Assembly (NCBI RefSeq): GCF_016411865.1
Contig: NZ_JAEKJA010000027.1
Location: 1 to 64,000 of the forward strand
DNA from: Acuticoccus mangrovi
GTDB taxonomy: Bacteria > Pseudomonadota > Alphaproteobacteria > Rhizobiales > Amorphaceae
Direction: 5' to 3'
DNA length: 64,000 nucleotides
Both the position numbers and the translations under genes were made by a program. Under the pieces are notes generated by a model. It was given only the letters and a program-made list of their open reading frames with translations, ran no database searches and was not told where the DNA came from. Below, piece after piece: positions 1-64,000 of this stretch. The first letter of the stretch is position 1; each line of letters opens with the position of its first letter.

Positions 1-385
1 ATCATCATCCGATGGTGGTGCTGATTGAGTCCGCAGCCTAGAGAGCGTCTTGATGCGCGCGGCGACCGTTTTTTGTGCCGCGTTCGGCCATGCCCGACGG
101 GAAGTTCTCCACGTCTGGCCGCAACGGCGGAGCGCTCGACGCGTCGCCGGAGAGGGGCACGGTGGTCGTCCGGCACGCAACCGGATGGTGAAATTTCTCG
201 TGGGTCGATGCCCATCCATGCGCGACTATTTGGCAAAACTTCGTTGATCGCACCGACCGAGACACATCATCGCTTATCCTCTGCGACGAAGCCGCTCTGT
301 GACTCCCATCCGCTCTAGTGTCATCAGATTTTGGCCTGTCGCTTGCTAGAATCGAGGGGCTGGGCAGAGGAGCACTGAGAACATC
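1..385. other. Left edge, no convincing gene
   Basis: On the + strand the frame from base 3 reads a short tail (MVVLIESAA) to a TAG at 39-41. This could be the end of a gene starting left of the window, but it is too short to identify. The remaining bases carry overlapping short open frames on both strands with no motif. Composition becomes more AT-rich towards the gene at 386. Confidence 0.4.
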
Positions 386-862
386 ATGAACTTTTGGCGC
401 TCAATGTGGAACTTTTGCCGGAATGTCGGCGGTGTACTCATGGTATTTTTTGGTATTATTGGTGTTTTGTCATGGATTTTCACCAGCGCAGGTTTCGATG
501 GCGGGGATAAGACCGCAACGTCGGATGAAAATCCGTTTAGCCTGGCATGCAGCACAACACTCAACAGTGACGGGAAGACGAGTTACATCCGTTTTAAGCT
601 GACGATCGAGCCGCGGATGGGAGACTACTATCAATACGATTGGAGTGGCTATTCCACCAGCGCCGATGGGCGATACACCTATAACACCGGCCACCGCGGC
701 ATGACGGATGAGATTCGCAAGCTGAGCCGGATCAACGCCGAGCAGATCCGCAGCGGCGCTGCGGTGCTCTATCGCACCACCGGAAAGTACGAATACTCGG
801 ATATCGTCGACGGGACCTGCAAGAAGATCCAATACAGGAAGATCCCGCGCCAGTCGTTCTGA
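386..862 (+). CDS. Small membrane-anchored hypothetical protein
   Basis: This 158-residue protein is not assigned to any family. Residues about 14-34 form one strongly hydrophobic segment (GGVLMVFFGIIGVLSW), followed by a polar domain rich in Tyr, Ser and Thr with two cysteines (the first in SLACSTTL). It is probably an inner-membrane-anchored protein with its body in the periplasm. The ATG at 386 has a purine-rich GAGGAG about 12 bases upstream. Base composition is visibly lower in GC than the gpsA and pao genes to the right, which suggests recent acquisition or weak codon selection. It stands alone, 120 bp before gpsA. Confidence 0.6.
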   Translation: MNFWRSMWNFCRNVGGVLMVFFGIIGVLSWIFTSAGFDGGDKTATSDENPFSLACSTTLNSDGKTSYIRFKLTIEPRMGDYYQYDWSGYSTSADGRYTYNTGHRGMTDEIRKLSRINAEQIRSGAAVLYRTTGKYEYSDIVDGTCKKIQYRKIPRQSF

Positions 863-981
863 CGCGGGGGCGGCCGGGCCCGTCGACCATCTGCCGGCGG
901 CCCGGCTTGACGCGGCGGCGCCCAGGGTGCTCGGGTCGCGCCCGGCAAGATGGGGCGACGGGGACGGGTGAGGATGGCGGG

Positions 982-1947
982 ATGAGCGAACTCTCCATCC
1001 TCGGAGCCGGGGCCTTCGGCACCGCCCTCGCCATCGCCCTGTCGCGGCACGGCAACGCGGTGACGCTGTGGGCGCGGGACAGCGAAGCGGTGTGGGCGAT
1101 GCGGCGCGACCGGCTCAACGTGCGCCGGCTGCCCGGCGCACCGTTTCCGGCCGAGCTCGTCGTGACCGCCGATCTCGCGGCCGCGACGGCACGGCAGACG
1201 ATCCTTCTGGCGGTGCCGATGCAGTCGCTCGCGGGGCTTCTCGAGGAGGTCGTGCCGCCGACGGGGAGCGCGCTCGTCGCCTGCTGCAAGGGCGTCGATC
1301 TTACGAGCGGGCTCGGGCCGACGGGGGTGATCGCGGCGGCGTGCCCCGACGCGGTGCCCGCCGTGCTGACCGGGCCGAGCTTCGCCGACGACATCGCTCA
1401 TCTCCTACCGACGGCGCTGACGCTCGCGGCGGCCGACGCCGCCGTCGGCGCCCGCCTCCAGCGCGAGCTGTCGACGTCGACGCTGCGCCTCTATCTCAGC
1501 CGCGACATGGTGGGGGCGGAGCTCGGCGGGGCGCTGAAGAACGTCGTCGCCCTCGCCGCCGGCATCGCGATGGGTGCGGGGTTCGGCGAGAGCGCGCGGG
1601 CGGCGATCATCACCCGCGGCTTCGCCGAGATGCAGCGCTTCGCCGCGACGACGGCCGCCGACCCCGACACGCTGCGCGGCCTCTCCGGGCTCGGCGATCT
1701 GACGCTGACGGCGACGTCGGACAAGTCGCGCAACTACACCGCGGGCCTCGCCCTCGGCCATGGCGGTGGCGTGCCGCAGGGCCAGACCGTGGAGGGTGTC
1801 GCGACGGCGGCGGCGGTCGCCCGGCTCGCCGCCGAGCGCGGCGTCGCGATGCCCCTCACCGCCATGGTGGCGGCGGTGACGCGGGGCGAGGTCTCGGTGC
1901 ACGAGGCGGCGATGGCGCTCCTCGCCCGCCCGCTCAAGGAGGAGTGA
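982..1947 (+). CDS. gpsA: NAD(P)H-dependent glycerol-3-phosphate dehydrogenase
   Basis: The enzyme reduces dihydroxyacetone phosphate to sn-glycerol 3-phosphate, the backbone precursor for membrane phospholipids, in the cytoplasm. At 321 residues it has the usual GpsA length. The N-terminus holds the Rossmann dinucleotide site GAGAFGTALA (about residues 8-17), then GPSFADD, and the catalytic lysine lies in GALKNVVALAAG (Lys near residue 186). A C-terminal helical substrate domain with LSGLGDLTLTATS follows. The open frame extends to 907, but the ATG at 982 places the start directly before the Rossmann strand and has a GAGGATGG ribosome site. It converges on paoC across a repeat-rich 199-bp gap. 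Confidence 0.97.
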   Translation: MSELSILGAGAFGTALAIALSRHGNAVTLWARDSEAVWAMRRDRLNVRRLPGAPFPAELVVTADLAAATARQTILLAVPMQSLAGLLEEVVPPTGSALVACCKGVDLTSGLGPTGVIAAACPDAVPAVLTGPSFADDIAHLLPTALTLAAADAAVGARLQRELSTSTLRLYLSRDMVGAELGGALKNVVALAAGIAMGAGFGESARAAIITRGFAEMQRFAATTAADPDTLRGLSGLGDLTLTATSDKSRNYTAGLALGHGGGVPQGQTVEGVATAAAVARLAAERGVAMPLTAMVAAVTRGEVSVHEAAMALLARPLKEE

Positions 1948-2012
1948 GGGCGCGGCCCGGGCGAAGGGTGCCCCGGCCGGCACCCGCAGAGGACGCCGGC
2001 CGGGTGCGACTG

Positions 2013-2050
2013 GAGCCGGTTCAATGAACTCGCGTTCACCGAACCGGCTC
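2013..2050. terminator. Long hairpin between convergent gpsA and paoC
   Basis: Perfect outer arms GAGCCGGTTC (2013-2022) and GAACCGGCTC (2041-2050) enclose a 2x2 internal loop, an inner TGAAC/GTTCA stem and the tetraloop TCGC. It lies 65 bp after gpsA and about 100 bp after the paoC stop on the other strand. It can serve as a two-way terminator, although there is no T-run on either side. It may belong to the repeat element immediately to its right. Confidence 0.5.
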
Positions 2051-2064
2051 CCGAGTGCTTGTCT

Positions 2065-2112
2065 GCGCGCGTTCCGAGCGGAAAACCGGCTCCACTTGTC
2101 CTGAACGCGCTC
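2065..2112. repeat. RIME-like intergenic palindromic element
   Basis: Arms GCGCGTTC (2067-2074) and GAACGCGC (2103-2110) flank a core reading GAGCGGAAAACCGGCTCC. The overall pattern (GTTCC, purine run, AAAACCGG, CCACTT, TGAACGCGCTC) is very like the rhizobial intergenic mosaic elements remembered from alphaproteobacterial genomes. Only this copy was noticed in the window. The family assignment is from memory and needs a search. Confidence 0.5.
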
Positions 2113-2114
2113 CG

Positions 2115-2165
2115 GCTCAGCGCAGGAGCGCTTCGGCCCCGATCGCTCAGCGCAGGAGCGCTTCG
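2115..2165. repeat. 21-bp direct repeat, partial duplication of paoC 3' end
   Basis: The same 21 bases beginning GCTCAGCGCAGGAGCG occur at 2115-2135 and 2145-2165, 30 bp apart. The right copy carries the last codons and stop of paoC (minus strand), so the left copy looks like a small duplication past the stop. Each copy also contains the short hairpin AGCGC-AGGA-GCGCT. Confidence 0.7.
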
Positions 2166-4399
2166 ATGTGGATCGGGAAGCGGTGCACGCGCACCCCCGT
2201 CGCATGCCAGACCGCGTTGGCGATCGCTCCGACCGAGCCGGTGATGCCGATCTCACCGACACCCTTGATGCCGAGCGCGTTGACGTGGCGGTCGTCCTCC
2301 TCGACGAGGAAGGCCTCGACGGAGGGGGCGTCGGCGTTGACGGGGACGTGGTAGCCGGCGAAGTCGGCATTCATCGGCCGCCCGGTGCGCGGGTCGTGCA
2401 CCCCCTCCTCGTGGAGGGCGAAGCCGAGACCCCAGATCATGCCGCCGGTGAGCTGGCTCTTGGCGAGGCGCGGATTGATGATGCGCCCGGCCGCGAACGC
2501 CCCCACCAGGCGACTGACGCGGACCTGGTAGAGCTCGGGATCGACCTTCACCTCGGCGAACACCACGCCGTGGGAGAACATCGCATAGTCCTCGGCGTCG
2601 GCGGGATTGCGGGCGCCGCTGCCGTGACCTTCGACGTGGTCGAGGCCGGCGCGATCGAGGATCGCGGTATAGGGCTCGCTGCGACTCTCGTCGTCGGCCC
2701 GGTGGAGACGCCCGCCGCGAGCGACGACCCCGGCGTTGCCGGCGCCGAAGAGCGGCGAGGCGGGATCCTGCGTCGCGATGTCGGCGAGGCGGCCCATCGC
2801 GTCGCTTCCGGCCGCGAAGATGGCGTTGCCGGCCGTCGCGGTGTGGCCGGAGCCGCCGGCGATGCCGCCGTCGGGAAGCTCCGACGAGCCGGCGCGGAAC
2901 TCGAGCTTGTCGACGTCGATGCCGAGGCCGTCGGCGGCGATCTGGGCGAGCGCCGTCAGCGCCCCCTGCCCCATCTCCACGGCGGAGATTTCGACGAGGC
3001 CCGTCCCGTCCGCACGCAGCACGGCGCGGGCCTCGGCCTGGAACATCGGGTTCGGGAACAGCGAGCTGCCGACGCCCCAGCCGACGAGGTGGCCCGCCTC
3101 GTCGCGCATCTGGCGGGGGGCGAGCGGGCGACCGGCCCAGCCGAACTGCTTCGCCCCCTCCGCATAGCACTGGCGCAGCGCCTTGGAGGAGAACGGCCGG
3201 CCGGTGGCGGGGTCGGTCTCGGCGTAGTTGCGCATGCGGAACTCGAGCGGGTCGAGACCGGCCGCCTCGGCCGCCTCGTCCATGGCGCACTCGAGGGCCG
3301 CCGAGCCGCTCGCCTCGCCCGGGGCACGCATCGGCCCGGGCGTGCCGGTATCGATCCGCACGCCGGTGTGGCGGGTGAGGATGGCCGGCGACGCATAGAG
3401 ATTGTGCGAGGCGTTGGCGGCGGGCTCGAGGAAGTCGTCGAAGCTGCTCGTGGTGGACTGGGCGTGATGCTCGATCACGGTAAGGTGGCCGCCCTCGTCG
3501 ACGCCGAGCGAGAGGCGCTGGCGCGTGCCGCCGCGGTGCCCCACCGGGCCGAACATCTGGTCGCGCCGCAGCACGAGCTTGACGGGCCGGTTGGTCATCC
3601 GCGCGGCGAGGATGCACAGGACCTGCGGCCCGTTGAGGATCGCCTTGGAGCCGAAGCCACCGCCGATGAACGGGCTGCGCAGCTCCACATTCTCCGCCGG
3701 CACGCCGAAAAAGCCGGCGAAGTCGCTGCGCGCGATGGCGATCGCCTGGTTGGGCACGTCGAGCGTCAGCCGGTCGCCGTGCCACTCGGCGACGATCGCG
3801 TGCGGCTCGAGGGCGTTGTGGTAGTGAAGCGGCGTCTCGATGTCGACGTCGACGTGGTGGGCGGCCGCGCGGTGGCCGACCTCGGCGTCGCCCTTCGTGA
3901 GGTTCGGCTCGGCACCGACGCCGACGACGGGCGGGTCGAAGACCTCACCGCGGTCGTGGCCGATGCGGGCGGGCTCGACCTCGTAGCGGGGGGCGAGCAG
4001 GCGGGCGCCCTCGTTGGCCGCCTCCAGCGTCTCGGCGACCACCACGGCGATGGGCTGGCCGGCATAGCGCACGCCGTCGTTCTGCAGCGCCTCGATGCGC
4101 CAGCTGAACCCGTGGGCCTTCTCGTCGGGGTTGCGGGCGAGCGGGGGGCGGTTCGCGGGCGTGATGACCTCGACGACGCCGGGGTGGGCCTTCGCCGCCG
4201 CGACGTCGAGGAAGGTGACGCGGCCGCGGGCGATGGCGCTGACGGCGTAGACCGCGTGGAGGAGGCCGGCGGGCCGGTTGTCGGCGGCGTAGGTGGCCGC
4301 ACCGGTGACCTTCAGCATCCCGTCGCGCCGGGTGAGGGGCTGGCCGGCGTTGGAGCCGAGGCGGACGTGGCCGGTGGGGAACTCGAGGGTTTCAGCCAT
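2147..4399 (-). CDS. paoC: Molybdopterin-binding subunit of aldehyde oxidoreductase (PaoC/XdhB-like)
   Basis: This 750-residue protein is the large catalytic subunit of a xanthine-oxidase-family aldehyde oxidoreductase. It binds the molybdenum cofactor and oxidises aldehydes, or possibly N-heterocycles. Length is close to E. coli PaoC (about 730). An N-terminal a/b hammerhead region (GMLKVTGAATYAADNRP) is followed by the Mo-cofactor domain with GGGFGSKA and a Gly-rich stretch near GGSGHTATAGNA. The catalytic glutamate sits in KGVGEIGITG, Glu near residue 716. The start overlaps the end of paoB by 8 bp, so the two are translationally coupled. It is the last gene of a three-gene operon transcribed from about 6050. 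Substrate preference cannot be read from sequence. Confidence 0.92.
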   Translation of the reverse strand: MAETLEFPTGHVRLGSNAGQPLTRRDGMLKVTGAATYAADNRPAGLLHAVYAVSAIARGRVTFLDVAAAKAHPGVVEVITPANRPPLARNPDEKAHGFSWRIEALQNDGVRYAGQPIAVVVAETLEAANEGARLLAPRYEVEPARIGHDRGEVFDPPVVGVGAEPNLTKGDAEVGHRAAAHHVDVDIETPLHYHNALEPHAIVAEWHGDRLTLDVPNQAIAIARSDFAGFFGVPAENVELRSPFIGGGFGSKAILNGPQVLCILAARMTNRPVKLVLRRDQMFGPVGHRGGTRQRLSLGVDEGGHLTVIEHHAQSTTSSFDDFLEPAANASHNLYASPAILTRHTGVRIDTGTPGPMRAPGEASGSAALECAMDEAAEAAGLDPLEFRMRNYAETDPATGRPFSSKALRQCYAEGAKQFGWAGRPLAPRQMRDEAGHLVGWGVGSSLFPNPMFQAEARAVLRADGTGLVEISAVEMGQGALTALAQIAADGLGIDVDKLEFRAGSSELPDGGIAGGSGHTATAGNAIFAAGSDAMGRLADIATQDPASPLFGAGNAGVVARGGRLHRADDESRSEPYTAILDRAGLDHVEGHGSGARNPADAEDYAMFSHGVVFAEVKVDPELYQVRVSRLVGAFAAGRIINPRLAKSQLTGGMIWGLGFALHEEGVHDPRTGRPMNADFAGYHVPVNADAPSVEAFLVEEDDRHVNALGIKGVGEIGITGSVGAIANAVWHATGVRVHRFPIHIEALLR

Positions 4400-5462
4400 G
4401 GACGGAGCCTCCGTTGGCGTTGACGCCGGCGGGCGCGAAGACGGATCCGGGCAGCGCCGGCATGCGCTCGGGCGTGCCGGCGGCCGCGAGAGCGAGGGCG
4501 CGGGCGGCGACGCGGGCGGCGAGCTCGATCTTCTCGGCGTTGTCGCCGGAGGGGTGGGCGCCGTCGAGGGCGGCGTCGGCGGCGCGGCGGAAGGCCTCCG
4601 GCGTCGGCGCGGCGCCGGCGAGGAGGCGCTCGGCGTCGCGGGCGCGCCAGGGCTTCGCCGCGACGCCGCCGAGGGCGAGGCGGGCTTCGAGGATGCGGCC
4701 GTCCTCGATCCGCAGCGCCGCCGCGGCGGAGACGAGGGCGAACGCGTAGGAGGTGCGCTCGCGCAGCTTCAGATAGCGGGCGTTGGGGGCGAACGTCGCC
4801 GCCTCGGCCGGCAGGCGCACCGCGGTGATGAGCTCGCCGGGCAGAAGCGCCGTCTCCGCCGCGCTCGTCTCGCCGGGAAGCGCATGGAACACCTCGAGCG
4901 CCACCTCGCGCGTGCCGCCCGGCCCGGCGATCTCCACCACCGCGTCGAGCGCGACGAGGGGGACGCAGAGGTCGGAGGGGTGGGTGGCGATGCAGGCGTC
5001 GGTCCAGCCGAGTACGGCGTGGTTGCGCGTGTCGCCGCCGCGCGCGTCGCAGCCCGCCCCCGCCTCGCGCCGATTGCAGGCGCTGTGCGGGTCGTAGAAG
5101 TAGGCGCAGCGGGTGCGCTGCATCAGGTTGCCGCCGATGGTGGCGGCGTTGCGCAGCTGCGGCGAGGCGCCGGCGAGGAGCGCCTCGGCCACCGCCGGCG
5201 CGGCGGCGAGGAAGGCCGCATCGCGGGCGAGGTCGGAGTTCTTCACCAGCGCGCCGATGCGGATCGTGCCGTCGGCGGCGAACTCGATGTCGTCGAGCCC
5301 CGGCAGGCGGGTGATGTCGACGAGCCGGGCGGGGTGGCTCGCACCGGCCTTCATCAGGTCGAGGAGGTTGGTGCCGCCGGCGAGGAAGGCCGCATCGCCC
5401 TCGGATGCGGCCGCCACCGCCTCGGCGACGGAGGCGGGGCGAACATAGTCGAAGACGTTCAT
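4392..5462 (-). CDS. paoB: FAD-binding subunit of aldehyde oxidoreductase, with extra Fe-S cysteines (PaoB-like)
   Basis: This 356-residue middle subunit carries electrons from the 2Fe-2S subunit to FAD. The FAD pyrophosphate loop is FLAGGTNLLDL (about 26-36), and the second FAD motif is RNAATIGGNL (about 104-113). After that comes an insertion with cysteines at about 119, 129 and 138 (TRCAYFYD, ACNRRE, AGAGC) and more at 157 and 166. This matches the extra [4Fe-4S] loop known from E. coli PaoB and absent from ordinary XdhB/CoxM proteins. I start it at the ATG at 5462 (MNVFDYV), which overlaps the paoA stop by 4 bases; the longer open frame upstream runs antiparallel through paoA and is not coding. 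Confidence 0.92.
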   Translation of the reverse strand: MNVFDYVRPASVAEAVAAASEGDAAFLAGGTNLLDLMKAGASHPARLVDITRLPGLDDIEFAADGTIRIGALVKNSDLARDAAFLAAAPAVAEALLAGASPQLRNAATIGGNLMQRTRCAYFYDPHSACNRREAGAGCDARGGDTRNHAVLGWTDACIATHPSDLCVPLVALDAVVEIAGPGGTREVALEVFHALPGETSAAETALLPGELITAVRLPAEAATFAPNARYLKLRERTSYAFALVSAAAALRIEDGRILEARLALGGVAAKPWRARDAERLLAGAAPTPEAFRRAADAALDGAHPSGDNAEKIELAARVAARALALAAAGTPERMPALPGSVFAPAGVNANGGSVHG

Positions 5463-5953
5463 GCGCTTTTCCGTTGGTTCTGCGACAGGCGCTCGGTCGC
5501 GTCGCGGACGGCCTCGGTGATGCCGGGATAGGCGGCGCAGCGGCACAGATTGCCGCTCATCCCTTCGCGGATGCGCTCCGGATCGCCGCCCGCCTCGCCC
5601 TCCGCGATGAGGCCGATCGCGCTCATGATCTGGCCGGGCGTGCAGTAGCCGCACTGGAAGGCGTCGTTGTCGATGAAGGCGGCCTGCACCGGGTGCATCG
5701 CCCCGTTGCGGGCGACGCCCTCGATGGTGGTGATCTCGGCCCCGTCGACGCTCATGGCGAGGGTGAGGCAGCTGTTGATGCGGCGACCGTCCACGAGCAC
5801 CGTGCAGGCGCCGCATTGGCCACGGTCGCACCCCTTCTTGGTGCCGACCAGCCCGAGCCGCTCGCGCAGGACATCGAGAAGAGTGGGTCGGGCATCCTCG
5901 AGGTGGACCTCGTGACGGTCTCCGTTGACAGTGAGACTCAGGGAAAGGGTCAT
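5459..5953 (-). CDS. paoA: 2Fe-2S subunit of aldehyde oxidoreductase (PaoA-like)
   Basis: This 164-residue subunit has two [2Fe-2S] domains. The plant-ferredoxin-type domain carries Cys42, 47, 50 and 62 (CDRGQCGAC plus NSCL), and the four-helix domain carries Cys101, 104, 137 and 139 (QCGYCTPGQ and GNLCRCAAYPG). The ATG at 5953 has an excellent GGAGGG ribosome site. The open frame continues upstream to 6058, but that part shows no twin-arginine signal, so unlike E. coli PaoA the enzyme is probably cytoplasmic. It is the first gene of paoABC, transcribed from a promoter at about 6056-6083 that carries a repressor palindrome. No molybdenum-cofactor insertion chaperone (paoD/xdhC) is next to it. 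Confidence 0.92.
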   Translation of the reverse strand: MTLSLSLTVNGDRHEVHLEDARPTLLDVLRERLGLVGTKKGCDRGQCGACTVLVDGRRINSCLTLAMSVDGAEITTIEGVARNGAMHPVQAAFIDNDAFQCGYCTPGQIMSAIGLIAEGEAGGDPERIREGMSGNLCRCAAYPGITEAVRDATERLSQNQRKSA

Positions 5954-6055
5954 CGTCCCTCCGTTGAGGTGTATGTCCTGAGGTGTGGGGCAGGCTTCGG
6001 CGCGGGGGACTGGCGGAAGAGGACGTCCCCGGTGGAAGCGAGCGGCCCGAGGGGA

Positions 6056-6083
6056 CATATACGGAGGTGTCCTCCGTTTTCAA
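6056..6083 (-). promoter_or_regulatory. pao promoter with TetR operator between -35 and -10
   Basis: Read on the minus strand, a TTGAAA -35 box (6078-6083) and a TATATG -10 box (6056-6061) are separated by 16 bp. The spacer is almost entirely the perfect palindrome ACGGAGG-TGT-CCTCCGT (6061-6077). An operator filling the spacer would block RNA polymerase. The site lies 47 bp upstream of the divergent tetR start and about 100 bp upstream of paoA, so it could control both. Confidence 0.75.
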
Positions 6084-6129
6084 GTTGGAGGAAGTCATAA
6101 CTGACGAGGAGGCGAATAAGGGGAGACCG

Positions 6130-6696
6130 ATGCGCAAACCCCGGGCGGATTCGGTGCGCAACCGCGAGCGACTGCTGGCGGCGGCGCGCGAGGTGTTCTC
6201 GGCCGGCGGGCCGGACGCGAGCCTCGACGCGGTGGCACGCACGGCGGAGGTCGGGATCGGCACGCTCTACCGGCATTTTCCGACGCGGGAGGCGCTGTTC
6301 ATCGCCGTTTACCAGCGCGAGGTGGACGAGCTCGGGACGCTCGCCGAGCGCCTGTCGAAGAGCACGCCCCCCGTCGAGGCGCTGCGGCAGTGGCTGCGCG
6401 CCGGCGTGCGGATGATCGCCACCAAGAAGGGCATGGTGGCCGCGCTGGAGCCGACGGTGGACAGCTCCGCGGCGGTCTATGTCGACACTGCGACGCGCGT
6501 GCGCGAGGCGCTGGCGGGGCTCGTCCGGCGCGCGGTGGACGCGGGCGAGCTGCGCGGCGACGTCTCCTCGGAGGAGATCCTTCGGGTGATGATCGGCCTC
6601 TGCTACACGCGCGAGCAGCCCGACTGGCAGGAGAGCGTGGTGCGTCTCATCGACATCTTCGTCGACGGCCTGACGCGACGGGGCGAGGATCGTTGA
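6130..6696 (+). CDS. TetR/AcrR-family regulator, probable repressor of pao
   Basis: This 188-residue protein has the standard TetR layout. An N-terminal helix-turn-helix carries the recognition helix in GIGTLYRHFPTREALF (about residues 41-56), followed by an all-helical ligand-binding and dimerisation domain. The ATG at 6130 follows AAGGGGAGACCG, a strong ribosome site; the frame also reads upstream through the promoter and that part is unlikely to be translated. The gene is divergent from paoABC with a 17-bp palindrome in between, so it most likely represses pao until an aldehyde or related ligand binds. Its recognition helix closely resembles that of the TetR protein at 25293-25850, and the two operators also share their half-site. 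Confidence 0.9.
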   Translation: MRKPRADSVRNRERLLAAAREVFSAGGPDASLDAVARTAEVGIGTLYRHFPTREALFIAVYQREVDELGTLAERLSKSTPPVEALRQWLRAGVRMIATKKGMVAALEPTVDSSAAVYVDTATRVREALAGLVRRAVDAGELRGDVSSEEILRVMIGLCYTREQPDWQESVVRLIDIFVDGLTRRGEDR

Positions 6697-6748
6697 TCGG
6701 CACGGACCAGACGGGCGTGCGGGCTGGCGCCGGGCGGGCGCGGCCGGG

Positions 6749-6889
6749 TCAGAAGAGGCCCGGCCAGAGACCGGTGACGCCGATGAAGATCAGGTAGGCC
6801 GCGATGGCGTAGTTGAGGATCTTGGGAAAAATCAGGACGATCAGGCCGATCACCAGAGCAACGACCGGCTGCGCGCTGAGAGCTTCCAT
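6749..6889 (-). CDS. DUF3096 small membrane protein
   Basis: A 46-residue, almost wholly hydrophobic protein: starts MEALSAQPVVALVIGLIV, continues LIFPKILNYAIAAYLIF, ends TGLWPGLF. The pattern AQPVVAL, LIFPK, LNY, AYLI.IG is what I know as DUF3096, found as short two-segment membrane proteins in proteobacteria with no known role. It is encoded after carD on the same strand, 72 bp beyond the carD stop, with a hairpin in between, so it may have its own promoter. It is short enough to be missed by many gene finders. Confidence 0.8.
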   Translation of the reverse strand: MEALSAQPVVALVIGLIVLIFPKILNYAIAAYLIFIGVTGLWPGLF

Positions 6890-6924
6890 GACGGGACTTC
6901 GAACCTTCTGTGGGCCACATGCGA

Positions 6925-6950
6925 AGAGGGCGGCCCGAAGGCCGCCCTCT
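6925..6950 (-). terminator. Hairpin downstream of carD
   Basis: A perfect 11-bp stem, AGAGGGCGGCC (6925-6935) and GGCCGCCCTCT (6940-6950), closes a CGAA loop 12 bp after the carD stop codon. There is no T-run after it on the minus strand, so it may be a terminator with weak release, an attenuator before the DUF3096 gene, or an mRNA-stabilising stem. Confidence 0.6.
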
Positions 6951-6961
6951 GGGACATAGGC

Positions 6962-7561
6962 TCAGGCGGCCTTTTCCTGCAATTCGTCGGCGCTCGCTTC
7001 GGCCTCCTCGTCGTCCTCGGTCTCCTCGACCTTGGACGTCCGCTTGGGGCTCTTGGCGAGCTGGCTCTCGATCAGCTTGATGGCGGCCGTCTCGTCGGTC
7101 TTGTTGATCGCGGCGATCTCGCGGGCCATGCGGTCGAGCGCGGCCTCGTAGAGCTGCCGCTCGGAGTAGGACTGCTCGGGCTGGCTCTCGGCGCGGTAGA
7201 GGTCGCGGACCACCTCGGAAATGGCGACGAGGTCGCCGGAGTTGATCTTCGCCTCGTATTCCTGTGCGCGGCGGCTCCACATCGTCCGCTTGACGCGGGC
7301 GCGGCCGGCCACGGTGTCGAGCGCCTTCTTCATGGTGTCGGCGTCGGCGAGCTTGCGCATGCCGACCTGCTTGGCCTTACCGACGGGGACACGAAGGGTC
7401 ATCTTGTCTTTGGCAAAGGTGACGACGATCAGCTCCAGTTCGTGACCGGCAAACTCGGTCTTCTCGATCTTTTCGATCTGGCCCACGCCATGAGCCGGAT
7501 AGACGACATGCTCGTTCGGCTTGAACGCCGGCTTGGCGGCGCCCTTTTTCACCGTTGCCAT
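6962..7561 (-). CDS. carD: CarD-family transcriptional regulator
   Basis: This 199-residue protein has an N-terminal RNA-polymerase-interacting Tudor-like domain (FKPNEHVVYPAHGVGQIEKI, about 13-32) and a helical DNA-binding domain containing KRTMWSRRAQEYEAKI. CarD binds the RNA polymerase beta lobe and stabilises open complexes, mainly at rRNA and stress promoters. The C-terminal 30 residues are very acidic (EETEDDEEAEASADE) and probably disordered. Its place after fdxA and the helicase/S4 pair is the usual alphaproteobacterial order. The ATG at 7561 directly precedes the expected N-terminus. Confidence 0.95.
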   Translation of the reverse strand: MATVKKGAAKPAFKPNEHVVYPAHGVGQIEKIEKTEFAGHELELIVVTFAKDKMTLRVPVGKAKQVGMRKLADADTMKKALDTVAGRARVKRTMWSRRAQEYEAKINSGDLVAISEVVRDLYRAESQPEQSYSERQLYEAALDRMAREIAAINKTDETAAIKLIESQLAKSPKRTSKVEETEDDEEAEASADELQEKAA

Positions 7562-7878
7562 AGGGTCTGACTACTCCTCGAGGGAGCACGTGCCCGATCG
7601 GGCGACCGTGCCGTTGTTTTTGTGGAAGCGCAGCCTGGCGGGTGCCCGCTGCACACGTGCGGACTACAACTCAAGCGCCGTGTTTCGACGACTTCGGGAT
7701 GTCGACTGAAACCTCACTGTCGCTCCTGCTGCTGCGCAAACCACCGCCCGTCGCGGCCTTGAGCGACGTCACTCTGCCGGGCGGCATTTGACTAATGTAG
7801 CACACCGAAGGACAAAATTGAAGGGATGGCGACCGGGAGCGCTAAAATTTCACTTAGAAGCAAGCTTTGAAGCCCGCC
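7562..7878. other. carD-fdxA intergenic region (317 bp)
   Basis: No gene seen. It must hold the carD promoter (minus strand) and the end of the fdxA transcript. The composition is lower in GC than its surroundings near 7790-7870. A TTGAAG/TAAAAT pair around 7817-7847 on the + strand has poor spacing and no + strand gene to serve, so it is not called. Confidence 0.5.
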
Positions 7879-8217
7879 TCAGTCCCCCGCTCCAGGCGCG
7901 GGCGAGAAGTAGCTCTCAAGTTTGTTTTCGACGCCGTCGAACTCCTCCGCCTCCGGCAGCGGGTCCTTCTTCACCGTGATGTTCGGCCATTCGGCGGCAT
8001 ATTTGGCGTTCAGCTCAGCATACTTCTCAAGCCCGGGTTCGGTATCCGGCTTGATCGCATCCGCGGGGCACTCCGGTTCGCACACGCCGCAATCGATGCA
8101 TTCGTCCGGATGGATCACGAGCATGTTCTCACCCTCGTAGAAGCAGTCCACCGGGCATACTTCGACGCAATCGGTGTACTTGCACTTAATGCACGCGTCG
8201 CCGACGATATAGGTCAC
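7879..8217 (-). CDS. fdxA: 7Fe ferredoxin FdxA
   Basis: This 112-residue electron carrier holds one [3Fe-4S] and one [4Fe-4S] cluster. Cys9, Cys17 and Cys50 fit the 3Fe site; Cys21, 40, 43 and 46 ([12 protein letters not shown]) fit the 4Fe site, the arrangement of Azotobacter ferredoxin I, including the extra Cys12. The C-terminal part contains the long helix region ([13 protein letters not shown]) usual for alphaproteobacterial FdxA. The ATG at 8217 has an AGGAGG ribosome site. A good promoter lies 25-53 bp upstream. It sits between the S4 protein and carD on the same strand. Confidence 0.97.
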
Positions 8218-8241
8218 TGAGATAAGCCTCCTGTTCGCGTC

Positions 8242-8270
8242 GATTTACGATCTTGGGTGCCATGGCACAA
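8242..8270 (-). promoter_or_regulatory. Predicted fdxA promoter
   Basis: On the minus strand, TTGTGC (8265-8270) and TAAATC (8242-8247) are separated by 17 bp, with the -10 box 24 bp upstream of the fdxA start codon. The spacing is ideal and the -35 box is of the usual alphaproteobacterial housekeeping type; the -10 box is moderate. Confidence 0.5.
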
Positions 8271-8321
8271 GCTGCCGGGCCGCCGCCTCGGCGCATGGCT
8301 GTTTGCCGTCTGTGAAGAGGC

Positions 8322-8618
8322 TCAGCCGTCGTCGCTCAAGATCACGTAGAGCGCCGCGGTCTCCGCGGGAGACACGCGGCGGTCGGAAAAGCCGATCACG
8401 CGCACCACGCGCACGTCGCGCGGCAGGCGGATGGTGAGGACGTCATCGGTGCGCACGGTGCGGCTCGGCTGGGTGATCTTCACCCGATTGACCCGCACCT
8501 TGCCGCCCTCGACGAGGGCTTGCGCCACGGTGCGCGTCTTGGCGAAGCGCGCGTAGCACAGCCATTTGTCGAGGCGCTGTCCGGTGGCGTCGTCAGCTAT
8601 CGCCGTCCCCCTTCTCAA
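8322..8618 (-). CDS. S4-domain RNA-binding protein (Hsp15 family)
   Basis: This 98-residue protein contains an S4 fold: QRLDKWLCYARFAKTRT (about 14-30), then VEGGKVRVNRVKI and a beta strand VLTIRLP. The family includes E. coli Hsp15, which binds stalled 50S subunits carrying nascent chains. Its start at 8618 lies inside the end of the helicase gene (26-bp overlap), so it is cotranscribed and coupled with it, an arrangement common in Alphaproteobacteria. The role is inferred from family only. Confidence 0.9.
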   Translation of the reverse strand: MRRGTAIADDATGQRLDKWLCYARFAKTRTVAQALVEGGKVRVNRVKITQPSRTVRTDDVLTIRLPRDVRVVRVIGFSDRRVSPAETAALYVILSDDG

Positions 8619-11600
8619 GGCGTTGCTTCAGGGCGGCGAGAGCGGCGAAGGGCGAATCGGGATCGGCCTCGCGCTCGCGCCGCGGGGGCCGGGACTCGGC
8701 CTCGACGCGCGGCGGCTTGCCGCGCTTCTTGCCGCGCTTGCCCTCGCGGCGATCGTCGCGCCGCTCGTCCCGGCGATGGTCGTCCCGGCGGTGATCGTCG
8801 GGGCCTCGGCTGCGGCCGGCGGGGGCTTCGGCGGGCCCGGACGGTGCCCCGGCGGCCGGCGCGCCGGCGGTGGGCTGCGCCCCTGCGGCAGGCTGCGCGC
8901 CACCGCCGCGCGAATGCGAGCCCTCGCCGCGGTGGCGCCGACGCCCCTCGTGCGGGCGGTCGCCGCGCTCGCCCCCCTCGCCCGGCCGGCCGCCGCCGCC
9001 GCGCCGGCGGCGATTGTCGTGGCGCTGGAAGCGCGGCACGCGCCAGACCTCGATGACCGTCGGCCCGGCGTCGGCCGCCGCCTCGGCGGACGCCTCCGAC
9101 GTCGCTTCGGCCGGCGCCTGCACGGCATCGGCGCCGGGCTCCTCCGGCCGAGGCTCGACCGCTTCGGGTTCGGTAGGCTCGGCGGCCTCGGGCTCGACGG
9201 CTTCGGATGCGGCGGCCTCGGGCTCGATGGCCTCGGGCTCGATGGCCTCGGGCTCGATGGCGTCCGGTGCGGCGGGCTCGGGCGTGGCGGCGGGCTCGAG
9301 GCTCACGGCGGCCGCCGGCGCCTCGTCGTCGGTGAGGAACGGGGCCAAGGTGGCCGCCTCAGCGACCGGCGAGCTCTCCTCCGGCGCCACCTCGTCCTGC
9401 GCCGGCTCCGCCTGCTCGTACGGCGTGGCGGCACTCTCGGCGGAAACCGGCTCGGCGGAGATCGGTTCGACGGAGATCGGTTCGACGGACTGGGGCGCGG
9501 CCTCGACGACGTCGTCCGGGCGCGGCGCGGCGGGCTCCTCGCCGGCGCCGGCGGCGGGCGGCACCGCCTCCATCTCCACCTCCGTGGACGGCGTCTCGGT
9601 CGGGGACGCCTCGACGGCACCTTCGGCCGTGGCAGCGTCGCTCACCGGTGCGTCCATCGCCGCGGCGTCGGTCTCGGCTGCTTCGGTCTCGGCCGCGTCG
9701 GTCTCAAGTGCGCCCGGCACCGACGCGCCGGTCGTCGGAGCGTCGGTCGTGGGGGCGTCGGTCGTGGGGGCGTCGGGCGCGGCGGCGTCGGTCGTGGAAG
9801 CGGCCTGGGTGGGGGCGGCCTGGGTGGCGAGGCGCGGCGGCTTCGGCTCGCGCTTGGTGCGGCTCTTCACCTCGCTCGCCGCGGCCATCGCGTCGCGCTC
9901 GGCGGAGCTCGCCTCGTGGCGGTCCACCCGGTAGCCGAGCGAGGTGAGGATGGCGGCGAAATCGTCGCCCGAGCAGCCGAGCAGCGAGGTCATGGTGACG
10001 GTGACGAGGAAGCCGCCGCCCTGCGGCACCGCGCCGGCCGGCGGCTCGCCGCTGTCCGGCCCCGGCCGCCAGGCGACGAGGGGGCGGATCTGGTCGGCGA
10101 GGCGCTCCAGAATGTCGATCCGCACCGCCCGCGGCCCGCACACGCGGAAGCCGACGATGCGGTAGAGCTCGGCCGGCACCGCCGGGTCGACCACGATCGA
10201 GGTGCGCCCGGAGGCCGACAGCTGCGGAACGTCGACGAGGCCGGGCACGTCGAGGTCGGCGTTCTTGAGCGCCCAGAGCATCGCGAGGAGCTGGCTCGGC
10301 GCCGGCTTCAGAAGCACCGGGACGAAGATGTGGTAGGCGCCGAAGCGGACCCCGAGCGCCCGCATCTTGGCGCGCGCGGTCTGGTCGAGCGCCTTCGCCT
10401 CCTCGGCGACGGCGCTGCGCTCGACGCTGCCGAGCTGTTCGGACATGCGGTAGGCGAGGCCGCGGGCGTTGCCGTCGAGGTCGTCGGCGGCGCGCAGGTC
10501 GAACAGCGGCTTGAGCAAGCCCTCGATGTGGGCCGCCAGCCACTGGTTGAGTCGGCCCTGCACGCGCTCGCGGGAGGGCTGCGGCAGCGTCTCGTCGGCC
10601 AGGAGCAGCACCACGGGCTTCAGCGCATCCTCGCCCGCGGCGACCTTGGCGATCACCGCGCCCTGCCAGCGCACGGCCGCGTCGGAGCCGAGCGTGAAGG
10701 CGGAATCGGGCGCGGCCGCGACCTTGTCGGCCCGTCGTTCGAGCTCTTTCGTCAACGACTTGGCCGCAGCGGCACGAAGCGCCTTCTGGTCGCGCGGATC
10801 GCCCGAGGAGGCGTCGGCCTGGAAACGGAATCCATGGAGGGCACCGACGTGCTGCCCCTCCACGATCACCTCACCAGCGTCGTTCACTTCTGATTCCAGC
10901 ATCGCATTCTCTCTCAGCCGCTTCATCAGCACGCTGGTGCGCCGGTCCACGAACCGCTGCATCAAACGCTCATGGAGGGCATCCGACAAGCGGTCCTCGA
11001 CCTTTCGGGTCGCCTCGCGCCACTCTTGGGGATCTTTTAGCCAATCGTTGCGGTTGGCCACGAATGTCCACGTCCGTACATGTGCGATCCGGTTGGACAG
11101 AGTATCGATGTCCCCGTCGGTCCGGTCGGCGTAGCGCACCTGGCGGGCGATCCAGTCGTCGGGGATCGCCCCGTCCCGCACCAGGAACTCGAACAGGGTC
11201 AGGATGAGGTCGGCATGGTTGGCCGGCGCGATCTTGCGATAGTCCGGCACCTGGCAGACTTCCCACAGCCGCTCCACGGTGTCGGCGGTGCGCGCCATGT
11301 CCATGACGTGCGGCGTCTTGGTGGCGTGCTCGAGCGCGGTCTGATCGTCGGCGAGCGGGGCGCGCGTCAGCCCCTCCTCCGAGGGCGGCTCGTCGAGCGT
11401 GGCCCGCAGCGCCGCCACCGAGGAGAAGTCGAGCACGGGGTTGCGCCACTGGAAGACCTTGTGGGGGGCGAAGGCGTGGGTCTCGAGCGCTTCGACCAGG
11501 TCGTCGGGAAAGGGGGCGACGCGGCCCGTGACGCCGAAGGTGCCGTTGCGCGTATAGCGGCCGGCGCGGCCGGCGATCTGGCCGAGCTCGCCGGCGTTGA

Positions 11601-12375
11601 GGTTGCGATATTGATAGCCGTCGAACTTGCGGGCGGCGGCGAAGGCGACGTGGTCGACGTCGAGATTGAGGCCCATGCCGATGGCGTCGGTGGCGATCAG
11701 GAAGTCGACGTCGCCGGACTGGAAGAGCTCCACCTGGGCGTTGCGGGTGCGCGGCGAGAGGGCGCCCATGACGATCGCCGCCCCGCCGCGCTGACGGCGG
11801 ATGAGCTCGGCGATGGCGTAGACCTCGTTGGCGGAGAAGGCGACCACCGCCGAGCGCGGCGGCAGGCGCGTGAGCTTCTTCTCGCCGGCGTAGGAGAGCA
11901 CCGACATGCGCGGGCGCGTGACGACGTTGATGCCGGGGATCAGCCGCTCGAGCAGGCCGCGCGCGGTGAGCGCGCCGAGGAGCAGCGTTTCGTAACGCCC
12001 GCGCACGCGCATGAGGCGGTCGGTGAAGACGCGGCCGCGCTCGAGGTCGGCGGCGAGCTGCACCTCGTCGATCGCGACGAACTCGGTGTCGAGGTCGAGC
12101 GGCATCGCCTCGACGGTCGCCACGTAGTAGCGCGCGCCGGCGGGGATGATCTTCTCCTCGCCGGTGACGAGGGCGACCACCTCCGGCCCGACGCGGGCGA
12201 CGACGCGGCCGTAGACCTCGCGCGCGAGGAGGCGCAGCGGCAAGCCGATCAGCCCCGTCCGCCGCGCCAGCATGCGGTCGATCGCAAGATGAGTCTTGCC
12301 GGTGTTGGTGGGTCCCAGCACCGCGGTCACGTTGCGCGCCCGCTCGGTGCGGATGAGGAGGGGACTGGTCGTCAC
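8593..12375 (-). CDS. SUV3-like DEAD/DEAH-type RNA helicase with long disordered tail
   Basis: This 1260-residue protein is a superfamily 2 helicase of the mitochondrial SUV3 type. Walker A is GPTNTGKTH (about 22-30), the DEAD-box equivalent is AIDEVQLA (about 100), the second RecA domain carries ATDAIGMGLNLD and QIAGRAGR, and a SUV3 C-terminal region follows to about residue 800. The remaining 400 or so residues are low-complexity: first Ala/Thr/Pro/Glu-rich with short tandem repeats, then an Arg/Gly/Asp-rich basic stretch (HDNRRRRGGGGRPGEG) resembling RNA-binding RGG regions. It probably unwinds RNA during processing or decay. It is the first gene before the overlapping S4 protein. Confidence 0.93.
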   Translation of the reverse strand: MTTSPLLIRTERARNVTAVLGPTNTGKTHLAIDRMLARRTGLIGLPLRLLAREVYGRVVARVGPEVVALVTGEEKIIPAGARYYVATVEAMPLDLDTEFVAIDEVQLAADLERGRVFTDRLMRVRGRYETLLLGALTARGLLERLIPGINVVTRPRMSVLSYAGEKKLTRLPPRSAVVAFSANEVYAIAELIRRQRGGAAIVMGALSPRTRNAQVELFQSGDVDFLIATDAIGMGLNLDVDHVAFAAARKFDGYQYRNLNAGELGQIAGRAGRYTRNGTFGVTGRVAPFPDDLVEALETHAFAPHKVFQWRNPVLDFSSVAALRATLDEPPSEEGLTRAPLADDQTALEHATKTPHVMDMARTADTVERLWEVCQVPDYRKIAPANHADLILTLFEFLVRDGAIPDDWIARQVRYADRTDGDIDTLSNRIAHVRTWTFVANRNDWLKDPQEWREATRKVEDRLSDALHERLMQRFVDRRTSVLMKRLRENAMLESEVNDAGEVIVEGQHVGALHGFRFQADASSGDPRDQKALRAAAAKSLTKELERRADKVAAAPDSAFTLGSDAAVRWQGAVIAKVAAGEDALKPVVLLLADETLPQPSRERVQGRLNQWLAAHIEGLLKPLFDLRAADDLDGNARGLAYRMSEQLGSVERSAVAEEAKALDQTARAKMRALGVRFGAYHIFVPVLLKPAPSQLLAMLWALKNADLDVPGLVDVPQLSASGRTSIVVDPAVPAELYRIVGFRVCGPRAVRIDILERLADQIRPLVAWRPGPDSGEPPAGAVPQGGGFLVTVTMTSLLGCSGDDFAAILTSLGYRVDRHEASSAERDAMAAASEVKSRTKREPKPPRLATQAAPTQAASTTDAAAPDAPTTDAPTTDAPTTGASVPGALETDAAETEAAETDAAAMDAPVSDAATAEGAVEASPTETPSTEVEMEAVPPAAGAGEEPAAPRPDDVVEAAPQSVEPISVEPISAEPVSAESAATPYEQAEPAQDEVAPEESSPVAEAATLAPFLTDDEAPAAAVSLEPAATPEPAAPDAIEPEAIEPEAIEPEAAASEAVEPEAAEPTEPEAVEPRPEEPGADAVQAPAEATSEASAEAAADAGPTVIEVWRVPRFQRHDNRRRRGGGGRPGEGGERGDRPHEGRRRHRGEGSHSRGGGAQPAAGAQPTAGAPAAGAPSGPAEAPAGRSRGPDDHRRDDHRRDERRDDRREGKRGKKRGKPPRVEAESRPPRREREADPDSPFAALAALKQRLEKGDGDS
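9221..9265. repeat. 15-bp tandem repeat x3 inside the helicase tail
   Basis: Three near-identical 15-bp units (GGCTCGATGGCCTCG) at 9221-9235, 9236-9250 and 9251-9265 encode three pentapeptides of the pattern (E/D)AIEP. The in-frame unit length means copy-number change would alter tail length without a frameshift. Confidence 0.85.
9730..9789. repeat. Second 15-bp tandem repeat x4 inside the helicase tail
   Basis: Four units of the pattern GGTCGTGGGGGCGTC at 9730-9744, 9745-9759, 9760-9774 and 9775-9789, the outer two diverged, encode repeated DAPTT pentapeptides. It is independent of the 9221-9265 array. Confidence 0.8.
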
Positions 12376-12465
12376 TCTCCGGTCCTCTGCAGCGCCGGCG
12401 CAACGGAGCGTCGGCGCGGGTTTCGTTCGACGCGGTGCGTCAGGCGGGCGGGTTCATGATCACCG

Positions 12466-13275
12466 TCAGGCGCCGGGGCCCGACACGTGCATGCGGCTCG
12501 GCACGATGAGGATCTCCCCGTTCGGCGTGCCGATGCTCACCCGATACGGGATCGCGACGCCGGCATTGGGAAGGGCGATCACGGACATCTCGAGCATCTT
12601 GTTGTCGGCAAGATACTGCACTTCCTTCTTGGCGGGTCGATGGCCCGACACCGGCACCCAGCGGGCGCCGCACACCGCCACTTGGCCTTTGTAGCCCTCG
12701 GTTGCAACATCTTCGAAGCGCTTGAAGGAGAGTCGCACGTCGTAGCGGGTCCAGCCGTCGAAGATCCTGAGGGTGTGGCGGCAGGCGTCGCGCCCGTCGT
12801 GGCTGCGGATCGGCAACAGCCCGGACGACAGCGGGTCGACGATGCCGCGCTTGTGCGCCGTCGTGACGGGGACGCGGCCGGGCTTCTGCTTCAGCGGCGG
12901 GCGGGCGCGCAGCGACGTCACGGTGCCGGCGTTGAGGTCCATGTCGACGGCGACGGGACGGTCGGTCTCGGTCGCGCGCACCTTGTAGCGGTCGGGCAGC
13001 ACGCGATCGCCCCGCACGGCGCCGGCGGCGGCCACCGAGGTGCGCACGGCGGTGACGATCTTGGCGACGCCCTTCGGCTGCATGAAGAGGTCGGCCTCGT
13101 AGCGGCCGTCCTCGAGGGTGAGGTCGAGGCTGGCGCGGGCGATGCCCCAGCCGGCGATCGAGATCTCGTACACCGCGTCGACGGAGATCTTCTCGGGCGC
13201 GGTGACGCCGGCGCTGGGTGCGATCACGACCGCCGTCATCGCGGCCGCCACGGCGACACATGTCCAGGCTCTCAA
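12466..13275 (-). CDS. DUF3108 domain envelope protein
   Basis: The chosen frame gives 269 residues with an N-terminal signal sequence (RAWTCVAVAAAMTAVVIA, cleavage likely near AGVTA), then a beta-rich domain beginning VDAVYEISIAGWGIARAS. This matches DUF3108 proteins, probably periplasmic or outer-membrane associated with unknown role. I prefer the TTG at 13275, which has GAGGAGGG five bases upstream and puts the signal peptide at the start; the frame also has an ATG at 13353, which would add 26 non-hydrophobic residues. It is encoded 90 bp upstream of the helicase on the same strand and is divergent from rpmB. Confidence 0.85.
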   Translation of the reverse strand: MRAWTCVAVAAAMTAVVIAPSAGVTAPEKISVDAVYEISIAGWGIARASLDLTLEDGRYEADLFMQPKGVAKIVTAVRTSVAAAGAVRGDRVLPDRYKVRATETDRPVAVDMDLNAGTVTSLRARPPLKQKPGRVPVTTAHKRGIVDPLSSGLLPIRSHDGRDACRHTLRIFDGWTRYDVRLSFKRFEDVATEGYKGQVAVCGARWVPVSGHRPAKKEVQYLADNKMLEMSVIALPNAGVAIPYRVSIGTPNGEILIVPSRMHVSGPGA

Positions 13276-13430
13276 GGCACCCTCCTCACCCGCGCACGGC
13301 GCGACCGGCCTCGCCAGTCTTCGAGATGTATGGGATGGCCGGGGTGAGATCAAATGCCTCGCCCCCCTGAATCAGACCTGAATGCACAGCCGTCATGCGC
13401 CATGATGCCGCCCTCGCGGATGAGGCACGC

Positions 13431-13459
13431 TTGACGGGAGGTCGCAAGATGCCTATTCA
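13431..13459 (+). promoter_or_regulatory. Predicted rpmB promoter
   Basis: TTGACG (13431-13436) and TATTCA (13454-13459) with a 17-bp spacer lie 54 bp upstream of the rpmB start. The -35 box is strong, the -10 box weak. The leader would contain a GTCGGC/GCCGAC hairpin at 13489-13504 just before the start codon. Confidence 0.5.
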
Positions 13460-13512
13460 CCCGCTCTCACCGAAATTCTTGTGAAGGGGTCGGCTCGGGC
13501 CGACGGATGACG

Positions 13513-13827
13513 ATGGCGCGACGCTGCGAACTGACGGGCAAGGGCGTGATGGTTGGCAACAATGTCAGCCACGCCAACAACAAGACGAAGCGGCGCTTCC
13601 TGCCGAACCTCGTCGACGTGACGCTGATCTCCGATGCGCTGGACCGGCGCGTGAAGGTGCGCATCTGCGCCTCCACGCTGCGCACCGTGGAGCATCGCGG
13701 CGGGCTCGACAAGTTCCTGCTCGCCGCCGACGAGGCGAAGATGTCGGAGCGCATGGCGCGGCTGAAGCGCGAAGTGGCGGAAGCCGCTGCCTCCGCCGCA
13801 GCTGCCGCGGCCACCCCGGCCACCTGA
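13513..13827 (+). CDS. rpmB: 50S ribosomal protein L28
   Basis: This 104-residue ribosomal protein begins [17 protein letters not shown], the typical alphaproteobacterial L28 start, followed by [15 protein letters not shown] and the core [14 protein letters not shown]. It binds 23S rRNA in the large subunit. An ATG six bases earlier (13507, MTM) is in frame; I prefer 13513 because the family N-terminus is MARRC. The last 15 or so residues are an Ala-rich tail ([14 protein letters not shown]). It is transcribed divergently from the DUF3108 gene. Confidence 0.96.
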
Positions 13828-13898
13828 GCCGCGCGCCGCGCTCCCGGGCGCGGCACCGACGACCGCCCTGTGATCGACGAGCCCGCGAGGGATGTGAC

Positions 13899-14507
13899 GT
13901 GACGAACGCGAAGAGCGCCCTGGCCGCCGGCGTCGCGGCGATGGCCGTGGTCGTCGTGACCTCCAACATTCTGGTCCAGTATCCCGTCGAGGGGCAGATC
14001 GGCGGGCTGAACCTCGCGGACATCCTGACCTGGGGCGCCTTCACCTATCCCATCGCCTTCCTGGTGACGGACGTGGTGAACCGCACCTTCGGCCCCGAGC
14101 TCGCCCGCAAGGTGGCGCTGACGGGCTTCGTCGTCGCCGTGATCATGTCGACGGTGCTCGCCTCGCCGCGCATCGCCATCGCCTCGGGCACCGCCTTCCT
14201 CGCCTCCCAGCTGTTCGACGTCGCGATGTTCCACCGGCTGCGCTACGGCGTGTGGTGGCGCGCCCCGCTCGCCTCCTCGGTGGCGGCCTCGGTGCTCGAC
14301 ACGGTGCTGTTCTTCACCATCGCCTTCTCCGCCGCGATCCCCTTCGCGGTGGACGGCTTTGCCGTGGACTGGGCGCCGATCTTCGGCCTGACCGGCCTGC
14401 CGGAGGCGCCGCGCTGGGTGTCGTGGGCGATCGCCGACTTCTCGGTGAAGGTGCTGATCTCCGCCTTCGCGCTCGGCCCCTACCGCTTCATCACCCAGCC
14501 TCGCTGA
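13899..14507 (+). CDS. yhhQ: VUT-family queuosine precursor transporter
   Basis: This 202-residue integral membrane protein has about six hydrophobic segments and the family signatures LTWGAFTYPIAFLVTDVVNR (about 45-64) and ASQLFDVAMFHRLR. The E. coli relative YhhQ imports preQ0/preQ1 for the tRNA modification queuosine. The GTG at 13899 has GAGGGAT upstream and gives a start directly before the first membrane segment. It follows rpmB by 71 bp and may be read through from it. No queuosine biosynthesis gene is in the window, consistent with a salvage role, but substrate is inferred from family. Confidence 0.85.
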   Translation: MTNAKSALAAGVAAMAVVVVTSNILVQYPVEGQIGGLNLADILTWGAFTYPIAFLVTDVVNRTFGPELARKVALTGFVVAVIMSTVLASPRIAIASGTAFLASQLFDVAMFHRLRYGVWWRAPLASSVAASVLDTVLFFTIAFSAAIPFAVDGFAVDWAPIFGLTGLPEAPRWVSWAIADFSVKVLISAFALGPYRFITQPR

Positions 14508-14604
14508 CGCCTCGCGGCCCCGTCGCGCGATCGTGACGGACAGCCGCTTTGCGAGGCGGGGCTCTCGGGGATACATCAGGCCCGGCATCATCAGGGGCCT
14601 TTGC

Positions 14605-16773
14605 ATGCGTCGTCTCTTCGTTGCGGTGTGTCTTCTTCTCACGGTGGGGGTCGCCCATGCGGCCGCCCCGGCGACGATCGAGACCGACCACGTCACCGCC
14701 CGCTTCCTCGTGCGCAACGCGACGACGGCGCCCGGCGACAGCACCGACATCGCCATCGTCCACACCATCGCGCCGGACTGGCACACCTACTGGCTGAACC
14801 CCGGCGATTCCGGCGAGCCGCCGATCTTCGACTTCACCCTCGAGCACGGCGGCAAGGCCGGCGAGGTGCGCTTTCCCGCCCCGAGCCGCCTCCCCTACCC
14901 GCCGCTGATGAACTACGGCTACGAGGACGCCTTCACCCTCCTCACCGGCGTGACGGTGCCGGCCGACTGGCCCGCCGGCAGCCCCTATCCGGTGACGGTG
15001 CGGGCCGACTGGCTCGTCTGCGCCGACATCTGCATTCCCGAAGGCGGCAGCGCGACCTTCGAGATCCCGACCGCCGCCGCGACGAGCACCGACTCCGGCG
15101 TCGCCTTTACCTTCATGCAGGCGGAGTGGGCGCTTCCCGCCGAGAGCGACGCCGCCGCCACCTATTCGCGCGACGACGGGCACATCCATCTCACCGTCCC
15201 GATCGCGGCGTCGGCGCAGGACACCGTCTTCTTCGCCTACGATCGCGAGGCGATCGACCACGTCGCCGAGCAGGAGGTGACCGAGGCGTCCGACGGCGAC
15301 GGCCTCTTCATCACCCTGTCGGCGGGGCGCGGCCGGCTCGACGGCACCTTGCGCGGCGTGCTGAAGACGGCCGACGGCGCCTTCTCGATCACCGCGACGG
15401 GCGACGCGGACCCCGAGCCCCCGACCGCCGCGGCGGCGACCGGTCCCGCCGCGGACGGCGCCTCGCCGAGCGGGCCGGGCCGACCGGCCGCCGCCCCGGC
15501 GCCGGCTCTCGCCGTGGTCGCCCCCGACGCCGGCGGGAGTGGCGGAGGTGGCGGCATCGGCCTCGCGCAGGCGATCGCCTTCGCCTTCATCGGCGGGCTG
15601 ATCCTCAACCTGATGCCGTGCGTGTTCCCGGTGCTCGCCCTCAAGGCGCTGAGCCTCGTCTCCCACGCCGGCGAACCGCTGCCCCGGCGCGCCGCCCTCG
15701 CCGGCGCCTATACCGCGGGCGTCGTCGCCGCCTTCATGGTGCTCACCGGGACGCTTCTCGGCCTCAAGGCGGCGGGCGTCTCCGTCGGCTGGGGCTTCCA
15801 GCTCCAGAGCCCCGCCTTCGTCGCGGCGATGGCGCTCCTCACCTTCGCCGTCGGCCTCAACCTCTCCGGCCTCTTCGAAGTGGGGGCGGGCCTCACTCGG
15901 TTCGGCGGGCGGGGCGGGGACGGCGGCATCGGCGGCTCCTTCGCCACCGGGGCGCTCGCCACCGTGGTCGCGACACCCTGCACGGCGCCCTTCATGGCGG
16001 TGGCGATCGGTGCCGCCCTCGCCACCTCCCCGCTCATCGCCCTCGCCGTGTTCGCGGCGCTCGGAGTGGGGCTCGCGGCGCCCTTCGTGCTGATCGCGCT
16101 GATCCCGGGGCTTGCGCGGATCCTGCCGAAGCCCGGCGTCTGGATGGTGCGGCTGAAGCAGGCCCTCGCCTTCCCGCTCTACGCGACGGCGGCTTGGCTC
16201 GTCTGGGTGCTCGCCCAGATCGTGGGCGTCGACGCTCTCCTCGCCGTGCTCGCCGGGGCCGTCCTCCTCGCCATGGCGGGGTGGCTCTACGGCCTCTCCC
16301 AGCGCGGCACGGGGCGCTCCCACCGCATCGCCTCCGGCCTCGCGGTGGCAAGCCTCGCCGCGAGCCTCGCCGCGATCTGGCCCGCCGCCAACGGCACCCC
16401 CGTCTCCGTCGCGCCGGCGAGCGCGGCCGGGCCGGCGGCACCGTTCACCCCCGACCGCCTCGCCGCCCTCACCGCCGCGGGCCGGCCGGTGCTCGTCAAC
16501 GCCACCGCCGCCTGGTGCATCACCTGCAAGGTCAACGAGCGCGTGGTGTTCGACACCGCCGAGTTCGACCGCATGCTGAAGGCGCACGACGTGACCTATC
16601 TCGTCGCCGACTGGACGCGCCGCGATCCGGACGTGACGCGCCTCATCGAGCGCTTCGGCCGCGCCGGAGTGCCGCTCTATCTGATGTTCGACAAGCGCGG
16701 CGAAGCGACTATCCTGCCTCAGATCCTCTCCTTCTCCACCCTGAAGTCGGCCTTCGAGAAGAGCGAAATCTGA
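14605..16773 (+). CDS. DsbD/ScsB-like thiol:disulfide interchange protein
   Basis: This 722-residue protein passes reducing power across the inner membrane. It has a signal peptide (FVAVCLLLTVGVAHA), an N-terminal periplasmic domain with WHTYWLNPGDSGEPP and the redox pair LVCADICIPEGG (about 137-142), a DsbD/CcdA transmembrane domain whose redox cysteines lie in NLMPCVFPV (about 338) and VATPCTAPF, and a C-terminal thioredoxin domain with WCITCK (about 636). The N-terminal domain is of the larger ScsB type rather than classical DsbD. Start at 14605 is set by the signal peptide and an AGGGG site. It overlaps the next gene by one base (TGATG). Confidence 0.93.
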   Translation: MRRLFVAVCLLLTVGVAHAAAPATIETDHVTARFLVRNATTAPGDSTDIAIVHTIAPDWHTYWLNPGDSGEPPIFDFTLEHGGKAGEVRFPAPSRLPYPPLMNYGYEDAFTLLTGVTVPADWPAGSPYPVTVRADWLVCADICIPEGGSATFEIPTAAATSTDSGVAFTFMQAEWALPAESDAAATYSRDDGHIHLTVPIAASAQDTVFFAYDREAIDHVAEQEVTEASDGDGLFITLSAGRGRLDGTLRGVLKTADGAFSITATGDADPEPPTAAAATGPAADGASPSGPGRPAAAPAPALAVVAPDAGGSGGGGGIGLAQAIAFAFIGGLILNLMPCVFPVLALKALSLVSHAGEPLPRRAALAGAYTAGVVAAFMVLTGTLLGLKAAGVSVGWGFQLQSPAFVAAMALLTFAVGLNLSGLFEVGAGLTRFGGRGGDGGIGGSFATGALATVVATPCTAPFMAVAIGAALATSPLIALAVFAALGVGLAAPFVLIALIPGLARILPKPGVWMVRLKQALAFPLYATAAWLVWVLAQIVGVDALLAVLAGAVLLAMAGWLYGLSQRGTGRSHRIASGLAVASLAASLAAIWPAANGTPVSVAPASAAGPAAPFTPDRLAALTAAGRPVLVNATAAWCITCKVNERVVFDTAEFDRMLKAHDVTYLVADWTRRDPDVTRLIERFGRAGVPLYLMFDKRGEATILPQILSFSTLKSAFEKSEI

Positions 16774-18038
16774 TGACCCTGCGCGCCCCGCCGAGCCGTG
16801 CCGGCCTGTCCCTGACGAGCCTCCGTCCCCGCGTGGACGCCCGTTGCTTGGCCGGCGTCCTGCTCTTCACCGGTCTCGTGTTGGCGGCCGCCGTGCCGGC
16901 GCGCGCCGAGCCCGCGCCGGACGTGACCGACTGGCCGGCGGTCGTCGCCGCCGCCAAAGGGCAGGAGGTGCACTTCTACGCCTGGGGCGGCGAGCCACGC
17001 ATCAACGACTACATCGCCTGGGTCGGCAAGGAGATGGCCGAGCGCTACGGCATTACGCTGACCCAGGTGAAGCTCGCCGACACCGCCGAGGCGGTGACCC
17101 GCGTCCTCGCCGAAGTGACCGCCGGCAAGACCGACGGCGGCGCCGTCGATCTCGTCTGGATCAACGGCGAGAACTTCGTGGCGATGAAGGAGAACGGCCT
17201 TCTTCTCGGCGACGCGTGGGCCGAGAAGCTGCCCAACCGCCCGCTCGTCGACCTCGCGCACTACGGCGCGGCGATCCTCGACGACTTCGGCGTGCCGGTG
17301 GACGGCCAGCAGTCGCCCTGGGGCCGGGCTCAGCTCGTCTATCTCTACGACACCGTCGCGACCCCCGAGCCGCCGCGCACCCTCGACGCGCTGATCGCCT
17401 TCGTCGAGGCCCATCCCGGGCGCTTCACCTATCCGGCGCCGCCCGATTTCGTGGGCACCTCGTTCTTGAAGGAGATCATGCTCCTCGCCCTCGACGATCC
17501 CTCGGTGCTCTACCGCCCCGCGGGCGCGGATGCGGAAGAGCTGGTGCGCGACACGCTGCTGCCGGTACTCGAGCGCCTCCACCCCTATCTGTGGCGCTCC
17601 GGCGAGGCGTTTCCCAACGGCGTCGCCGAGACCCGCGCCCTCTTCGCCGACGGCGCCCTGAAGCTCGCCCTCACCTTCAATCCCGCCGACGCCGACGCCG
17701 CGATCTACGAGGGGCTGCTGCCCGAAACCGTGTCGGTGACCACCTTCGAGGACGGCTCGCTCGGCAACGTGCACTTCGTCGCCGTGCCGTCGAACGCCGA
17801 CGACAAGGCGGGCGCGCTGGTGGTGGCGAACTTCCTCCTGTCGCCGGAGGCGCAGGCGCGCAAGGCCGATCCCGCCGTGTGGGGCGACCCGACGGTGCTC
17901 GCCGTCGACGCCTTGCCGGAGGCCGAGCGGGCCCGCTTCGCCGACGAGGCGGGCATCGACGCCCCGACCCTTTCCGAGCCGCACGCGAGCTGGACCGCGG
18001 TGATCGAGCGGGTGTGGACGGAGACGTTCGTGAAATGA
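16773..18038 (+). CDS. YnjB-like ABC transporter substrate-binding protein, orphan
   Basis: This 421-residue periplasmic binding protein has a signal peptide (LAGVLLFTGLVLAAAVPARA) and the YnjB/COG4134 signature VHFYAWGGEPRINDYI just after it. YnjB-type proteins normally work with a permease and ATPase (ynjC, ynjD), but neither is nearby; instead it is translationally coupled to the DsbD-like gene upstream (shared A in TGATG) and to nth downstream (ATGA). The ligand is unknown. It may use a transporter elsewhere, or may be a coupled partner of the thiol reductase. Confidence 0.88.
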   Translation: MTLRAPPSRAGLSLTSLRPRVDARCLAGVLLFTGLVLAAAVPARAEPAPDVTDWPAVVAAAKGQEVHFYAWGGEPRINDYIAWVGKEMAERYGITLTQVKLADTAEAVTRVLAEVTAGKTDGGAVDLVWINGENFVAMKENGLLLGDAWAEKLPNRPLVDLAHYGAAILDDFGVPVDGQQSPWGRAQLVYLYDTVATPEPPRTLDALIAFVEAHPGRFTYPAPPDFVGTSFLKEIMLLALDDPSVLYRPAGADAEELVRDTLLPVLERLHPYLWRSGEAFPNGVAETRALFADGALKLALTFNPADADAAIYEGLLPETVSVTTFEDGSLGNVHFVAVPSNADDKAGALVVANFLLSPEAQARKADPAVWGDPTVLAVDALPEAERARFADEAGIDAPTLSEPHASWTAVIERVWTETFVK

Positions 18039-18874
18039 GCGGCAAGACTCCCGCCCCCACCGCCGCGTCCGGTCCCGCCGAGCCGGGTCGCGCCAAGACC
18101 CGCGCCACGAAAGCCCGTGCCGCGAAGCCGCGCGCGGCGAAGGCCGGCGCCAAGGCGGAGGGCGCGGCGGCCGGCGCGGGAGCCAAGAAGGCCGCGCCAA
18201 AGCCGCGTGCGCTGAAGCGCTCGCGCTACACCCGGGCCGAGGCCGACGCCCTCTTCCAGCGCCTCGCCGACGCGCTGCCCGAGCCGCAGACGGAGCTGCA
18301 CTACACCAACCCCTTCACCCTCCTCGTCGCCGTGCTCCTGTCGGCGCAGGCGACGGACGTCGGCGTCAACAAGGCGACCGGCCCACTGTTCGCCGTCGCC
18401 GACACGCCGGAGAAGATGCTCGCCCTCGGCGAGGAGAGGGTGCGCGACTACGTCAAGACCATCGGCCTCTTCAACACCAAGGCGAAGAACGTGATCGCCC
18501 TCTGCCGCACGCTGGTGGACACCTATGGTGGCGAGGTGCCGGCCGACCGCGCCGCGCTGGAGGCGCTGCCGGGCGTCGGGCGCAAGACCGCCAACGTGGT
18601 GCTCAACGTCGCCTTCGGCGAGCCGACCATCGCCGTCGACACCCACATCTTCCGCCTCGGCAACCGGCTCGGCCTCGCCCCGGGCAAGACGCCGGAGGAG
18701 GTGGAGCGGGGCCTCGAGAAGATCGTGCCGCAGCGCTTCCTGCGCGGCGCGCACCACTGGCTCATCCTGCACGGGCGGCACGTCTGCAAGGCGCGGCGGC
18801 CGTTGTGCGAGGCCTGCGTGATCTACGACCTCTGCAAGGCCCCGGATCGCCGCGTGTTGCCCCACGCCACCTAA
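18035..18874 (+). CDS. nth: Endonuclease III
   Basis: This 279-residue base-excision repair DNA glycosylase/AP lyase removes oxidised pyrimidines. It has the helix-hairpin-helix LPGVGRKTANVVLN with the catalytic Lys, the catalytic Asp in IAVDTHIFR, and the [4Fe-4S] loop C-x6-C-x2-C-x5-C (HVCKARRPLCEACVIYDLC). The first 60 or so residues are an unusual Ala/Lys/Arg-rich low-complexity tail, absent in E. coli Nth (211 residues). It could bind DNA non-specifically. The ATG overlaps the upstream stop codon, so it belongs to the dsbD-like/ynjB-like unit. Confidence 0.96.
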   Translation: MSGKTPAPTAASGPAEPGRAKTRATKARAAKPRAAKAGAKAEGAAAGAGAKKAAPKPRALKRSRYTRAEADALFQRLADALPEPQTELHYTNPFTLLVAVLLSAQATDVGVNKATGPLFAVADTPEKMLALGEERVRDYVKTIGLFNTKAKNVIALCRTLVDTYGGEVPADRAALEALPGVGRKTANVVLNVAFGEPTIAVDTHIFRLGNRLGLAPGKTPEEVERGLEKIVPQRFLRGAHHWLILHGRHVCKARRPLCEACVIYDLCKAPDRRVLPHAT

Positions 18875-18955
18875 GGAGGCATGGTGCCGCCGGTGGCCAA
18901 TGGGGGCCGCCCCCGCCACCCGCGCCCCGCGCAAGCTGCCGTCGGACCTCATTCC

Positions 18956-19681
18956 ATGATCCCACCCGTGCCGGCCACACCGGCGCTGTTCCTGGATTTC
19001 GACGGCACCCTCGTCGACATCGCCGACCGCCCCGACGGCATCCACGTGGCGCCGAGCCTGCCCGGCCTGATCGAGCGCCTTCTCGCGGCGACGGGGGGCG
19101 CCGTCGCCGTCGTCACCGGCCGCAAGGTGGAGGACATCGACGGCTTCCTGAAGGTGCCGGTCGCCGCCGCCGGCATGCACGGGCTCGAGATCCGCCCCGC
19201 CCCCGGCGCCGCCATCGAGACCGCGCCGCCGCCGCCCGAGATCGCCGTGCTGCGCGGGCGCATCCTCGGCTGGCCGATCCTCGGCGGCGGGGTGACGATG
19301 GAGGACAAGGGCGCCGGCCTCGCCGTCCACTATCGCGCCGCGCCGGACATGGAAGCCGCGGTCAAGGCGGCGATGCACGAGACGATCGCCGACCTTCCCG
19401 CGCTCCACTTCATCCCGGGCAAGATGGTGGTGGAGGCGAAGGGCAAGGGCTTCGACAAGGGCGCCGCCGTGCGCACCTTCATGACGCACGCCCCGTTCGT
19501 CGGCCGCACCCCGATCTTCATCGGCGACGACGTGACCGACGAGGACGGCATGCGCGCCGCGACCGCGCTCGGCGGCTTCGGCATCAAGGTCGGCGAGGGC
19601 GACACCGACGCCGCCTATCGCCTGCCGGACGTCCCCTCGGTGCACGACTGGCTCTCTACATTCCTGGGAATTCCTGCATGA
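18956..19681 (+). CDS. otsB: Trehalose-6-phosphate phosphatase
   Basis: This HAD-superfamily phosphatase converts trehalose 6-phosphate to trehalose. The nucleophile motif is LDFDGTLVDI (Asp near residue 14), with VVTGRKVEDI, GMHGLEIR and the Mg-binding GDDVTDEDGM near the C-terminus. The start is uncertain. The ATG at 18956 gives 241 residues with the usual short lead-in, while a strong AAGGAGG at 18873-18879 lies just before in-frame ATG 18881 and GTG 18884, which would add about 25 Pro/Gly-rich residues. It overlaps the GH15 gene by four bases (ATGA) and forms an operon with it and otsA. Confidence 0.93.
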   Translation: MIPPVPATPALFLDFDGTLVDIADRPDGIHVAPSLPGLIERLLAATGGAVAVVTGRKVEDIDGFLKVPVAAAGMHGLEIRPAPGAAIETAPPPPEIAVLRGRILGWPILGGGVTMEDKGAGLAVHYRAAPDMEAAVKAAMHETIADLPALHFIPGKMVVEAKGKGFDKGAAVRTFMTHAPFVGRTPIFIGDDVTDEDGMRAATALGGFGIKVGEGDTDAAYRLPDVPSVHDWLSTFLGIPA

Positions 19682-21456
19682 CCAACCTCGCCCTCGGCAT
19701 GATCGGCAACTGCTCGGTCAACGCCCTCGTCGACGACAAGGCGAAGATCGTCTGGTGGTGTCTGCCGCGGCCCGATGGCGACCCGGTGTTCCACGCTCTC
19801 CTCGGCACCAACGGCAATCCCGGCGACGGCGGCTTCGCCATCGAGATCGAGGACTTCAGCCACTCCGACCAGCACTATGTGGAGAACACCGCGATCCTCA
19901 GGACGCGGCTGATCGCCTCCGACGGCTCGGCGGTGGAGATCGACGACTTCTGCCCGCGCTTCCTGTCGCGCGGCCGCGTGTTCCGCCCGGCGCAGATCGT
20001 GCGCCGCATCCGCCCGGTGTCGGGCCGGCCGCGCATCCGCATCGTGCTGCGCCCGCGCTTCCACTGGGGCAAGATGAAGCCGCAGATCACCTCCGGCTCG
20101 AACCACGTGCGCTTCGTCGCCGACGGCCAGACGATCCGCCTCACCACCGACGCGCCGATCACCTATATCCGCGACGAGACCTTCTTCGTGCTGGAGCGGG
20201 CGTTCAACCTGTTCCTCGGCCCCGACGAATCGCTGACCGAGCGCCCCGGCACCCTCGGCCGCGAATTCCAGGAAGAGACCGAATATTATTGGAAGCGCTG
20301 GTCGCTCCGCCTCGGCCTGCCCCTCGAGTGGCAGGAGGCGGTGATCCGCGCCGCCATCACGCTGAAGCTGTGCACCTTCGAGGAGACCGGCGCGATCATC
20401 GCCGCCGCCACCACCTCGCTGCCGGAAGCCCCCTATTCGGAGCGCAACTGGGACTATCGCTTCTGCTGGCTGCGCGACGCCTTCTTCGTGGTGCGGGCAC
20501 TCAACGCCCTCTCCGACCTCGAGACCATGGAGAACTATCTCACCTACATCCGCGACATCATCGCCCTCACCAAGGGCGACCACATCCAGCCGGTGTTCGG
20601 CATCGGCATGGAGGCGGCGATCACCGAGCGGATCGAGGAGCTGCCGGGCTATCTCGACATGGGTCCGGTGCGCGTCGGCAACCAGGCGCACGAGCACCAT
20701 CAGCACGACGTCTACGGCAACATCGTGCTCGCCGCCGCCCAGGCCTTCTTCGACAAGCGTCTGCTGCGCCAGGGCTCGATGGAGGATTTCCGCCACCTCG
20801 AGGTGATCGGCGACCGCGCCTACATGCTGCACAACCAGCCCGACGCGGGCATCTGGGAGCTGCGCACGCGGGCGCGCGTCCACACCTCGTCCTCGCTGAT
20901 GTGCTGGGCCGCGCTCGACCGGCTCGCCAAGATCGCCAACCAGCTCGGCCTCAGCCCCCAGCACTGGCGCGCCCGCGCCAACGAGGTGCACGAGAAGATC
21001 TGCCGCGAGGCGTGGAACGAGGAGGCCGGCGCCTTCGTGGAGAGTTTCGGCGGCCAGGACCTCGACGCCTCGCTGCTCCTGATGGCCGAGGTGGGCTTCC
21101 TGCCGCCCAACGATCCGCGCTTCGTATCCACCGTCGACCGCATCGGCGAAAAGCTGCGGCGGGGCGACCATCTGTTCCGCTATCATGCCGCAGATGACTT
21201 CGGTCGGCCGGAAACCGCCTTTAATGTGTGCACGTTCTGGTTTATCGATGCCTTAGGGAGGATCGATGACCGACGCGAAGAAGCGCGCGAGATGTACGAA
21301 ACCATGCTCTCGTGCCGAAACCATCTCGGCCTCCTGTCGGAGGATACCGACCCGCAGACCAACCAGCTCTGGGGCAACTTTCCCCAGACCTACTCGATGG
21401 TCGGGATCATCAACGGGGCGGTGCGCCTGTCACGTCGGTGGGACAAGGTGATCTGA
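19678..21456 (+). CDS. Glycoside hydrolase family 15 protein (glucoamylase/trehalase-like)
   Basis: This 592-residue cytoplasmic protein has no signal peptide. The N-terminal beta-sandwich begins MIGNCSVNALVDDKAKIVWWCLP; the (alpha/alpha)6 catalytic domain carries ERNWDYRFCWLRDAF, a putative catalytic acid in GIGMEAAITERIEELPGY, QHDVYGNI, and LLSEDTDPQTNQLWGNFPQT with the second acid. Some GH15 members in actinobacteria and archaea hydrolyse trehalose. Position between otsB and otsA with an ATGA overlap suggests a trehalose or related alpha-glucan role, such as turnover of the product made by its neighbours, but substrate is not shown. Confidence 0.93.
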   Translation: MTNLALGMIGNCSVNALVDDKAKIVWWCLPRPDGDPVFHALLGTNGNPGDGGFAIEIEDFSHSDQHYVENTAILRTRLIASDGSAVEIDDFCPRFLSRGRVFRPAQIVRRIRPVSGRPRIRIVLRPRFHWGKMKPQITSGSNHVRFVADGQTIRLTTDAPITYIRDETFFVLERAFNLFLGPDESLTERPGTLGREFQEETEYYWKRWSLRLGLPLEWQEAVIRAAITLKLCTFEETGAIIAAATTSLPEAPYSERNWDYRFCWLRDAFFVVRALNALSDLETMENYLTYIRDIIALTKGDHIQPVFGIGMEAAITERIEELPGYLDMGPVRVGNQAHEHHQHDVYGNIVLAAAQAFFDKRLLRQGSMEDFRHLEVIGDRAYMLHNQPDAGIWELRTRARVHTSSSLMCWAALDRLAKIANQLGLSPQHWRARANEVHEKICREAWNEEAGAFVESFGGQDLDASLLLMAEVGFLPPNDPRFVSTVDRIGEKLRRGDHLFRYHAADDFGRPETAFNVCTFWFIDALGRIDDRREEAREMYETMLSCRNHLGLLSEDTDPQTNQLWGNFPQTYSMVGIINGAVRLSRRWDKVI

Positions 21457-21498
21457 TGCAACGACGCCGAAAACGGTAACGAAGAAGAGGCCAAGCCA

Positions 21499-22893
21499 AT
21501 GACCCGCATCGTTATCGTGTCCAACCGCGTCGGCCCGCTGACCGACACGGGTCGGGCCGGCGGCCTCGCCGTCGCCCTCGTCGACGTCCTGCGCGAGCGG
21601 GGCGGCTTGTGGTTCGGCTGGTCGGGCGAGGTGTCCGAGGACGGCACCTACAGCCCGCTGCGCCTCTACGAGGACGGCAACGTCTCCACCGCCACCATCG
21701 ACGTCGCCCAGGCCGACTACGACGAGTTCTATGCCGGCTACTCCAACCGCGCGCTGTGGCCGACGCTGCACTACCGCCTCGACCTGACCGACTTCGACCG
21801 GCGGCTCGAGGAGGGCTATCGGCGGGTCAACGAGCGCTTCGCCTCGCGCCTCGTGCCGCTGCTGCGGCCCGACGACATCGTGTGGGTGCACGACTACCAC
21901 TTCTTCTTCCTCGGCGAGACGCTGCGCGCGGCGGGGGTCGAGAACCCCATCGGCTTCTTCCTGCACATCCCCTTCCCGGTGCCGGAGGTGCTGACCGCGC
22001 TGCCCAACCACAAGGACATCGTCAAGGCGATGCTCGCCTACGATCTCGTGGGCTTCCAGACCTCGCAGCACCTGTCCGGCTTCGAGCGCTACCTCCTCGA
22101 GGAGGTGGACGGGGAGCGCCTGGAGGACGGCTCGATCGCCGCCATGGATCGGCGCGTGGTCGCCGACGCCTTCCCCATCGGGATCGACGGCGAGGCCTTC
22201 TCCACCTTCCACGAGACGACGGAGGGGCGCGAGAATTTCACGCTGATGCGCAGCGAGCTCGAGACGCGCAAGCAGATCGTCGGCGTCGACCGCATCGACT
22301 ATTCCAAGGGGCTGCCGGAGCGCTTCGAGGCGTTCGAGCGGCTTCTGGAGCTCTATCCCGAGCACAAGGGCGAGGTCTCGCTGCTGCAGATCGCCCCGCC
22401 CTCGCGCTCCGAGGTGCGCGCCTACACGCAGATCCAGCGGCTGCTCGAGGGGCTGTCGGGGCGCATCAACGGCCGCTTCTCCGACCTCGACTGGACGCCG
22501 ATCCACTTCATCACCCGCTCCTTCCCCCGCCGGGCGCTCGCCGGCATCTACCGCGCCTCGGCGGTGGGGCTCGTCACGCCACTGCGCGACGGGATGAACC
22601 TCGTCGCCAAGGAGTATATTGCGGCGCAGGACCCGGAGGACCCGGGCGTGCTGGTGCTGTCCCGCTTCGCCGGGGCGGCGGAGGAGATGCGCGAGGCGCT
22701 GATCGTCAACCCCTACTCCATCGACGAGCTCGCCGAGGCGCTGCGCCGGGCGATCCAGATGCCGCTCGAGGAGCGCAAGGAGCGCTGGACGGCGCTCAAC
22801 GCGAAGGTGATGACGAACACCGCCTCCAACTGGTCGCGCCGCTTCCTCGACCGCCTGGTAGAGATCCACACCCCCGCCGAGGCCGACGGGTAG
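21499..22893 (+). CDS. otsA: Trehalose-6-phosphate synthase
   Basis: This 464-residue family GT20 glycosyltransferase joins UDP-glucose and glucose 6-phosphate. Motifs: [11 protein letters not shown] at the N-terminus, RAGGLAVAL, the loop [28 protein letters not shown] and the sugar-nucleotide site [15 protein letters not shown]. An AAGAAGAGG purine run precedes the ATG. It lies 42 bp after the GH15 gene; with otsB this gives the complete OtsA/OtsB route to trehalose, an osmoprotectant. Confidence 0.97.
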
Positions 22894-23021
22894 GCTCGCC
22901 GGCCCGCCGTCGGCGCGCCCGCCCGTGCGAGGATCCGTGCCGGCCCGCAAACGACGTGCCGGCGGCACGCGCGAGAGGCGGGCCGCCGGCCGGTCGGTGA
23001 TCGTCGAGCCGCTGGCTCGGG

Positions 23022-25163
23022 TCAGGCCGCCGTCATCTCGGCGAGGAACTGATTGACCTCGCCGTTGAGGTTCGCCGCCTGCTCGGTGAGCTGGCGGGCG
23101 GCGGCGAGGACGTCGTCCGCGGCGACCCCCGCCGAGTTCGCGGCGACGTTGACGTTGCCGACGCTGACCTTGAGCGCCTGCATGTTGGACGCCGAGGTGT
23201 TGGTGTTGTGCGAGATCTCCTCCGTCGCCGCGCTCTGCTCCTCCACCGCCGCGGCGATGGCGCCGGTCGCGCGATTGACGTCGCGGATCGTCTGGCCGAT
23301 CTCCAGGATCGCGGCGACCGCGTCGCGGATCTGAGCCTGCACGGATTCCACCTGGGTCGAGATCTCGTTGGTGGCGCGCGCGGTCTCCTCGGCGAGCGAC
23401 TTCACCTCGTGCGCGACGACGGCGAACCCCTTGCCCATGTCGCCCGCCCGCGCCGCCTCGATGGTGGCGTTGAGCGCCAGGAGGTTGGTCTGGGCGGCGA
23501 TCGCGCTGATGGTCGAGACGATGGAGCTGATCTGGGCGGAGTTGGACTGCAGCGTCTCGATCTGCCGCGAGGCGCTTTCGATGCCGCTCGCGGCAATCTG
23601 CGTCGAGCCGCTCGCATGGGTGATCTGCTGGCTGAGCTCGCGGATGGCGCTCGTCAGCTGCTCGGCGCTCGAGGCGACGTTGGCGATGTTGGCCGCCGTG
23701 GTCTCCGAGGTGTCGGCGATGGTGCTCGACTGCTCCTTGGTGTCCTGTGCCACGCGGAACATCGACTGCGCCGTCTTGTCGAGCGTGCCGGCCGACGTGC
23801 CGAGCCCCTCCACGAGATCGGTGAACGTCGCCTTGAAGCGGTCGGCGAGGCCGGCCATGCGCTCGGCCCGCTCCACCTCCTCGGCCTGGCGCGCCTCCCG
23901 CTCGGCGGCGAGACGCTCCGCCTCGATCCGGCTGTCGCGCAGGATGTCGAGGGCGCGGGCCATGTCGCCGATCTCGTCGCCACGCTCCTTGTCGGTGACC
24001 GGGGTGTGGATGTCGCCATCGGCGATGGTGCCCATCGCGTCGCGGATGCGCGTCAGCGGCGCGGTGATGCTGCGCGCGAAGAACAGCCCCGCCGGCGCGA
24101 CGATGGCGAGCACGCCGAGGCCGACGAGCAGCAGGTGGTTGCGCAGCGTGACCACGCTCTGCAGCATCTCGCCGTCGTCGATTTCGGAGACGACCGCCCA
24201 CCGCGTGCCCTCGAAGTCGAGCGCATACCAGGCCGCGTGCGCCGGCGCGCCGCGACGGCCCGTCGCCGCGCCGGCGCCGTTCTCACCAGCGAGCGCGCTG
24301 CGCGCCGCGTCGGTGTCGACCCGCGTCGCGAGGATCTCGCCGGTGCCGGTGAAGCGGGAGTCGCTGCGCATCGCGAGGTCGCCGCCGACGAGGTAGGTCT
24401 CGCCGGTCGTGCCCATGCCGGCGGCTGACTGGACGATGGCGTTGAGGCGCCCGACCGGCATCTGGAAGGCGAGCACGCCCACCGCCTGCCCCGCGCCGTC
24501 GACGACGGGCGTCGCGATGAAGCTCGCGGGCGCGTCGGCGCTCGGGGCGTAGGGCCGGAAGTCGAAGAATGCGACCTCGCCGGTGCGCTCGCGCAGTGCG
24601 GCGCGGAAGGCGTTGGCGAGGTCGGTGTCGCGCCACTGGCCGGTGTTGACGTTGGTCGCGTAGTCGGCCTCCTTGAAGACGCTGTAGATCAGGTCGCCCG
24701 CAGCATTGAACAGGAAGACGTCGTAGTAGCCGCGGTTTTGCAGCAGCGAGCGGAACCAGGGATGATGGCGGGCGTGGGTCGCGTCGTAGGCGGTTCCGCC
24801 GTCGGCGGCGTCGAGCTTCTCCTTCTGCCCCGTCGGATGGGGGTTGGTGGTGATGTAGGCGTTATGAAGGCGCCGCATCGCGTCGTCGCCGAGCGCGGTC
24901 CAGTCGGCGTCGAAGGCTTTGATCGCCTCGAGGGTCTGCGGCCGTGCCGCGACCGCGACGAGGTTCTCGCGAATGCCGCTCAGATATTCTTCCAGCTGCT
25001 CGGCCCGGGCCTCGGTCACGCCGACGATCGCGTCGGTGCGCGCGTCGAGAATCGCGCGGCGCGCCTCGACGTAGGCCACGGCCCCGACCGCACCGCCGGC
25101 GATGATCGTCGCCGCCGCCACGACGATCGGAAGCTTTCGCGAAATTCTGTACTTCCCCAACAT
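23022..25163 (-). CDS. Methyl-accepting chemotaxis protein, Cache-type sensor
   Basis: This 713-residue receptor has a transmembrane segment at about 12-30, a periplasmic sensor of about 310 residues with Cache features ([31 protein letters not shown]), a second transmembrane segment near 350, a HAMP domain and a C-terminal signalling domain with the conserved hairpin [20 protein letters not shown]. It would feed a CheA/CheW pathway encoded elsewhere. I start at the ATG at 25163 ([12 protein letters not shown]), which has AAGGGTGG upstream; an ATG nine codons earlier is possible. Ligand unknown. Confidence 0.93.
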
Positions 25164-25292
25164 GTCGCCACCCTTCGCAAACTGAAACATTGAGCGGAGT
25201 TCAGGGCGGAGAACGAGAGTATAGAGGAATGGTTACATGCCAGCCTCGACTTTCAGCTAGCCTGACACGAGCGCCGGGCGGCCGCTTCGCCG

Positions 25293-25850
25293 TCAGCGTG
25301 CCTCCAGGCCACGGATGACGAGATCGAGCATCCGCTCCGCCTGAGAGGGGTCCGCATCCGGGTCCTTGATGCGCCAGAGAAACGCCAGAAGCAGCAGCAC
25401 GTCCTCGGCCTCGATGTCCGGACGAAACGCGCCGACGGCCTGACACGCCGTCACGAGGTGACCGACCGCGCCCACCATCGGCCCATAGACCTCGGCATGG
25501 ACCGGGGCGGCCGCCGCCGAATGCAGCACGTCCGTCAGCCCGTGCTTGACCCGGCCGTAGCTCGCCAGCCGGTCACACCACAGCCGAAACGCCTCGACCG
25601 GCGGATGCTGCGCCGTCAGCTTCGGCGCAAGCGTCACGAGAGCCTCGATTTCGTGCCGGTAGACGCCGATCACCAGCGCCTCGCGATTGGGGAAGTGGCG
25701 GTAGAGCGTCCCCGGCCCGACACCCGCCAGCTTGGCGATGGAGTTCAGCGAAGCGTCGGGCGACCGGGCGAAGGCATCCCGCGCCGCGTCGAGGATCTTG
25801 TTGCGGTTCGCCAGCGCATCCGACCGGCGGACGTCGTTCTGGTCGCTCAC
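25293..25850 (-). CDS. TetR/AcrR-family regulator
   Basis: This 185-residue repressor-type protein has the recognition helix in GVGPGTLYRHFPNREALV (about residues 43-60) and a helical effector domain with HPPVEAFRLWCDRLASY. It starts at GTG 25850, which has an AAGGAGGGG ribosome site. It is divergent from the aldo/keto reductase at 25942, and the 91-bp gap contains two palindromes with CGGAGA half-sites. It probably represses that reductase and itself. The DNA-recognition segment differs at few positions from the pao regulator at 6130-6696. Confidence 0.92.
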   Translation of the reverse strand: MSDQNDVRRSDALANRNKILDAARDAFARSPDASLNSIAKLAGVGPGTLYRHFPNREALVIGVYRHEIEALVTLAPKLTAQHPPVEAFRLWCDRLASYGRVKHGLTDVLHSAAAAPVHAEVYGPMVGAVGHLVTACQAVGAFRPDIEAEDVLLLLAFLWRIKDPDADPSQAERMLDLVIRGLEAR

Positions 25851-25860
25851 GGGCCCCTCC

Positions 25861-25920
25861 TTGACTAAACGGAGAGATCTCCGCTAAGCGGTGCCGAAGC
25901 GGAGATGTCTCCGCTTCGGC
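25861..25920 (+). promoter_or_regulatory. Twin TetR operators and promoter of the aldo/keto reductase
   Basis: Site 1: CGGAGA-GA-TCTCCG (25870-25883) lies in the 18-bp spacer between TTGACT (25861-25866) and TAAGCG (25885-25890). Site 2: a perfect 28-bp palindrome at 25893-25920, arms GCCGAAGCGGAGA and its complement around TG. Both carry the CGGAG half-site of the pao operator. Site 2 ends 21 bp before the reductase start and would sit at the transcription start. Confidence 0.8.
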
Positions 25921-25941
25921 ATGCCAGAGAGAGGGACCATC

Positions 25942-26982
25942 ATGCAATATGTCAAACTGGGTCCGACCGGCCTCGAGGTGTCTGCGATCTGCATCGGCGC
26001 GATGAGCTATGGCGAGCCGGCCCGCGGACACCCCTACTGGTCCCTTCCCGAGCCCGAGAGCCGCGCGATGATCCGCCATGCGCTCGATCTCGGGATCAAC
26101 TTCTTCGATACGGCGAACATGTATTCGCAGGGCTCGAGCGAGGAGATCCTCGGCCGTGCGCTCAAGGACTTCGGCAACCGTGACGATCTCGTCGTGTGCA
26201 CCAAGGTGCGTCACGAGATGCGCTCCGGCCCCAACGGGCGCGGACTTTCGCGCAAGGCGATCATGACCGAGATCGATCATTCGCTGAAGCGGCTCGGCAT
26301 GGACTATGTCGACATCTACATGATTCACCGCGCCGACCCGCAAACGCCGTGGGAGGAGACCCTCGAGGCGCTCCACGACGTGGTGAAGGCCGGCAAGGCG
26401 CGCTATCTCGGCGCCTCCTCGATGATGGCCTGGGAGTTCTCCAAGGCTCTGCATCTGCAGAGGGAGCGCGGTTGGGCGCGGTTCATCACGCTCCAGAACC
26501 ACTACAATCTGCTGGCGCGCGAGGAAGACAAGGAGATGCATCCGCTCTGTGCCGACTGGGGCGTCGGGACGATGATCTGGAGCCCGCTCGCCCGCGGCCG
26601 TCTCTCGCGCCCTTGGGGGGAAGGCACGGCGCGGTCGCAGAAGGACCCCTACCAGGGCATGCTCTATGCGGGCACCGAGGAGGCGGACCGGGCCGTCGTC
26701 GGCGCGGTGCAGGCCGTCGCCGATGCGCGTGGCGTGTCGATGGCGCAGGTGGCGCAGGCCTGGCTTCGCCGCAACCCGGTGGTGGCCGCGCCGATCATCG
26801 GTGCGACGAAGCCGCATCACATCGACGACGCCGTCGCCGCCCTGAACCTGACGCTCACCGACGACGAGGCCGCGCGGCTGGAAGCACCCTACACGCCGCG
26901 CTACGACTTTCAGGGCGTCTCCGATCCGAAGGTGATCAAAGAAATCTCCGAGCGGGTGGGCATCAGACCCGCCGATAGTTGA
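25942..26982 (+). CDS. Aldo/keto reductase, YajO/AKR12-like
   Basis: This 346-residue NADPH-dependent oxidoreductase has the (beta/alpha)8 AKR fold. The catalytic tetrad is visible: Asp in FFDTANMYS, Tyr in the same motif, Lys in VVCTKVRH and His in YMIHRADP. The N-terminus YVKLGPTGLEVSAICIGAMS and the NADP-binding C-terminal part are standard. The ATG at 25942 follows GAGAGAGGGA; the ATG at 25921 overlaps the operator and is less likely. Divergent TetR control suggests induction by a toxic carbonyl or xenobiotic; substrate not evident. Confidence 0.93.
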   Translation: MQYVKLGPTGLEVSAICIGAMSYGEPARGHPYWSLPEPESRAMIRHALDLGINFFDTANMYSQGSSEEILGRALKDFGNRDDLVVCTKVRHEMRSGPNGRGLSRKAIMTEIDHSLKRLGMDYVDIYMIHRADPQTPWEETLEALHDVVKAGKARYLGASSMMAWEFSKALHLQRERGWARFITLQNHYNLLAREEDKEMHPLCADWGVGTMIWSPLARGRLSRPWGEGTARSQKDPYQGMLYAGTEEADRAVVGAVQAVADARGVSMAQVAQAWLRRNPVVAAPIIGATKPHHIDDAVAALNLTLTDDEAARLEAPYTPRYDFQGVSDPKVIKEISERVGIRPADS

Positions 26983-26988
26983 GCTCGC

Positions 26989-27024
26989 CGGGACGGAGCC
27001 GGGCCGGCCGCGGCGGCCGTCCCG
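26989..27024. terminator. GC-rich hairpin between convergent genes
   Basis: Arms CGGGACGG (26989-26996) and CCGTCCCG (27017-27024) enclose a self-complementary GGCCGGCC core, 7 bp after the aldo/keto reductase stop. It is a likely terminator for that gene, without a U-tract. The rest of the 261-bp gap to the chemoreceptor stop is GC-rich with no gene. Confidence 0.5.
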
Positions 27025-27243
27025 CGAGGGCGGCCCTCCTCCGAAGCCATCTCGCGTCGCCGATGCTCCCGACACGCCCCGCGTCGACGGGTGGCGCGGG
27101 TCGCGGCGCGGACGCCGGGGACGGGTCCGGCGTTGGCTGCACGCCGCCGGCGCTCCGAGGAGATGTCGGCGCCGTGCTCCTTGCTCTCCGCGCGTTGTCC
27201 CGCGCGCCCCCCCGCTCTGCGTGCGAGGGCAGATCCGCAGCCG

Positions 27244-28998
27244 CTACAGGGCGGTGATGGCACCGACGAAGTCGCCGACCTCCTTGCGCAGGTCCTCGCC
27301 GCGGCGTGACAGGTCCGCCGACGACTGACGCACCTTCGCGGCGCGCTCGTTGAGGCTTTGGGTGGACGCGCTGACGACCTTGATGTTCGCCGTCACGTCG
27401 CGGGTGTGGGAGGAGGCGTGGCTCGCGTTGCGCGCGATCTCCTCGGTCGCCGCGCCCTGCTCCTCCACCGAGGCGGCGATCGACGAGGCGATCGCGGCGA
27501 TCCGCTCCACCGTCTGGCCGATCGCCTCGATCGCCGTCACGGAGCTGCGCGTGGCGGCCTGGATGCCGCTGATCTGCTGGGTGATGTCCTCCGTGGCCTT
27601 GCCGGTCTGCTCGGCGAGGCTCTTCACCTCCGTCGCCACCACCGCGAAGCCCTTGCCGGCCTCGCCCGCCCGCGCGGCCTCGATGGTGGCGTTGAGGGCG
27701 AGGAGGTTGGTTTGCTCGGCGATGTCGCGGATGAGACCGACGACCGTGCCGATCCGCTGCGAGGTCTCGGCGAGCTGGCCCATCTCGATGTTGGTGCGGC
27801 CGGCCTCGGCCACCGCGTCGGAGGTGATCTCGGCCGACTGGGTCACCTGCGAGCGGATCTCGCTGATCGAGGACGAGAGCTCCGCCGCGGCGCTCGCGAT
27901 CGTCTCGAAGGTGGATTCCACCTGCTCGGCGCCGTCGGCCACGGTGCGGGCCTGCTGCGCGGTCTGCGACAGCGTATCGCCGAGCGCCTTGGCGGTGACG
28001 TCGAGCTCGCCGGCCGCGTGGAGCACCCCCTCGGCGACGCCGCCGACGGTCGCCTCGAAGCGCGCCGACAGCTCCGTCATCCGGTTGCCGCGCTGCTGGA
28101 GCGCGGCGGCGTCGGCCTTCTGCCCCTCCTCCAGGCGGATGCGCTCGATCGCGTTCTCGCGGAAGATCTCGACCGCCTGCGCCATCTTGCCGATCTCGTC
28201 GCCACGCTCCTGCGAGGGCACCTCGGCCGACACGTCGCCGGCGGCGAGGCGATGCATGACGGCGGTCATCATGCCGATCGGGCGTGCGATGGTCTTCGCG
28301 AGCATCAGCCCCAGGAGGCAGAAGAGCCCGGCCGTCACCAGCGAGCCGACGACGATCACGCTGGTGGCGCTGGTGGTCGCGCCCGCCTGCGCCTCCTCGC
28401 GGACGGACAGGAGGTCGCGCTCGACGTTGGCGATCTCGCTCAGGAGCGCGCGAAAGCCGTCCATAGAGGCCTTGCCGGCGCCGGAACTCTCCATGGCGCG
28501 GGCCTGCTCCTGCGTCGCGGGATTGCCCATCAGCGCGATCTCGCGCTCGGCGATGTCCCCGCGCCAGGTCATGGCGAGGCCGTTCAGCCGATCGAGACGG
28601 GCCTGCTGCTTGGCGTTGTCGGCGGTCAGCGTCTTCGCGGCGCCGAAGGCGGTCTCGTACTGACGCACGCCGGCGTTGTAGGGTTCGAGGAACGCGGTGT
28701 CGCCGGCGACGAGGTAGCCGCGCAGGCCGGTCTCCTGGTTCACCATGGCGAGGAGCACCCGATCGAGCTGGCCGAGCACCTCGTAGGTGTGGGTCTGCCA
28801 CTGCGAGCTTTTGTTCAGGAAGCCGAGCCGCTCGAGGGTGAAGGCGTTGATCGATCCGACGAGCACGACGAGGACCCCGAAGCCGAAGAGGAGCTTCCGC
28901 GAGATCTTGAGGTTGTCGAGAAACGATCCGCCGGCGCCGTGACGTGGCCCGATGCCGATGTCGGCGCGCAGCGTGGCGGCGTGCAATCCCTGTCCCAT
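27244..28998 (-). CDS. Methyl-accepting chemotaxis protein, CHASE3 sensor
   Basis: This 584-residue receptor has a cytoplasmic N-terminal stretch of about 30 residues, a transmembrane segment ([18 protein letters not shown]), a periplasmic CHASE3-like helical bundle ([20 protein letters not shown], about 77-96), a second transmembrane segment near 215-235, HAMP, and a signalling domain with the tip [20 protein letters not shown]. The ATG at 28998 is the only plausible start. It differs from the Cache-type receptor at 23022 in sensor type, so the two probably respond to different signals. No che operon is nearby. Confidence 0.93.
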
Positions 28999-29700
28999 CC
29001 TGGTGATCCACCTCGTCGTGAGTGTCGCCCCGACGTCATAGGCGATCTAGCGTGACCGAGGCTTGGACGGTGGTACCGACGGCGCTTCGGGCGCCCGCCG
29101 CCGCCCGTCTCGCTCCGAGCGGGCTTGCTGAGCGACGCTCTGCCGGTCCGGCCGAGCCCATGCAGCAAGGGACAGCGGCCTTGCGCCCCGATCGGCGGGC
29201 AACGGATGAGCGGCCATGCGCGACGGGGGGCTGGGCGATGGCGGCAACGATGGGCGGGATCGTGCCAATTGCGAGCGTAACAAGCGCAACCCATCAGTAC
29301 CAAAGCAGACGCTCGGACCTGAACCCATGGCACCGCTCGATATTGTTCAATTAATCAATGGATAAAGGATATTATCATATGATTATGGACGCAGTTCCTA
29401 GATTGACGGTTCACGGGACTAGTCGCCGCTACCGAAACAGATGCTACAATTCTGTTTCACGCACTCGGGGATACCTTACGCGATTAACCAACGATCAATC
29501 CGATGACGGCATCGATAACCGCGCCCCTGGCACAGTAATCCGAGATTTATACTGAGTCCTTTTTTTGCCTTTCAACGGGTTTCCGAGACAGAAGGGGGCG
29601 AGTAGCAGCCTTCAGATGAAGCTGCGTGGGTAGCCTCGGCGACGGGTTGAAACGAAGCCGAAAGGACGGTAATTGTTGATGATTATGAATTTAGGAAGGC
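28999..29700. other. Intergenic region, GC-rich then AT-rich
   Basis: 28999-29330 is ordinary high-GC sequence with no supported gene and must hold the chemoreceptor promoter. From about 29340 composition falls. A 58-codon frame at 29379-29555 (MIMDAVPRLTV) has AAAGGA nine bases upstream and could be a small gene, but its Arg-rich product has no features. An inverted repeat GAAACAGA (29434-29441) / TCTGTTTC (29451-29458) lies inside it. A candidate structured RNA follows at 29548-29667. Confidence 0.45.
29548..29667 (+). ncRNA. Candidate structured RNA or 5' leader
   Basis: Four nested pairings were found by eye: GTCCTTT (29556-29562) with AAAGGAC (29661-29667); TTTCAAC (29570-29576) with GTTGAAA (29646-29652); CCGAG (29583-29587) with CTCGG (29635-29639); and an apical hairpin GCAGCCTTC (29605-29613) with GAAGCTGC (29618-29625) over AGAT, with one bulged C. 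A TATACT -10 box at 29548-29553 would start transcription at the base of the outer stem. It lies 34 bp upstream of the small gene at 29701. I recognise no known riboswitch or sRNA family. Confidence 0.45.
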
Positions 29701-29979
29701 ATGCTCGTGGAATCTAAATCTTCTCAGATCAAACCTGAAGATCGACTGACGAATAAAGAAAAAGAGTACCTGAAGATATTAAACGACAACATGAAGGAGA
29801 TACGCTTAGAAATGAGCGAGGTGCTGAAGCGTATGGGTATTAACCTGTATGTTGATAATTTTTCACTGTCTTCCGATCCGGGTGTGCTTGAGAAGCACCC
29901 CCTCGATTATGGGGCCTGCTGCGAAGATGGGACATACGTTGCTGAAGGTTGGATGTGTGATTGGATTGGATCACGCTGA
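29701..29979 (+). CDS. Small hypothetical protein
   Basis: This 92-residue soluble protein is not recognised. Residues about 14-45 form a charged amphipathic helix (LTNKEKEYLKILNDNMKEI, then VLKRMGINLYVDNF); the C-terminal part holds three cysteines (YGACCEDGTY, WMCDWIG) that could bind metal. The upstream AGGAAGG is one base from the ATG at 29701 and seven from the in-frame GTG at 29707, so translation may begin at the GTG. Codon use is clearly AT-richer than the neighbours, consistent with acquisition by transfer. It follows a candidate structured leader. Confidence 0.55.
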   Translation: MLVESKSSQIKPEDRLTNKEKEYLKILNDNMKEIRLEMSEVLKRMGINLYVDNFSLSSDPGVLEKHPLDYGACCEDGTYVAEGWMCDWIGSR

Positions 29980-30430
29980 TACAGCGCAGTATGTGATGAG
30001 ACTTTGGCGCTCTTTATAAGCGTATGGTCTGCGAGGAATCGGCAGGGCCTCCGCTGCCAATGATGGCTCGTTCTGGAAAAATGTATTTACGCTTGGCTGA
30101 CTAAGCGAAGTCGCCACCAATCGGCGATCAGTTTATCTCAGGTCGCCTATGCTCCATCTGAAACACTTCTGATGTAAACTGTTTCAGATGGACTGCCGAT
30201 GCCCGGTTTCGAAACGGGACCGGCTCGGTTCCATAACCTCCCGTTCTCAGACTCGACGGGCTAAGCAACCGGATGTCCGCTATTCGAGGTCGTTCACGTT
30301 TGAGTGAACAACCGGAATGGGTCACAACCGCCGCTCTCCGCAAAGTCGCCCCCGAACCCGGCGCTCGCTCCTTCGGCACACGGTTCGTCCGCGCTGCCGT
30401 GGCCGGCCGGGCGCTCCCCCGGCGACACCG
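29980..30430. other. Intergenic region with inverted repeats
   Basis: No convincing gene. It begins AT-rich and returns to high GC by about 30330. Two inverted repeats stand out: the long one annotated at 30153-30192, and GTTCAC-GTTTGA-GTGAAC at 30292-30309. The minus-strand importer operon ends at 30431, so its terminator should lie here; GCCGG/CCGGC at 30406-30423 is only a weak candidate. Confidence 0.5.
30153..30192. repeat. 13-bp inverted repeat, operator-like
   Basis: Perfect arms TCCATCTGAAACA (30153-30165) and TGTTTCAGATGGA (30180-30192) flank a 14-bp spacer. There is no T-run on either side, so a terminator is less likely than a protein-binding site or a mobile-element end. The inner TGAAACA/TGTTTCA core resembles the smaller repeat at 29434-29458. 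Confidence 0.7.
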
Positions 30431-31708
30431 TCAGATTACCGTCGCTCCCGTCTTCAGGGCGCGGAGGGATTGGCAGATGCTGCGGACGAGGTGGTTCTTC
30501 GTCGGGCCGTGGTCGGGGTAGCGGATCAGGTTGTCGCCGTTGTGCATCAGGACGAAACCGCCGGTGCCGCGCTCGCTCGGATAGCGCCAGAGCCAGTCGG
30601 CGGGCTTCGGATCGTCCGGCGGGCCGACGTCGGTGAGCCAGATCGCCCCCGGCGGCATCGCGCTCCAGCCACGCGCATACTGGCCGAACACCCCCTGCCA
30701 GCCGTCGAAGTCCTCCGGCATGTCGGCGAAGACGCCGGCGCGGTCGTCGCGCACGCGCACCTTGAGGTTGGTGAACGGCCGCGCCGGCACGGCCTGGAAG
30801 CGCGACAGGAACGGCAGGAAGGCGGTGTGGGGCTCGCCGCAGATGATCATCGACCCGCCGCGCTCCAGATAGGCGAGAAGGGCCGCGCGCCGGGAGGCGA
30901 GGAAAAACTCGTCGTAGTTCGACGGCAAGTAGAGGATGTCGGTCGCGGCGAGGACCTCCTCGTCGAGCGCGCGGTGCGGGTGGACGCGGAACGAGAAGCC
31001 CGCCGCCTCGAGGCTCGCGGCCGTCGCCGCCGGTTCCCAGTTGTCGAGCGTGTGGACGCACTGGAGATAGGTGACGCGGCTCGGCGCCGGGCGGACGATC
31101 CCGAGCTCGCGGTTCAGCCATGGATAGAAGCCCTGCAGAAAGCGCGTGGCGGCGGGCATGAAGCGCTGGCCGTTGTGAAGGTGGGGGTCGAGCGTCGCGA
31201 CCATCAGCCGGCCGCCCTCGCCGACCTTGATGTCGAGGAAGAGCGAGCCCGTGCCGTCGCAGAGCGACAGGATCGGCACCGCGTCCGGATGCGGCGCGTA
31301 GGCGCCGCCCCAGTGCCAGGTCATCGCCGCGAGGGGGATCGCCTCGCAAATCGGATGGCGCGGCTCGTTCTGGTGGATCTCGACGCTCCCGCCCTTCGTC
31401 CACCACAGCCAGTCGCGGATCGTGCTCGGCCACCATGCGAGGTCGACGACGTCGATCCAGTCCGCCTCGCCCTGGAAGAAGACGACGAGGAAGCCGCCGC
31501 CGCGCACATAGTCGTTGAGCTGGGGCCCATGCGCGGCGATGCGCACGCTGTCCATCGCATCGGGCACGATCACGGCGGCATAGTGCCGGAGGTCGCAGCC
31601 CGGCAGGTCGTCCAGATAGACGAGATCGTCGAGGTGGTGGGAGAAGTCCTCGAAGCTGCGCAGCTGGGCGTTGTTGCCGCCGTGGAGGAAGGCGATGCGC
31701 GGGCTCAT
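30431..31708 (-). CDS. Protein with two GATase/ThuA-like lobes, in a metal-importer operon
   Basis: This 425-residue cytoplasmic protein has no signal or membrane segment. Two halves look alike: AAVIVPDAMDS then LNDYVRGGGFLVVFF near residues 45-80, and TDILYLPSNYDE then LLAYLERGGSMIIC near residues 255-295. That repeated strand, helix, GG, strand pattern is typical of the class I glutamine-amidotransferase/ThuA fold. I see no canonical Cys-His-Glu triad. Its start overlaps the ATPase stop by four bases (ATGA), so it is made with the importer and may process or sense the imported ligand. Function unknown. Confidence 0.75.
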   Translation of the reverse strand: MSPRIAFLHGGNNAQLRSFEDFSHHLDDLVYLDDLPGCDLRHYAAVIVPDAMDSVRIAAHGPQLNDYVRGGGFLVVFFQGEADWIDVVDLAWWPSTIRDWLWWTKGGSVEIHQNEPRHPICEAIPLAAMTWHWGGAYAPHPDAVPILSLCDGTGSLFLDIKVGEGGRLMVATLDPHLHNGQRFMPAATRFLQGFYPWLNRELGIVRPAPSRVTYLQCVHTLDNWEPAATAASLEAAGFSFRVHPHRALDEEVLAATDILYLPSNYDEFFLASRRAALLAYLERGGSMIICGEPHTAFLPFLSRFQAVPARPFTNLKVRVRDDRAGVFADMPEDFDGWQGVFGQYARGWSAMPPGAIWLTDVGPPDDPKPADWLWRYPSERGTGGFVLMHNGDNLIRYPDHGPTKNHLVRSICQSLRALKTGATVI

Positions 31709-32460
31709 CGCGCCGTGTCGCCGGCGTGGCCGTAGAGCGGCGCGTAGGTGTAGGCCTCGCGCCCCACGAAGTCGGCCCGTCCGATCGGCACGCCGTAGAG
31801 GGCGCTGAGGTTGGCGGCGTTGAGGACGTCCGCGCGCGCCCCGCCGAGCGGCGGAGCAGAGGGGTACATCAACAGCACGTCGCTCGCGATCTCCACCGCG
31901 TGCTGCGGCGCGTGCGTGGTGAACACCACGGTGAGGTCGTGCTCGCGGCTGAGGCGGTCGAGGAGGTCGATCACGATGCGCTGGTTCTTGTAGTCGAGGG
32001 CGGCGCAGGGCTCGTCGAGGATCAGCACCTCGCACTCCGAGGCGAGCGCCTGGGCGATCATGACGAGCTGGCGTTGGCCGCCGCTGAGGGTGTTGAAGGT
32101 CCGCTCCTCCAGATCGGCGATCCCCATGAGGGCGAAGAAGCGGCGCACGACGGCGTAGTCGCGCTGGCGCGGCGCACCGAAGAGGCCGACATGGCGCGCC
32201 CGCCCCATCAACGCGATGTCCATCGCGGTGTAGGAGAAGGCGACGTCGTAGAGCTGCGGCACGTAGCCGGTCCGCCCTCCGACGGTGCAGCGCCCGGCGT
32301 CGGGACGGTGCACGCCGATCAGCGTCATCAGCAAGGTGGTCTTGCCGACGCCGTTGGCACCGAGCACGGCGAGGATGCCTCCCTTGGGCACGACGAAGTC
32401 GCAACCCTCGATGACGCGCCGCCCGCCGCGGCTCACCACGAGCCCCTCGACCTCAATCAC
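31705..32460 (-). CDS. ABC transporter ATPase, iron-siderophore/cobalamin class
   Basis: This 251-residue ATPase has Walker A GANGVGKTT (about 33-41), a Q-loop in GYVPQLYDV, the signature LSGGQRQ, Walker B VLILDEPCAALD and the switch His in FTTHAPQH. It energises the FecCD-type permease encoded just upstream, overlapping it by 8 bp. Gene order (binding protein, permease, ATPase) is that of iron-complex or vitamin B12 importers. Confidence 0.93.
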   Translation of the reverse strand: MIEVEGLVVSRGGRRVIEGCDFVVPKGGILAVLGANGVGKTTLLMTLIGVHRPDAGRCTVGGRTGYVPQLYDVAFSYTAMDIALMGRARHVGLFGAPRQRDYAVVRRFFALMGIADLEERTFNTLSGGQRQLVMIAQALASECEVLILDEPCAALDYKNQRIVIDLLDRLSREHDLTVVFTTHAPQHAVEIASDVLLMYPSAPPLGGARADVLNAANLSALYGVPIGRADFVGREAYTYAPLYGHAGDTAR

Positions 32461-33535
32461 CGCGCCAGCCGCCGTGGGAGTGGAGCCGCCTGAGAATCAG
32501 CGCGAACACCGGCACGCCGATCAGCGCGGTGATGATCCCGAGCGGGATCTCGGCGGTGGTGGCGGTGCGGGCGATGTCGTCGACGAGGAGCAGATAGATC
32601 GCCCCGATCAGCCCGGTCGCCGGCAGGACGCGGCGGTGATCGGCGCCGACGAAGGTGCGCGCCACGTGCGGCATGACGAGCCCGACCCAGCCGATGATGC
32701 CGCTCGTCGCGACGACGCCGGCCGAGATGAAGGCGCTCGCGAGGAGGATCGTCCAGCGCACGGTCGCGATCGGCGTGCCGAGCGCGCGGGCCCGCTCCTC
32801 GCCGAGCGACATGATGTTGATCTGGTAGCGCAGCAGATAGATGACCAGCGCCGACGGTGCGACCGCCACGGCGAGGAGGAGAACGTCGCCGTAGTTGTTG
32901 GACGCGATGCTGCCCATCAGCCAGTAGGTGATGGCCGGCAGCTTCTGGAACGGGTCGGCGAGGAGCTTGGCGATCGAGATCGCCGCCGCGAAGAAGGCGG
33001 AGACGACGACGCCGGCGAGCACCAGCATGAGGAGCGAGGTCCGCCCGCCGACGGTGGCGAGGAACTTCACCACCACGACGCTCGCGATGCCGAAGCCGAA
33101 GGCGATGGCGAGGAGGCCGTAGCCGGACACCCCGAGGAGGATCGCGAGCGTGCCGCCGAAGCCCGCCCCGGCCGTGACGCCGATGATCCCCGGGTCGACC
33201 AGCGGATTGCGGAAGAGCCCCTGCAGCGCGGCACCGGAGATCGCGAGGCCGAAGCCGATGAGCACCGCCGCGAGGATGCGCGGCAGCCGCACCTTCTCCA
33301 CCACCGTCTGCGCGATCTGGCTGTGCTGCGCGTCCGATCCCGGGACGAGGTTGCTCCACAGGATCGAGACGACCTCGTGCAGGCTGACGTCGTAGCGCCC
33401 GATCGTCACCGAATAGAGCATCGCGGCGACGAGCAGGACGAGGAGGAGCGGCAGCAGGACGAGCGAGCCGGCGCGCCGCCCTCGGCCGCCGACCGCGGGT
33501 GTGGCGAGCTTATCGGAAGATGGCGCTGTAGCCAT
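32453..33535 (-). CDS. FecCD-family ABC permease
   Basis: This 360-residue integral membrane protein has about nine to ten hydrophobic segments and the FecCD signatures GFGLAISGAALQGLFRNPL (about 93-111), GVTAGAGFGG, and near the C-terminus GLVMPHVARTFVGADHRRVL, the cytoplasmic loop that contacts the ATPase. A single permease gene implies a homodimeric channel as in BtuC. It overlaps the binding-protein gene by 26 bp and the ATPase by 8 bp. Confidence 0.94.
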   Translation of the reverse strand: MATAPSSDKLATPAVGGRGRRAGSLVLLPLLLVLLVAAMLYSVTIGRYDVSLHEVVSILWSNLVPGSDAQHSQIAQTVVEKVRLPRILAAVLIGFGLAISGAALQGLFRNPLVDPGIIGVTAGAGFGGTLAILLGVSGYGLLAIAFGFGIASVVVVKFLATVGGRTSLLMLVLAGVVVSAFFAAAISIAKLLADPFQKLPAITYWLMGSIASNNYGDVLLLAVAVAPSALVIYLLRYQINIMSLGEERARALGTPIATVRWTILLASAFISAGVVATSGIIGWVGLVMPHVARTFVGADHRRVLPATGLIGAIYLLLVDDIARTATTAEIPLGIITALIGVPVFALILRRLHSHGGWRGD

Positions 33536-34565
33536 CGGAGGCGGCGTTCTGATCCATGTAGAGGACGCTGTCCATCTGCGCCGCGCCGAGGTCGATGCCG
33601 TAGATGGCGGCGTAGGCGTCGTGAATCTCTCCGCGCAGCTGCGGCACCGTGTCGGCGCCGTGGGCGACGGCGGCGAGCCACGGCGACGACAGGAAGATCT
33701 CCGGCGCGTCGGGCGAGCCGGCGAAGGCGGGGATCTTGTAGACGCGCCGGTTCTTCACCGCGTCGAGATCGGCGAGGAGCGCGTTGCCGTAGAAGCTCGC
33801 CGGCGTGAGGTCGTGGGCGTAGGGCGGGATGAGGATCATGTCCGGGTTCCAGGCGAAGAGCTGTTCCAGATCGATCGTCTGCCACCACTGGCCGGTGTCG
33901 TCGGCCGCCGGATTGGTGACGCCGCTCAGGGAGAGGTCCAGCGATCCGTTGGCGATGATGCGGATCTGGTCGCCGAACTGGTCGATATAGAGGGCGCTCA
34001 CCTTGTCGGCGTCGGGCATCGCGGCGAAGGTCTCGCGCATGGTCGCGGCCGAGGCGTCCTGCAGGTCGAGGATGGCCTTGGCGTGCGCCTCCTTGCCGGT
34101 GAGGTGGCCGGTGAGGGTGACATAGTCCCGCCGCTGCTCGGCGGTGCAGCAGTCCCAGATGATGACGTTCAGCCCGACCCGCTCCAGCGGCTCGGCGCCT
34201 TCGCTCGCCCACTGGATGACGGCGTCGGGCGCGATCTCGAGGATCGCCTCGATGTTGGGAACGAAGCCTTCGATCGCCGCGGTGGGGGTGAGTGTGCCGA
34301 GCTCGGGCAGGAGCTCGCCGTAGAGGCCGGCGACGTAGTCGCGCTTGAAGAAGCTCTGGTTGACGGCGGCGATGTGGTCGGCCGAGCCGTCGACGGCGCG
34401 ATAGAGGATCGGCCCCGAGCGCACGATGGTCACCACCTTCTGCGGCGGCGCGTCGAGCACGATTTCCTTGCCGCGGTGATCCTTGAATTCGACTTGTGCC
34501 GCAGCGGTCTCGGCGGTGAGAACGAGACCGGCGGCGATGATCGCAGCGACGGTGACTGGCTTCAC
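33510..34565 (-). CDS. Periplasmic binding protein, iron-complex/cobalamin class
   Basis: This 351-residue protein has a signal peptide (VAAIIAAGLVLTAETAAA) and a cluster-A binding fold: VEFKDHRGKEIVLDAPPQKVV, then NIEAILEIAPDAVI and WNPDMILIPPYA. It captures the ligand for the permease and ATPase that follow in the operon. Ligand type (ferric siderophore, haem or corrinoid) is not readable; no outer-membrane TonB receptor is in the window. A palindrome 32-50 bp upstream probably controls the operon. The first gene of the four-gene unit running to 30431. Confidence 0.93.
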   Translation of the reverse strand: MKPVTVAAIIAAGLVLTAETAAAQVEFKDHRGKEIVLDAPPQKVVTIVRSGPILYRAVDGSADHIAAVNQSFFKRDYVAGLYGELLPELGTLTPTAAIEGFVPNIEAILEIAPDAVIQWASEGAEPLERVGLNVIIWDCCTAEQRRDYVTLTGHLTGKEAHAKAILDLQDASAATMRETFAAMPDADKVSALYIDQFGDQIRIIANGSLDLSLSGVTNPAADDTGQWWQTIDLEQLFAWNPDMILIPPYAHDLTPASFYGNALLADLDAVKNRRVYKIPAFAGSPDAPEIFLSSPWLAAVAHGADTVPQLRGEIHDAYAAIYGIDLGAAQMDSVLYMDQNAASDGYSAIFR

Positions 34566-34596
34566 GGGACGGTTCCTTGTGTGGACGCGCCTAGTT

Positions 34597-34615
34597 TGAA
34601 GTTATTTCAACTTCA
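34597..34615 (-). promoter_or_regulatory. Palindromic operator upstream of the metal-importer operon
   Basis: Arms TGAAGTT (34597-34603) and AACTTCA (34609-34615) around ATTTC, 31 bp before the binding-protein start codon, in an AT-rich stretch. Position fits a repressor site. By eye it does not match the classical Fur box or the Irr element; related TGA...TCA half-sites are known for RirA, so iron control is possible but unproven. Confidence 0.55.
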
Positions 34616-34846
34616 GTTTCAGAGTATTGTTATCGTGTGGGATACAATCTCTAAAACTCGACCCGTCGGATACACATTCCCATGGTGATTTGCAAACGCC
34701 CGCGCAGGGCGGATGGCGCCGCTCGGGCGCAGCGGTCGGGGGCTGCGCGGGCATGGCGCCGCGCGCGTTCGGTCGCATGGGGAGGTCGGGACCGCCCGGG
34801 CGCGGGGATCGGCCCGCGCGCGCCTCGCCCGCGTGCGCGCGCCTCG

Positions 34847-35554
34847 TCAGACGGCGCTGACGGCCCAGAGGACCACGGCCTGCTCCTCGCCGGGGTTGCG
34901 CCAGCGGCGGGGCATCGCGTTGTCGTACCAGAAGCTGTCGCCCGTCTTGAGGCTCAGGAGGCGCTCGGCGAGCTGAAGCTCGAGCTGGCCGCTGACGACG
35001 TAGCCGATCTGGTGGCCCGTCTGCGTGGTGAAGAAGGTCGGGCCCGTCGACCCGCCCGGCTCGATCACCGCCCGATAGAGCTGCAGGTTGCTTCCGTTCG
35101 CGACCGGCGGCGTCAGGATCTCCTTGTGGATCCCCCCGAGCTTGGCCGAGTCGACGCTGCGGTGGCTGCCGGCGCGCGTCACCGCGCCCCGCGCGTCGTC
35201 GGTCTGGTCGGCCTCCACGTGGAGGTTCGCCAGGAACGTCTCGATCGGCGTGTCGAGCTCCTCGGCGAGGCCGTGGAGCGTCTGGATCGAGACCGACCGC
35301 AACCCGCGCTCCATCTGGCTGAGCAGGCTGACCGAGATCTCCGCGCCGTCGGCAACTTCCTTCAGCGACTTGCGCAACTGCTTGCGGCGCAGGCGCAATT
35401 GCTCGCCGAGCCACATATCCACGAATGAGCGAATATGCGTCGGGCGGGACCGCTTGACGCTCTGAGTCCGCTTCTGTCCGACCCTGGACGATCTGGTCTC
35501 CTCAGGATCCGACGGCTGGAGGTTCTCGTGCTGATCTGCCGTCGTCGCGCGCAC
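34847..35554 (-). CDS. XRE-family regulator with C-terminal cupin domain
   Basis: This 235-residue protein has a basic N-terminal extension of about 45 residues, an XRE helix-turn-helix (LRLRRKQLRKSLKEVADGAE, then SVSLLSQMERG), and a cupin sensor domain with TGHQIGYVVSGQLELQL and FWYDNAMPRRWRNPG. Such proteins sense small metabolites and often control adjacent catabolic genes. It starts at GTG 35554 with a strong GGAGG site; the next ATG is deep inside the frame. It is divergent from the monooxygenase operon, with repeated TTTCAC half-sites in the gap. Confidence 0.92.
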   Translation of the reverse strand: MRATTADQHENLQPSDPEETRSSRVGQKRTQSVKRSRPTHIRSFVDMWLGEQLRLRRKQLRKSLKEVADGAEISVSLLSQMERGLRSVSIQTLHGLAEELDTPIETFLANLHVEADQTDDARGAVTRAGSHRSVDSAKLGGIHKEILTPPVANGSNLQLYRAVIEPGGSTGPTFFTTQTGHQIGYVVSGQLELQLAERLLSLKTGDSFWYDNAMPRRWRNPGEEQAVVLWAVSAV

Positions 35555-35569
35555 CGGTATCCTCCGTTT

Positions 35570-35662
35570 TGTGCAGTTTCACAGCGAATCCGCATCCTGT
35601 CCAACGAGACATTTGACAGACATGGGACGCTGTGTAAATTTCACTAACGTGAAAATTGCACA
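35570..35662. promoter_or_regulatory. Operator region with three TTTCAC half-sites
   Basis: An imperfect inverted repeat TGTGTAAATTTCAC (35631-35644) and GTGAAAATTGCACA (35649-35662) around TAAC has 12 of 14 matching positions and ends 24 bp before the monooxygenase start. A third half-site TGTGCAGTTTCAC lies at 35570-35582, 15 bp upstream of the XRE-cupin start. The arrangement suggests the regulator controls both divergent units. Confidence 0.75.
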
Positions 35663-35686
35663 CCAAACTTTCCCAGGAATCACGGC

Positions 35687-37090
35687 GTGAAGCAGATCCT
35701 GCTCAACTCATTCGCTTCGTTCTCGGTGTCGCATAATCATCAGGGACTGTGGCAGCATCCGCGCGACCAGTCGTTGGATTACTGGCGGCTCGAGACCTGG
35801 ACGACCCTCGCCGAGCTGCTGGAGCGGGGGCTGTTCGACGGGCTGTTCATCGCCGACGGTCTCGGTGTGTTCGACGTCTACGGCGGCGGGCCCGAGGCGA
35901 CCATCGAGCACGCGGTGAACTTTCCGAAGAACGACCCGGCGACGATCGTGTCGGCGATGGCGGCCGTCACGCGTCATCTGGGCTTCGGGATCACCTTCAA
36001 CGTGATCGAGGAGCTGCCCTACGCCTTCGCCCGCCGGATCTCCACGCTCGATCATCTGACGCACGGGCGCATCGCCTGGAACATCGTCACCGGCTATCTC
36101 GACAGCGCCGCCAAGGCGCGCGGCATCGCCAAGCTGATGCCGCGCGAGCAGCGCTACGCCATCGCCGACGAGTTCTGCGAGCTGACCTACAAGCTGTGGG
36201 AGGCGAGCTGGGAGGAAGACGCGGTCCTGCGCGACAAGGCGCGCGGGGTCTTCGCCGACCCGAAGAAGGTCCACCGGATCGTCCACGAGGGCGAGTTCTT
36301 CTCGCTCGACGCCGTGCACTATTGCGAGCCCTCGCCGCAGCGCACGCCCGTGCTGTTCCAGGCGGGCACGTCGCCCTCGGGCGTCGACTTCGCCGGCAAG
36401 CACGCGGAGTGCGTCTTCGTGAACGGCCCGTCGACCGAGAATGTCGGCGGCCGCGTGCGCCGCCTGCGCCAGGCCGTCGCCGATGCGGGACGCGATCCGC
36501 GCTCGCTCAAGGTCTTCGCGTCGCTGACCCCGATCGCCGCGGCCACCGACGCCGAGGCCTTCGACAAGCACGCCGAGTACAGCTCCTATATCGACAGCGT
36601 CGGCAGCCTCGCCCGGCTCTCCGCCTTCATCGGCCAGGACCTTTCGACGCTCGATCCCGACGCCTCGATCTCCGGCATCGAGAGCAACTCGATCCAGTCG
36701 ATCCTGGAAAACCTCACCGCCAACGGCGGGCGCAAGGTGCGCGACGCCGCCAACAGCCTCAACCCCAACGGCGTCCAGCCGATGGTCGTCGGCTCGGGGG
36801 CGACGGTGGCCGAGGAGATGATCCGCTGGGTCGAGGAGGCGGACGTCGACGGCTTCAACCTCGTCCAGACCGTCAAGCCCGAAGGGGTGGAAGACTTCGT
36901 AACCCACGTCGTGCCGGAGCTGCAGTCCCGCGGCGCCTACAAGACCGCGTACGCCGAAGGTACGCTGCGCGAGAAGATGTTCGGCGCCGGGGCCTATACG
37001 CCCGACGATCATCCGAGCGCCAAGCTGCGCCGCGCCGCCAACGCCGGACCGTCCGCCGTGGCGCAGCCCGCTGCCGACGTAAACGCGTGA
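35687..37090 (+). CDS. LLM-class flavin-dependent monooxygenase (NtaA/SnaA/DszA type)
   Basis: This 467-residue bacterial-luciferase-fold enzyme uses FMNH2 from a separate reductase to oxygenate a small organic substrate. Features: LFDGLFIADG, EATIEHAVNFPKNDP, HLGFGITFNVIEELPYAFA, STLDHLTHGRIAWNIVTGY and VLFQAGTSPSG, all characteristic of the NtaA/SnaA/DszA group that attacks nitrilotriacetate, EDTA, dibenzothiophene and similar compounds. It starts at GTG 35687 with AGGAA upstream. First gene of the long operon and directly behind the operator. Substrate unknown. Confidence 0.93.
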   Translation: MKQILLNSFASFSVSHNHQGLWQHPRDQSLDYWRLETWTTLAELLERGLFDGLFIADGLGVFDVYGGGPEATIEHAVNFPKNDPATIVSAMAAVTRHLGFGITFNVIEELPYAFARRISTLDHLTHGRIAWNIVTGYLDSAAKARGIAKLMPREQRYAIADEFCELTYKLWEASWEEDAVLRDKARGVFADPKKVHRIVHEGEFFSLDAVHYCEPSPQRTPVLFQAGTSPSGVDFAGKHAECVFVNGPSTENVGGRVRRLRQAVADAGRDPRSLKVFASLTPIAAATDAEAFDKHAEYSSYIDSVGSLARLSAFIGQDLSTLDPDASISGIESNSIQSILENLTANGGRKVRDAANSLNPNGVQPMVVGSGATVAEEMIRWVEEADVDGFNLVQTVKPEGVEDFVTHVVPELQSRGAYKTAYAEGTLREKMFGAGAYTPDDHPSAKLRRAANAGPSAVAQPAADVNA

Positions 37091-37230
37091 GCGGACCGGA
37101 CGACGGCGGCCGGCGGGCCGCGGACCGCCACTCATCGCACCTCGAGGCGGCGCTCGCCCGACACGCTCCGGCCGACCCCGGCGGTGGGCGAGCACCCCGC
37201 CCCTTGCGACAGCGGCTCGGAGAGGACTGA

Positions 37231-39249
37231 ATGCGCACCGGAGTGGAAGTCGGCGGAACCTTCACCGATCTGGTGGCCGTCGACGGGGACGATATCTTCC
37301 TGACCAAAGTCCCGAGCACGCCCTCGGCGCCGGACCGGGGTGTGCTCGAGGCGCTGTCGCGCTCGCCCGGGCCGCTCGCCCGCATCGAGGACCTCGTTCA
37401 CGGATCGACCGTCGCGACCAACGCCATCCTGGAGCGGAAAGGGGCGAAGATCGCGTTCGTCACCACCGTCGGCTTCCGCGACATCCTGTTCCTGCAGCGC
37501 CACGACCGGCTGAACATCTACGACCTCGCCTATGCCAAGCCCGAGCCGGTGGTGAAGCGGCGCGACTGCTTCGAGGTCACTGAGCGGTGCGATTCCCAAG
37601 GCCGGGTGATCCGCCCGCTCGACGTCGAGGCGGAGGTGGAGCGCCTGTTGCCCCAGCTCAAGGCGGGCGGCTATGCGGCGATCGCGATCTGCCTGCTGTC
37701 GTCCTACGTGAACCCGACGCACGAGCGGCAGCTCCAGGCCGAGCTCATGCGCCGGCTGCCGGGGATCTTCGTCACCGGCTCGGCCGACGTCAGCCAGGAG
37801 TTCCGGGAGTTCGAGCGCAGCTCGACCACCACCCTCGCCGCCTACGTGCAGCCGGTGATCGACGCCTATCTCGATCGCCTGTCGAGTGCCGTCGCGGCGC
37901 AGGGCTTCGCGGGGCGCTTCAGCGTGATGCAGTCGAACGGCGGGCGGCTGCCGTCCGAGGGCATGCGCCGCAACGCGATCGCGGCGCTGTTCAGCGGGCC
38001 GGCGGCGGGCGTCGTCGGCGCGGTCCGCCAGTGCGGCCGCTCCGGCGTCGGCAACCTCATCGCCTTCGACATGGGCGGCACCTCGACCGACGTGTGCCTC
38101 GTCACCGACGGGCGGCCGGGCATCTCGGCCGACACCACCATCGGCGGTCTGCCGGTGCGCACGCCGGTGCTCGACATCGAGACGGTGGGCGCGGGCGGCG
38201 GCAGCCTGGTGTGGATCGACGAGGGCGGCATGCTGCGCGTCGGGCCGCAGAGCTCCGGCGCGGAGCCGGGGCCGGCCTGCTACGGCCGTGGCGGCACGGC
38301 GCCGACGATTACCGACGCCCACGTCATCCGCGGCACGATCCGCCCCGAGGCCTTCCTCGGCGGCGCGATGACGATCCACGTCGACAAGGCCCACGCCGCG
38401 TTTGAGCCCATCGCCAACGAGCTCGGCATGTCGATCCCGGCCGCCGCGGCGGCGGCGCTGCGGCTCGCGGTGGCCAACATCGTCCAGGCGATCCAGCTGG
38501 TCTCGACCGAGAAGGGGCGCGACCCGCGCGACTATGCGCTCGTGCCCTATGGCGGCGCGGGGCCGCTGCTCGCCGCCGAGGTGGCGGAGGAGCTCGGCAT
38601 CACCACCGTGGTGGTCACGCCCAACCCCGGGGTGCTGTCGGCCTTCGGGCTCATCGCCTCGGATTTCTCGCGCATCTATGCCCGCACCCAGCGCTTCACG
38701 GTGGACGACGACACGGGCGAGGTGATCCGCGCGGCCTTCGCCGATCTCGAGCAGATCGCGCGCCGGGACTTCGCGACCTACGGGCTCGGCGGCGAGCTCG
38801 ACTTCGTGCTCATCGCCGAGATGCGGTTCGCCGGCCAGGCCTTCGAGGTGCCGGTCGAGCTGCCGCTCGACGCGCTCTGCCGGCTCGACCGCCACGCCGT
38901 CACCGCGGCCTTCGTCGCCGCGCACGAGCGGATCTTCTTCCACGCCGGCCTGCCGAACCAGAAGATCGAGGTGGTGGGCTTCCGCCTCGAGGTCGCGCGC
39001 CCGGTCGACAGCCTGCCGAAGTTCCGCGAGCGCCCGCTGGGGCGTCCGACGGCCGCGCGGGCGACGATGTCGGGCGAGGCCGGATCCTTCGAAGCGGCGG
39101 TGTTCTCCTGCCCCGACCTGCCGACGGACGAGACCTTCGCGGGCCCCCTCCTCGCCGAGGGCTTCTCCTCGACGCTCTACGTGCCGGAGCGCTGGAGCCT
39201 GACGCGCGACGCCAGCGAGAACATCATCTTGACGAGGGAGGCGACATGA
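37231..39249 (+). CDS. hyuA: Hydantoinase/oxoprolinase subunit A
   Basis: This 672-residue ATP-dependent ring-opening amidohydrolase subunit has the N-terminal ASKHA-type signature GVEVGGTFTDLVAVDGD and HGSTVATNAILERKG, the second phosphate-binding motif IAFDMGGTSTDVCLV, and GAGGGSLVWIDEGG. It pairs with HyuB to hydrolyse cyclic amides such as N-methylhydantoin or 5-oxoproline. The ATG at 37231 has GGAGAGGA upstream. It overlaps hyuB by four bases (ATGA). Confidence 0.94.
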   Translation: MRTGVEVGGTFTDLVAVDGDDIFLTKVPSTPSAPDRGVLEALSRSPGPLARIEDLVHGSTVATNAILERKGAKIAFVTTVGFRDILFLQRHDRLNIYDLAYAKPEPVVKRRDCFEVTERCDSQGRVIRPLDVEAEVERLLPQLKAGGYAAIAICLLSSYVNPTHERQLQAELMRRLPGIFVTGSADVSQEFREFERSSTTTLAAYVQPVIDAYLDRLSSAVAAQGFAGRFSVMQSNGGRLPSEGMRRNAIAALFSGPAAGVVGAVRQCGRSGVGNLIAFDMGGTSTDVCLVTDGRPGISADTTIGGLPVRTPVLDIETVGAGGGSLVWIDEGGMLRVGPQSSGAEPGPACYGRGGTAPTITDAHVIRGTIRPEAFLGGAMTIHVDKAHAAFEPIANELGMSIPAAAAAALRLAVANIVQAIQLVSTEKGRDPRDYALVPYGGAGPLLAAEVAEELGITTVVVTPNPGVLSAFGLIASDFSRIYARTQRFTVDDDTGEVIRAAFADLEQIARRDFATYGLGGELDFVLIAEMRFAGQAFEVPVELPLDALCRLDRHAVTAAFVAAHERIFFHAGLPNQKIEVVGFRLEVARPVDSLPKFRERPLGRPTAARATMSGEAGSFEAAVFSCPDLPTDETFAGPLLAEGFSSTLYVPERWSLTRDASENIILTREAT

Positions 39250-40922
39250 CCGTCGACCCGATCGACTACGCGGTGATCAGCCAGGCCCTGCTTTCCGTTG
39301 CGCGGGAGATGGGGGCGAAGCTGATCCGCTCGGCCTATTCGACCATCCTGCGCGAGGCGCGGGACGGCTCGGCGGCGATCCTCGACCGCGACGGATACAC
39401 CGTCGCCCAGGCCGAGCTGATCCCGATGCAGCTCGGCACGATCGGCTCCGTCTTCCAGGCCTGCGCGGCGGCCTACGACCTCGACGCGATGACCGAGGAC
39501 GAGTTCTTCGCCATCAACGACCCCTATTCGGGCGGCCAGCATCTCCAGGACGTCTTCTTCTTCCATCCGATCTTCGTCGACGGGCGGCGCATCGGCTTCG
39601 CCGCCTCCGTGGCCCATCATCTCGATCTCGGCGGCGGCAGCCCGGGACTGAGCGTCAACGCGCTCGACGTCCACTCCGAGGGCATCATCATTCCGCCGAC
39701 CAAGTGCTCGATGTCGCGGGACTGGAACGGCGGGGTGCTCGAGCGCCTGCTGCGCGCCAACGTCCGCGCGCCGTTGCAGACGATGGGCGACTTCGACGCC
39801 CAGATCGCCGCCAACCGGATCGGCATTCAGCGCGTGCAGGAGCTCGCGGCGAAGTATGGCGGGGCCAAGGTGGAAGCGGTGATGGCCGCCTTCCAGGACT
39901 ATTCGGAGCGGCGGGCGCGCGCCGGGATCGCCGCCGCCCCCGACGGGGTCTATCACGGCGAGGCGACGCTCGACGACGACGGGCTGAGCGACACCCCGAT
40001 CCGGATCTGCTCCACGGTGACGATCGAAGGCGACCGCCTCCTCGTCGACTACGAGGGGACGGACCCGCAGGTGGCGACGACGCTGAACGCGCCGCTCGCC
40101 TCGGTGCTGTCGGCGACGATGTCGTGCGTGAAGATGGTGCTCACCTCGCCGGACATCCCGTTCAATGCGGGGCTGCTGCGCCCGGTCGACGTGGTCGTGC
40201 CGGTGGGCTCGATCCTCAATCCGCGCTACCCGGCGCCGGTGCGGGCGCGGATGCTCGCCTGCTACCGCGCCTTCAACGCCACGATGAAGGCCTTGGCGCA
40301 GGCCGTGCCCGAGAAGGTGATCGCGGGCGGCTACGACGCCACGACGTCGGGCTGCCTCGCCTGGCTCGGCCCGTCCGGCTACTCGGTCTATCTCGAGATC
40401 TTCGGCGGCGGGTTCGGCGCCGGCGCCCGGCGGAACGGCTGCGACGCGGTCGACAGCCCGCTGTCGAACTGCGCCAATACGCCCGTCGAGGCGATCGACC
40501 AGGACTACACCTTCTTCCGCGTCGAGGACTACGCGCTCTTGCCCGACAGCTTCGGGCACGGCCGCCACCGCGGCGGGACGGGCTTTCGCCGCGCCTTCCG
40601 GATCCTGGAGGACGGGGCGACCATCTCGCTCTACTCGGACCATTTCCGCGGCACGGCCGAGCCGCTGTTCGGCGGCGGTCCGGGGACGACCGGCAGCTGC
40701 GAGATCCACCGCGGCGACGAGGTGATCTCGCTCCCCTCCAAAGCCAAGGCGGACCTCCGCAAGGGCGATCTCGTGGTGTTCAGCTTCGGCGGCGGGGCGG
40801 GCTACGGCGATCCGGCCGATCGGCGACCCGCCGAGATCGAGGCGGACATCGCCGACGGGCTCATGAGCCGCGAGGCGGCGCTCTCCGCCTATCCTCAGCT
40901 GCGGGAAGCCACCGATGCCTGA
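39246..40922 (+). CDS. hyuB: Hydantoinase/oxoprolinase subunit B
   Basis: This 558-residue partner of HyuA begins PIDYAVISQALLSVAREMG, followed by NDPYSGGQHLQDVFFFHPIF and VAHHLDLGG, all standard for the B subunit; the Gly-rich GGGPGTTGS and FGGGAGYGDPADR near the C-terminus are also typical. Translationally coupled to hyuA, and its stop overlaps a small open frame at 40915. With the upstream monooxygenase it suggests sequential oxygenation and ring opening of a nitrogen heterocycle or N-alkyl lactam. Confidence 0.94.
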   Translation: MTVDPIDYAVISQALLSVAREMGAKLIRSAYSTILREARDGSAAILDRDGYTVAQAELIPMQLGTIGSVFQACAAAYDLDAMTEDEFFAINDPYSGGQHLQDVFFFHPIFVDGRRIGFAASVAHHLDLGGGSPGLSVNALDVHSEGIIIPPTKCSMSRDWNGGVLERLLRANVRAPLQTMGDFDAQIAANRIGIQRVQELAAKYGGAKVEAVMAAFQDYSERRARAGIAAAPDGVYHGEATLDDDGLSDTPIRICSTVTIEGDRLLVDYEGTDPQVATTLNAPLASVLSATMSCVKMVLTSPDIPFNAGLLRPVDVVVPVGSILNPRYPAPVRARMLACYRAFNATMKALAQAVPEKVIAGGYDATTSGCLAWLGPSGYSVYLEIFGGGFGAGARRNGCDAVDSPLSNCANTPVEAIDQDYTFFRVEDYALLPDSFGHGRHRGGTGFRRAFRILEDGATISLYSDHFRGTAEPLFGGGPGTTGSCEIHRGDEVISLPSKAKADLRKGDLVVFSFGGGAGYGDPADRRPAEIEADIADGLMSREAALSAYPQLREATDA

Positions 40923-41100
40923 GCCCCGCTCCCCGCACGACGGCGGAAGCGTCGCCACGCTCATGGTCGGAGCGGCCACCGCCGGCCACCCGTCGACGAC
41001 CCTCGTCGCCGAAGGCACGGCTCGGGCGTTTCTGGCTCGGGCGGGGATGGTGCGGGCGATCGTCGGGGCGCCCGCCGGTCGGCGCGCGGAGGCGGTGTGA
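40915..41100 (+). CDS. Possible small coupled gene between hyuB and the FAD oxidase
   Basis: This 61-codon frame begins with an ATG 8 bases inside the end of hyuB and its TGA shares its last A with the ATG of the FAD oxidase (TGATG). The exact stop/start coupling on both sides is typical of genuine operon genes. The product (Ala/Gly-rich, VATLMVGAATAGHPSTT) has no motif I recognise, and random frames are common at this GC content. Confidence 0.35.
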   Translation: MPEPRSPHDGGSVATLMVGAATAGHPSTTLVAEGTARAFLARAGMVRAIVGAPAGRRAEAV

Positions 41101-42392
41101 TGGCGTCCAGCGCGGAGTCCTTCCAGACCTCGCTGTGGTGGAATTCGGCGCTCGAGCCGCCGCTCGATCGGGCGTCGCTCGACGGCGAGCACCGTGTCGA
41201 CGTGGCGGTGGTCGGGGCGGGATATACCGGCCTGTCGGCCGCGCTGCACCTCGCGCAGTCCGGCGCGAAGGTCGCCGTTCTGGAAGCGCGGCACACGGGC
41301 TTCGGCGCGTCGGGGCGGAACGGCGGGCAGATCATTCCGGGGCTCAAGCTCAATCCGGACGAGCTCGTCCGACGTTTCGGCGATGAGCGCGGCGGCGACC
41401 TGGTCGACGCGGTCGGCGGCGCCGCGGATCTGGTGTTCGACCTCGTCGAGGCGCACGGCATCCGCTGCCGGGCGGAGCGGAACGGCTGGGTCCAGGCGGC
41501 ACACTCGGATCGCGCGCTGGAGACGGTGCTCGCGCGCGCCGAGCAGTGGAGGGCGCGCGGGGTGGCGGTCGAGATCTTCGACGCCGCACAGGTCGCGCGC
41601 GCGTTGGGCACGACCGTCTATCGCGGCGGCTGGCGCGACCCGCGGGCGGGCACGGTGCAGCCGCTCGACCTTGCCCGAGGTCTCGGACGCGCGGTGCTCG
41701 CGGCGGGCGGCGAGATCTGGGAGCAAAGCCCGGTCCGCTCGCTGACCCGCGCGGGCGAGGGCTGGACGTTGGCGACGGACGCCGGACGGGTGGTGGCGAA
41801 CACGGTGGTGATCGCCGCGAACGGCTACGGCGACGGGCTCTTCGGCGGCCTCTCGCGCTCGGTTCTGCCGGTGCAGAGCATGGTGGTGGCGACCGAGCCG
41901 CTGAGCGAGGCTCTGCGCGCGGACGTGCTGCCGCGCCGCTTCTGCGCCTCGGAGACGCGCAAGATCGCGTTCTACTTCCGCCTAGACCCCGAGGGGCGCC
42001 TGGTCTTCGGCGGCCGCGGTCCCGTCGGGCCCGAGATGAGCGAGGGCCTCCAGAGCGCGCTCATCAAGGGACTGGCGCGGGTGTTTCCGCAGCTCGCGCA
42101 GACGCCGATCGCCCATCGCTGGTCCGGGCAGGTGGCGCTGACCCTCGACGATCTGCCCCACGTCCACGAGCTCGCGCCGGGGCTCTTCGCCGGGCTCGGC
42201 TACAACGGGCGGGGTGTCGCGATGGCGACGCTGGTGGGTCGGATGCTCGCGCGGCGGATCGCCGACGGCGTCCCGACGCCGCTGCCCGCGAGCCCACTTC
42301 GACCGGTTTTCTGGCACCGCTGGCGGCGTCCGGTGATCAACGCGGGCGTGCGCTGGTACTGGGCCCGCGACGCCGCAGGCTTCGCGGCCTGA
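41100..42392 (+). CDS. FAD-dependent amine-type oxidoreductase (DAO/PuuB-like)
   Basis: This 430-residue flavoprotein of the D-amino-acid-oxidase family has the dinucleotide fold VAVVGAGYTGLSAALHL (about 36-52) with the ribose-binding acid in VLEARH, FGASGRNGGQI, and a C-terminal FAD motif GLFAGLGYNGRGVAMA. Close relatives oxidise gamma-glutamylputrescine, sarcosine or other secondary amines. The ATG at 41100 is coupled to the preceding frame. In this locus it may oxidise an amine released by the monooxygenase or hydantoinase steps. Confidence 0.92.
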   Translation: MASSAESFQTSLWWNSALEPPLDRASLDGEHRVDVAVVGAGYTGLSAALHLAQSGAKVAVLEARHTGFGASGRNGGQIIPGLKLNPDELVRRFGDERGGDLVDAVGGAADLVFDLVEAHGIRCRAERNGWVQAAHSDRALETVLARAEQWRARGVAVEIFDAAQVARALGTTVYRGGWRDPRAGTVQPLDLARGLGRAVLAAGGEIWEQSPVRSLTRAGEGWTLATDAGRVVANTVVIAANGYGDGLFGGLSRSVLPVQSMVVATEPLSEALRADVLPRRFCASETRKIAFYFRLDPEGRLVFGGRGPVGPEMSEGLQSALIKGLARVFPQLAQTPIAHRWSGQVALTLDDLPHVHELAPGLFAGLGYNGRGVAMATLVGRMLARRIADGVPTPLPASPLRPVFWHRWRRPVINAGVRWYWARDAAGFAA

Positions 42393-42543
42393 CGCGGCGC
42401 CCGACCTCTGCCGGAGCGGGGCCGACGCGCCCCCTCCGGGTGGCAACGAAGGAAAGGGCGGCTTTGCAACCGCCGGCGGCGGCTCGACGGCCCGCAGAAG
42501 GCCGGCCGTCATCGATCGAGACGGGAACGATGGGGATGACGGA

Positions 42544-43509
42544 ATGATCGTCTGGCTCTTGATGCGTATCGCGCAGGCCTGCGGGATCATGCTGGTGATG
42601 ACCGTGCTGGTCTTCATCGGCGTCCATGTCATCGGCGACCCGACCGCGATGCTCGTGTCGCCGGAGGCGAGCGCGCAGGACCGGGCCCGCATGATCGCCG
42701 CGCTGGGGCTCGATCAGCCGCTATGGCTGCAGTATCTGCACTTCCTCGGCGGCATTCTGCAGGGGGACATCGGCAACAGCTTCGTCTTCCACCTGCCGGC
42801 GATGGGTCTCATCCTGCAGCGCATGCCGGCGACGCTCGAGCTGGCGTTCTGCGCCCTGCTCTTCGCCCTGCTGATCGGAGTCCCGCTCGGCCTCTACTGC
42901 GGTCTGCGGCCGAACACGACGCTGTCGAAGATCATCATGACGTCGAGCATCGTCGGCTTCTCGATCCCCACCTTCTGGTTGGGGTTGATGCTGATCCTGC
43001 TCTTCTCGGTCAATCTCGGCTGGCTGCCGAGCAGCGGCCGCGGCGAGACGGTCAAGATCCTCGGCATCGGCTGGTCGTTTCTGACGCTCGACGGGCTGTC
43101 GCACCTCGCGATGCCGGCGTTCACGCTGTCGCTCTACAAGGTCGCCCTGGTGCTGCGCCTGGTGCGCGCCGGCGTGCGCGAGATCATGCCGCTGGAGCAC
43201 GTCCGCTTCGCGCGGGCCAAGGGCCTGTCGCAGCGGCGCGTGGTCGTGGTGCACGTCCTCAAGAACCTGATGATCCCGGTCGTCACGGTCACAGGCATGG
43301 AATTCGGAACGCTGATCGCCTTCTCCCTCGTCACCGAAACAGTCTTCGGATGGCCGGGGATGGGAAAACTGATCATCGATTCGATCAACTTGCTCGATCG
43401 CCCCGTGATGGTTGCCTACCTGGTGATCATCGTCGCGCTGTTCAGTGCCATCAATATTATCGTCGATATCCTCTACATGCTGCTCGACCCCCGAATTCGG
43501 CCGCGTTGA
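42544..43509 (+). CDS. ABC permease, dipeptide/nickel class (DppB-like)
   Basis: This 321-residue inner-membrane permease has about six hydrophobic segments, N-terminal LLMRIAQACGIMLVMTVLV, the conserved GLDQPLWLQYLHF loop and the EAA-type cytoplasmic loop MPLEHVRFARAKGLSQRRVV, ending GWPGMGKLIIDSI as in DppB. It pairs with the DppC-like permease at 49632 although seven kilobases away, with the binding proteins and ATPase between. The 151-bp gap before it is GC-rich with no gene. Confidence 0.94.
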   Translation: MIVWLLMRIAQACGIMLVMTVLVFIGVHVIGDPTAMLVSPEASAQDRARMIAALGLDQPLWLQYLHFLGGILQGDIGNSFVFHLPAMGLILQRMPATLELAFCALLFALLIGVPLGLYCGLRPNTTLSKIIMTSSIVGFSIPTFWLGLMLILLFSVNLGWLPSSGRGETVKILGIGWSFLTLDGLSHLAMPAFTLSLYKVALVLRLVRAGVREIMPLEHVRFARAKGLSQRRVVVVHVLKNLMIPVVTVTGMEFGTLIAFSLVTETVFGWPGMGKLIIDSINLLDRPVMVAYLVIIVALFSAINIIVDILYMLLDPRIRPR

Positions 43510-43825
43510 CGTCCGCGCCGTGCCCGAGACCCGCAGAACGCCGCCCGACCCGATCACCCCCGAGACGACGGCCCGTCGCCGCGCCGCCAGGAGCACCATG
43601 GACGAACAGCTGGATCAGATGCCCCGCCCTCGCCTGCGCGACGCCGGTGGCGGCGCGGGCCGACGAGCGGGCCGGCGGCTCGGAAACGGCGATGCCGTCC
43701 GCGGTTCCATTCTCGCCGCCCGCGACGGGCTCGGACCGGCCGAGCGCGCCGTCGCCGGTCCCGTGACGCGCATACGCAATCAAGCCTGCACCACCCCCCT
43801 ACCGCTAGCTCTGAGGGAGACCGCC
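43510..43825. other. Gap between permease and first binding protein (316 bp)
   Basis: No supported gene. Frames here are GC-rich, Arg/Ala-heavy and motif-free. An ATG at 43599 opens a frame without family features. The last 20 bases (CTGAGGGAGACCGCC) form the ribosome site of the next gene. Confidence 0.5.
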
Positions 43826-45433
43826 ATGAACCGTTTGTCCCGGGTCGTCCGTTCCAGTCGGCGTCTGGCCGCCGCGATCGTGATCGCCACCGGTGCCGCG
43901 AGCGCCGCCCACGCCGACGAACTGACCATCGGATCGCGGACCGAGATGTCCACGATGGACCCGCACGCGCTGTGGTCCGGCACCAGCGCGCAGTTCTACA
44001 ACCACTATCTCGGCTTCCTGACGAACATCGGACCGGACAACAGCGTCCTGCCGGCCATCGCCGAGAGCTGGGAGAGCGAGGGCGAGAACCTCTGGGTGTT
44101 CCACATCAACCCGGACGCGGTCTTCCAGGACGGCACGAAGATCACGGCCGAGGACGTGATCGCCTCCTACGAGCGGGCGATCAACAGCCCGAAAGGGTCC
44201 TATGGCGGCCTCTTCGCCGGGGTCACCGGCTTCTCCGCGCCCGATCCGCTGACGCTCGAGATCCACACCGAGCGCGCGTATCCGACGCTGCCCAACGCCA
44301 TGACCCAGATCGCGGTCCTGCCGAAGTCGGTCAACGAAACCGCGACGCCGGAGGACTTCCTGACCGCGAAGGCCAACGTCAGCGCGGCCCCCTACAAGTT
44401 CATCGAATATATCCCCGGCGATCACCTCACCGTGGAGCGCAACGAGGCGTGGTTCGGCACGCCGGCGAAGTGGGACCGGATCACCTTCCGCTTCCTGTCG
44501 AACCCCGCCACCCGCGTCACCGCGCTGCTGTCGGGCGACGTCGACCTGATCGACGGGGTGCCGCCGGAAGACGCCGCGCGCCTGCGCACCGACGACCGCT
44601 TCAACGTCGTCTCGGGGCCCAGCGACCGGGCGGTCTACATGACCTTCGACCTGGCGCGGGACGTGACGCCCTATGTCGCCGACAAGGCGACGGGCGAGCC
44701 ACTGCCCACGAACCCGTTCAAGGATCTGCGCGTGCGCGAGGCGCTCTCGCTCGCGGTGGACCGCCGGGCGATCACCGAGCGCGCGATCGACGGCATGGCG
44801 GAGCCCGCGAACCAGGTCGGCACGCCGACGCTCGGCGGGTTCGCCGAGGACTATCCGCCCAAGGCGTACGATCCCGCACGCGCGAAAGAGCTGCTCGCCG
44901 AGGCGGGCTATCCCGACGGCTTCGCCCTGACGGTGAGCTGCATGCAGGGCCGCCTGGTGAATGACGCGCGCGTCTGCCAGGTGCTGGGCCAGATGTTCCA
45001 GCGCATCGGCCTCGACGTGACCGTCGACGTCGAGCCCTACGCCGTCTTCATCACCAAGGCGACCTGCCACTGCGACGACCGCAAGAGCTTCTTCATGAGC
45101 ACCTGGGCCTCCTCCTCGGCCGGCGAGGTGGGGATCGCGCTGCGCAACGTGCTGCACAGCTACGAGCCCGACAAGAAGCTCGGCGTGTGGAACCTCGGCG
45201 AATACTCCAACCCCGAAGTCGACGCCCTGATCGAACAGTTCTCGACCGTTCTCGACCAGGAGAAGCGGCGCGACATGGAAAAGCAGGCGATGCGCATGGC
45301 GATGGACGACCTCGGCGTGCTGCCGCTGCACATGCAGTCGGTCATTCTCGCCGCCAAGGCCGGGCTCAAGCCCACGATCTTCGGCAACGAATACACCCTC
45401 GGCGACTACGTCGAGCAGACGGACGCGCCGTGA
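43826..45433 (+). CDS. ABC substrate-binding protein 1, dipeptide/nickel class
   Basis: This 535-residue periplasmic protein of family SBP_bac_5 has a signal peptide (LAAAIVIATGAASAAHA), then ELTIGSRTEMSTMDPHALW, AESWESEGENLWVFHINP and DPLTLEIHTERAYPTLPN. A Cys-rich stretch, KATCHCDDRKSFFMSTW, is unusual for the family. It is a close paralogue of the protein encoded directly after it. Start at 43826 is fixed by the signal peptide and GAGGGAGA. Ligand unknown; probably a small amine- or peptide-like compound. Confidence 0.94.
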   Translation: MNRLSRVVRSSRRLAAAIVIATGAASAAHADELTIGSRTEMSTMDPHALWSGTSAQFYNHYLGFLTNIGPDNSVLPAIAESWESEGENLWVFHINPDAVFQDGTKITAEDVIASYERAINSPKGSYGGLFAGVTGFSAPDPLTLEIHTERAYPTLPNAMTQIAVLPKSVNETATPEDFLTAKANVSAAPYKFIEYIPGDHLTVERNEAWFGTPAKWDRITFRFLSNPATRVTALLSGDVDLIDGVPPEDAARLRTDDRFNVVSGPSDRAVYMTFDLARDVTPYVADKATGEPLPTNPFKDLRVREALSLAVDRRAITERAIDGMAEPANQVGTPTLGGFAEDYPPKAYDPARAKELLAEAGYPDGFALTVSCMQGRLVNDARVCQVLGQMFQRIGLDVTVDVEPYAVFITKATCHCDDRKSFFMSTWASSSAGEVGIALRNVLHSYEPDKKLGVWNLGEYSNPEVDALIEQFSTVLDQEKRRDMEKQAMRMAMDDLGVLPLHMQSVILAAKAGLKPTIFGNEYTLGDYVEQTDAP

Positions 45434-45540
45434 GGGCTCGCGCCGCTTTCGCCGCCGGCGCCTTGGCGATCCGACGGCCCCGCGCCGGACGCGCCGGCAT
45501 CGCCGGCGATCGCCGCCCAGAATGGAAGAAGGGGAAGACG

Positions 45541-47124
45541 ATGAAGACTTGGATGAAGTCCGTCCTGCTGGCTTCGGCCGTCGCGGCCGTCTGCAGCCAC
45601 GGGTCTCGGGCCGACGACCTCGTGATCGGGGCGAGGACAGAGATGGCCTCGATGGACCCGCACACGCTGTGGTCGGCCGCGACGTCGCAGTTCTACAACC
45701 ACTATCTCGGCTATCTGGTGAACATCGCGCCGGACAACAGCGTGCTGCCCGCCATCGCCGAGAGCTGGGAGGCGCAGGGCGACGATCTTTGGGTGTTCAA
45801 GATCAACCCCGACGCGCAGTGGTCGGACGGGACGCCGATCGTGGCGAGCGACGTCATCGCCTCCTACGAGCGGGCGATCAACAACCCCAAAGGCTCCTAT
45901 TCGGGGATCTTCGCGGGGGTCGACGGCTTCGACGCGCCGGACGAGCACACCCTCGAGATCCACACCGCCGGGCCCTACCCCACCCTGCCCAACATGCTCA
46001 CCCAGGTTGCCGTGCTGCCGCCGTCGGTGATCGAGGGCGCCGAGCCCGGCGACTTCATGACGCCGAAGGGCAACGTGGGCGCGGCACCCTACAGGTTCGT
46101 CGAATACGTGCCCGGCGACCACCTGACGCTGGAGCGGTCCGAGACCTATTTCGGCGACCCCGCGCTGTGGGACACGGTGACGTTCCGCTTCCTGACCAAT
46201 CCCGCGACGCGCGTGACGGCGCTGCTGTCCGGCGACGTCGACATGATCGACGGCGTCCCCCCCGAGGACGCCGCGAAGCTGAGCGACAATCCCGACTTCA
46301 ACGTCGTCTCGGGCCCGAGCGACCGCGTCGTGTTCATGACGTTCGACATCTCCCGCGACGTGACGCCCGAAGCCGTCGACAAGAACGGTGACCCGCTGCC
46401 GGAGAACCCGTTCAAGGACGTTCGCGTGCGCAAGGCGTTCGCGCTCGCGATCAACCGCGAGGCGATCGCCGCGCGCGCCATGGACGGCATGGCCACCCCC
46501 TCGAACCAGATCGGGACGCCGACGCTCGGCGGCTTCGATCCGGACTATCCGCCGATCGGCTACGACCCCGAGGCGGCGAAGAAGCTCCTCACCGAGGCGG
46601 GCTATCCGGACGGCTTCGGCCTGACCGTCGCGTGCATGAACGACCGGCTCGTCAACGACGAGCGGATCTGCCAGATCGTCGCCCAGATGCTGCAGCGGAT
46701 CGGCATCCGCACCACGGTGGACATCGAGCCCTATTCGGTGTTCGCCACCAAGGCGACCTGCCACTGCGACGACCGCCGCAGCTTCTTCATGAGCACCTGG
46801 GCCTCGTCCGCGGCCGGCGAGGTGAGCATGGCGCTGCTCAACCTCTTGCACAGCTACGAGCCCGAGAAGAAACTCGGAACCTGGAACCTCGGCGAATACA
46901 CCAACCCCGCGCTCGACGAGAAGATCGAGACGCTCGCCACCGTGCTCGATCCGGACGAGCGGCATGCGCTGGAGCGCGAGGCGATGCGCATGGCGATGGA
47001 CGACTACGCGGTGCTGCCGCTCCACATGCAGTCGGTGATTCTCGCGGCGCGCAAGGGGCTCGAGCCCTCGGTGTTCGGCAACGAGTACACGCTCGCCAAC
47101 TACGTCCGGCCCGAAGGCGAGTGA
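45541..47124 (+). CDS. ABC substrate-binding protein 2, tandem paralogue
   Basis: This 527-residue SBP_bac_5 protein has a signal peptide (VLLASAVAAVCSHGSRA) and nearly the same landmarks as the preceding gene: DLVIGARTEMASMDPHTLW, AESWEAQGDDLWVFKINP, TRVTALLSGDVDMIDGVPP and KATCHCDDRRSFFMSTW. The two align end to end with most residues identical by eye, so they arose by tandem duplication and probably bind related ligands with different preference. The ATG at 45541 follows GGAAGAAGGGGAAG. Confidence 0.94.
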   Translation: MKTWMKSVLLASAVAAVCSHGSRADDLVIGARTEMASMDPHTLWSAATSQFYNHYLGYLVNIAPDNSVLPAIAESWEAQGDDLWVFKINPDAQWSDGTPIVASDVIASYERAINNPKGSYSGIFAGVDGFDAPDEHTLEIHTAGPYPTLPNMLTQVAVLPPSVIEGAEPGDFMTPKGNVGAAPYRFVEYVPGDHLTLERSETYFGDPALWDTVTFRFLTNPATRVTALLSGDVDMIDGVPPEDAAKLSDNPDFNVVSGPSDRVVFMTFDISRDVTPEAVDKNGDPLPENPFKDVRVRKAFALAINREAIAARAMDGMATPSNQIGTPTLGGFDPDYPPIGYDPEAAKKLLTEAGYPDGFGLTVACMNDRLVNDERICQIVAQMLQRIGIRTTVDIEPYSVFATKATCHCDDRRSFFMSTWASSAAGEVSMALLNLLHSYEPEKKLGTWNLGEYTNPALDEKIETLATVLDPDERHALEREAMRMAMDDYAVLPLHMQSVILAARKGLEPSVFGNEYTLANYVRPEGE

Positions 47125-47503
47125 CGGGCGCGCGGGTGCGCGGGGCGGGGCTCCCCGGCCCCGCCCCGCGGCCCGCAGTCCGACCCGGGATCGACGGCAG
47201 GGAGAGCGCACCTGAAGGATCTGGAGAAGAGCATGACGACGTGTCTGAAGCGCCTTCTGGTCGGCGCGCCGGCCCTCGCGGCGAGGACCGGCGCGCGCAT
47301 CCGCGTCCGCAAACGGACCGATCGGCGGCCCGCATCGCGGAACGAGCCCGATCGATCCAGAGCGATGCCTCGCGCCCGAGGCCTCGCCCCGCCGCGGCGG
47401 GGCCTCGCCGAACGGCCCACCCGCACGACGATGCTGCCCGTCCACCCCGGCTGACCGCTAGCGCCGCCCGCCCCGCACCGCCGCGATCTCCTTGGAGCCA
47501 CTG
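47125..47503. other. Gap between second binding protein and ATPase (379 bp)
   Basis: No confident gene. A 73-codon frame at 47233-47454 has a plausible GGAGAAGAG ribosome site and begins like a signal peptide (TTCLKRLLVGAPALAA), then becomes Arg-rich nonsense. It may be the relic of a third binding-protein copy, but this is speculative. Confidence 0.45.
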
Positions 47504-49576
47504 ATGTCCACGCCCCCAACTCCCACGATTTCCGTGCGCAACCTGTCGGTGCGCTTCGGCGAAAGCGAGGTCGTGAAGAACGTGTCGTTCGACGTCGCGC
47601 CGGCCGAAACCCTCGCCGTGGTCGGGGAATCGGGCTCGGGCAAGAGCGTGACGTCCTATGCGATCATGCGCCTGCTCGGCCGATCCGGCGTGACCGTCAG
47701 CGGCTCGGTCGAGATGGGCGGACGCAACCTCCTCGACCTCTCCGAGCCGGAGATGGAGGCGGTGCGCGGCGGCGAAATCGGCATGATTTTCCAGGAGCCG
47801 ATGACGAGCCTGAACCCGGTGCTGAAGGTCGGCTTCCAGGTCAAGGAGGCGCTGCGCGCCCACAAGACGCTGTCGAGCGCGGAGGCCAAGGAGCAGACGC
47901 TCGAGCTTTTCGACCAGATGCGCATCCCCGACGCCCGCCGCCGGCTCAACGACTATCCGCACATGTTCTCCGGCGGCATGCGCCAGCGGATCGTCATCGC
48001 GACCGCGCTCGCCTGCCGGCCTTCGCTGCTGATCGCGGACGAGCCGACCACCGCGCTCGACGTCACGATCCAGGCGCAGATTCTCGAGCTCCTGAAGGAC
48101 ATCCAGCGCCGCAACGGCATGTCGGTCATCTTCGTGACCCACGACATGGGTGTGGTCGCGAACATCGCCGACCGCGTGCTGGTGATGCGTCGCGGCGAGG
48201 TGCTGGAGCAGGGGAGCGTGGAGCAGGTCTTCAACGAGCCACAGCACGCCTACACGAAGCTGCTGATCCAGGCGGTGCCGCGGCTCGGCGATATGACCGG
48301 ATCGGCAACCCCGCGCCGGTTCGGTCGGGGCGCGGGCGAAGCGGCGACGGTCCCGCTCACCGCCCCGCCCTCCCCCACTGTGCCGACCTCCGCGGCACCT
48401 TCCCCCAGAGTGCCGACCTCCGCGGCACCTTCCCCCACTGTGCCGACCGCCGCGGCACCGTCCGCCGGAGTGCCGGCCTCGTCGGCGCCGTCCCCCGCGG
48501 TGCCGGCCTCCGCCGTGCCCGTGCCGGCCGCGCCGGCGGAGGCGAAGCCGCACCTCGGGAAGGCGCGCCCGGTGCTCGAAGTGCGCAACCTCGTCACCCG
48601 CTTCGCCGTGCGGGGCGGCCCGCTGCGCCGCCACGTCGGCAACGTGCACGCCGTCGAGAACGTGTCGTTCAGCATCGCGCCGGGCGAAACCCTCTCTCTC
48701 GTGGGCGAATCGGGCTCGGGCAAGTCCACCACCGGACGGACGATCCTCGGCCTGGAGCAGGCGCAGTCGGGGGAGATCCTGCTCGACGGATACGAGGTCC
48801 GGCCGAGCACCCGGCGCGGGATCCGCGAGCTGCGCTCCTCCATCCAGATGATCTTCCAGGACCCGTTCGGATCGCTCGACCCTCGCCAGCGCATCGGCAG
48901 TGCGGTCGCCGAGCCCGTGATCTCGCGCGGGCTCGCCAGCCGGGCGGAGGCGTCCAGGAAGGTCGACCATCTCCTGCGCCGCGTGGGCCTCGATCCGGCG
49001 GTCCGAACGCGCTACCCGCACGAATTCTCCGGCGGGCAGCGTCAGCGGATCTGCATCGCGCGCGCCCTCGCCGTCGATCCGCGGCTCGTCATCGCCGACG
49101 AGGCGGTCTCCGCGCTCGACGCCTCGGTCAAGGCGCAGGTGGTCGACCTGATGATCGACCTGCAGGAGGAGTTCGGCCTCGCCTACCTCTTCATCAGCCA
49201 CGACATGGCGGTGGTCGAGCGCATCAGCCACCGGATCGCGGTGATGTACATGGGCGAGATCGTCGAGATCGGCAGCCGCGCCGACATCCTCGAGCGCCCG
49301 CGGCACGCCTACACGCGCCGGCTGCTCGATGCCGTGCCGGTTCCCAATCCGGAGCACCGGCGCAAGCGCCTTCCCGCGCCCGAAGGCGAGCTGCCGAGCC
49401 CGATCCGGCCCGTCGGCGCCCACCGTCCGCAGACGCGGATGGTCGAGGTCGCCCCCGGCCACTTCGTCCTGCGGACGCTCGAGGAGATCGCCGACGAGCC
49501 CCTGCCCCAGATCGAGCCGGTGCCGTCGGTCGACGACGCGCTCGCCGACGAGATGATGCGGTTCGGCCGCGCATGA
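47504..49576 (+). CDS. Fused double ABC ATPase (DppD-DppF type) with repeat linker
   Basis: This 690-residue protein contains both ATPases of a dipeptide-class importer. Domain 1 (about 8-265): Walker A GESGSGKS near 42, signature FSGGMRQR, Walker B LLIADEPTTALD. Domain 2 (about 360-640): Walker A GESGSGKST near 400, signature FSGGQRQR, LVIADEAVSALD, and the oligopeptide-specific C-terminal segment HAYTRRLLDAVPVPNPEHRR. Between them lies a Pro/Ser/Ala-rich linker of five decapeptide repeats. Start is ATG 47504 with GGAG upstream. It serves the permeases at 42544 and 49632. Confidence 0.94.
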   Translation: MSTPPTPTISVRNLSVRFGESEVVKNVSFDVAPAETLAVVGESGSGKSVTSYAIMRLLGRSGVTVSGSVEMGGRNLLDLSEPEMEAVRGGEIGMIFQEPMTSLNPVLKVGFQVKEALRAHKTLSSAEAKEQTLELFDQMRIPDARRRLNDYPHMFSGGMRQRIVIATALACRPSLLIADEPTTALDVTIQAQILELLKDIQRRNGMSVIFVTHDMGVVANIADRVLVMRRGEVLEQGSVEQVFNEPQHAYTKLLIQAVPRLGDMTGSATPRRFGRGAGEAATVPLTAPPSPTVPTSAAPSPRVPTSAAPSPTVPTAAAPSAGVPASSAPSPAVPASAVPVPAAPAEAKPHLGKARPVLEVRNLVTRFAVRGGPLRRHVGNVHAVENVSFSIAPGETLSLVGESGSGKSTTGRTILGLEQAQSGEILLDGYEVRPSTRRGIRELRSSIQMIFQDPFGSLDPRQRIGSAVAEPVISRGLASRAEASRKVDHLLRRVGLDPAVRTRYPHEFSGGQRQRICIARALAVDPRLVIADEAVSALDASVKAQVVDLMIDLQEEFGLAYLFISHDMAVVERISHRIAVMYMGEIVEIGSRADILERPRHAYTRRLLDAVPVPNPEHRRKRLPAPEGELPSPIRPVGAHRPQTRMVEVAPGHFVLRTLEEIADEPLPQIEPVPSVDDALADEMMRFGRA
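48371..48520. repeat. 30-bp tandem repeat x5 in the ATPase linker
   Basis: Five consecutive 30-bp units at 48371, 48401, 48431, 48461 and 48491 encode decapeptides of the pattern (S/P)P-x-x-VP-(T/A)-(S/A)-A-P. Units 1-3 are nearly identical and 4-5 diverged. The unit keeps frame, so recombination would only change linker length. Confidence 0.9.
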
Positions 49577-49631
49577 TCCCGTCTTCGCCGGCGAGCCCCC
49601 ACCCCTTCGCGCGCATGAGAGAGACCCGAAC

Positions 49632-50534
49632 ATGAGCAGCATGGATCTCACCAACCAGGGCCGGGCCCACTCGCCCTGGCGGAGCTTCGCGCGACGCTTC
49701 GTGCAGTCGAAGGTCGCGCTGGCGGGGCTCATCATCCTCGCCTTCGTCGTGATCCTCGCCGTCTTCGCGCCGTGGATCGCGCCGCAGGACCCCTACGACC
49801 TCATGCAGCTCGACATTCTCGACAGCCGCCTGCCGCCCGGATCGGAGGCCTACGGCGGCGGCGTCTACTGGCTCGGCACCGACGACCAGGGCCGCGACAT
49901 GCTCTCCGCGATCCTCTACGGGCTGCGCATCAGCCTGACCGTGGGCGTCGGCGCTGCCCTGCTCTCGGCCGTGATCGGGGTCACCCTCGGCCTCATCGCG
50001 GCCTATTTCGGCGGCCGCATCGACGCCGCGATCATGCGGCTCGTCGATCTGCAGCTGTCGTTCCCGACGATCCTCGTGGCGCTGATGATCCTCGCCTTTC
50101 TCGGCAAGGGCGTCTTCAACGTGATCCTCGCCATGGTGGTGGTCGAGTGGGCCTATTATGCGCGCACCATGCGGGCCGCCGCGATGATCGAACGCAAGCG
50201 GGAGTACATCGCCGCCGCCGAGTGCATGATGCTGCCGAAGTGGCGGACGCTGTTCCTCCACATGCTGCCGAACTGCTTTCCGCCGCTGATCGTCATCGCC
50301 ACCCAGCAGGTCGCCCGTGCGATCGCGCTCGAGGCGACGCTCAGCTATCTCGGCCTCGGCGTGCCGATCACGCAACCCTCGCTCGGGCTGCTGATCGCCA
50401 ACGGCTACGCCTACATGACCTCCGGCGGATGGTGGATGAGCGTGCTGCCGGGCATGGCGCTGCTCATCACCATCGTGGCGCTCAACCTGATCGGCGATCA
50501 GCTTCGCGAGTTGGTCAACCCGCGCGAAGCCTGA
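49632..50534 (+). CDS. ABC permease, dipeptide/nickel class (DppC-like)
   Basis: This 300-residue permease has an N-terminal cytoplasmic lead, a first transmembrane segment (VALAGLIILAFVVILAVFAP), the DppC hallmark WLGTDDQGRDMLSAILYGLR (about 80-99), and the EAA loop KREYIAAAECMMLPKWRTL. It forms the channel with the DppB-like protein at 42544 and is driven by the fused ATPase upstream. A GAGAGA site precedes the ATG. It is followed after 19 bp by an aldo/keto reductase. Confidence 0.94.
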   Translation: MSSMDLTNQGRAHSPWRSFARRFVQSKVALAGLIILAFVVILAVFAPWIAPQDPYDLMQLDILDSRLPPGSEAYGGGVYWLGTDDQGRDMLSAILYGLRISLTVGVGAALLSAVIGVTLGLIAAYFGGRIDAAIMRLVDLQLSFPTILVALMILAFLGKGVFNVILAMVVVEWAYYARTMRAAAMIERKREYIAAAECMMLPKWRTLFLHMLPNCFPPLIVIATQQVARAIALEATLSYLGLGVPITQPSLGLLIANGYAYMTSGGWWMSVLPGMALLITIVALNLIGDQLRELVNPREA

Positions 50535-50553
50535 CCAGAGGACCCATCACGCT

Positions 50554-51426
50554 ATGATCTACAGAACCCTCCTCGGCGGCCACCGCATGCCGGCGCTCGG
50601 CTTCGGGACGTGGGAGCTCGAGGGCGACGTCTGCCGCCAGGCGGTGGAGACGGCGCTCGAGGTCGGTTACCGCCACATCGACACCGCGGTGCGCTACGGC
50701 AACGAGGCCGCGGTGGGGGCGGCGCTGGCGGCCTCGGGCGTGCCGCGCGAGGCGCTGTTCGTCACCACCAAGGTCTGGCACGACTCGTTGACGGCGCCGG
50801 CGGTCCGCGCCTCCGCCGAGGCGAGCCTCGGCTGCCTCGGCCTCGACTATGTCGACCTCCTGCTGGTGCACTGGCCGAACCCCGAGGTGCCGTTGGAGGA
50901 GACGCTGGAGGCCTTCGCCGCGCTGCAGGCCGAGGGGCTCGCCCGCTCCATCGGGGTCAGCAACTTTCCCGTCCGCCTGATCGAGCAGGCGGTGGACGCG
51001 ATCGGCGCCCGGGTGGCGACGAACCAGGTGGAGTTCCACCCCTTCCTCGACCAGAGCCGGCTGCACGCCGCGCTGGAGGCGCGCGGCATCGTCCTGTCCG
51101 CCTACCAGCCGCTGGCGGGCTCCCGCGCGCTGAGCGAGCCGGTCGTCGTCGAGATCGCCGCCGCGCGCGGGCGCACGCCGGCGCAGATCGTGCTGCGCTG
51201 GATCCTGCAGCAGGAGGGGACGGCAGCCATCCCGCGCTCCCGCAACCCGGTCAACATCCGCCGGAACTTCGAGATCTTCGACTTCACCCTGTCGACGGCC
51301 GAGATGGGGCGCATCTCCCGCCTGCGAGGAGAGCGCCGCTTCCTGACCCCTTCCTTCGCGCCGGAATGGGACGACGGCGACGCATCGACCGACCCCACCC
51401 CGAAGCGATCCGCACGAAGGATGTAG
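50554..51426 (+). CDS. Aldo/keto reductase, 2,5-diketogluconate-reductase type
   Basis: This 290-residue NADPH-dependent reductase has the AKR tetrad: Asp in HIDTAVRYGNE, Tyr in the same motif, Lys in FVTTKVWH and His in LLVHWPNPE; GVSNFPVRLIEQA and the C-terminal IPRSRNPVNIRRNFEIFDF are typical of the AKR5-like group. It is the last gene of the locus and probably reduces an aldehyde or ketone product of the upstream enzymes. It is unlike the YajO-type reductase at 25942. Confidence 0.92.
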   Translation: MIYRTLLGGHRMPALGFGTWELEGDVCRQAVETALEVGYRHIDTAVRYGNEAAVGAALAASGVPREALFVTTKVWHDSLTAPAVRASAEASLGCLGLDYVDLLLVHWPNPEVPLEETLEAFAALQAEGLARSIGVSNFPVRLIEQAVDAIGARVATNQVEFHPFLDQSRLHAALEARGIVLSAYQPLAGSRALSEPVVVEIAAARGRTPAQIVLRWILQQEGTAAIPRSRNPVNIRRNFEIFDFTLSTAEMGRISRLRGERRFLTPSFAPEWDDGDASTDPTPKRSARRM

Positions 51427-51596
51427 GCGGGACGACGCTCGCCCCGAGCCGCTTGGCGCCGGAGCCTCGCGCCGAGGGCTCGTTCGCCCGGGCGATGATG
51501 GGAGCGGTGGCAGCGAGCGCGGTCGTGCGCGTCGATGCGGTGGGGTGCCACGGGCCGCATCCCCGTCCCGGATGGGCACCGTCATGGAAGCGAGCG

Positions 51597-53279
51597 TCAG
51601 AGGATCTCTTCGGAGTAGTTGAGGAGACCGGAGGCGCGGATGGCGGCGTTGGGGTAGTAGGCGTCGCGCAGCGCGGCGAGCGAGAAGCTCGGGTCCACCT
51701 TGCGCAGGTGTTCGAGCATGTCGCGCGCCTTCTCCTTCTCGCCGGCGCGCATATAGAGCGGCACCAGATAGCGCTGCGGCGAGAGATAGCGCGGCCACAA
51801 CGCCCGCATCAGCTCGCCGATGCGCAGCGCCTCGTCGTACTGGCCGCTCTCCAATGCGGTGAGGCCGCAGATGAGGTCCAGCGTGGGCTGATAGGGGGTG
51901 GGGCCGGCGAGCTTGCGGGCCGCCGCCGCGTAGCTGTAGCCGCGCTGATGGTCGCCGAGGTGCGACTTGACGCGGCCGAGAAAGGCCATCGCCAGCGCGT
52001 TGTGCCGGCTCAGCGCGAGGCTGCGCTCGGCGAGCTCGTGCGCCACGTGATACTCGTCGAGCACCAGGCTGTAGACGTAGCTCGTCAGCGCGTGGACCAT
52101 CGAGTTGTGCGGCTCGAGCTCGATCGCCTGACGGGCGTAGGCCTTCGCCTCCTCCCGCAGGACCTGCCGGTTGGCGGGATTGTGCTCCACATAGTCGTAG
52201 GTCTGCGCGTAGGCCCGCCAGGCGAGGAAGATGCCGCGCCCCTCCATGGCGAAGGCGGTGTCGAGCAGCCGGCGCGCCTCCTGCAGGTCGTCGTAGTCGA
52301 GGGTGCACATGCGCTGGATGGCGTCGTAGCCCATGGCGAAGGCGGTGCGCCGGTCGTCGGCGCTGTAGAGGTTGCGCAGCTGGATCGAGCCGACGCTGAT
52401 GCCCTCGTTGATGAGGCGCTTCAGCTCGTCCGCGTCGACGATGAACCCGTCGTTGGGCACGAGCCCCGTGCCGGACCAGAGACGCCGCGTGGTGTGCGGG
52501 CAGGTGTAGGTGAGGTGCACGGCGGTGACCTTCGCCATCGCCTGCGCCTCGACGCGGATCTCGATGCCGGGCGTCTCGAGCGGTGTGTCGCGCACCTCGA
52601 TGGAGTTGAGCTCGGCGAGCCCGCCCGCCACCGCGTCGCCCACCACGCGCGACAGGAAGGCGTCGTTGTCGCCGCGCGTCAGCTCGGGCGGCAGCACCCT
52701 GACCCACGGCCGCTCCACCTCCGGCGCCTTGCCGTGGCCGAGCCGCGGCGCGGGCTGCCAACCGACGAACGACGCTCCCGTGGCCGGCCGGTCGATCCGC
52801 TCCGCCGGGCCGGTCGAACGCGCCGAGCCGGCGTCGAGCCGGTCGTGCACCTTCGCCCGCTGCTCGCGGAGCCAGTCCTCGAACTCGGGATCGCGAATGG
52901 TGAGATCGTCGAGCAGCATCGCGGCCGCCGCCGCACCCTCGCCGGCCGGCGGATCGACCGCCACGGCGACCCGCTCGGGGTCGAGGCTGATATAGCGCGG
53001 CTCGGCGAGGAGGCAGTCCTGATAGTCGCCGAGGCTGCGACGAATGTCGGTCAGCGCCTGCCGCAGATTGGCGGCGCTGTGCTCCGGGCCCATCAGGCTC
53101 CAGAGCTTGTCCTGGAGGGCGGTGCGAGAGCGGCCGAGCTCCGGCGACAGCGCGATGATCGCGAGCACGGCGCGGGACTTCTGGCGCGTGGGCGTGAGGT
53201 CGCTCCCGTCCGGCCCGCGCACGCGGAAGGCGCCGAACAGCGAGATCGTCAGCCGTCCCGCGCTCCTGACGTCCGCCAT
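51597..53279 (-). CDS. SARP-like winged-helix regulator with TPR region
   Basis: This 560-residue protein begins with an OmpR/SARP-type winged helix (LTISLFGAFRVRGPDG, RQKSRAVLAIIALSP, then ANLRQALTDIRRSLGD), continues through a middle domain of uncertain fold (about 170-300), and ends in helical repeats that look like TPRs (DEAELLDTAFAMEG-type pairs, ALSRHNALAMAFLGRVKSHLGD, ESGQYDEALRIGELM). It is cytoplasmic, with no membrane segment. It is divergent from the hydrolase genes starting at 53469 and is the natural candidate for their regulator. It converges with the aldo/keto reductase gene. Confidence 0.85.
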   Translation of the reverse strand: MADVRSAGRLTISLFGAFRVRGPDGSDLTPTRQKSRAVLAIIALSPELGRSRTALQDKLWSLMGPEHSAANLRQALTDIRRSLGDYQDCLLAEPRYISLDPERVAVAVDPPAGEGAAAAAMLLDDLTIRDPEFEDWLREQRAKVHDRLDAGSARSTGPAERIDRPATGASFVGWQPAPRLGHGKAPEVERPWVRVLPPELTRGDNDAFLSRVVGDAVAGGLAELNSIEVRDTPLETPGIEIRVEAQAMAKVTAVHLTYTCPHTTRRLWSGTGLVPNDGFIVDADELKRLINEGISVGSIQLRNLYSADDRRTAFAMGYDAIQRMCTLDYDDLQEARRLLDTAFAMEGRGIFLAWRAYAQTYDYVEHNPANRQVLREEAKAYARQAIELEPHNSMVHALTSYVYSLVLDEYHVAHELAERSLALSRHNALAMAFLGRVKSHLGDHQRGYSYAAAARKLAGPTPYQPTLDLICGLTALESGQYDEALRIGELMRALWPRYLSPQRYLVPLYMRAGEKEKARDMLEHLRKVDPSFSLAALRDAYYPNAAIRASGLLNYSEEIL

Positions 53280-53492
53280 CGCGGCCCGCTCCCATCGTTC
53301 GCACGCATGCGCACCGCCCGCTCGCCCGGGCTCGCGCCGATATAAGACGCACTGATTGGCCGAGGGAAGACTACGTTATGGCCGCGAACAATCAAGTAAT
53401 TTCGCCGGCGTGAAAAGTGCGTGAATTACGAATGGCCAACTCTGCACACGGTTGAGACACAGCCGTGAATGGATTTCACATTTGGTGAAATC
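53280..53492. promoter_or_regulatory. Divergent control region of the hydrolase island
   Basis: This AT-richer gap lies between the SARP-like regulator and the PAP2 gene. It contains GTAATT/AATTAC arms, TTGGCC and GGCCAA, and a perfect palindrome GATTTCAC (53472-53479) / GTGAAATC (53485-53492) around ATTTG. The palindrome falls in the first codons of the PAP2 frame if translation starts at 53469, or upstream of it if the TTG at 53574 is used. Confidence 0.5.
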
Positions 53493-54713
53493 AAGATCGA
53501 AGCATCCGCGACGCAACCCGGTCTCTCCATGACATTGACCTCTGGGTCGCGGACCAGAAGAGGGTGGAAGCCATTGTCGACCTCAGCCTACCTCGCGGAA
53601 CTTAACGGGGCCAACGGCGCGAATGGCGCCAACGGGGCCAATGGGGCGAACGGCGCCAACGGGGCCGGCGGTCTTCTGCCGGAATCGGGCTTCGTGGGCC
53701 GCCTCGCCTCCCCCTTCACCTCCGGCGCCACCATCACCAGCCGGGACGGCATCGTCGGCCCCTGGGTGGAGCCCGTCGGCCTTCCGGGCACGCCCGACTT
53801 CGACGATCCGGAGGCGATGGGCGTCTGGTCGCCGCGGGTGCGCGCCAACATCTACGCCTTCGAGCTCGGCAGCCTGTTCGGCTTCACCGGCGACGGCACC
53901 GGCGCCACCGTCACCGCGCGCGACGCATCGGGCGATGCGCTGCCCCTCGTGACGTTGCGCCGCCCGTCGGTCGCCACGCTGCGCGCCCAGCTCGCCCTCG
54001 TGCGCGGCTACGCCGATCTGCGCTCCGATCGCGCCCCGGAGATCCTGTCGCAGCTCTCGATGATCGAGATCTTCTTCGGCGGCATCACCGGCCTCCATCG
54101 CCAGAAGCACCGCTACACGCTGGAGCTCGTCGCCGTGCTCAATCACATGATGGTGCTCACCGAGATGCGGGTGAAGCACGCCATCGCCGCACCGCGCCCC
54201 ACCGCCTTCAGCGCCCAGATCAACCCGATGATCCAGAACCCGGGGCACGGCTCCTTCCCGAGCGGCCATTCGGGCGAATCCTTCCTGATGGCGGGCCTCC
54301 TGTCGCACCTCAGCGAGGCGCAGGATCTCGCCATCCACGGCCCCGCCCGTCACTACCGGGCCCAGATGATGCTTCAGGCGCACCGCATCGCCGTGAACCG
54401 CGTGGTCGCCGGGGTGCACTTCCCGACCGACAACGTCGCCGGCCAGGTGCTCGGCCTCACGCTGCTGCCCTACCTCCTCGCCGCCTGCGGCAACGACGGC
54501 ACCGGTTCCGTCGCGACCACGCCGGTGACGTTCGACGCCGACGCGTTCGGCGCCGGCGATCACGACTTCGCCACCATCAACGAGATCCTGGACGGCGGCG
54601 GACCGCAGCAGACCTACCTCACCCGCGGCACCGGCACGGTGACGCCGCCGGCCGGGTCGTGCCCGACCATCGCCTGGCTCTACGCCAAGGCGAAGGCCGA
54701 GTGGCCGAGCTGA
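53469..54713 (+). CDS. PAP2/vanadium-haloperoxidase-type protein with GAN repeat
   Basis: This protein of up to 414 residues carries the full three-part phosphatase/haloperoxidase signature: K-x6-RP in VKHAIAAPRP, PSGH in HGSFPSGHSGESF, and R-x5-H-x3-D in NRVVAGVHFPTDN. It could be an acid phosphatase or a vanadium haloperoxidase. There is no signal peptide or clear membrane segment. The N-terminus holds seven Asn-Gly-Ala triplets. Start is uncertain: ATG 53469, or TTG 53574 with a better GGTGGAAG site just before the repeat. First gene of the hydrolase island. Confidence 0.85.
   Translation: MDFTFGEIKIEASATQPGLSMTLTSGSRTRRGWKPLSTSAYLAELNGANGANGANGANGANGANGAGGLLPESGFVGRLASPFTSGATITSRDGIVGPWVEPVGLPGTPDFDDPEAMGVWSPRVRANIYAFELGSLFGFTGDGTGATVTARDASGDALPLVTLRRPSVATLRAQLALVRGYADLRSDRAPEILSQLSMIEIFFGGITGLHRQKHRYTLELVAVLNHMMVLTEMRVKHAIAAPRPTAFSAQINPMIQNPGHGSFPSGHSGESFLMAGLLSHLSEAQDLAIHGPARHYRAQMMLQAHRIAVNRVVAGVHFPTDNVAGQVLGLTLLPYLLAACGNDGTGSVATTPVTFDADAFGAGDHDFATINEILDGGGPQQTYLTRGTGTVTPPAGSCPTIAWLYAKAKAEWPS
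53604..53666. repeat. 9-bp tandem repeat x7 coding Asn-Gly-Ala
   Basis: Seven 9-bp units encode (NGA)7. Codons alternate between AAC/AAT, GGC/GGG and GCC/GCG, so the protein repeat is conserved more than the DNA. Read as Gly-Ala-Asn it matches the Gly-X-Y pattern of short collagen-like stretches. Confidence 0.9.
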
Positions 54714-54726
54714 GCGAGCGCCCGCC

Positions 54727-56802
54727 ATGCCGATGCAGTGGACCACCCCCACGCCGATCCCGCCGGCGGCCGGCGCCGCCGATCCCGCCTGGCACTTCCT
54801 CACCGCCGTGAGCGCCCCGGAGGACGCCATCGTGCGCCCTCTCCTCGTCACCCTCGCCATGACCCGGCAGGGCGCCCGCGAGCTGATGAACGCGCGATGG
54901 AACCGCGGACCCGGCCAGCACCGGCCGCTTCTGCGCAAGATCGCCGACCGGCTCGACGCCATCGACGTCGACGCGGTCGAGGTCTTCCTCGCCGCCGACC
55001 GTCACGAGTTCCCGATCGTCGGGGTCGAGTTCGACGTGCAGCCGGACGAGATGCCCTTTCTCGGCGACATCGCCGCCCTCACCCGCCGTCATGACGGGCT
55101 GTGGCTCGCGCCCGCCCCGCTCGACGAGATCGGTCCCCTCTGGGCCGCGGCGATCGTGGACTATGAGCGCCGCGCCATCGGCCCGGTGCCGGAGCCGGCC
55201 GACCACATCGCCGCCAACGCGGTGGTGATGGCGATCATCGACGACGGCATCGCCATCGCCAACGACCGCTTCCGCCGCAGCGCCGGCGAGACGCGGGTGG
55301 AGACGTTCGTCAGCCTCCGCCTCGCCGGCGGGCACGTGACGGCGCACCGCTTCGAGCGGGAGGAGATCGACCAGCTCGTCGCGAACGCCGGCGGCGACGA
55401 GCGGATGGTCTACCGGATGATGGACCTCATCGACCCCGCCTCCGACAGGCGGCAGCCGCTGCGCTTCTCACGCAGCCACGGCACCCATGTGCTCGATCTG
55501 ATGGCCGGAGACGCCTGGCGCGGCCGGCCGCAGACGCCGGAGGAGCGGCCGATCATCGCCGTCAACGTGCCGTCGGAGGCGATCGAGGACCGCTCCGACT
55601 CGCTGATGCCGGCGAGCCTCGACCGGGCGCTGCGCGAGGTGCTCCTCGCCGCGGTCCGCCTCGGGATCCGCATGTCGGTCGACCCCGACGCCCCGAGCTT
55701 TCCGCCGCTGGTGCTCAATCTCAGCTTCGGCATGTTCGCCGGCCCTTGCGACGGCATGGGCAAGAACGAGCGCCTCCTGCGGCGCTTCCTCGAGATCTAT
55801 CGGGCGCTGCCGGGAGCGCCGCGCTGCGAGATCACCGTCGCCGCCGGCAACTCCTTCCAGTCGCGGGCGATGGCCAACACCCACCTCGCCACCGGCGAGC
55901 CGCTGACGCTCGACTGGTCGGTCCTGCCCGACGACAAGACGTCGAGCTTCGTCGAGATCTGGCTGCCGGAGCGGTCGTCCGGCGGCGCGGAGATCTCGGT
56001 GACGCTGACGCCGCCGGGCGGGCCCGTCTCGCCCCCGTCCCGGCTCGGCGAGATGATCGACCTGTCGGCCGGCGGCGACGCCGCGGCGCGGATCTACCAC
56101 CAGGAGGTGTCGCGGCAGGGCGGTCCCGCCGTGCGCGAGGTGGTGACGCTCGCCGTGCGGCCGACGACGGGCGACCGGCCCGGCGTGGTGGTCGCACCGG
56201 CCGGCATCTGGACGCTCACCCTCACCGGCACCCCGGTGGAGGGGGTGACCGTCGAGGTCGACATCCGCACCCAGCGCGACGACAAGGTGACCTTCCGCCC
56301 GCCCCGGGGCCGCCAGTCCTACTTCGACGATCCGAACTATCGCCGCTTCGACGCCACCGGCCGGATGATCAACGACACCAACGGCGAGGTGGGTCCCGTG
56401 ACGCGCTCGCGGACCCTCAACGCCTACGCCTCGGGGCCGGAGGCCGGCGGGCCGCTGCTCGTCGCCGGGGTGCGCCGCACCGATCTGAGCCCGGCCCTCT
56501 ACTCCACCGCCGGACCCTCGGCGGGCGGACGGCCGGGCCCGACGGTCTGCGCCCAGTCGGAGGGCAGCCCCTCGCACATCGGCGTGCTCGCGACCGGCAC
56601 CTATTCCGGCAGCGTGGCGGCGATGCGCGGGACGAGCGTCGCCGCCCCCCAGGCGGCCCGGCAGATCGCCAACGCCATCGCCGCCGGCCTGCCGAGCACC
56701 GCCGGAATGGCGCCGCTCGACCCCGGCGTGCGCGACCGCCTCGGCACCCACCGCGTCGACGTGGTGGTGAGCGAGACCGAGATGCGCCGGTTCCGCGTCT
56801 GA
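54727..56802 (+). CDS. Subtilisin-family (S8) serine protease
   Basis: This 691-residue protease has the triad in order: Asp in VMAIIDDGIAIAN (about 171), His in SRSHGTHVLDLMAG (about 251) and Ser in RGTSVAAPQAARQ (about 637); the oxyanion Asn lies in TVAAGNSFQ (about 375). A region of about 200 residues between Asn and Ser carries beta-rich sequence and is larger than in simple subtilisins. There is no signal peptide; the first 150 residues may act as a prodomain. It follows the PAP2 gene by 13 bp. Confidence 0.92.
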   Translation: MPMQWTTPTPIPPAAGAADPAWHFLTAVSAPEDAIVRPLLVTLAMTRQGARELMNARWNRGPGQHRPLLRKIADRLDAIDVDAVEVFLAADRHEFPIVGVEFDVQPDEMPFLGDIAALTRRHDGLWLAPAPLDEIGPLWAAAIVDYERRAIGPVPEPADHIAANAVVMAIIDDGIAIANDRFRRSAGETRVETFVSLRLAGGHVTAHRFEREEIDQLVANAGGDERMVYRMMDLIDPASDRRQPLRFSRSHGTHVLDLMAGDAWRGRPQTPEERPIIAVNVPSEAIEDRSDSLMPASLDRALREVLLAAVRLGIRMSVDPDAPSFPPLVLNLSFGMFAGPCDGMGKNERLLRRFLEIYRALPGAPRCEITVAAGNSFQSRAMANTHLATGEPLTLDWSVLPDDKTSSFVEIWLPERSSGGAEISVTLTPPGGPVSPPSRLGEMIDLSAGGDAAARIYHQEVSRQGGPAVREVVTLAVRPTTGDRPGVVVAPAGIWTLTLTGTPVEGVTVEVDIRTQRDDKVTFRPPRGRQSYFDDPNYRRFDATGRMINDTNGEVGPVTRSRTLNAYASGPEAGGPLLVAGVRRTDLSPALYSTAGPSAGGRPGPTVCAQSEGSPSHIGVLATGTYSGSVAAMRGTSVAAPQAARQIANAIAAGLPSTAGMAPLDPGVRDRLGTHRVDVVVSETEMRRFRV

Positions 56803-56858
56803 AACGCGGCGGCGCGGCCGCGACCGCGCCGCCCCCTAGCGAGAGGAGGCACCCGAGG

Positions 56859-57242
56859 GTGTTGTTCGATCCGCTGAAGATCCAGGACTATCACGACCGG
56901 GTCCGCGACTGCATCGAGGCCGGCAAGCCCGGCTTCGCGCAAGGCTATCTCTTCGACGTGCTCGTCTCCTACGAGACGGCGTCGCCCGGCGGCCCGTTCC
57001 TCTTTCCGGTCGGCTTCTGCATCCCGATCCGTCCCACCGGGGTGCTCGAGGAGCTGATCCTCGACGTGGCGCGGGGCGAGGCCACGGCCTCGCCCTACAC
57101 CTTCCGCCGCAGCCGCATCGAGCGGATGATCGACGAGCGTCGCACCCATCCGATGCCGATCCGCAAGCTGCGCCGCCAGGCCGACATGCTCACCGCCTTT
57201 TACATGGCCCCCGACAGTACCGGTCACCGAATGATATTCTGA
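56859..57242 (+). CDS. Hypothetical protein of the hydrolase island
   Basis: This 127-residue soluble protein is not recognised. It starts at GTG 56859 with GAGGAGG nine bases upstream and reads FDPLKIQDYHDRVRDCIEAG, then a hydrophobic centre (PFLFPVGFCIPIRPTGVLEE) and a basic C-terminal half (FRRSRIERMIDERR, IRKLRRQADML). No signal peptide. It lies between the S8 protease and the trypsin-nuclease fusion on the same strand. It could be an inhibitor, chaperone or immunity partner for one of its neighbours, but nothing in the sequence proves this. Confidence 0.75.
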   Translation: MLFDPLKIQDYHDRVRDCIEAGKPGFAQGYLFDVLVSYETASPGGPFLFPVGFCIPIRPTGVLEELILDVARGEATASPYTFRRSRIERMIDERRTHPMPIRKLRRQADMLTAFYMAPDSTGHRMIF

Positions 57243-57334
57243 GCCCCAGACGGTCTAAATATTGGCTGTTGCGACCGCCCGATCATCCTGCTAATATAAA
57301 TGCAATTTACTAAACGTTATTTGAATTAAGGAAT
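57243..57334 (+). promoter_or_regulatory. AT-rich leader before the protease-nuclease fusion
   Basis: This 92-bp gap is strikingly AT-rich against its surroundings and contains a TAATATAAAT -10-like box near 57291-57300 and an AAGGA ribosome site at 57328. It may be an internal promoter giving separate control of the downstream nuclease, papain-like and SGNH genes. Confidence 0.45.
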
Positions 57335-59293
57335 ATGATTATGGACATGCGTGCGCGCATGGCGTCCGTCCTCGAGGACGACGAGGTTTTCGAGTCGCTG
57401 CGGGACGGCGGCTTCATGTCCAACGTGCTGGACGATCCCGACGCCGAATCCGCCCCGGCCGGTGCCACGATTCCGGACCCCAGAGACCTTCGCCGCGCCG
57501 CCGAGACGCTGCGCTCCGGACAGTTCGACACCGACAATCTGACCCCGGCCGAGGCGATCATCGTGCGCTTCGGCTATCCGCCGCTGCTCGTGCAGAACGG
57601 CACCTACGTGAAGCCCGCCCTCCCGGTCTGGTCGAGGCGGCTCGATCCCCATCGCGCCGCCATCGACCGCGCCATCGCCGGCGTCGGCCGGGTGGAGGTC
57701 AGCGGCTTTCCCTACGGCAACTGGCTCGGCACCGGCTGGATGATCGACGAGGACATCGTCGTCACCAATCGCCATGTGGTGAAGGATCTCGCGGCCCGGC
57801 GCGGCAACACCATCGCCATCCACGCCGGCTACGGCATCGCGCTCGACTACAGGGAGGAGCACGGCAGCCCGCTCGCCGAGGAGATCGAGGTCAGCGAGGT
57901 GATCCACATCGACGATCGCGTCGACCTCGCGATGCTGCGCCTCGGACGGAGCGCGCTCGCCACCTTCGGGATCGCCCCCCTTCCCCTCGCCGCGACGGTC
58001 CCGACCGACGGCTACATCGCCGTGATCGGCTATCCCGCCTACGACCCGCGCAACTCGCCCGACGACCAGTCGCGCCTCTTCGACGACATCTACGAGAAGA
58101 AGCGCCTGTCCCCCGGCAAGGTGATCGCCGGCGGCGAGCGGGCGGACACCTTCTCGCACAACTGCACGACGCTCGGCGGCAACTCCGGCTCCTGCGTCAT
58201 CGACGTGTCGTCCGGGAGGGTGGTGGGGCTCCACTATGGCGGGCGCGAGGGCGAGGAGAACAAGGCGGTGCGGGTGGAGGAGATCCGCGAGCGGGCGACG
58301 CGCCTCGGGATCCGGATCGGCCGCCCCGCTCAGTACAGCGCCGCCAACGACTCCCGCCGCGAGGACACCGCCGCGGCGGAGGCGCGCCCCCACCCGATCG
58401 AGTACTACAGCGACCGCGAGGGCTACGACACCGGCTTCCTCGGCGGCCCGTCCCTCGCCGTGCCGCTGCCGCGCCTCAACGCGCTGCAGGCGCGCGACGT
58501 CGCCCGGCTCGCCGACGGGTCCATCGACCTCAAATATCAGAACTTCTCGGTGGTGATGAACGCCGCCCGGCGGCTCGCCTTCTTCACTGCCGTCAACATC
58601 GACGCCACCGACCTCTGGAACAAGCCCCGCCCCGCCGACGTCTGGCGGCTCGACCCGCGGATCGACGACGCGGCGCAGGTGGGCGAGCCGCTCTACTACG
58701 CCAACGACTTCGACAAGGGCCATCTGGTGCGCCGCCTCGACCCGGTGTGGGGCGACAAGTCCAGCGCCGCGCGCGCGGAGGCCGACACCTACCACTTCAC
58801 CAACGCCGCGCCGCAGCACCGCCGCCTCAACCAGGCGATCTGGCTGCGCCTCGAGGACCACATCCTCAAGCACGCGAGCGACAGCGACGCCAAGATCAGC
58901 GTTCTGTGCGGCCCGGTGTTCGGCTACGCCGATCCGCGCTCCCAGCGGGCGGATCTGGAGGAGGTCGGCGTTCCCCTCGGCTTCTGGAAGATCATCGCCT
59001 CGATCGGGCGCGATCGGCGCCAGAGGAGCCGCCTCGAAGCGCAGGGCTTCGTCATCTGGCAGCACGACTTCATCCGCCCGTCGGACTTCGAGGCGGTGTT
59101 CGGTGCCGGGTTCGAGACCTACCAGCTGCCGATCGCCGCGCTGGAGCGGCTGACCGGCCTCGACTTCGGCGCGGCGCTGCGCAAGGCCGACACGCTCGGC
59201 GAGGAGCCAATGCCGGCGGGCGACAGCGAGGCCGTGCGCAGCGCCGTCGACACCACGGTGGTGCGCCTTCGCCAGCTCGACGACATCGTCTGA
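57335..59293 (+). CDS. Trypsin-like protease fused to DNA/RNA non-specific endonuclease
   Basis: This 652-residue protein has two catalytic domains. The trypsin/V8-like domain (about 115-330) has His in VVTNRHVV (about 146), Asp in DDRVDLAML (about 197) and Ser in GGNSGSCV (about 284). The C-terminal domain (about 385-625) is a beta-beta-alpha-metal nuclease of the NUC1/Serratia type, with DKGHLVRR (His near 462) and the metal-binding Asn in FTNAAPQHRRLNQAIW. No signal peptide. ATG 57335 is used here; ATG 57341 has better spacing from AAGGA. Release of the nuclease by the protease is an attractive idea, not shown. Confidence 0.92.
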   Translation: MIMDMRARMASVLEDDEVFESLRDGGFMSNVLDDPDAESAPAGATIPDPRDLRRAAETLRSGQFDTDNLTPAEAIIVRFGYPPLLVQNGTYVKPALPVWSRRLDPHRAAIDRAIAGVGRVEVSGFPYGNWLGTGWMIDEDIVVTNRHVVKDLAARRGNTIAIHAGYGIALDYREEHGSPLAEEIEVSEVIHIDDRVDLAMLRLGRSALATFGIAPLPLAATVPTDGYIAVIGYPAYDPRNSPDDQSRLFDDIYEKKRLSPGKVIAGGERADTFSHNCTTLGGNSGSCVIDVSSGRVVGLHYGGREGEENKAVRVEEIRERATRLGIRIGRPAQYSAANDSRREDTAAAEARPHPIEYYSDREGYDTGFLGGPSLAVPLPRLNALQARDVARLADGSIDLKYQNFSVVMNAARRLAFFTAVNIDATDLWNKPRPADVWRLDPRIDDAAQVGEPLYYANDFDKGHLVRRLDPVWGDKSSAARAEADTYHFTNAAPQHRRLNQAIWLRLEDHILKHASDSDAKISVLCGPVFGYADPRSQRADLEEVGVPLGFWKIIASIGRDRRQRSRLEAQGFVIWQHDFIRPSDFEAVFGAGFETYQLPIAALERLTGLDFGAALRKADTLGEEPMPAGDSEAVRSAVDTTVVRLRQLDDIV

Positions 59294-59338
59294 AACCGGT
59301 CGGGCCGCCGCCCGGCCCGCTTTCGCCGGAGTGCCGCC

Positions 59339-61447
59339 ATGCCGCTCAACGACGCTGGCCGCCCGCTCGACGCGATGCCGGATCCGCCCGACGCGCGCGA
59401 TGCGATGTATGTGCCCTCGGTCCGCGCCCTGCGCCCCACGCTCGATCCGCGCAAGGCCGGCGGCTGGTGGTCGCCGGGCCTCGTCCGCGACCAGGGCCGC
59501 GACCCCTCGTGTACGGGTCACGCCGTGGCGGGCGCGACCGACCTTCTCCTCAACCGCGAGGCCGAGGACAACGGTCACGCCACGCCGCGCCACGGCTTCG
59601 CGGTCGGCGCGCCGTTCGCCAGCGCCATCATGATCTACGGCAACGCGCGGCTCCACGACGAGTGGCCGGGCGAATCCTACGCCGGATCGTCGCTGCGCGG
59701 CGCGCTCAAGGGGTTTCAGCACAACGGCGTGTGCTCCATCGTCGACGCCCGCACCACCGGCTGGCGCGAGGGGATCGGCGATCGCGCCGCCTGGCGCTGG
59801 CACGCGCGACGCGAGGTGCAGGAAGCCGCCTTCGAGACCATGCTCGGCAGCTATCGCCGGGTCGAGACCCGCCTCGACGATCTCCATGCCGCCCTCTCGG
59901 AGGTGGGGGTGGTGGTGGCGACGGCCGCCGTCCACGACGGCTGGTACGCCCCGCGCGGCGGGGTGATCGGCGCGCCCACGGCGACCGACCCCGCGGCGGC
60001 GGAGCGCCGGCACGCCTTCATCCTCATCGGCTTCACCGCCGACGGCTTCATCGTCCAGAATTCCTGGGGTCCCTCCTGGGGCGAGGGCGGCACCGCGCTG
60101 TGGCCCTACGACGACTGGGCCGCCACCATCTACGACGCATGGGTGCTGAAGCTCGGCGTGCGCGCGCCGAAGGCGTTCCGCCACTCCTTCGGCCCGCAGG
60201 GCTTCGCCGCCCTCGCCGAGGCGGAACGGGTGAAGGAGCAGCGACCTTCGCGCCTCGACGTTCTCGGCCACCTCGTGCCGGTGGAGAACCAGCGCCTTCT
60301 GGCACACGGGCGCTTCAACATCGACCGAGCCGAGATCGGCCAGATCGCCGAATATATCGCGGGCGAAGGCCTCCGGCCCGGCACGCCCGACACCGCGCGC
60401 TATCGCCACGTGGTGCTGTTCTTCATCGGCGGCTGCCGCTCGCTCGACGAGACCGCCCGGGCGGTGCGCTCCCGCCATCCCGAGTTCACGCGGGCCGGGA
60501 TCTACCCGATCTTCATCACCTTCGAGGCGGTGATGTGCGGTGCGCTGCTGCGCGAGGTGAAGCACGCCGTCGCCGAGGTCCACCAGCAGGTCGGGCCGAC
60601 CTCGGTACGCAACACCATGTCGGCCCGCCTCGTGGAGCAGGCCGTTTCCAACGTGCCGGCGCGCATCCGCCTCGCCCTGATCCGCTCGATCCCGGTCTTC
60701 CTCGGCACCGACGCCGATGCCGGGGCGGAGACGACCGACGGCGCCGCCCTCTTCCACATCCTCTTCCAGACGCTCGCGGCGCGCTATCTCTCCGGCAGCC
60801 TCTCCTTCCACATCGTCGCCTATGATCTCGGCGCCCGCCTCGCGGCCGAGTTCCTCTCCGCCGCGCTGCCGAACTGGCCGACGCCGATCTTCTCCACCGC
60901 CCACTTCGTGGCGCCGATGGTGTCGGCCCCGATGTTCGCCCGCACGGTGCTGCCGCTGGTGCGTCCGCGCGGCTCCGGCCCCGCCGGGCGCCATGCTCCG
61001 ACCGATGCGCCGGCCATCGAGCGCGCCTTCCTCTACCACCTCGACGACCGCATCGCCGCCGGCGACCTCTTCGGCGAGGGCTACCCCCACTCCTGGCCCG
61101 ATCTCTGGGCTCGCGCCGAAGCGACCATGGTCGCCGGCGAGGCCCACCCCGACGAGATCGACATTCTGCCCGGCAACGAGGGCCGCCGGGTGCGCAGTCT
61201 CGCCCTCGGCGCCTATCAGCGCGACCTCGCCGCCACGCCCGCCGCGAGCGCGGCCGACCTCACCGTCACCGCTCTCGGCGACCTCGACCAGGAGCGGCTC
61301 GAGGGCCTCACCCACTTCGACCTCCACTTCTGCGAGCGGCTGACGACCTGCGTCGTCGAGGAAATCGGCCGGACCGCGGCTCAGGAGGTGCCGCTCCGCC
61401 GCCCTCGACGATCAGCGAACGGCGCTCAGCCGTCGATCTTCACCTGA
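59339..61447 (+). CDS. Papain-like protease fused to an alpha/beta-hydrolase-like domain
   Basis: This 702-residue protein starts with a C1-type cysteine protease domain: VRDQGRDPSCTGHAVAG (Cys near 58), His in RRHAFILIGF (about 225) and Asn in IVQNSWGPSWGEGG (about 241). The C-terminal half (about 330-690) looks like an alpha/beta hydrolase: VVLFFIGGCRSLDE, a possible nucleophile elbow HIVAYDLGARLA, and a late YHLDDRIAAGD. The elbow has Asp where lipases have Ser, as in dehalogenases and epoxide hydrolases, or it may be inactive. No signal peptide. 45 bp after the trypsin-nuclease gene. Confidence 0.85.
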   Translation: MPLNDAGRPLDAMPDPPDARDAMYVPSVRALRPTLDPRKAGGWWSPGLVRDQGRDPSCTGHAVAGATDLLLNREAEDNGHATPRHGFAVGAPFASAIMIYGNARLHDEWPGESYAGSSLRGALKGFQHNGVCSIVDARTTGWREGIGDRAAWRWHARREVQEAAFETMLGSYRRVETRLDDLHAALSEVGVVVATAAVHDGWYAPRGGVIGAPTATDPAAAERRHAFILIGFTADGFIVQNSWGPSWGEGGTALWPYDDWAATIYDAWVLKLGVRAPKAFRHSFGPQGFAALAEAERVKEQRPSRLDVLGHLVPVENQRLLAHGRFNIDRAEIGQIAEYIAGEGLRPGTPDTARYRHVVLFFIGGCRSLDETARAVRSRHPEFTRAGIYPIFITFEAVMCGALLREVKHAVAEVHQQVGPTSVRNTMSARLVEQAVSNVPARIRLALIRSIPVFLGTDADAGAETTDGAALFHILFQTLAARYLSGSLSFHIVAYDLGARLAAEFLSAALPNWPTPIFSTAHFVAPMVSAPMFARTVLPLVRPRGSGPAGRHAPTDAPAIERAFLYHLDDRIAAGDLFGEGYPHSWPDLWARAEATMVAGEAHPDEIDILPGNEGRRVRSLALGAYQRDLAATPAASAADLTVTALGDLDQERLEGLTHFDLHFCERLTTCVVEEIGRTAAQEVPLRRPRRSANGAQPSIFT

Positions 61448-61458
61448 AAGGAAACGCC

Positions 61459-62919
61459 ATGGATGACCGCCCCATCCCACCGCGCAGGAACAAGCGCACC
61501 CTCGCCGAGGCGACACCCCGCCGCCTCAGCGCCGACGAGCTGCAGTCGATGATGCTCGACGTCGACATTCCCGACAGCCAGATCCGCCCCTATCTGCAGC
61601 TCGACCTCGCGAGCTCCCGCGCCTTCGGCCCCGTCGTCCGCGTCGACCCGAGCACCATCACGGAGAGCGTCGAAGAAAGCGCCTTCGCCCTCGCCCAGCT
61701 CAACAGCATCGCCCGCTGGCGCCGCCATCGCGTCTATCGCCGCCGCATCGAGAACTGGAGCGGTCCGGTCGCCGTGTCCGAGGGCGACAGCTGGTTCCAG
61801 TTCCCCTTCCTGCTCGACGACGTCATCGACGTGCTCGGCATCGACTACCCGATCTTCTCGCTCGGGGCCGCCGGCGACCTCCTGTCGGAGATGGTGCAGC
61901 AGGACGAGCTCGTCGGCGCGATCAAGGCGGAGAATCCGGACATCGTGTTCCTCTCGGGCGGCGGCAACGACCTCCTGGGCGGCGGCCGGCTGGTGAACTA
62001 TCTGCGCCGCTACCGCGAGGGGCGCCCGGCGTCGGAATATACGCGCAGCACCTTCGACACGCTGCTCAACCAGACGCTCGAGGAGTACGGCACGGTGTTC
62101 GAGGCGGCGCTGTCGGCCGGCGCGCCCCGCATCGTCTGCCACGCCTACGACAACGCCATCCCCGACGGCGGGCGCTGGCTCGGCCGCCCCTTCGCGGCGC
62201 TCGGGATCGTCGACCAGCCTCTGCAGCGCAGGATCATCGCCCACCTCATCGACCGCTTCCATCTCGGCCTGTCGGAGCTTTCCCGTCGCCAGGGCTTCGC
62301 GGGGCGGATCGTGGTGGCCGACGCCCGCGACGCCGTCGGCGAAAAGGACTGGTGGGACGAGCTGCACCCGAACGACGCCGGCTTCGCCCGCGTCGCCGCC
62401 GCGATCAAGCAATCGATCGCCGAGGCCGACGAGACCGAGACGCCGATCTTCCACACCGCCGCCGCGCTGCCGATCGCCCTCGCCCGCAGCGACGCCATGG
62501 CCTTCGCCGATCATGACGAGGCCGTGCTGATCGCCGAGCTCGGCCGCCGGGTGAAGCTGATGGGCGGATCGCCCGAGATCGCCGGGCTGATGAATGTCGA
62601 GGTCACGATCACCGAGGACGAAGGCCTCTTCGATCCGTTCTACCAGATCGGCCGGCGTATCCTGCGGCGCCTCCACCGGGAGCTGCACGACCTCATGTGC
62701 GGCACCGGCGAGGACGACGTCGCCGACCGCAAGAAGCTCGCCGACGCGTTCGGCCTCGGCGAGGCGGCGGTGACCGCGGCGATCGCCAGCGTGCTGGTGG
62801 GCAGCCTCGGCGTCGCCCCCTACGTCGCGCCGGTGGTGGCGGCGATCCTCTACAAGCGCGGCGTCAAGCCGACCATCGCCGAGGTGTGCGTGATCTGGGG
62901 CGAGGCGCTCGAGGCCTGA
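61459..62919 (+). CDS. SGNH/GDSL-family hydrolase with C-terminal extension
   Basis: This 486-residue protein has the SGNH blocks: VSEGDSWFQFPF (Ser near 110), SLGAAGDLLSEM, FLSGGGNDLLGGG (Asn near 171) and WWDELHPNDAGFARV (Asp/His near 301-304). It would be an esterase, lipase or deacetylase. The C-terminal 150 residues are not part of the fold and include a hydrophobic Ala/Val/Gly-rich segment (AIASVLVGSLGVAPYVAPVV, about 434-453) that could insert into a membrane. No N-terminal signal peptide. It is 11 bp after the papain-like gene and closes the island. Confidence 0.88.
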   Translation: MDDRPIPPRRNKRTLAEATPRRLSADELQSMMLDVDIPDSQIRPYLQLDLASSRAFGPVVRVDPSTITESVEESAFALAQLNSIARWRRHRVYRRRIENWSGPVAVSEGDSWFQFPFLLDDVIDVLGIDYPIFSLGAAGDLLSEMVQQDELVGAIKAENPDIVFLSGGGNDLLGGGRLVNYLRRYREGRPASEYTRSTFDTLLNQTLEEYGTVFEAALSAGAPRIVCHAYDNAIPDGGRWLGRPFAALGIVDQPLQRRIIAHLIDRFHLGLSELSRRQGFAGRIVVADARDAVGEKDWWDELHPNDAGFARVAAAIKQSIAEADETETPIFHTAAALPIALARSDAMAFADHDEAVLIAELGRRVKLMGGSPEIAGLMNVEVTITEDEGLFDPFYQIGRRILRRLHRELHDLMCGTGEDDVADRKKLADAFGLGEAAVTAAIASVLVGSLGVAPYVAPVVAAILYKRGVKPTIAEVCVIWGEALEA

Positions 62920-62941
62920 GCGGACGGCAGAAGAGCGGGGC

Positions 62942-64000
62942 CTACTCGCTCTTCTGCGCCTCGGCCTCCAGGATCGGCTGCACCGCGCCGAGGGCGGCCT
63001 GGCGCCGCTCCTCCGGGGTGTAGTTGTGGTGCGCGTCGGCGTCGTCGGCGATGCGCACCGTCACCTGGCGGCTGGCGAAGCGGATGCCCTCCTGCTCGAA
63101 CAGCTCGTTGATGCGCATATAGACGTGCCGCCGGGTGACGAACTGGTCGCCCGGCCGGGTCATGAACTTCACCCGCAGGATCATCGCCGAGTCCTCCATC
63201 TGAACGACGCCCTGCGACTTCAGCGGCTGGAGGAACATCGGCCCCACCTCCGGATCCTCCAGGAGCTCCTGGCCGAGCTTCTTGATGAGCTTGCGCACCT
63301 GCTCCACGTCGGTGCCGTATTCGAGGCGCAGGGGCAGCTTCATCACCACCCAGTCGCGCGAATAGTTCGTCAGGCGCTTGATGTCGCCGAACGGCACGGT
63401 GTGCAGCGGGCCGTTCTGGTGGCGCAGCTGGAAGGAGCGGACGGAGATCTTCTCCACCGACCCCATGACGCCGCCGACGTCGATATACTCGCCCTTGCGG
63501 AAGGCGTCGTCGGCGAGGAAGAAGGCGCCGGAGAAGATGTCGCGGATCAGCGTCTGGGCGCCGAAGCCGACGGCGAGGCCCACCACGCCGGCACCGGCGA
63601 AGAGCGGCCCCACGTTCACCCCGAGCCCCGAGAGCACGATCATGCCGCCGATGGAGGCGATCGACACGAGGAGGAGATTGCGCAGGAGCGGCAGGAGCGT
63701 CGCGAGGCGGGTGGAGCCGGTGCCCATCCCGTCCTCCGACTGGCCGTGGCCGGGGCCGGGCTCCTCCTCCGCGATCTTCCCGTCGATCCAGGTGCGGACG
63801 ATCTGGTAGAGGGCGTAGGTCGCGAACAGCACCGCGAGGTAGCCGACGAACTGCACCGTCCCCTCCCGCAGGGAGAGGCGGCCCCACACGGCGAGCAGCG
63901 TCATCACGCCGACGATCGCGGCGAGGATCGCCGCGAGATGCTCGCCGAGCCCCTTCCAGCGGAGCTGCCAGATGGTGACCGGGTTGACGAGGGGCGCCGC
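62942..64000 (-). CDS. MscS-family mechanosensitive channel (partial, 5' end outside window)
   Basis: The frame is open to the right edge, giving 352 residues without a start. It has at least two or three transmembrane segments, then the pore-helix motif GAGVVGLAVGFGAQTLIRDI and the MscS beta domain with FRKGEYIDVGGVMGSVEKIS, and a C-terminal cytoplasmic part ending AILEAEAQKSE-like. It protects against osmotic downshock or acts as a small-conductance channel. It converges on the SGNH gene with 22 bp between the stops, so the two share a terminator region. Confidence 0.93.
   Translation of the reverse strand, partial: AAPLVNPVTIWQLRWKGLGEHLAAILAAIVGVMTLLAVWGRLSLREGTVQFVGYLAVLFATYALYQIVRTWIDGKIAEEEPGPGHGQSEDGMGTGSTRLATLLPLLRNLLLVSIASIGGMIVLSGLGVNVGPLFAGAGVVGLAVGFGAQTLIRDIFSGAFFLADDAFRKGEYIDVGGVMGSVEKISVRSFQLRHQNGPLHTVPFGDIKRLTNYSRDWVVMKLPLRLEYGTDVEQVRKLIKKLGQELLEDPEVGPMFLQPLKSQGVVQMEDSAMILRVKFMTRPGDQFVTRRHVYMRINELFEQEGIRFASRQVTVRIADDADAHHNYTPEERRQAALGAVQPILEAEAQKSE

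Follow-up and report, generated by a model that had tools for sequence, protein, structure and literature searches.

A hydrolase island of Acuticoccus mangrovi that joins a recurring regulator, PAP2 phosphatase and protease triad to a second set of effector genes

Two described systems and one candidate system come closest to the locus presented here. System 3 was predicted to be a conflict system and comprises a NucA-like endonuclease and several peptidases, with S8 and papain activities mentioned for some of its members; in the section devoted to it, EAD1 and STAND components (a STAND NTPase with a Death-like domain) are optional (Kaur et al. 2020, PMC7159879). LypABC of Caulobacter is a CARD-NLR-like lysis system, which includes LypA (CARD-trypsin-ATPase), LypB (NLR-like ATPase) and LypC, a trypsin-like protease with an endonuclease (662 aa); according to the passages on LypC, its protease activity is required for programmed lysis in Caulobacter and its nuclease activity is dispensable (Banks et al. 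2026, PMC13236601). The candidate is PDC-M35 of PADLOC.

Only one of the six proteins of the island studied here, P0004, has a described relative. It joins a trypsin-like peptidase (Pfam Trypsin_2, 8.3e-17) and a NucA-type nuclease (Endonuclease_NS, 1.4e-39) in a single protein, i.e., in fused form the combination that the section on System 3 describes (PMC7159879), and it resembles LypC, as presented in the passages on that protein, in domain order, by which alone the two were compared (PMC13236601). The sequence-only reading of this DNA had known no described system of such composition, which was right except for this gene. No description of the triad of regulator, PAP2 phosphatase and protease presented below was found in open-licence papers or in PADLOC 2.0.0; the triad seems to be undescribed, and the trypsin-nuclease gene is of a known kind.

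Layout of the island

The window is the whole stretch of 64,000 nucleotides that was analyzed. Six ORFs, all on the + strand, occupy positions 53469-62919, with a divergent regulator gene to their left, and the positions of the six same-strand genes reported earlier were confirmed. The features are as follows.

51597..53279, - strand: divergent regulator P0013, 560 aa, SARP-like/TPR, of the family common to the regulators of all 40 triad loci
53469..54713, + strand: soluble PAP2 phosphatase P0001, 414 aa, with the motif K236/R243, PSGH 264-267, R311/H317
53604..53666, + strand: in-frame 9-bp array encoding (NGA)7, inside the N-terminus of PAP2
54727..56802, + strand: S8 subtilisin-like protease P0002, 691 aa, with D172, H251 and S637
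56859..57242, + strand: gene 3 (P0014), 127 aa, GTG start at 56859, without known family
57335..59293, + strand: trypsin-like protease and NucA-type (Endonuclease_NS) nuclease P0004, 652 aa
59339..61447, + strand: papain-fold protease with an alpha/beta-hydrolase-like half, P0005, 702 aa, with C58/H225/N241 and the usual nucleophile absent
61459..62919, + strand: SGNH hydrolase P0006, 486 aa, whose C-terminal domain (residues 402-465) matches PADLOC PDC-M35B

The island is composite, i.e., a core of regulator, PAP2 and protease with gene 3 is followed by a second effector set (trypsin-NucA, the papain protein with its apparently dead alpha/beta-hydrolase half, and SGNH). Outside the window, none of the plasmid, class-genome and phylum-genome loci had all six genes. 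Of the catalytic motifs claimed in the sequence-only reading, those of PAP2, S8, trypsin, nuclease, papain and SGNH could be placed; the alpha/beta-hydrolase half was the only failure. None of the six proteins has a hydrophobic N-terminus in a crude hydropathy scan (15-residue mean at most 1.02 within the first 50 residues), which agrees with the absence of an evident Sec signal noted before.

The island is flanked by what we take to be an aldo/keto-reductase-like gene on one side and an MscS-like channel gene on the other, as judged from their translations. In looking for an empty site, the left-flank gene was found to have just 39-49% relatives in 7 congeners; the right-flank gene had 67-68% relatives in 4 of the 7, and a partial 78% relative in G006.

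The regulator, PAP2 and protease triad and its peptide repeat

The left half of the island is a conserved module of a TPR regulator, a soluble PAP2 phosphatase and an S8 protease. In a search of 398 phylum genomes with PAP2 only, 80 genomes were matched at 1e-8, mostly over the catalytic core alone. Down to 5.9e-30 there were 25 places, of which 20 new ones were taken and 4 were known beforehand; the place G385:C1:1706947 and everything weaker than 5.9e-30 were left out. Scored with regulator and S8 profiles made from other loci, the regulator lay within 2 kb of PAP2 in 20/20 of these loci and a protease in 19/20 (18 S8 and one with the A4/G1 motif). Among 32 other PAP2 matches, which include two duplicated places (L054/L158 and L057/L163) and represent about 30 distinct ones, S8 and the triad regulator were found within 1.5 kb in 0/32. 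A chance neighborhood of the triad is refuted by this linkage and these controls.

In total, 40 triad loci were assembled from the window, 13 plasmid loci, 6 class-genome loci and the 20 phylum-genome loci, with the Phaeobacter strain loci L124-L127 kept outside. The window belongs here by its REG-profile regulator and S8 beside PAP2, and it has the (NGA)7 repeat as well. All 40 have the regulator, 34 have S8, 4 have an A4/G1-like protease, and in L080 and L184 no S8 or A4/G1 match was found adjoining PAP2. The A4/G1-like protease of L081 matches Peptidase_A4 in Pfam (2.3e-18), and the other three were called by motif. Since some of the plasmid loci had been found via S8 or used in profile building, the 20 loci retrieved by PAP2 alone are the cleaner test. 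The three genes are very tightly linked across several classes of a single phylum, and they occur on plasmids too.

The S8 protein of the window (Peptidase_S8, 4.7e-7) has matches in only 6/230 class genomes. Relatives at E <1e-100 were confined to three genomes (that of the window, G152 and G166), and in all three the S8 gene adjoins a full-length PAP2 relative; the weaker matches in G154 and G243 are from genomes without a PAP2 match. PAP2 (with a query from L079) matched 35 plasmid records and S8 matched 36, and the 30 S8 records listed all fall within the 35, of which 17 were examined for PAP2 loci. In L128 (Parasedimentitalea) the frames of both genes are broken. PAP2 and S8 diverge jointly (Mantel r 0.885 over 33 loci, with 0/2000 permutations as high), a correlation that partly reflects species relatedness; the corresponding value for PAP2 and the regulator is 0.682.

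The divergent SARP/TPR regulator of the sequence-only reading is a real gene, but Pfam detects only TPR in it, and the Trans_reg_C domain was seen in a relative (Trans_reg_C plus TPR in L032). Other members of the profile family combine Guanylate_cyc with TPR (L047 and L081). The regulator is on the same strand as PAP2 in 31/40 loci and on the opposite strand in 9/40. Gene 3 has no match in Pfam, NCBIfam or PADLOC, and its predicted structure (mean pLDDT 48.3) was too poor for a fold search. It is a real gene, as a homologue of 43% identity directly follows S8 in one other genome (L079), where the order of divergent regulator, PAP2, S8 and gene 3 is as in the window. Relatives of gene 3 were not found in plasmids.

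The first gene had been read as PAP2/haloperoxidase. The PAP2 assignment holds (Pfam, 1.3e-14), while the haloperoxidase alternative is the weaker one, the profile being nearest among solved chains to acid phosphatase 7f17 (1.7e-19) and further from bromoperoxidase 1qi9 (5.4e-10). A feature absent from the earlier note is the tandem peptide repeat at its N-terminus, which is perfect and has at least four copies in 39/40 module PAP2s; the sole exception, L184, has an imperfect GGNWF repeat. The period is 3 in 34, 2 in 3 and 4 in 2 of the 39 proteins, and 29 distinct units occur, including NGA, NAD, NSF, GGF, GGI, GGL, GGV, GGH, DAR, AGR, NGK, TGN and QTQ. Repeats of the same type are absent from the S8 (0/37), regulator (0/42) and A4/G1 (0/4) ORFs of the loci, and a perfect repeat was found in 1/388 other gene-like ORFs of the same loci and in 0/32 other PAP2s (about 30 distinct places).

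Adjacent units differ at 652/2649 nucleotides; 635 of these differences fall on third positions, of which there are 883 (72%). The peptide is changed in 5/351 units of extended arrays. With third positions scrambled and the peptide nearly invariant, the peptide is held constant while its codons randomize, and therefore the arrays are not fresh products of slippage; a slippage artefact is ruled out by these counts. Copy number does change in frame among close strains, the NSF unit being present 5, 6, 7 and 7 times in four Phaeobacter plasmids, and PAP2s that are 69% identical outside the repeat may differ in unit (AGV vs TGV; GGF vs NSF). A partner protein sharing the repeat elsewhere in the genome was also considered, and the exact three-unit (NGA) pattern, which was all that the search covered, occurs in a single place in its own genome, i.e., in PAP2. 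The units usually read "small, small, X", where X is the same throughout a given protein, and this suggests that the repeat may form an extended helix of three residues per turn, on which one residue type, X, would line one face. Such a pure peptide with randomized codons, confined to the module PAP2s as compared with neighboring genes and ordinary PAP2s, needs explaining, and it offers an immediate experimental handle.

The trypsin-nuclease, papain and SGNH genes

At a threshold of 1e-20, P0004 has no full-length match in the remaining 229 genomes of the class sample; on plasmids, 12 records match 80% or more of its length. The papain protein P0005 (Peptidase_C1, 2.6e-5) has relatives in Gammaproteobacteria, Nitrospirales and Sumerlaeota assemblies, and the C/H/N triad is kept in 16/16 aligned rows. 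Its other half has no Pfam match and shows YDLG where 11/16 aligned rows keep the GHS nucleophile motif, and it therefore looks catalytically dead. An active alpha/beta-hydrolase in the papain protein was rejected, the nucleophile motif being missing in the window, L028, L030, L039 and L046. The SGNH protein P0006 matches Lipase_GDSL_2 at 1.1e-6, under the curated cut-off.

The papain and SGNH genes are a recurring pair. They lie about 5 kb or less apart in 7 plasmid records (22 papain and 25 SGNH records were matched); one of these records is circular, with the pair spanning its origin. They are adjacent in G095 and G037. They are about 25 kb apart in the plasmid records CP024308 and CP069358, G190 has both genes without linkage, and G138 gave a match for the papain protein and none for SGNH. 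A chance neighborhood of the two is refuted by their recurrence in plasmid records. SGNH is moreover fused with a caspase in L028, and with trypsin and an Exo_endo_phos nuclease in L038.

The co-occurrence of at least four of the six genes in another genome had been proposed as a test of whether they form a system. One such case was found, Palleronia pTHAF1_a, which has PAP2, S8, papain and SGNH, though the catalytic serine of its S8 is replaced in the alignment. The order is that of the window (regulator, PAP2, S8, papain protein, SGNH), with the papain/SGNH pair read across the record origin. An animal-type haem peroxidase gene lies between S8 and the papain gene in this plasmid. The coordinated system suggested by the sequence-only reading finds its support in the wide recurrence of such sub-modules.

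Some loci have neighbors related to defence, i.e., the SGNH/nuclease locus L034 has SIR2-HerA genes next to it, L037 has an LmuB-like gene, and some 9 kb separate qatA from the triad of L047, a minority of triads having been checked for defence neighbors.

Possible roles of the island and comparison with known systems

From its gene content, the island may have a role in defence, killing or programmed lysis. The reading we favor, which we place a little short of an even chance, is a regulated cytosolic self-digestion of the infected or damaged cell, or defence; it is drawn from the System 3 architecture of P0004, the PDC-M35 matches, the SIR2-HerA, LmuB-like and qatA neighbors, and the role of the LypC protease in lysis. 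The TPR regulator, of DNA-binding or cyclase type, would sense stress and turn the genes on, and the island proteins would remain cytosolic. The S8, trypsin and papain proteases may cleave and so activate their partners, and the nuclease, PAP2 and SGNH could then act on nucleic acids, on phospholipids or lipid carriers, and on esters, with controlled self-digestion of the cell as the outcome. The N-terminal repeat of PAP2 might be an extended multivalent tag for self-assembly or docking. It is somewhat unlikely, in our estimate, that PAP2 carries a lineage-specific peptide barcode by which like assembles with like, and which, with a dedicated regulator in charge, gates the protease paired with it, as a widespread and so far undescribed bacterial system, and that the window has added a captured trypsin-NucA/papain/SGNH execution module to form a multi-enzyme self-digestion program. 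Several facts speak against self-digestion or defence: no defence gene was recognized around the window on reading the ORFs, the full set is found nowhere else, L080 and L184 have no recognized protease, and, in the passages on LypC, nuclease activity is dispensable for lysis (PMC13236601).

The same hydrolases could instead leave the cell other than by Sec, through type VI secretion, extracellular injection particles, vesicles or cell lysis, and be used against competitors. Their activities are typical of antibacterial effectors, cell-wall enzymes are close to the rhizobial papain/SGNH loci, and a gene for the T6SS ATPase (TssH) is near the triad of Paracoccus zhejiangensis. However, this TssH gene is the single such neighbor among the loci examined, no secretion gene, trafficking domain or immunity gene was recognized by ORF reading over the window and 20 kb beyond it, and the triad proteins each keep one dedicated partner and not a shuffled set. 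We hold export to be rather unlikely. A non-lethal role, in which a starving cell breaks down its own macromolecules under regulation, would be in line with the dedicated TPR regulator, sometimes with a cyclase domain, with the hydrolase set and with the many loci that sit among metabolic genes. The company of caspase, NucA-trypsin and SIR2/HerA at related loci and the patchy distribution (e.g., of S8 in the class genomes) argue against such recycling, which we regard as not very likely. That the genes are unrelated hydrolases brought together by chance is highly improbable. The complete six are seen in the window only, but triad linkage with controls at zero, the recurring papain-SGNH pair, the fusions and the same place of gene 3 in L079 speak against a chance cluster. 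As an account of the triad and of the papain-SGNH pair chance is refuted, and it could apply to the way in which the two halves came together in the window genome.

The described systems share only parts with the island. The section on System 3 does not mention PAP2, SGNH, a TPR regulator or the repeat, all four of which are in the window, and the words "PAP2" and "GDSL" have 0 occurrences in the main text (PMC7159879). The EAD1 and STAND components, optional in that section, are not seen in the island, with no Pfam match among the seven island proteins scanned; the PADLOC "nacht" model matches residues 63-163 of P0004 (3.2e-14). No gene like LypA or LypB, as these are presented in the source (PMC13236601), was recognized on reading the ORFs of the window and of the 20 kb that follow it. 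The matches to PDC-M35 are weak and partial (P0004 to PDC-M35A, 6.1e-7; the C-terminus of P0006 to PDC-M35B, 1.1e-7), and NucA, SGNH and the other four island genes fall outside these models. With the PAP2 acid phosphatases, among which 7f17 is the best solved chain, the module PAP2 has the catalytic motifs in common, whereas the N-terminal repeat and the fixed regulator and protease neighbors, missing in 32/32 other PAP2 matches, are its additions. The triad connects phosphatases and S8 or A4/G1 proteases with the NucA-trypsin and caspase/SGNH systems of bacterial conflict.

Peptidase and neighbours of the triad

In the triads L081, L082, L083 and L180, i.e., loci in which a TPR regulator and a soluble PAP2 phosphatase are accompanied by a protease that is mostly S8, an A4/G1 (eqolisin-type) peptidase replaced S8 after PAP2. 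Genes for a T6SS ATPase and a caspase were located near a triad on a plasmid of Paracoccus zhejiangensis:
L130:1505-4252, T6SS ATPase (TssH) gene and caspase gene

Fusions and relatives of the SGNH and papain proteins

SGNH, Trypsin_2 and Exo_endo_phos domains (Pfam) were combined in a single protein of 908 aa encoded on a plasmid of Pseudorhodobacter turbinis:
L038:11998-14724, SGNH, Trypsin_2 and Exo_endo_phos protein

The gene immediately upstream was judged by reading to resemble a membrane-anchored DsbA-type thiol oxidoreductase, and a gene similar to this putative oxidoreductase adjoined the papain gene of L026.

The trypsin and the papain/alpha-beta-hydrolase formed a single fused protein in L025 (G005, a member of the window's genus), L033 and L035, with a very long ORF divergent from the fusion gene in each locus. 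In the window's own genome, the alpha/beta-hydrolase half typical of the papain family was present in a second protein, which lacked a papain match. In G037 (locus L028) three genes followed in succession, the third resembling an S8 protease by reading:
G000:C4:147674-148666 (L123), alpha/beta-hydrolase half
L028:9058-15493, papain protein, SGNH-caspase protein and S8-like gene, all on the same strand

Surroundings of the rhizobial loci

The neighbours of the papain/SGNH loci on rhizobial plasmids (L030, L031, L034, L036, L037 and L046) included cell-wall enzymes, caspase, and SUMF1/EgtB, DUF3616 and YEATS-associated-helix genes.
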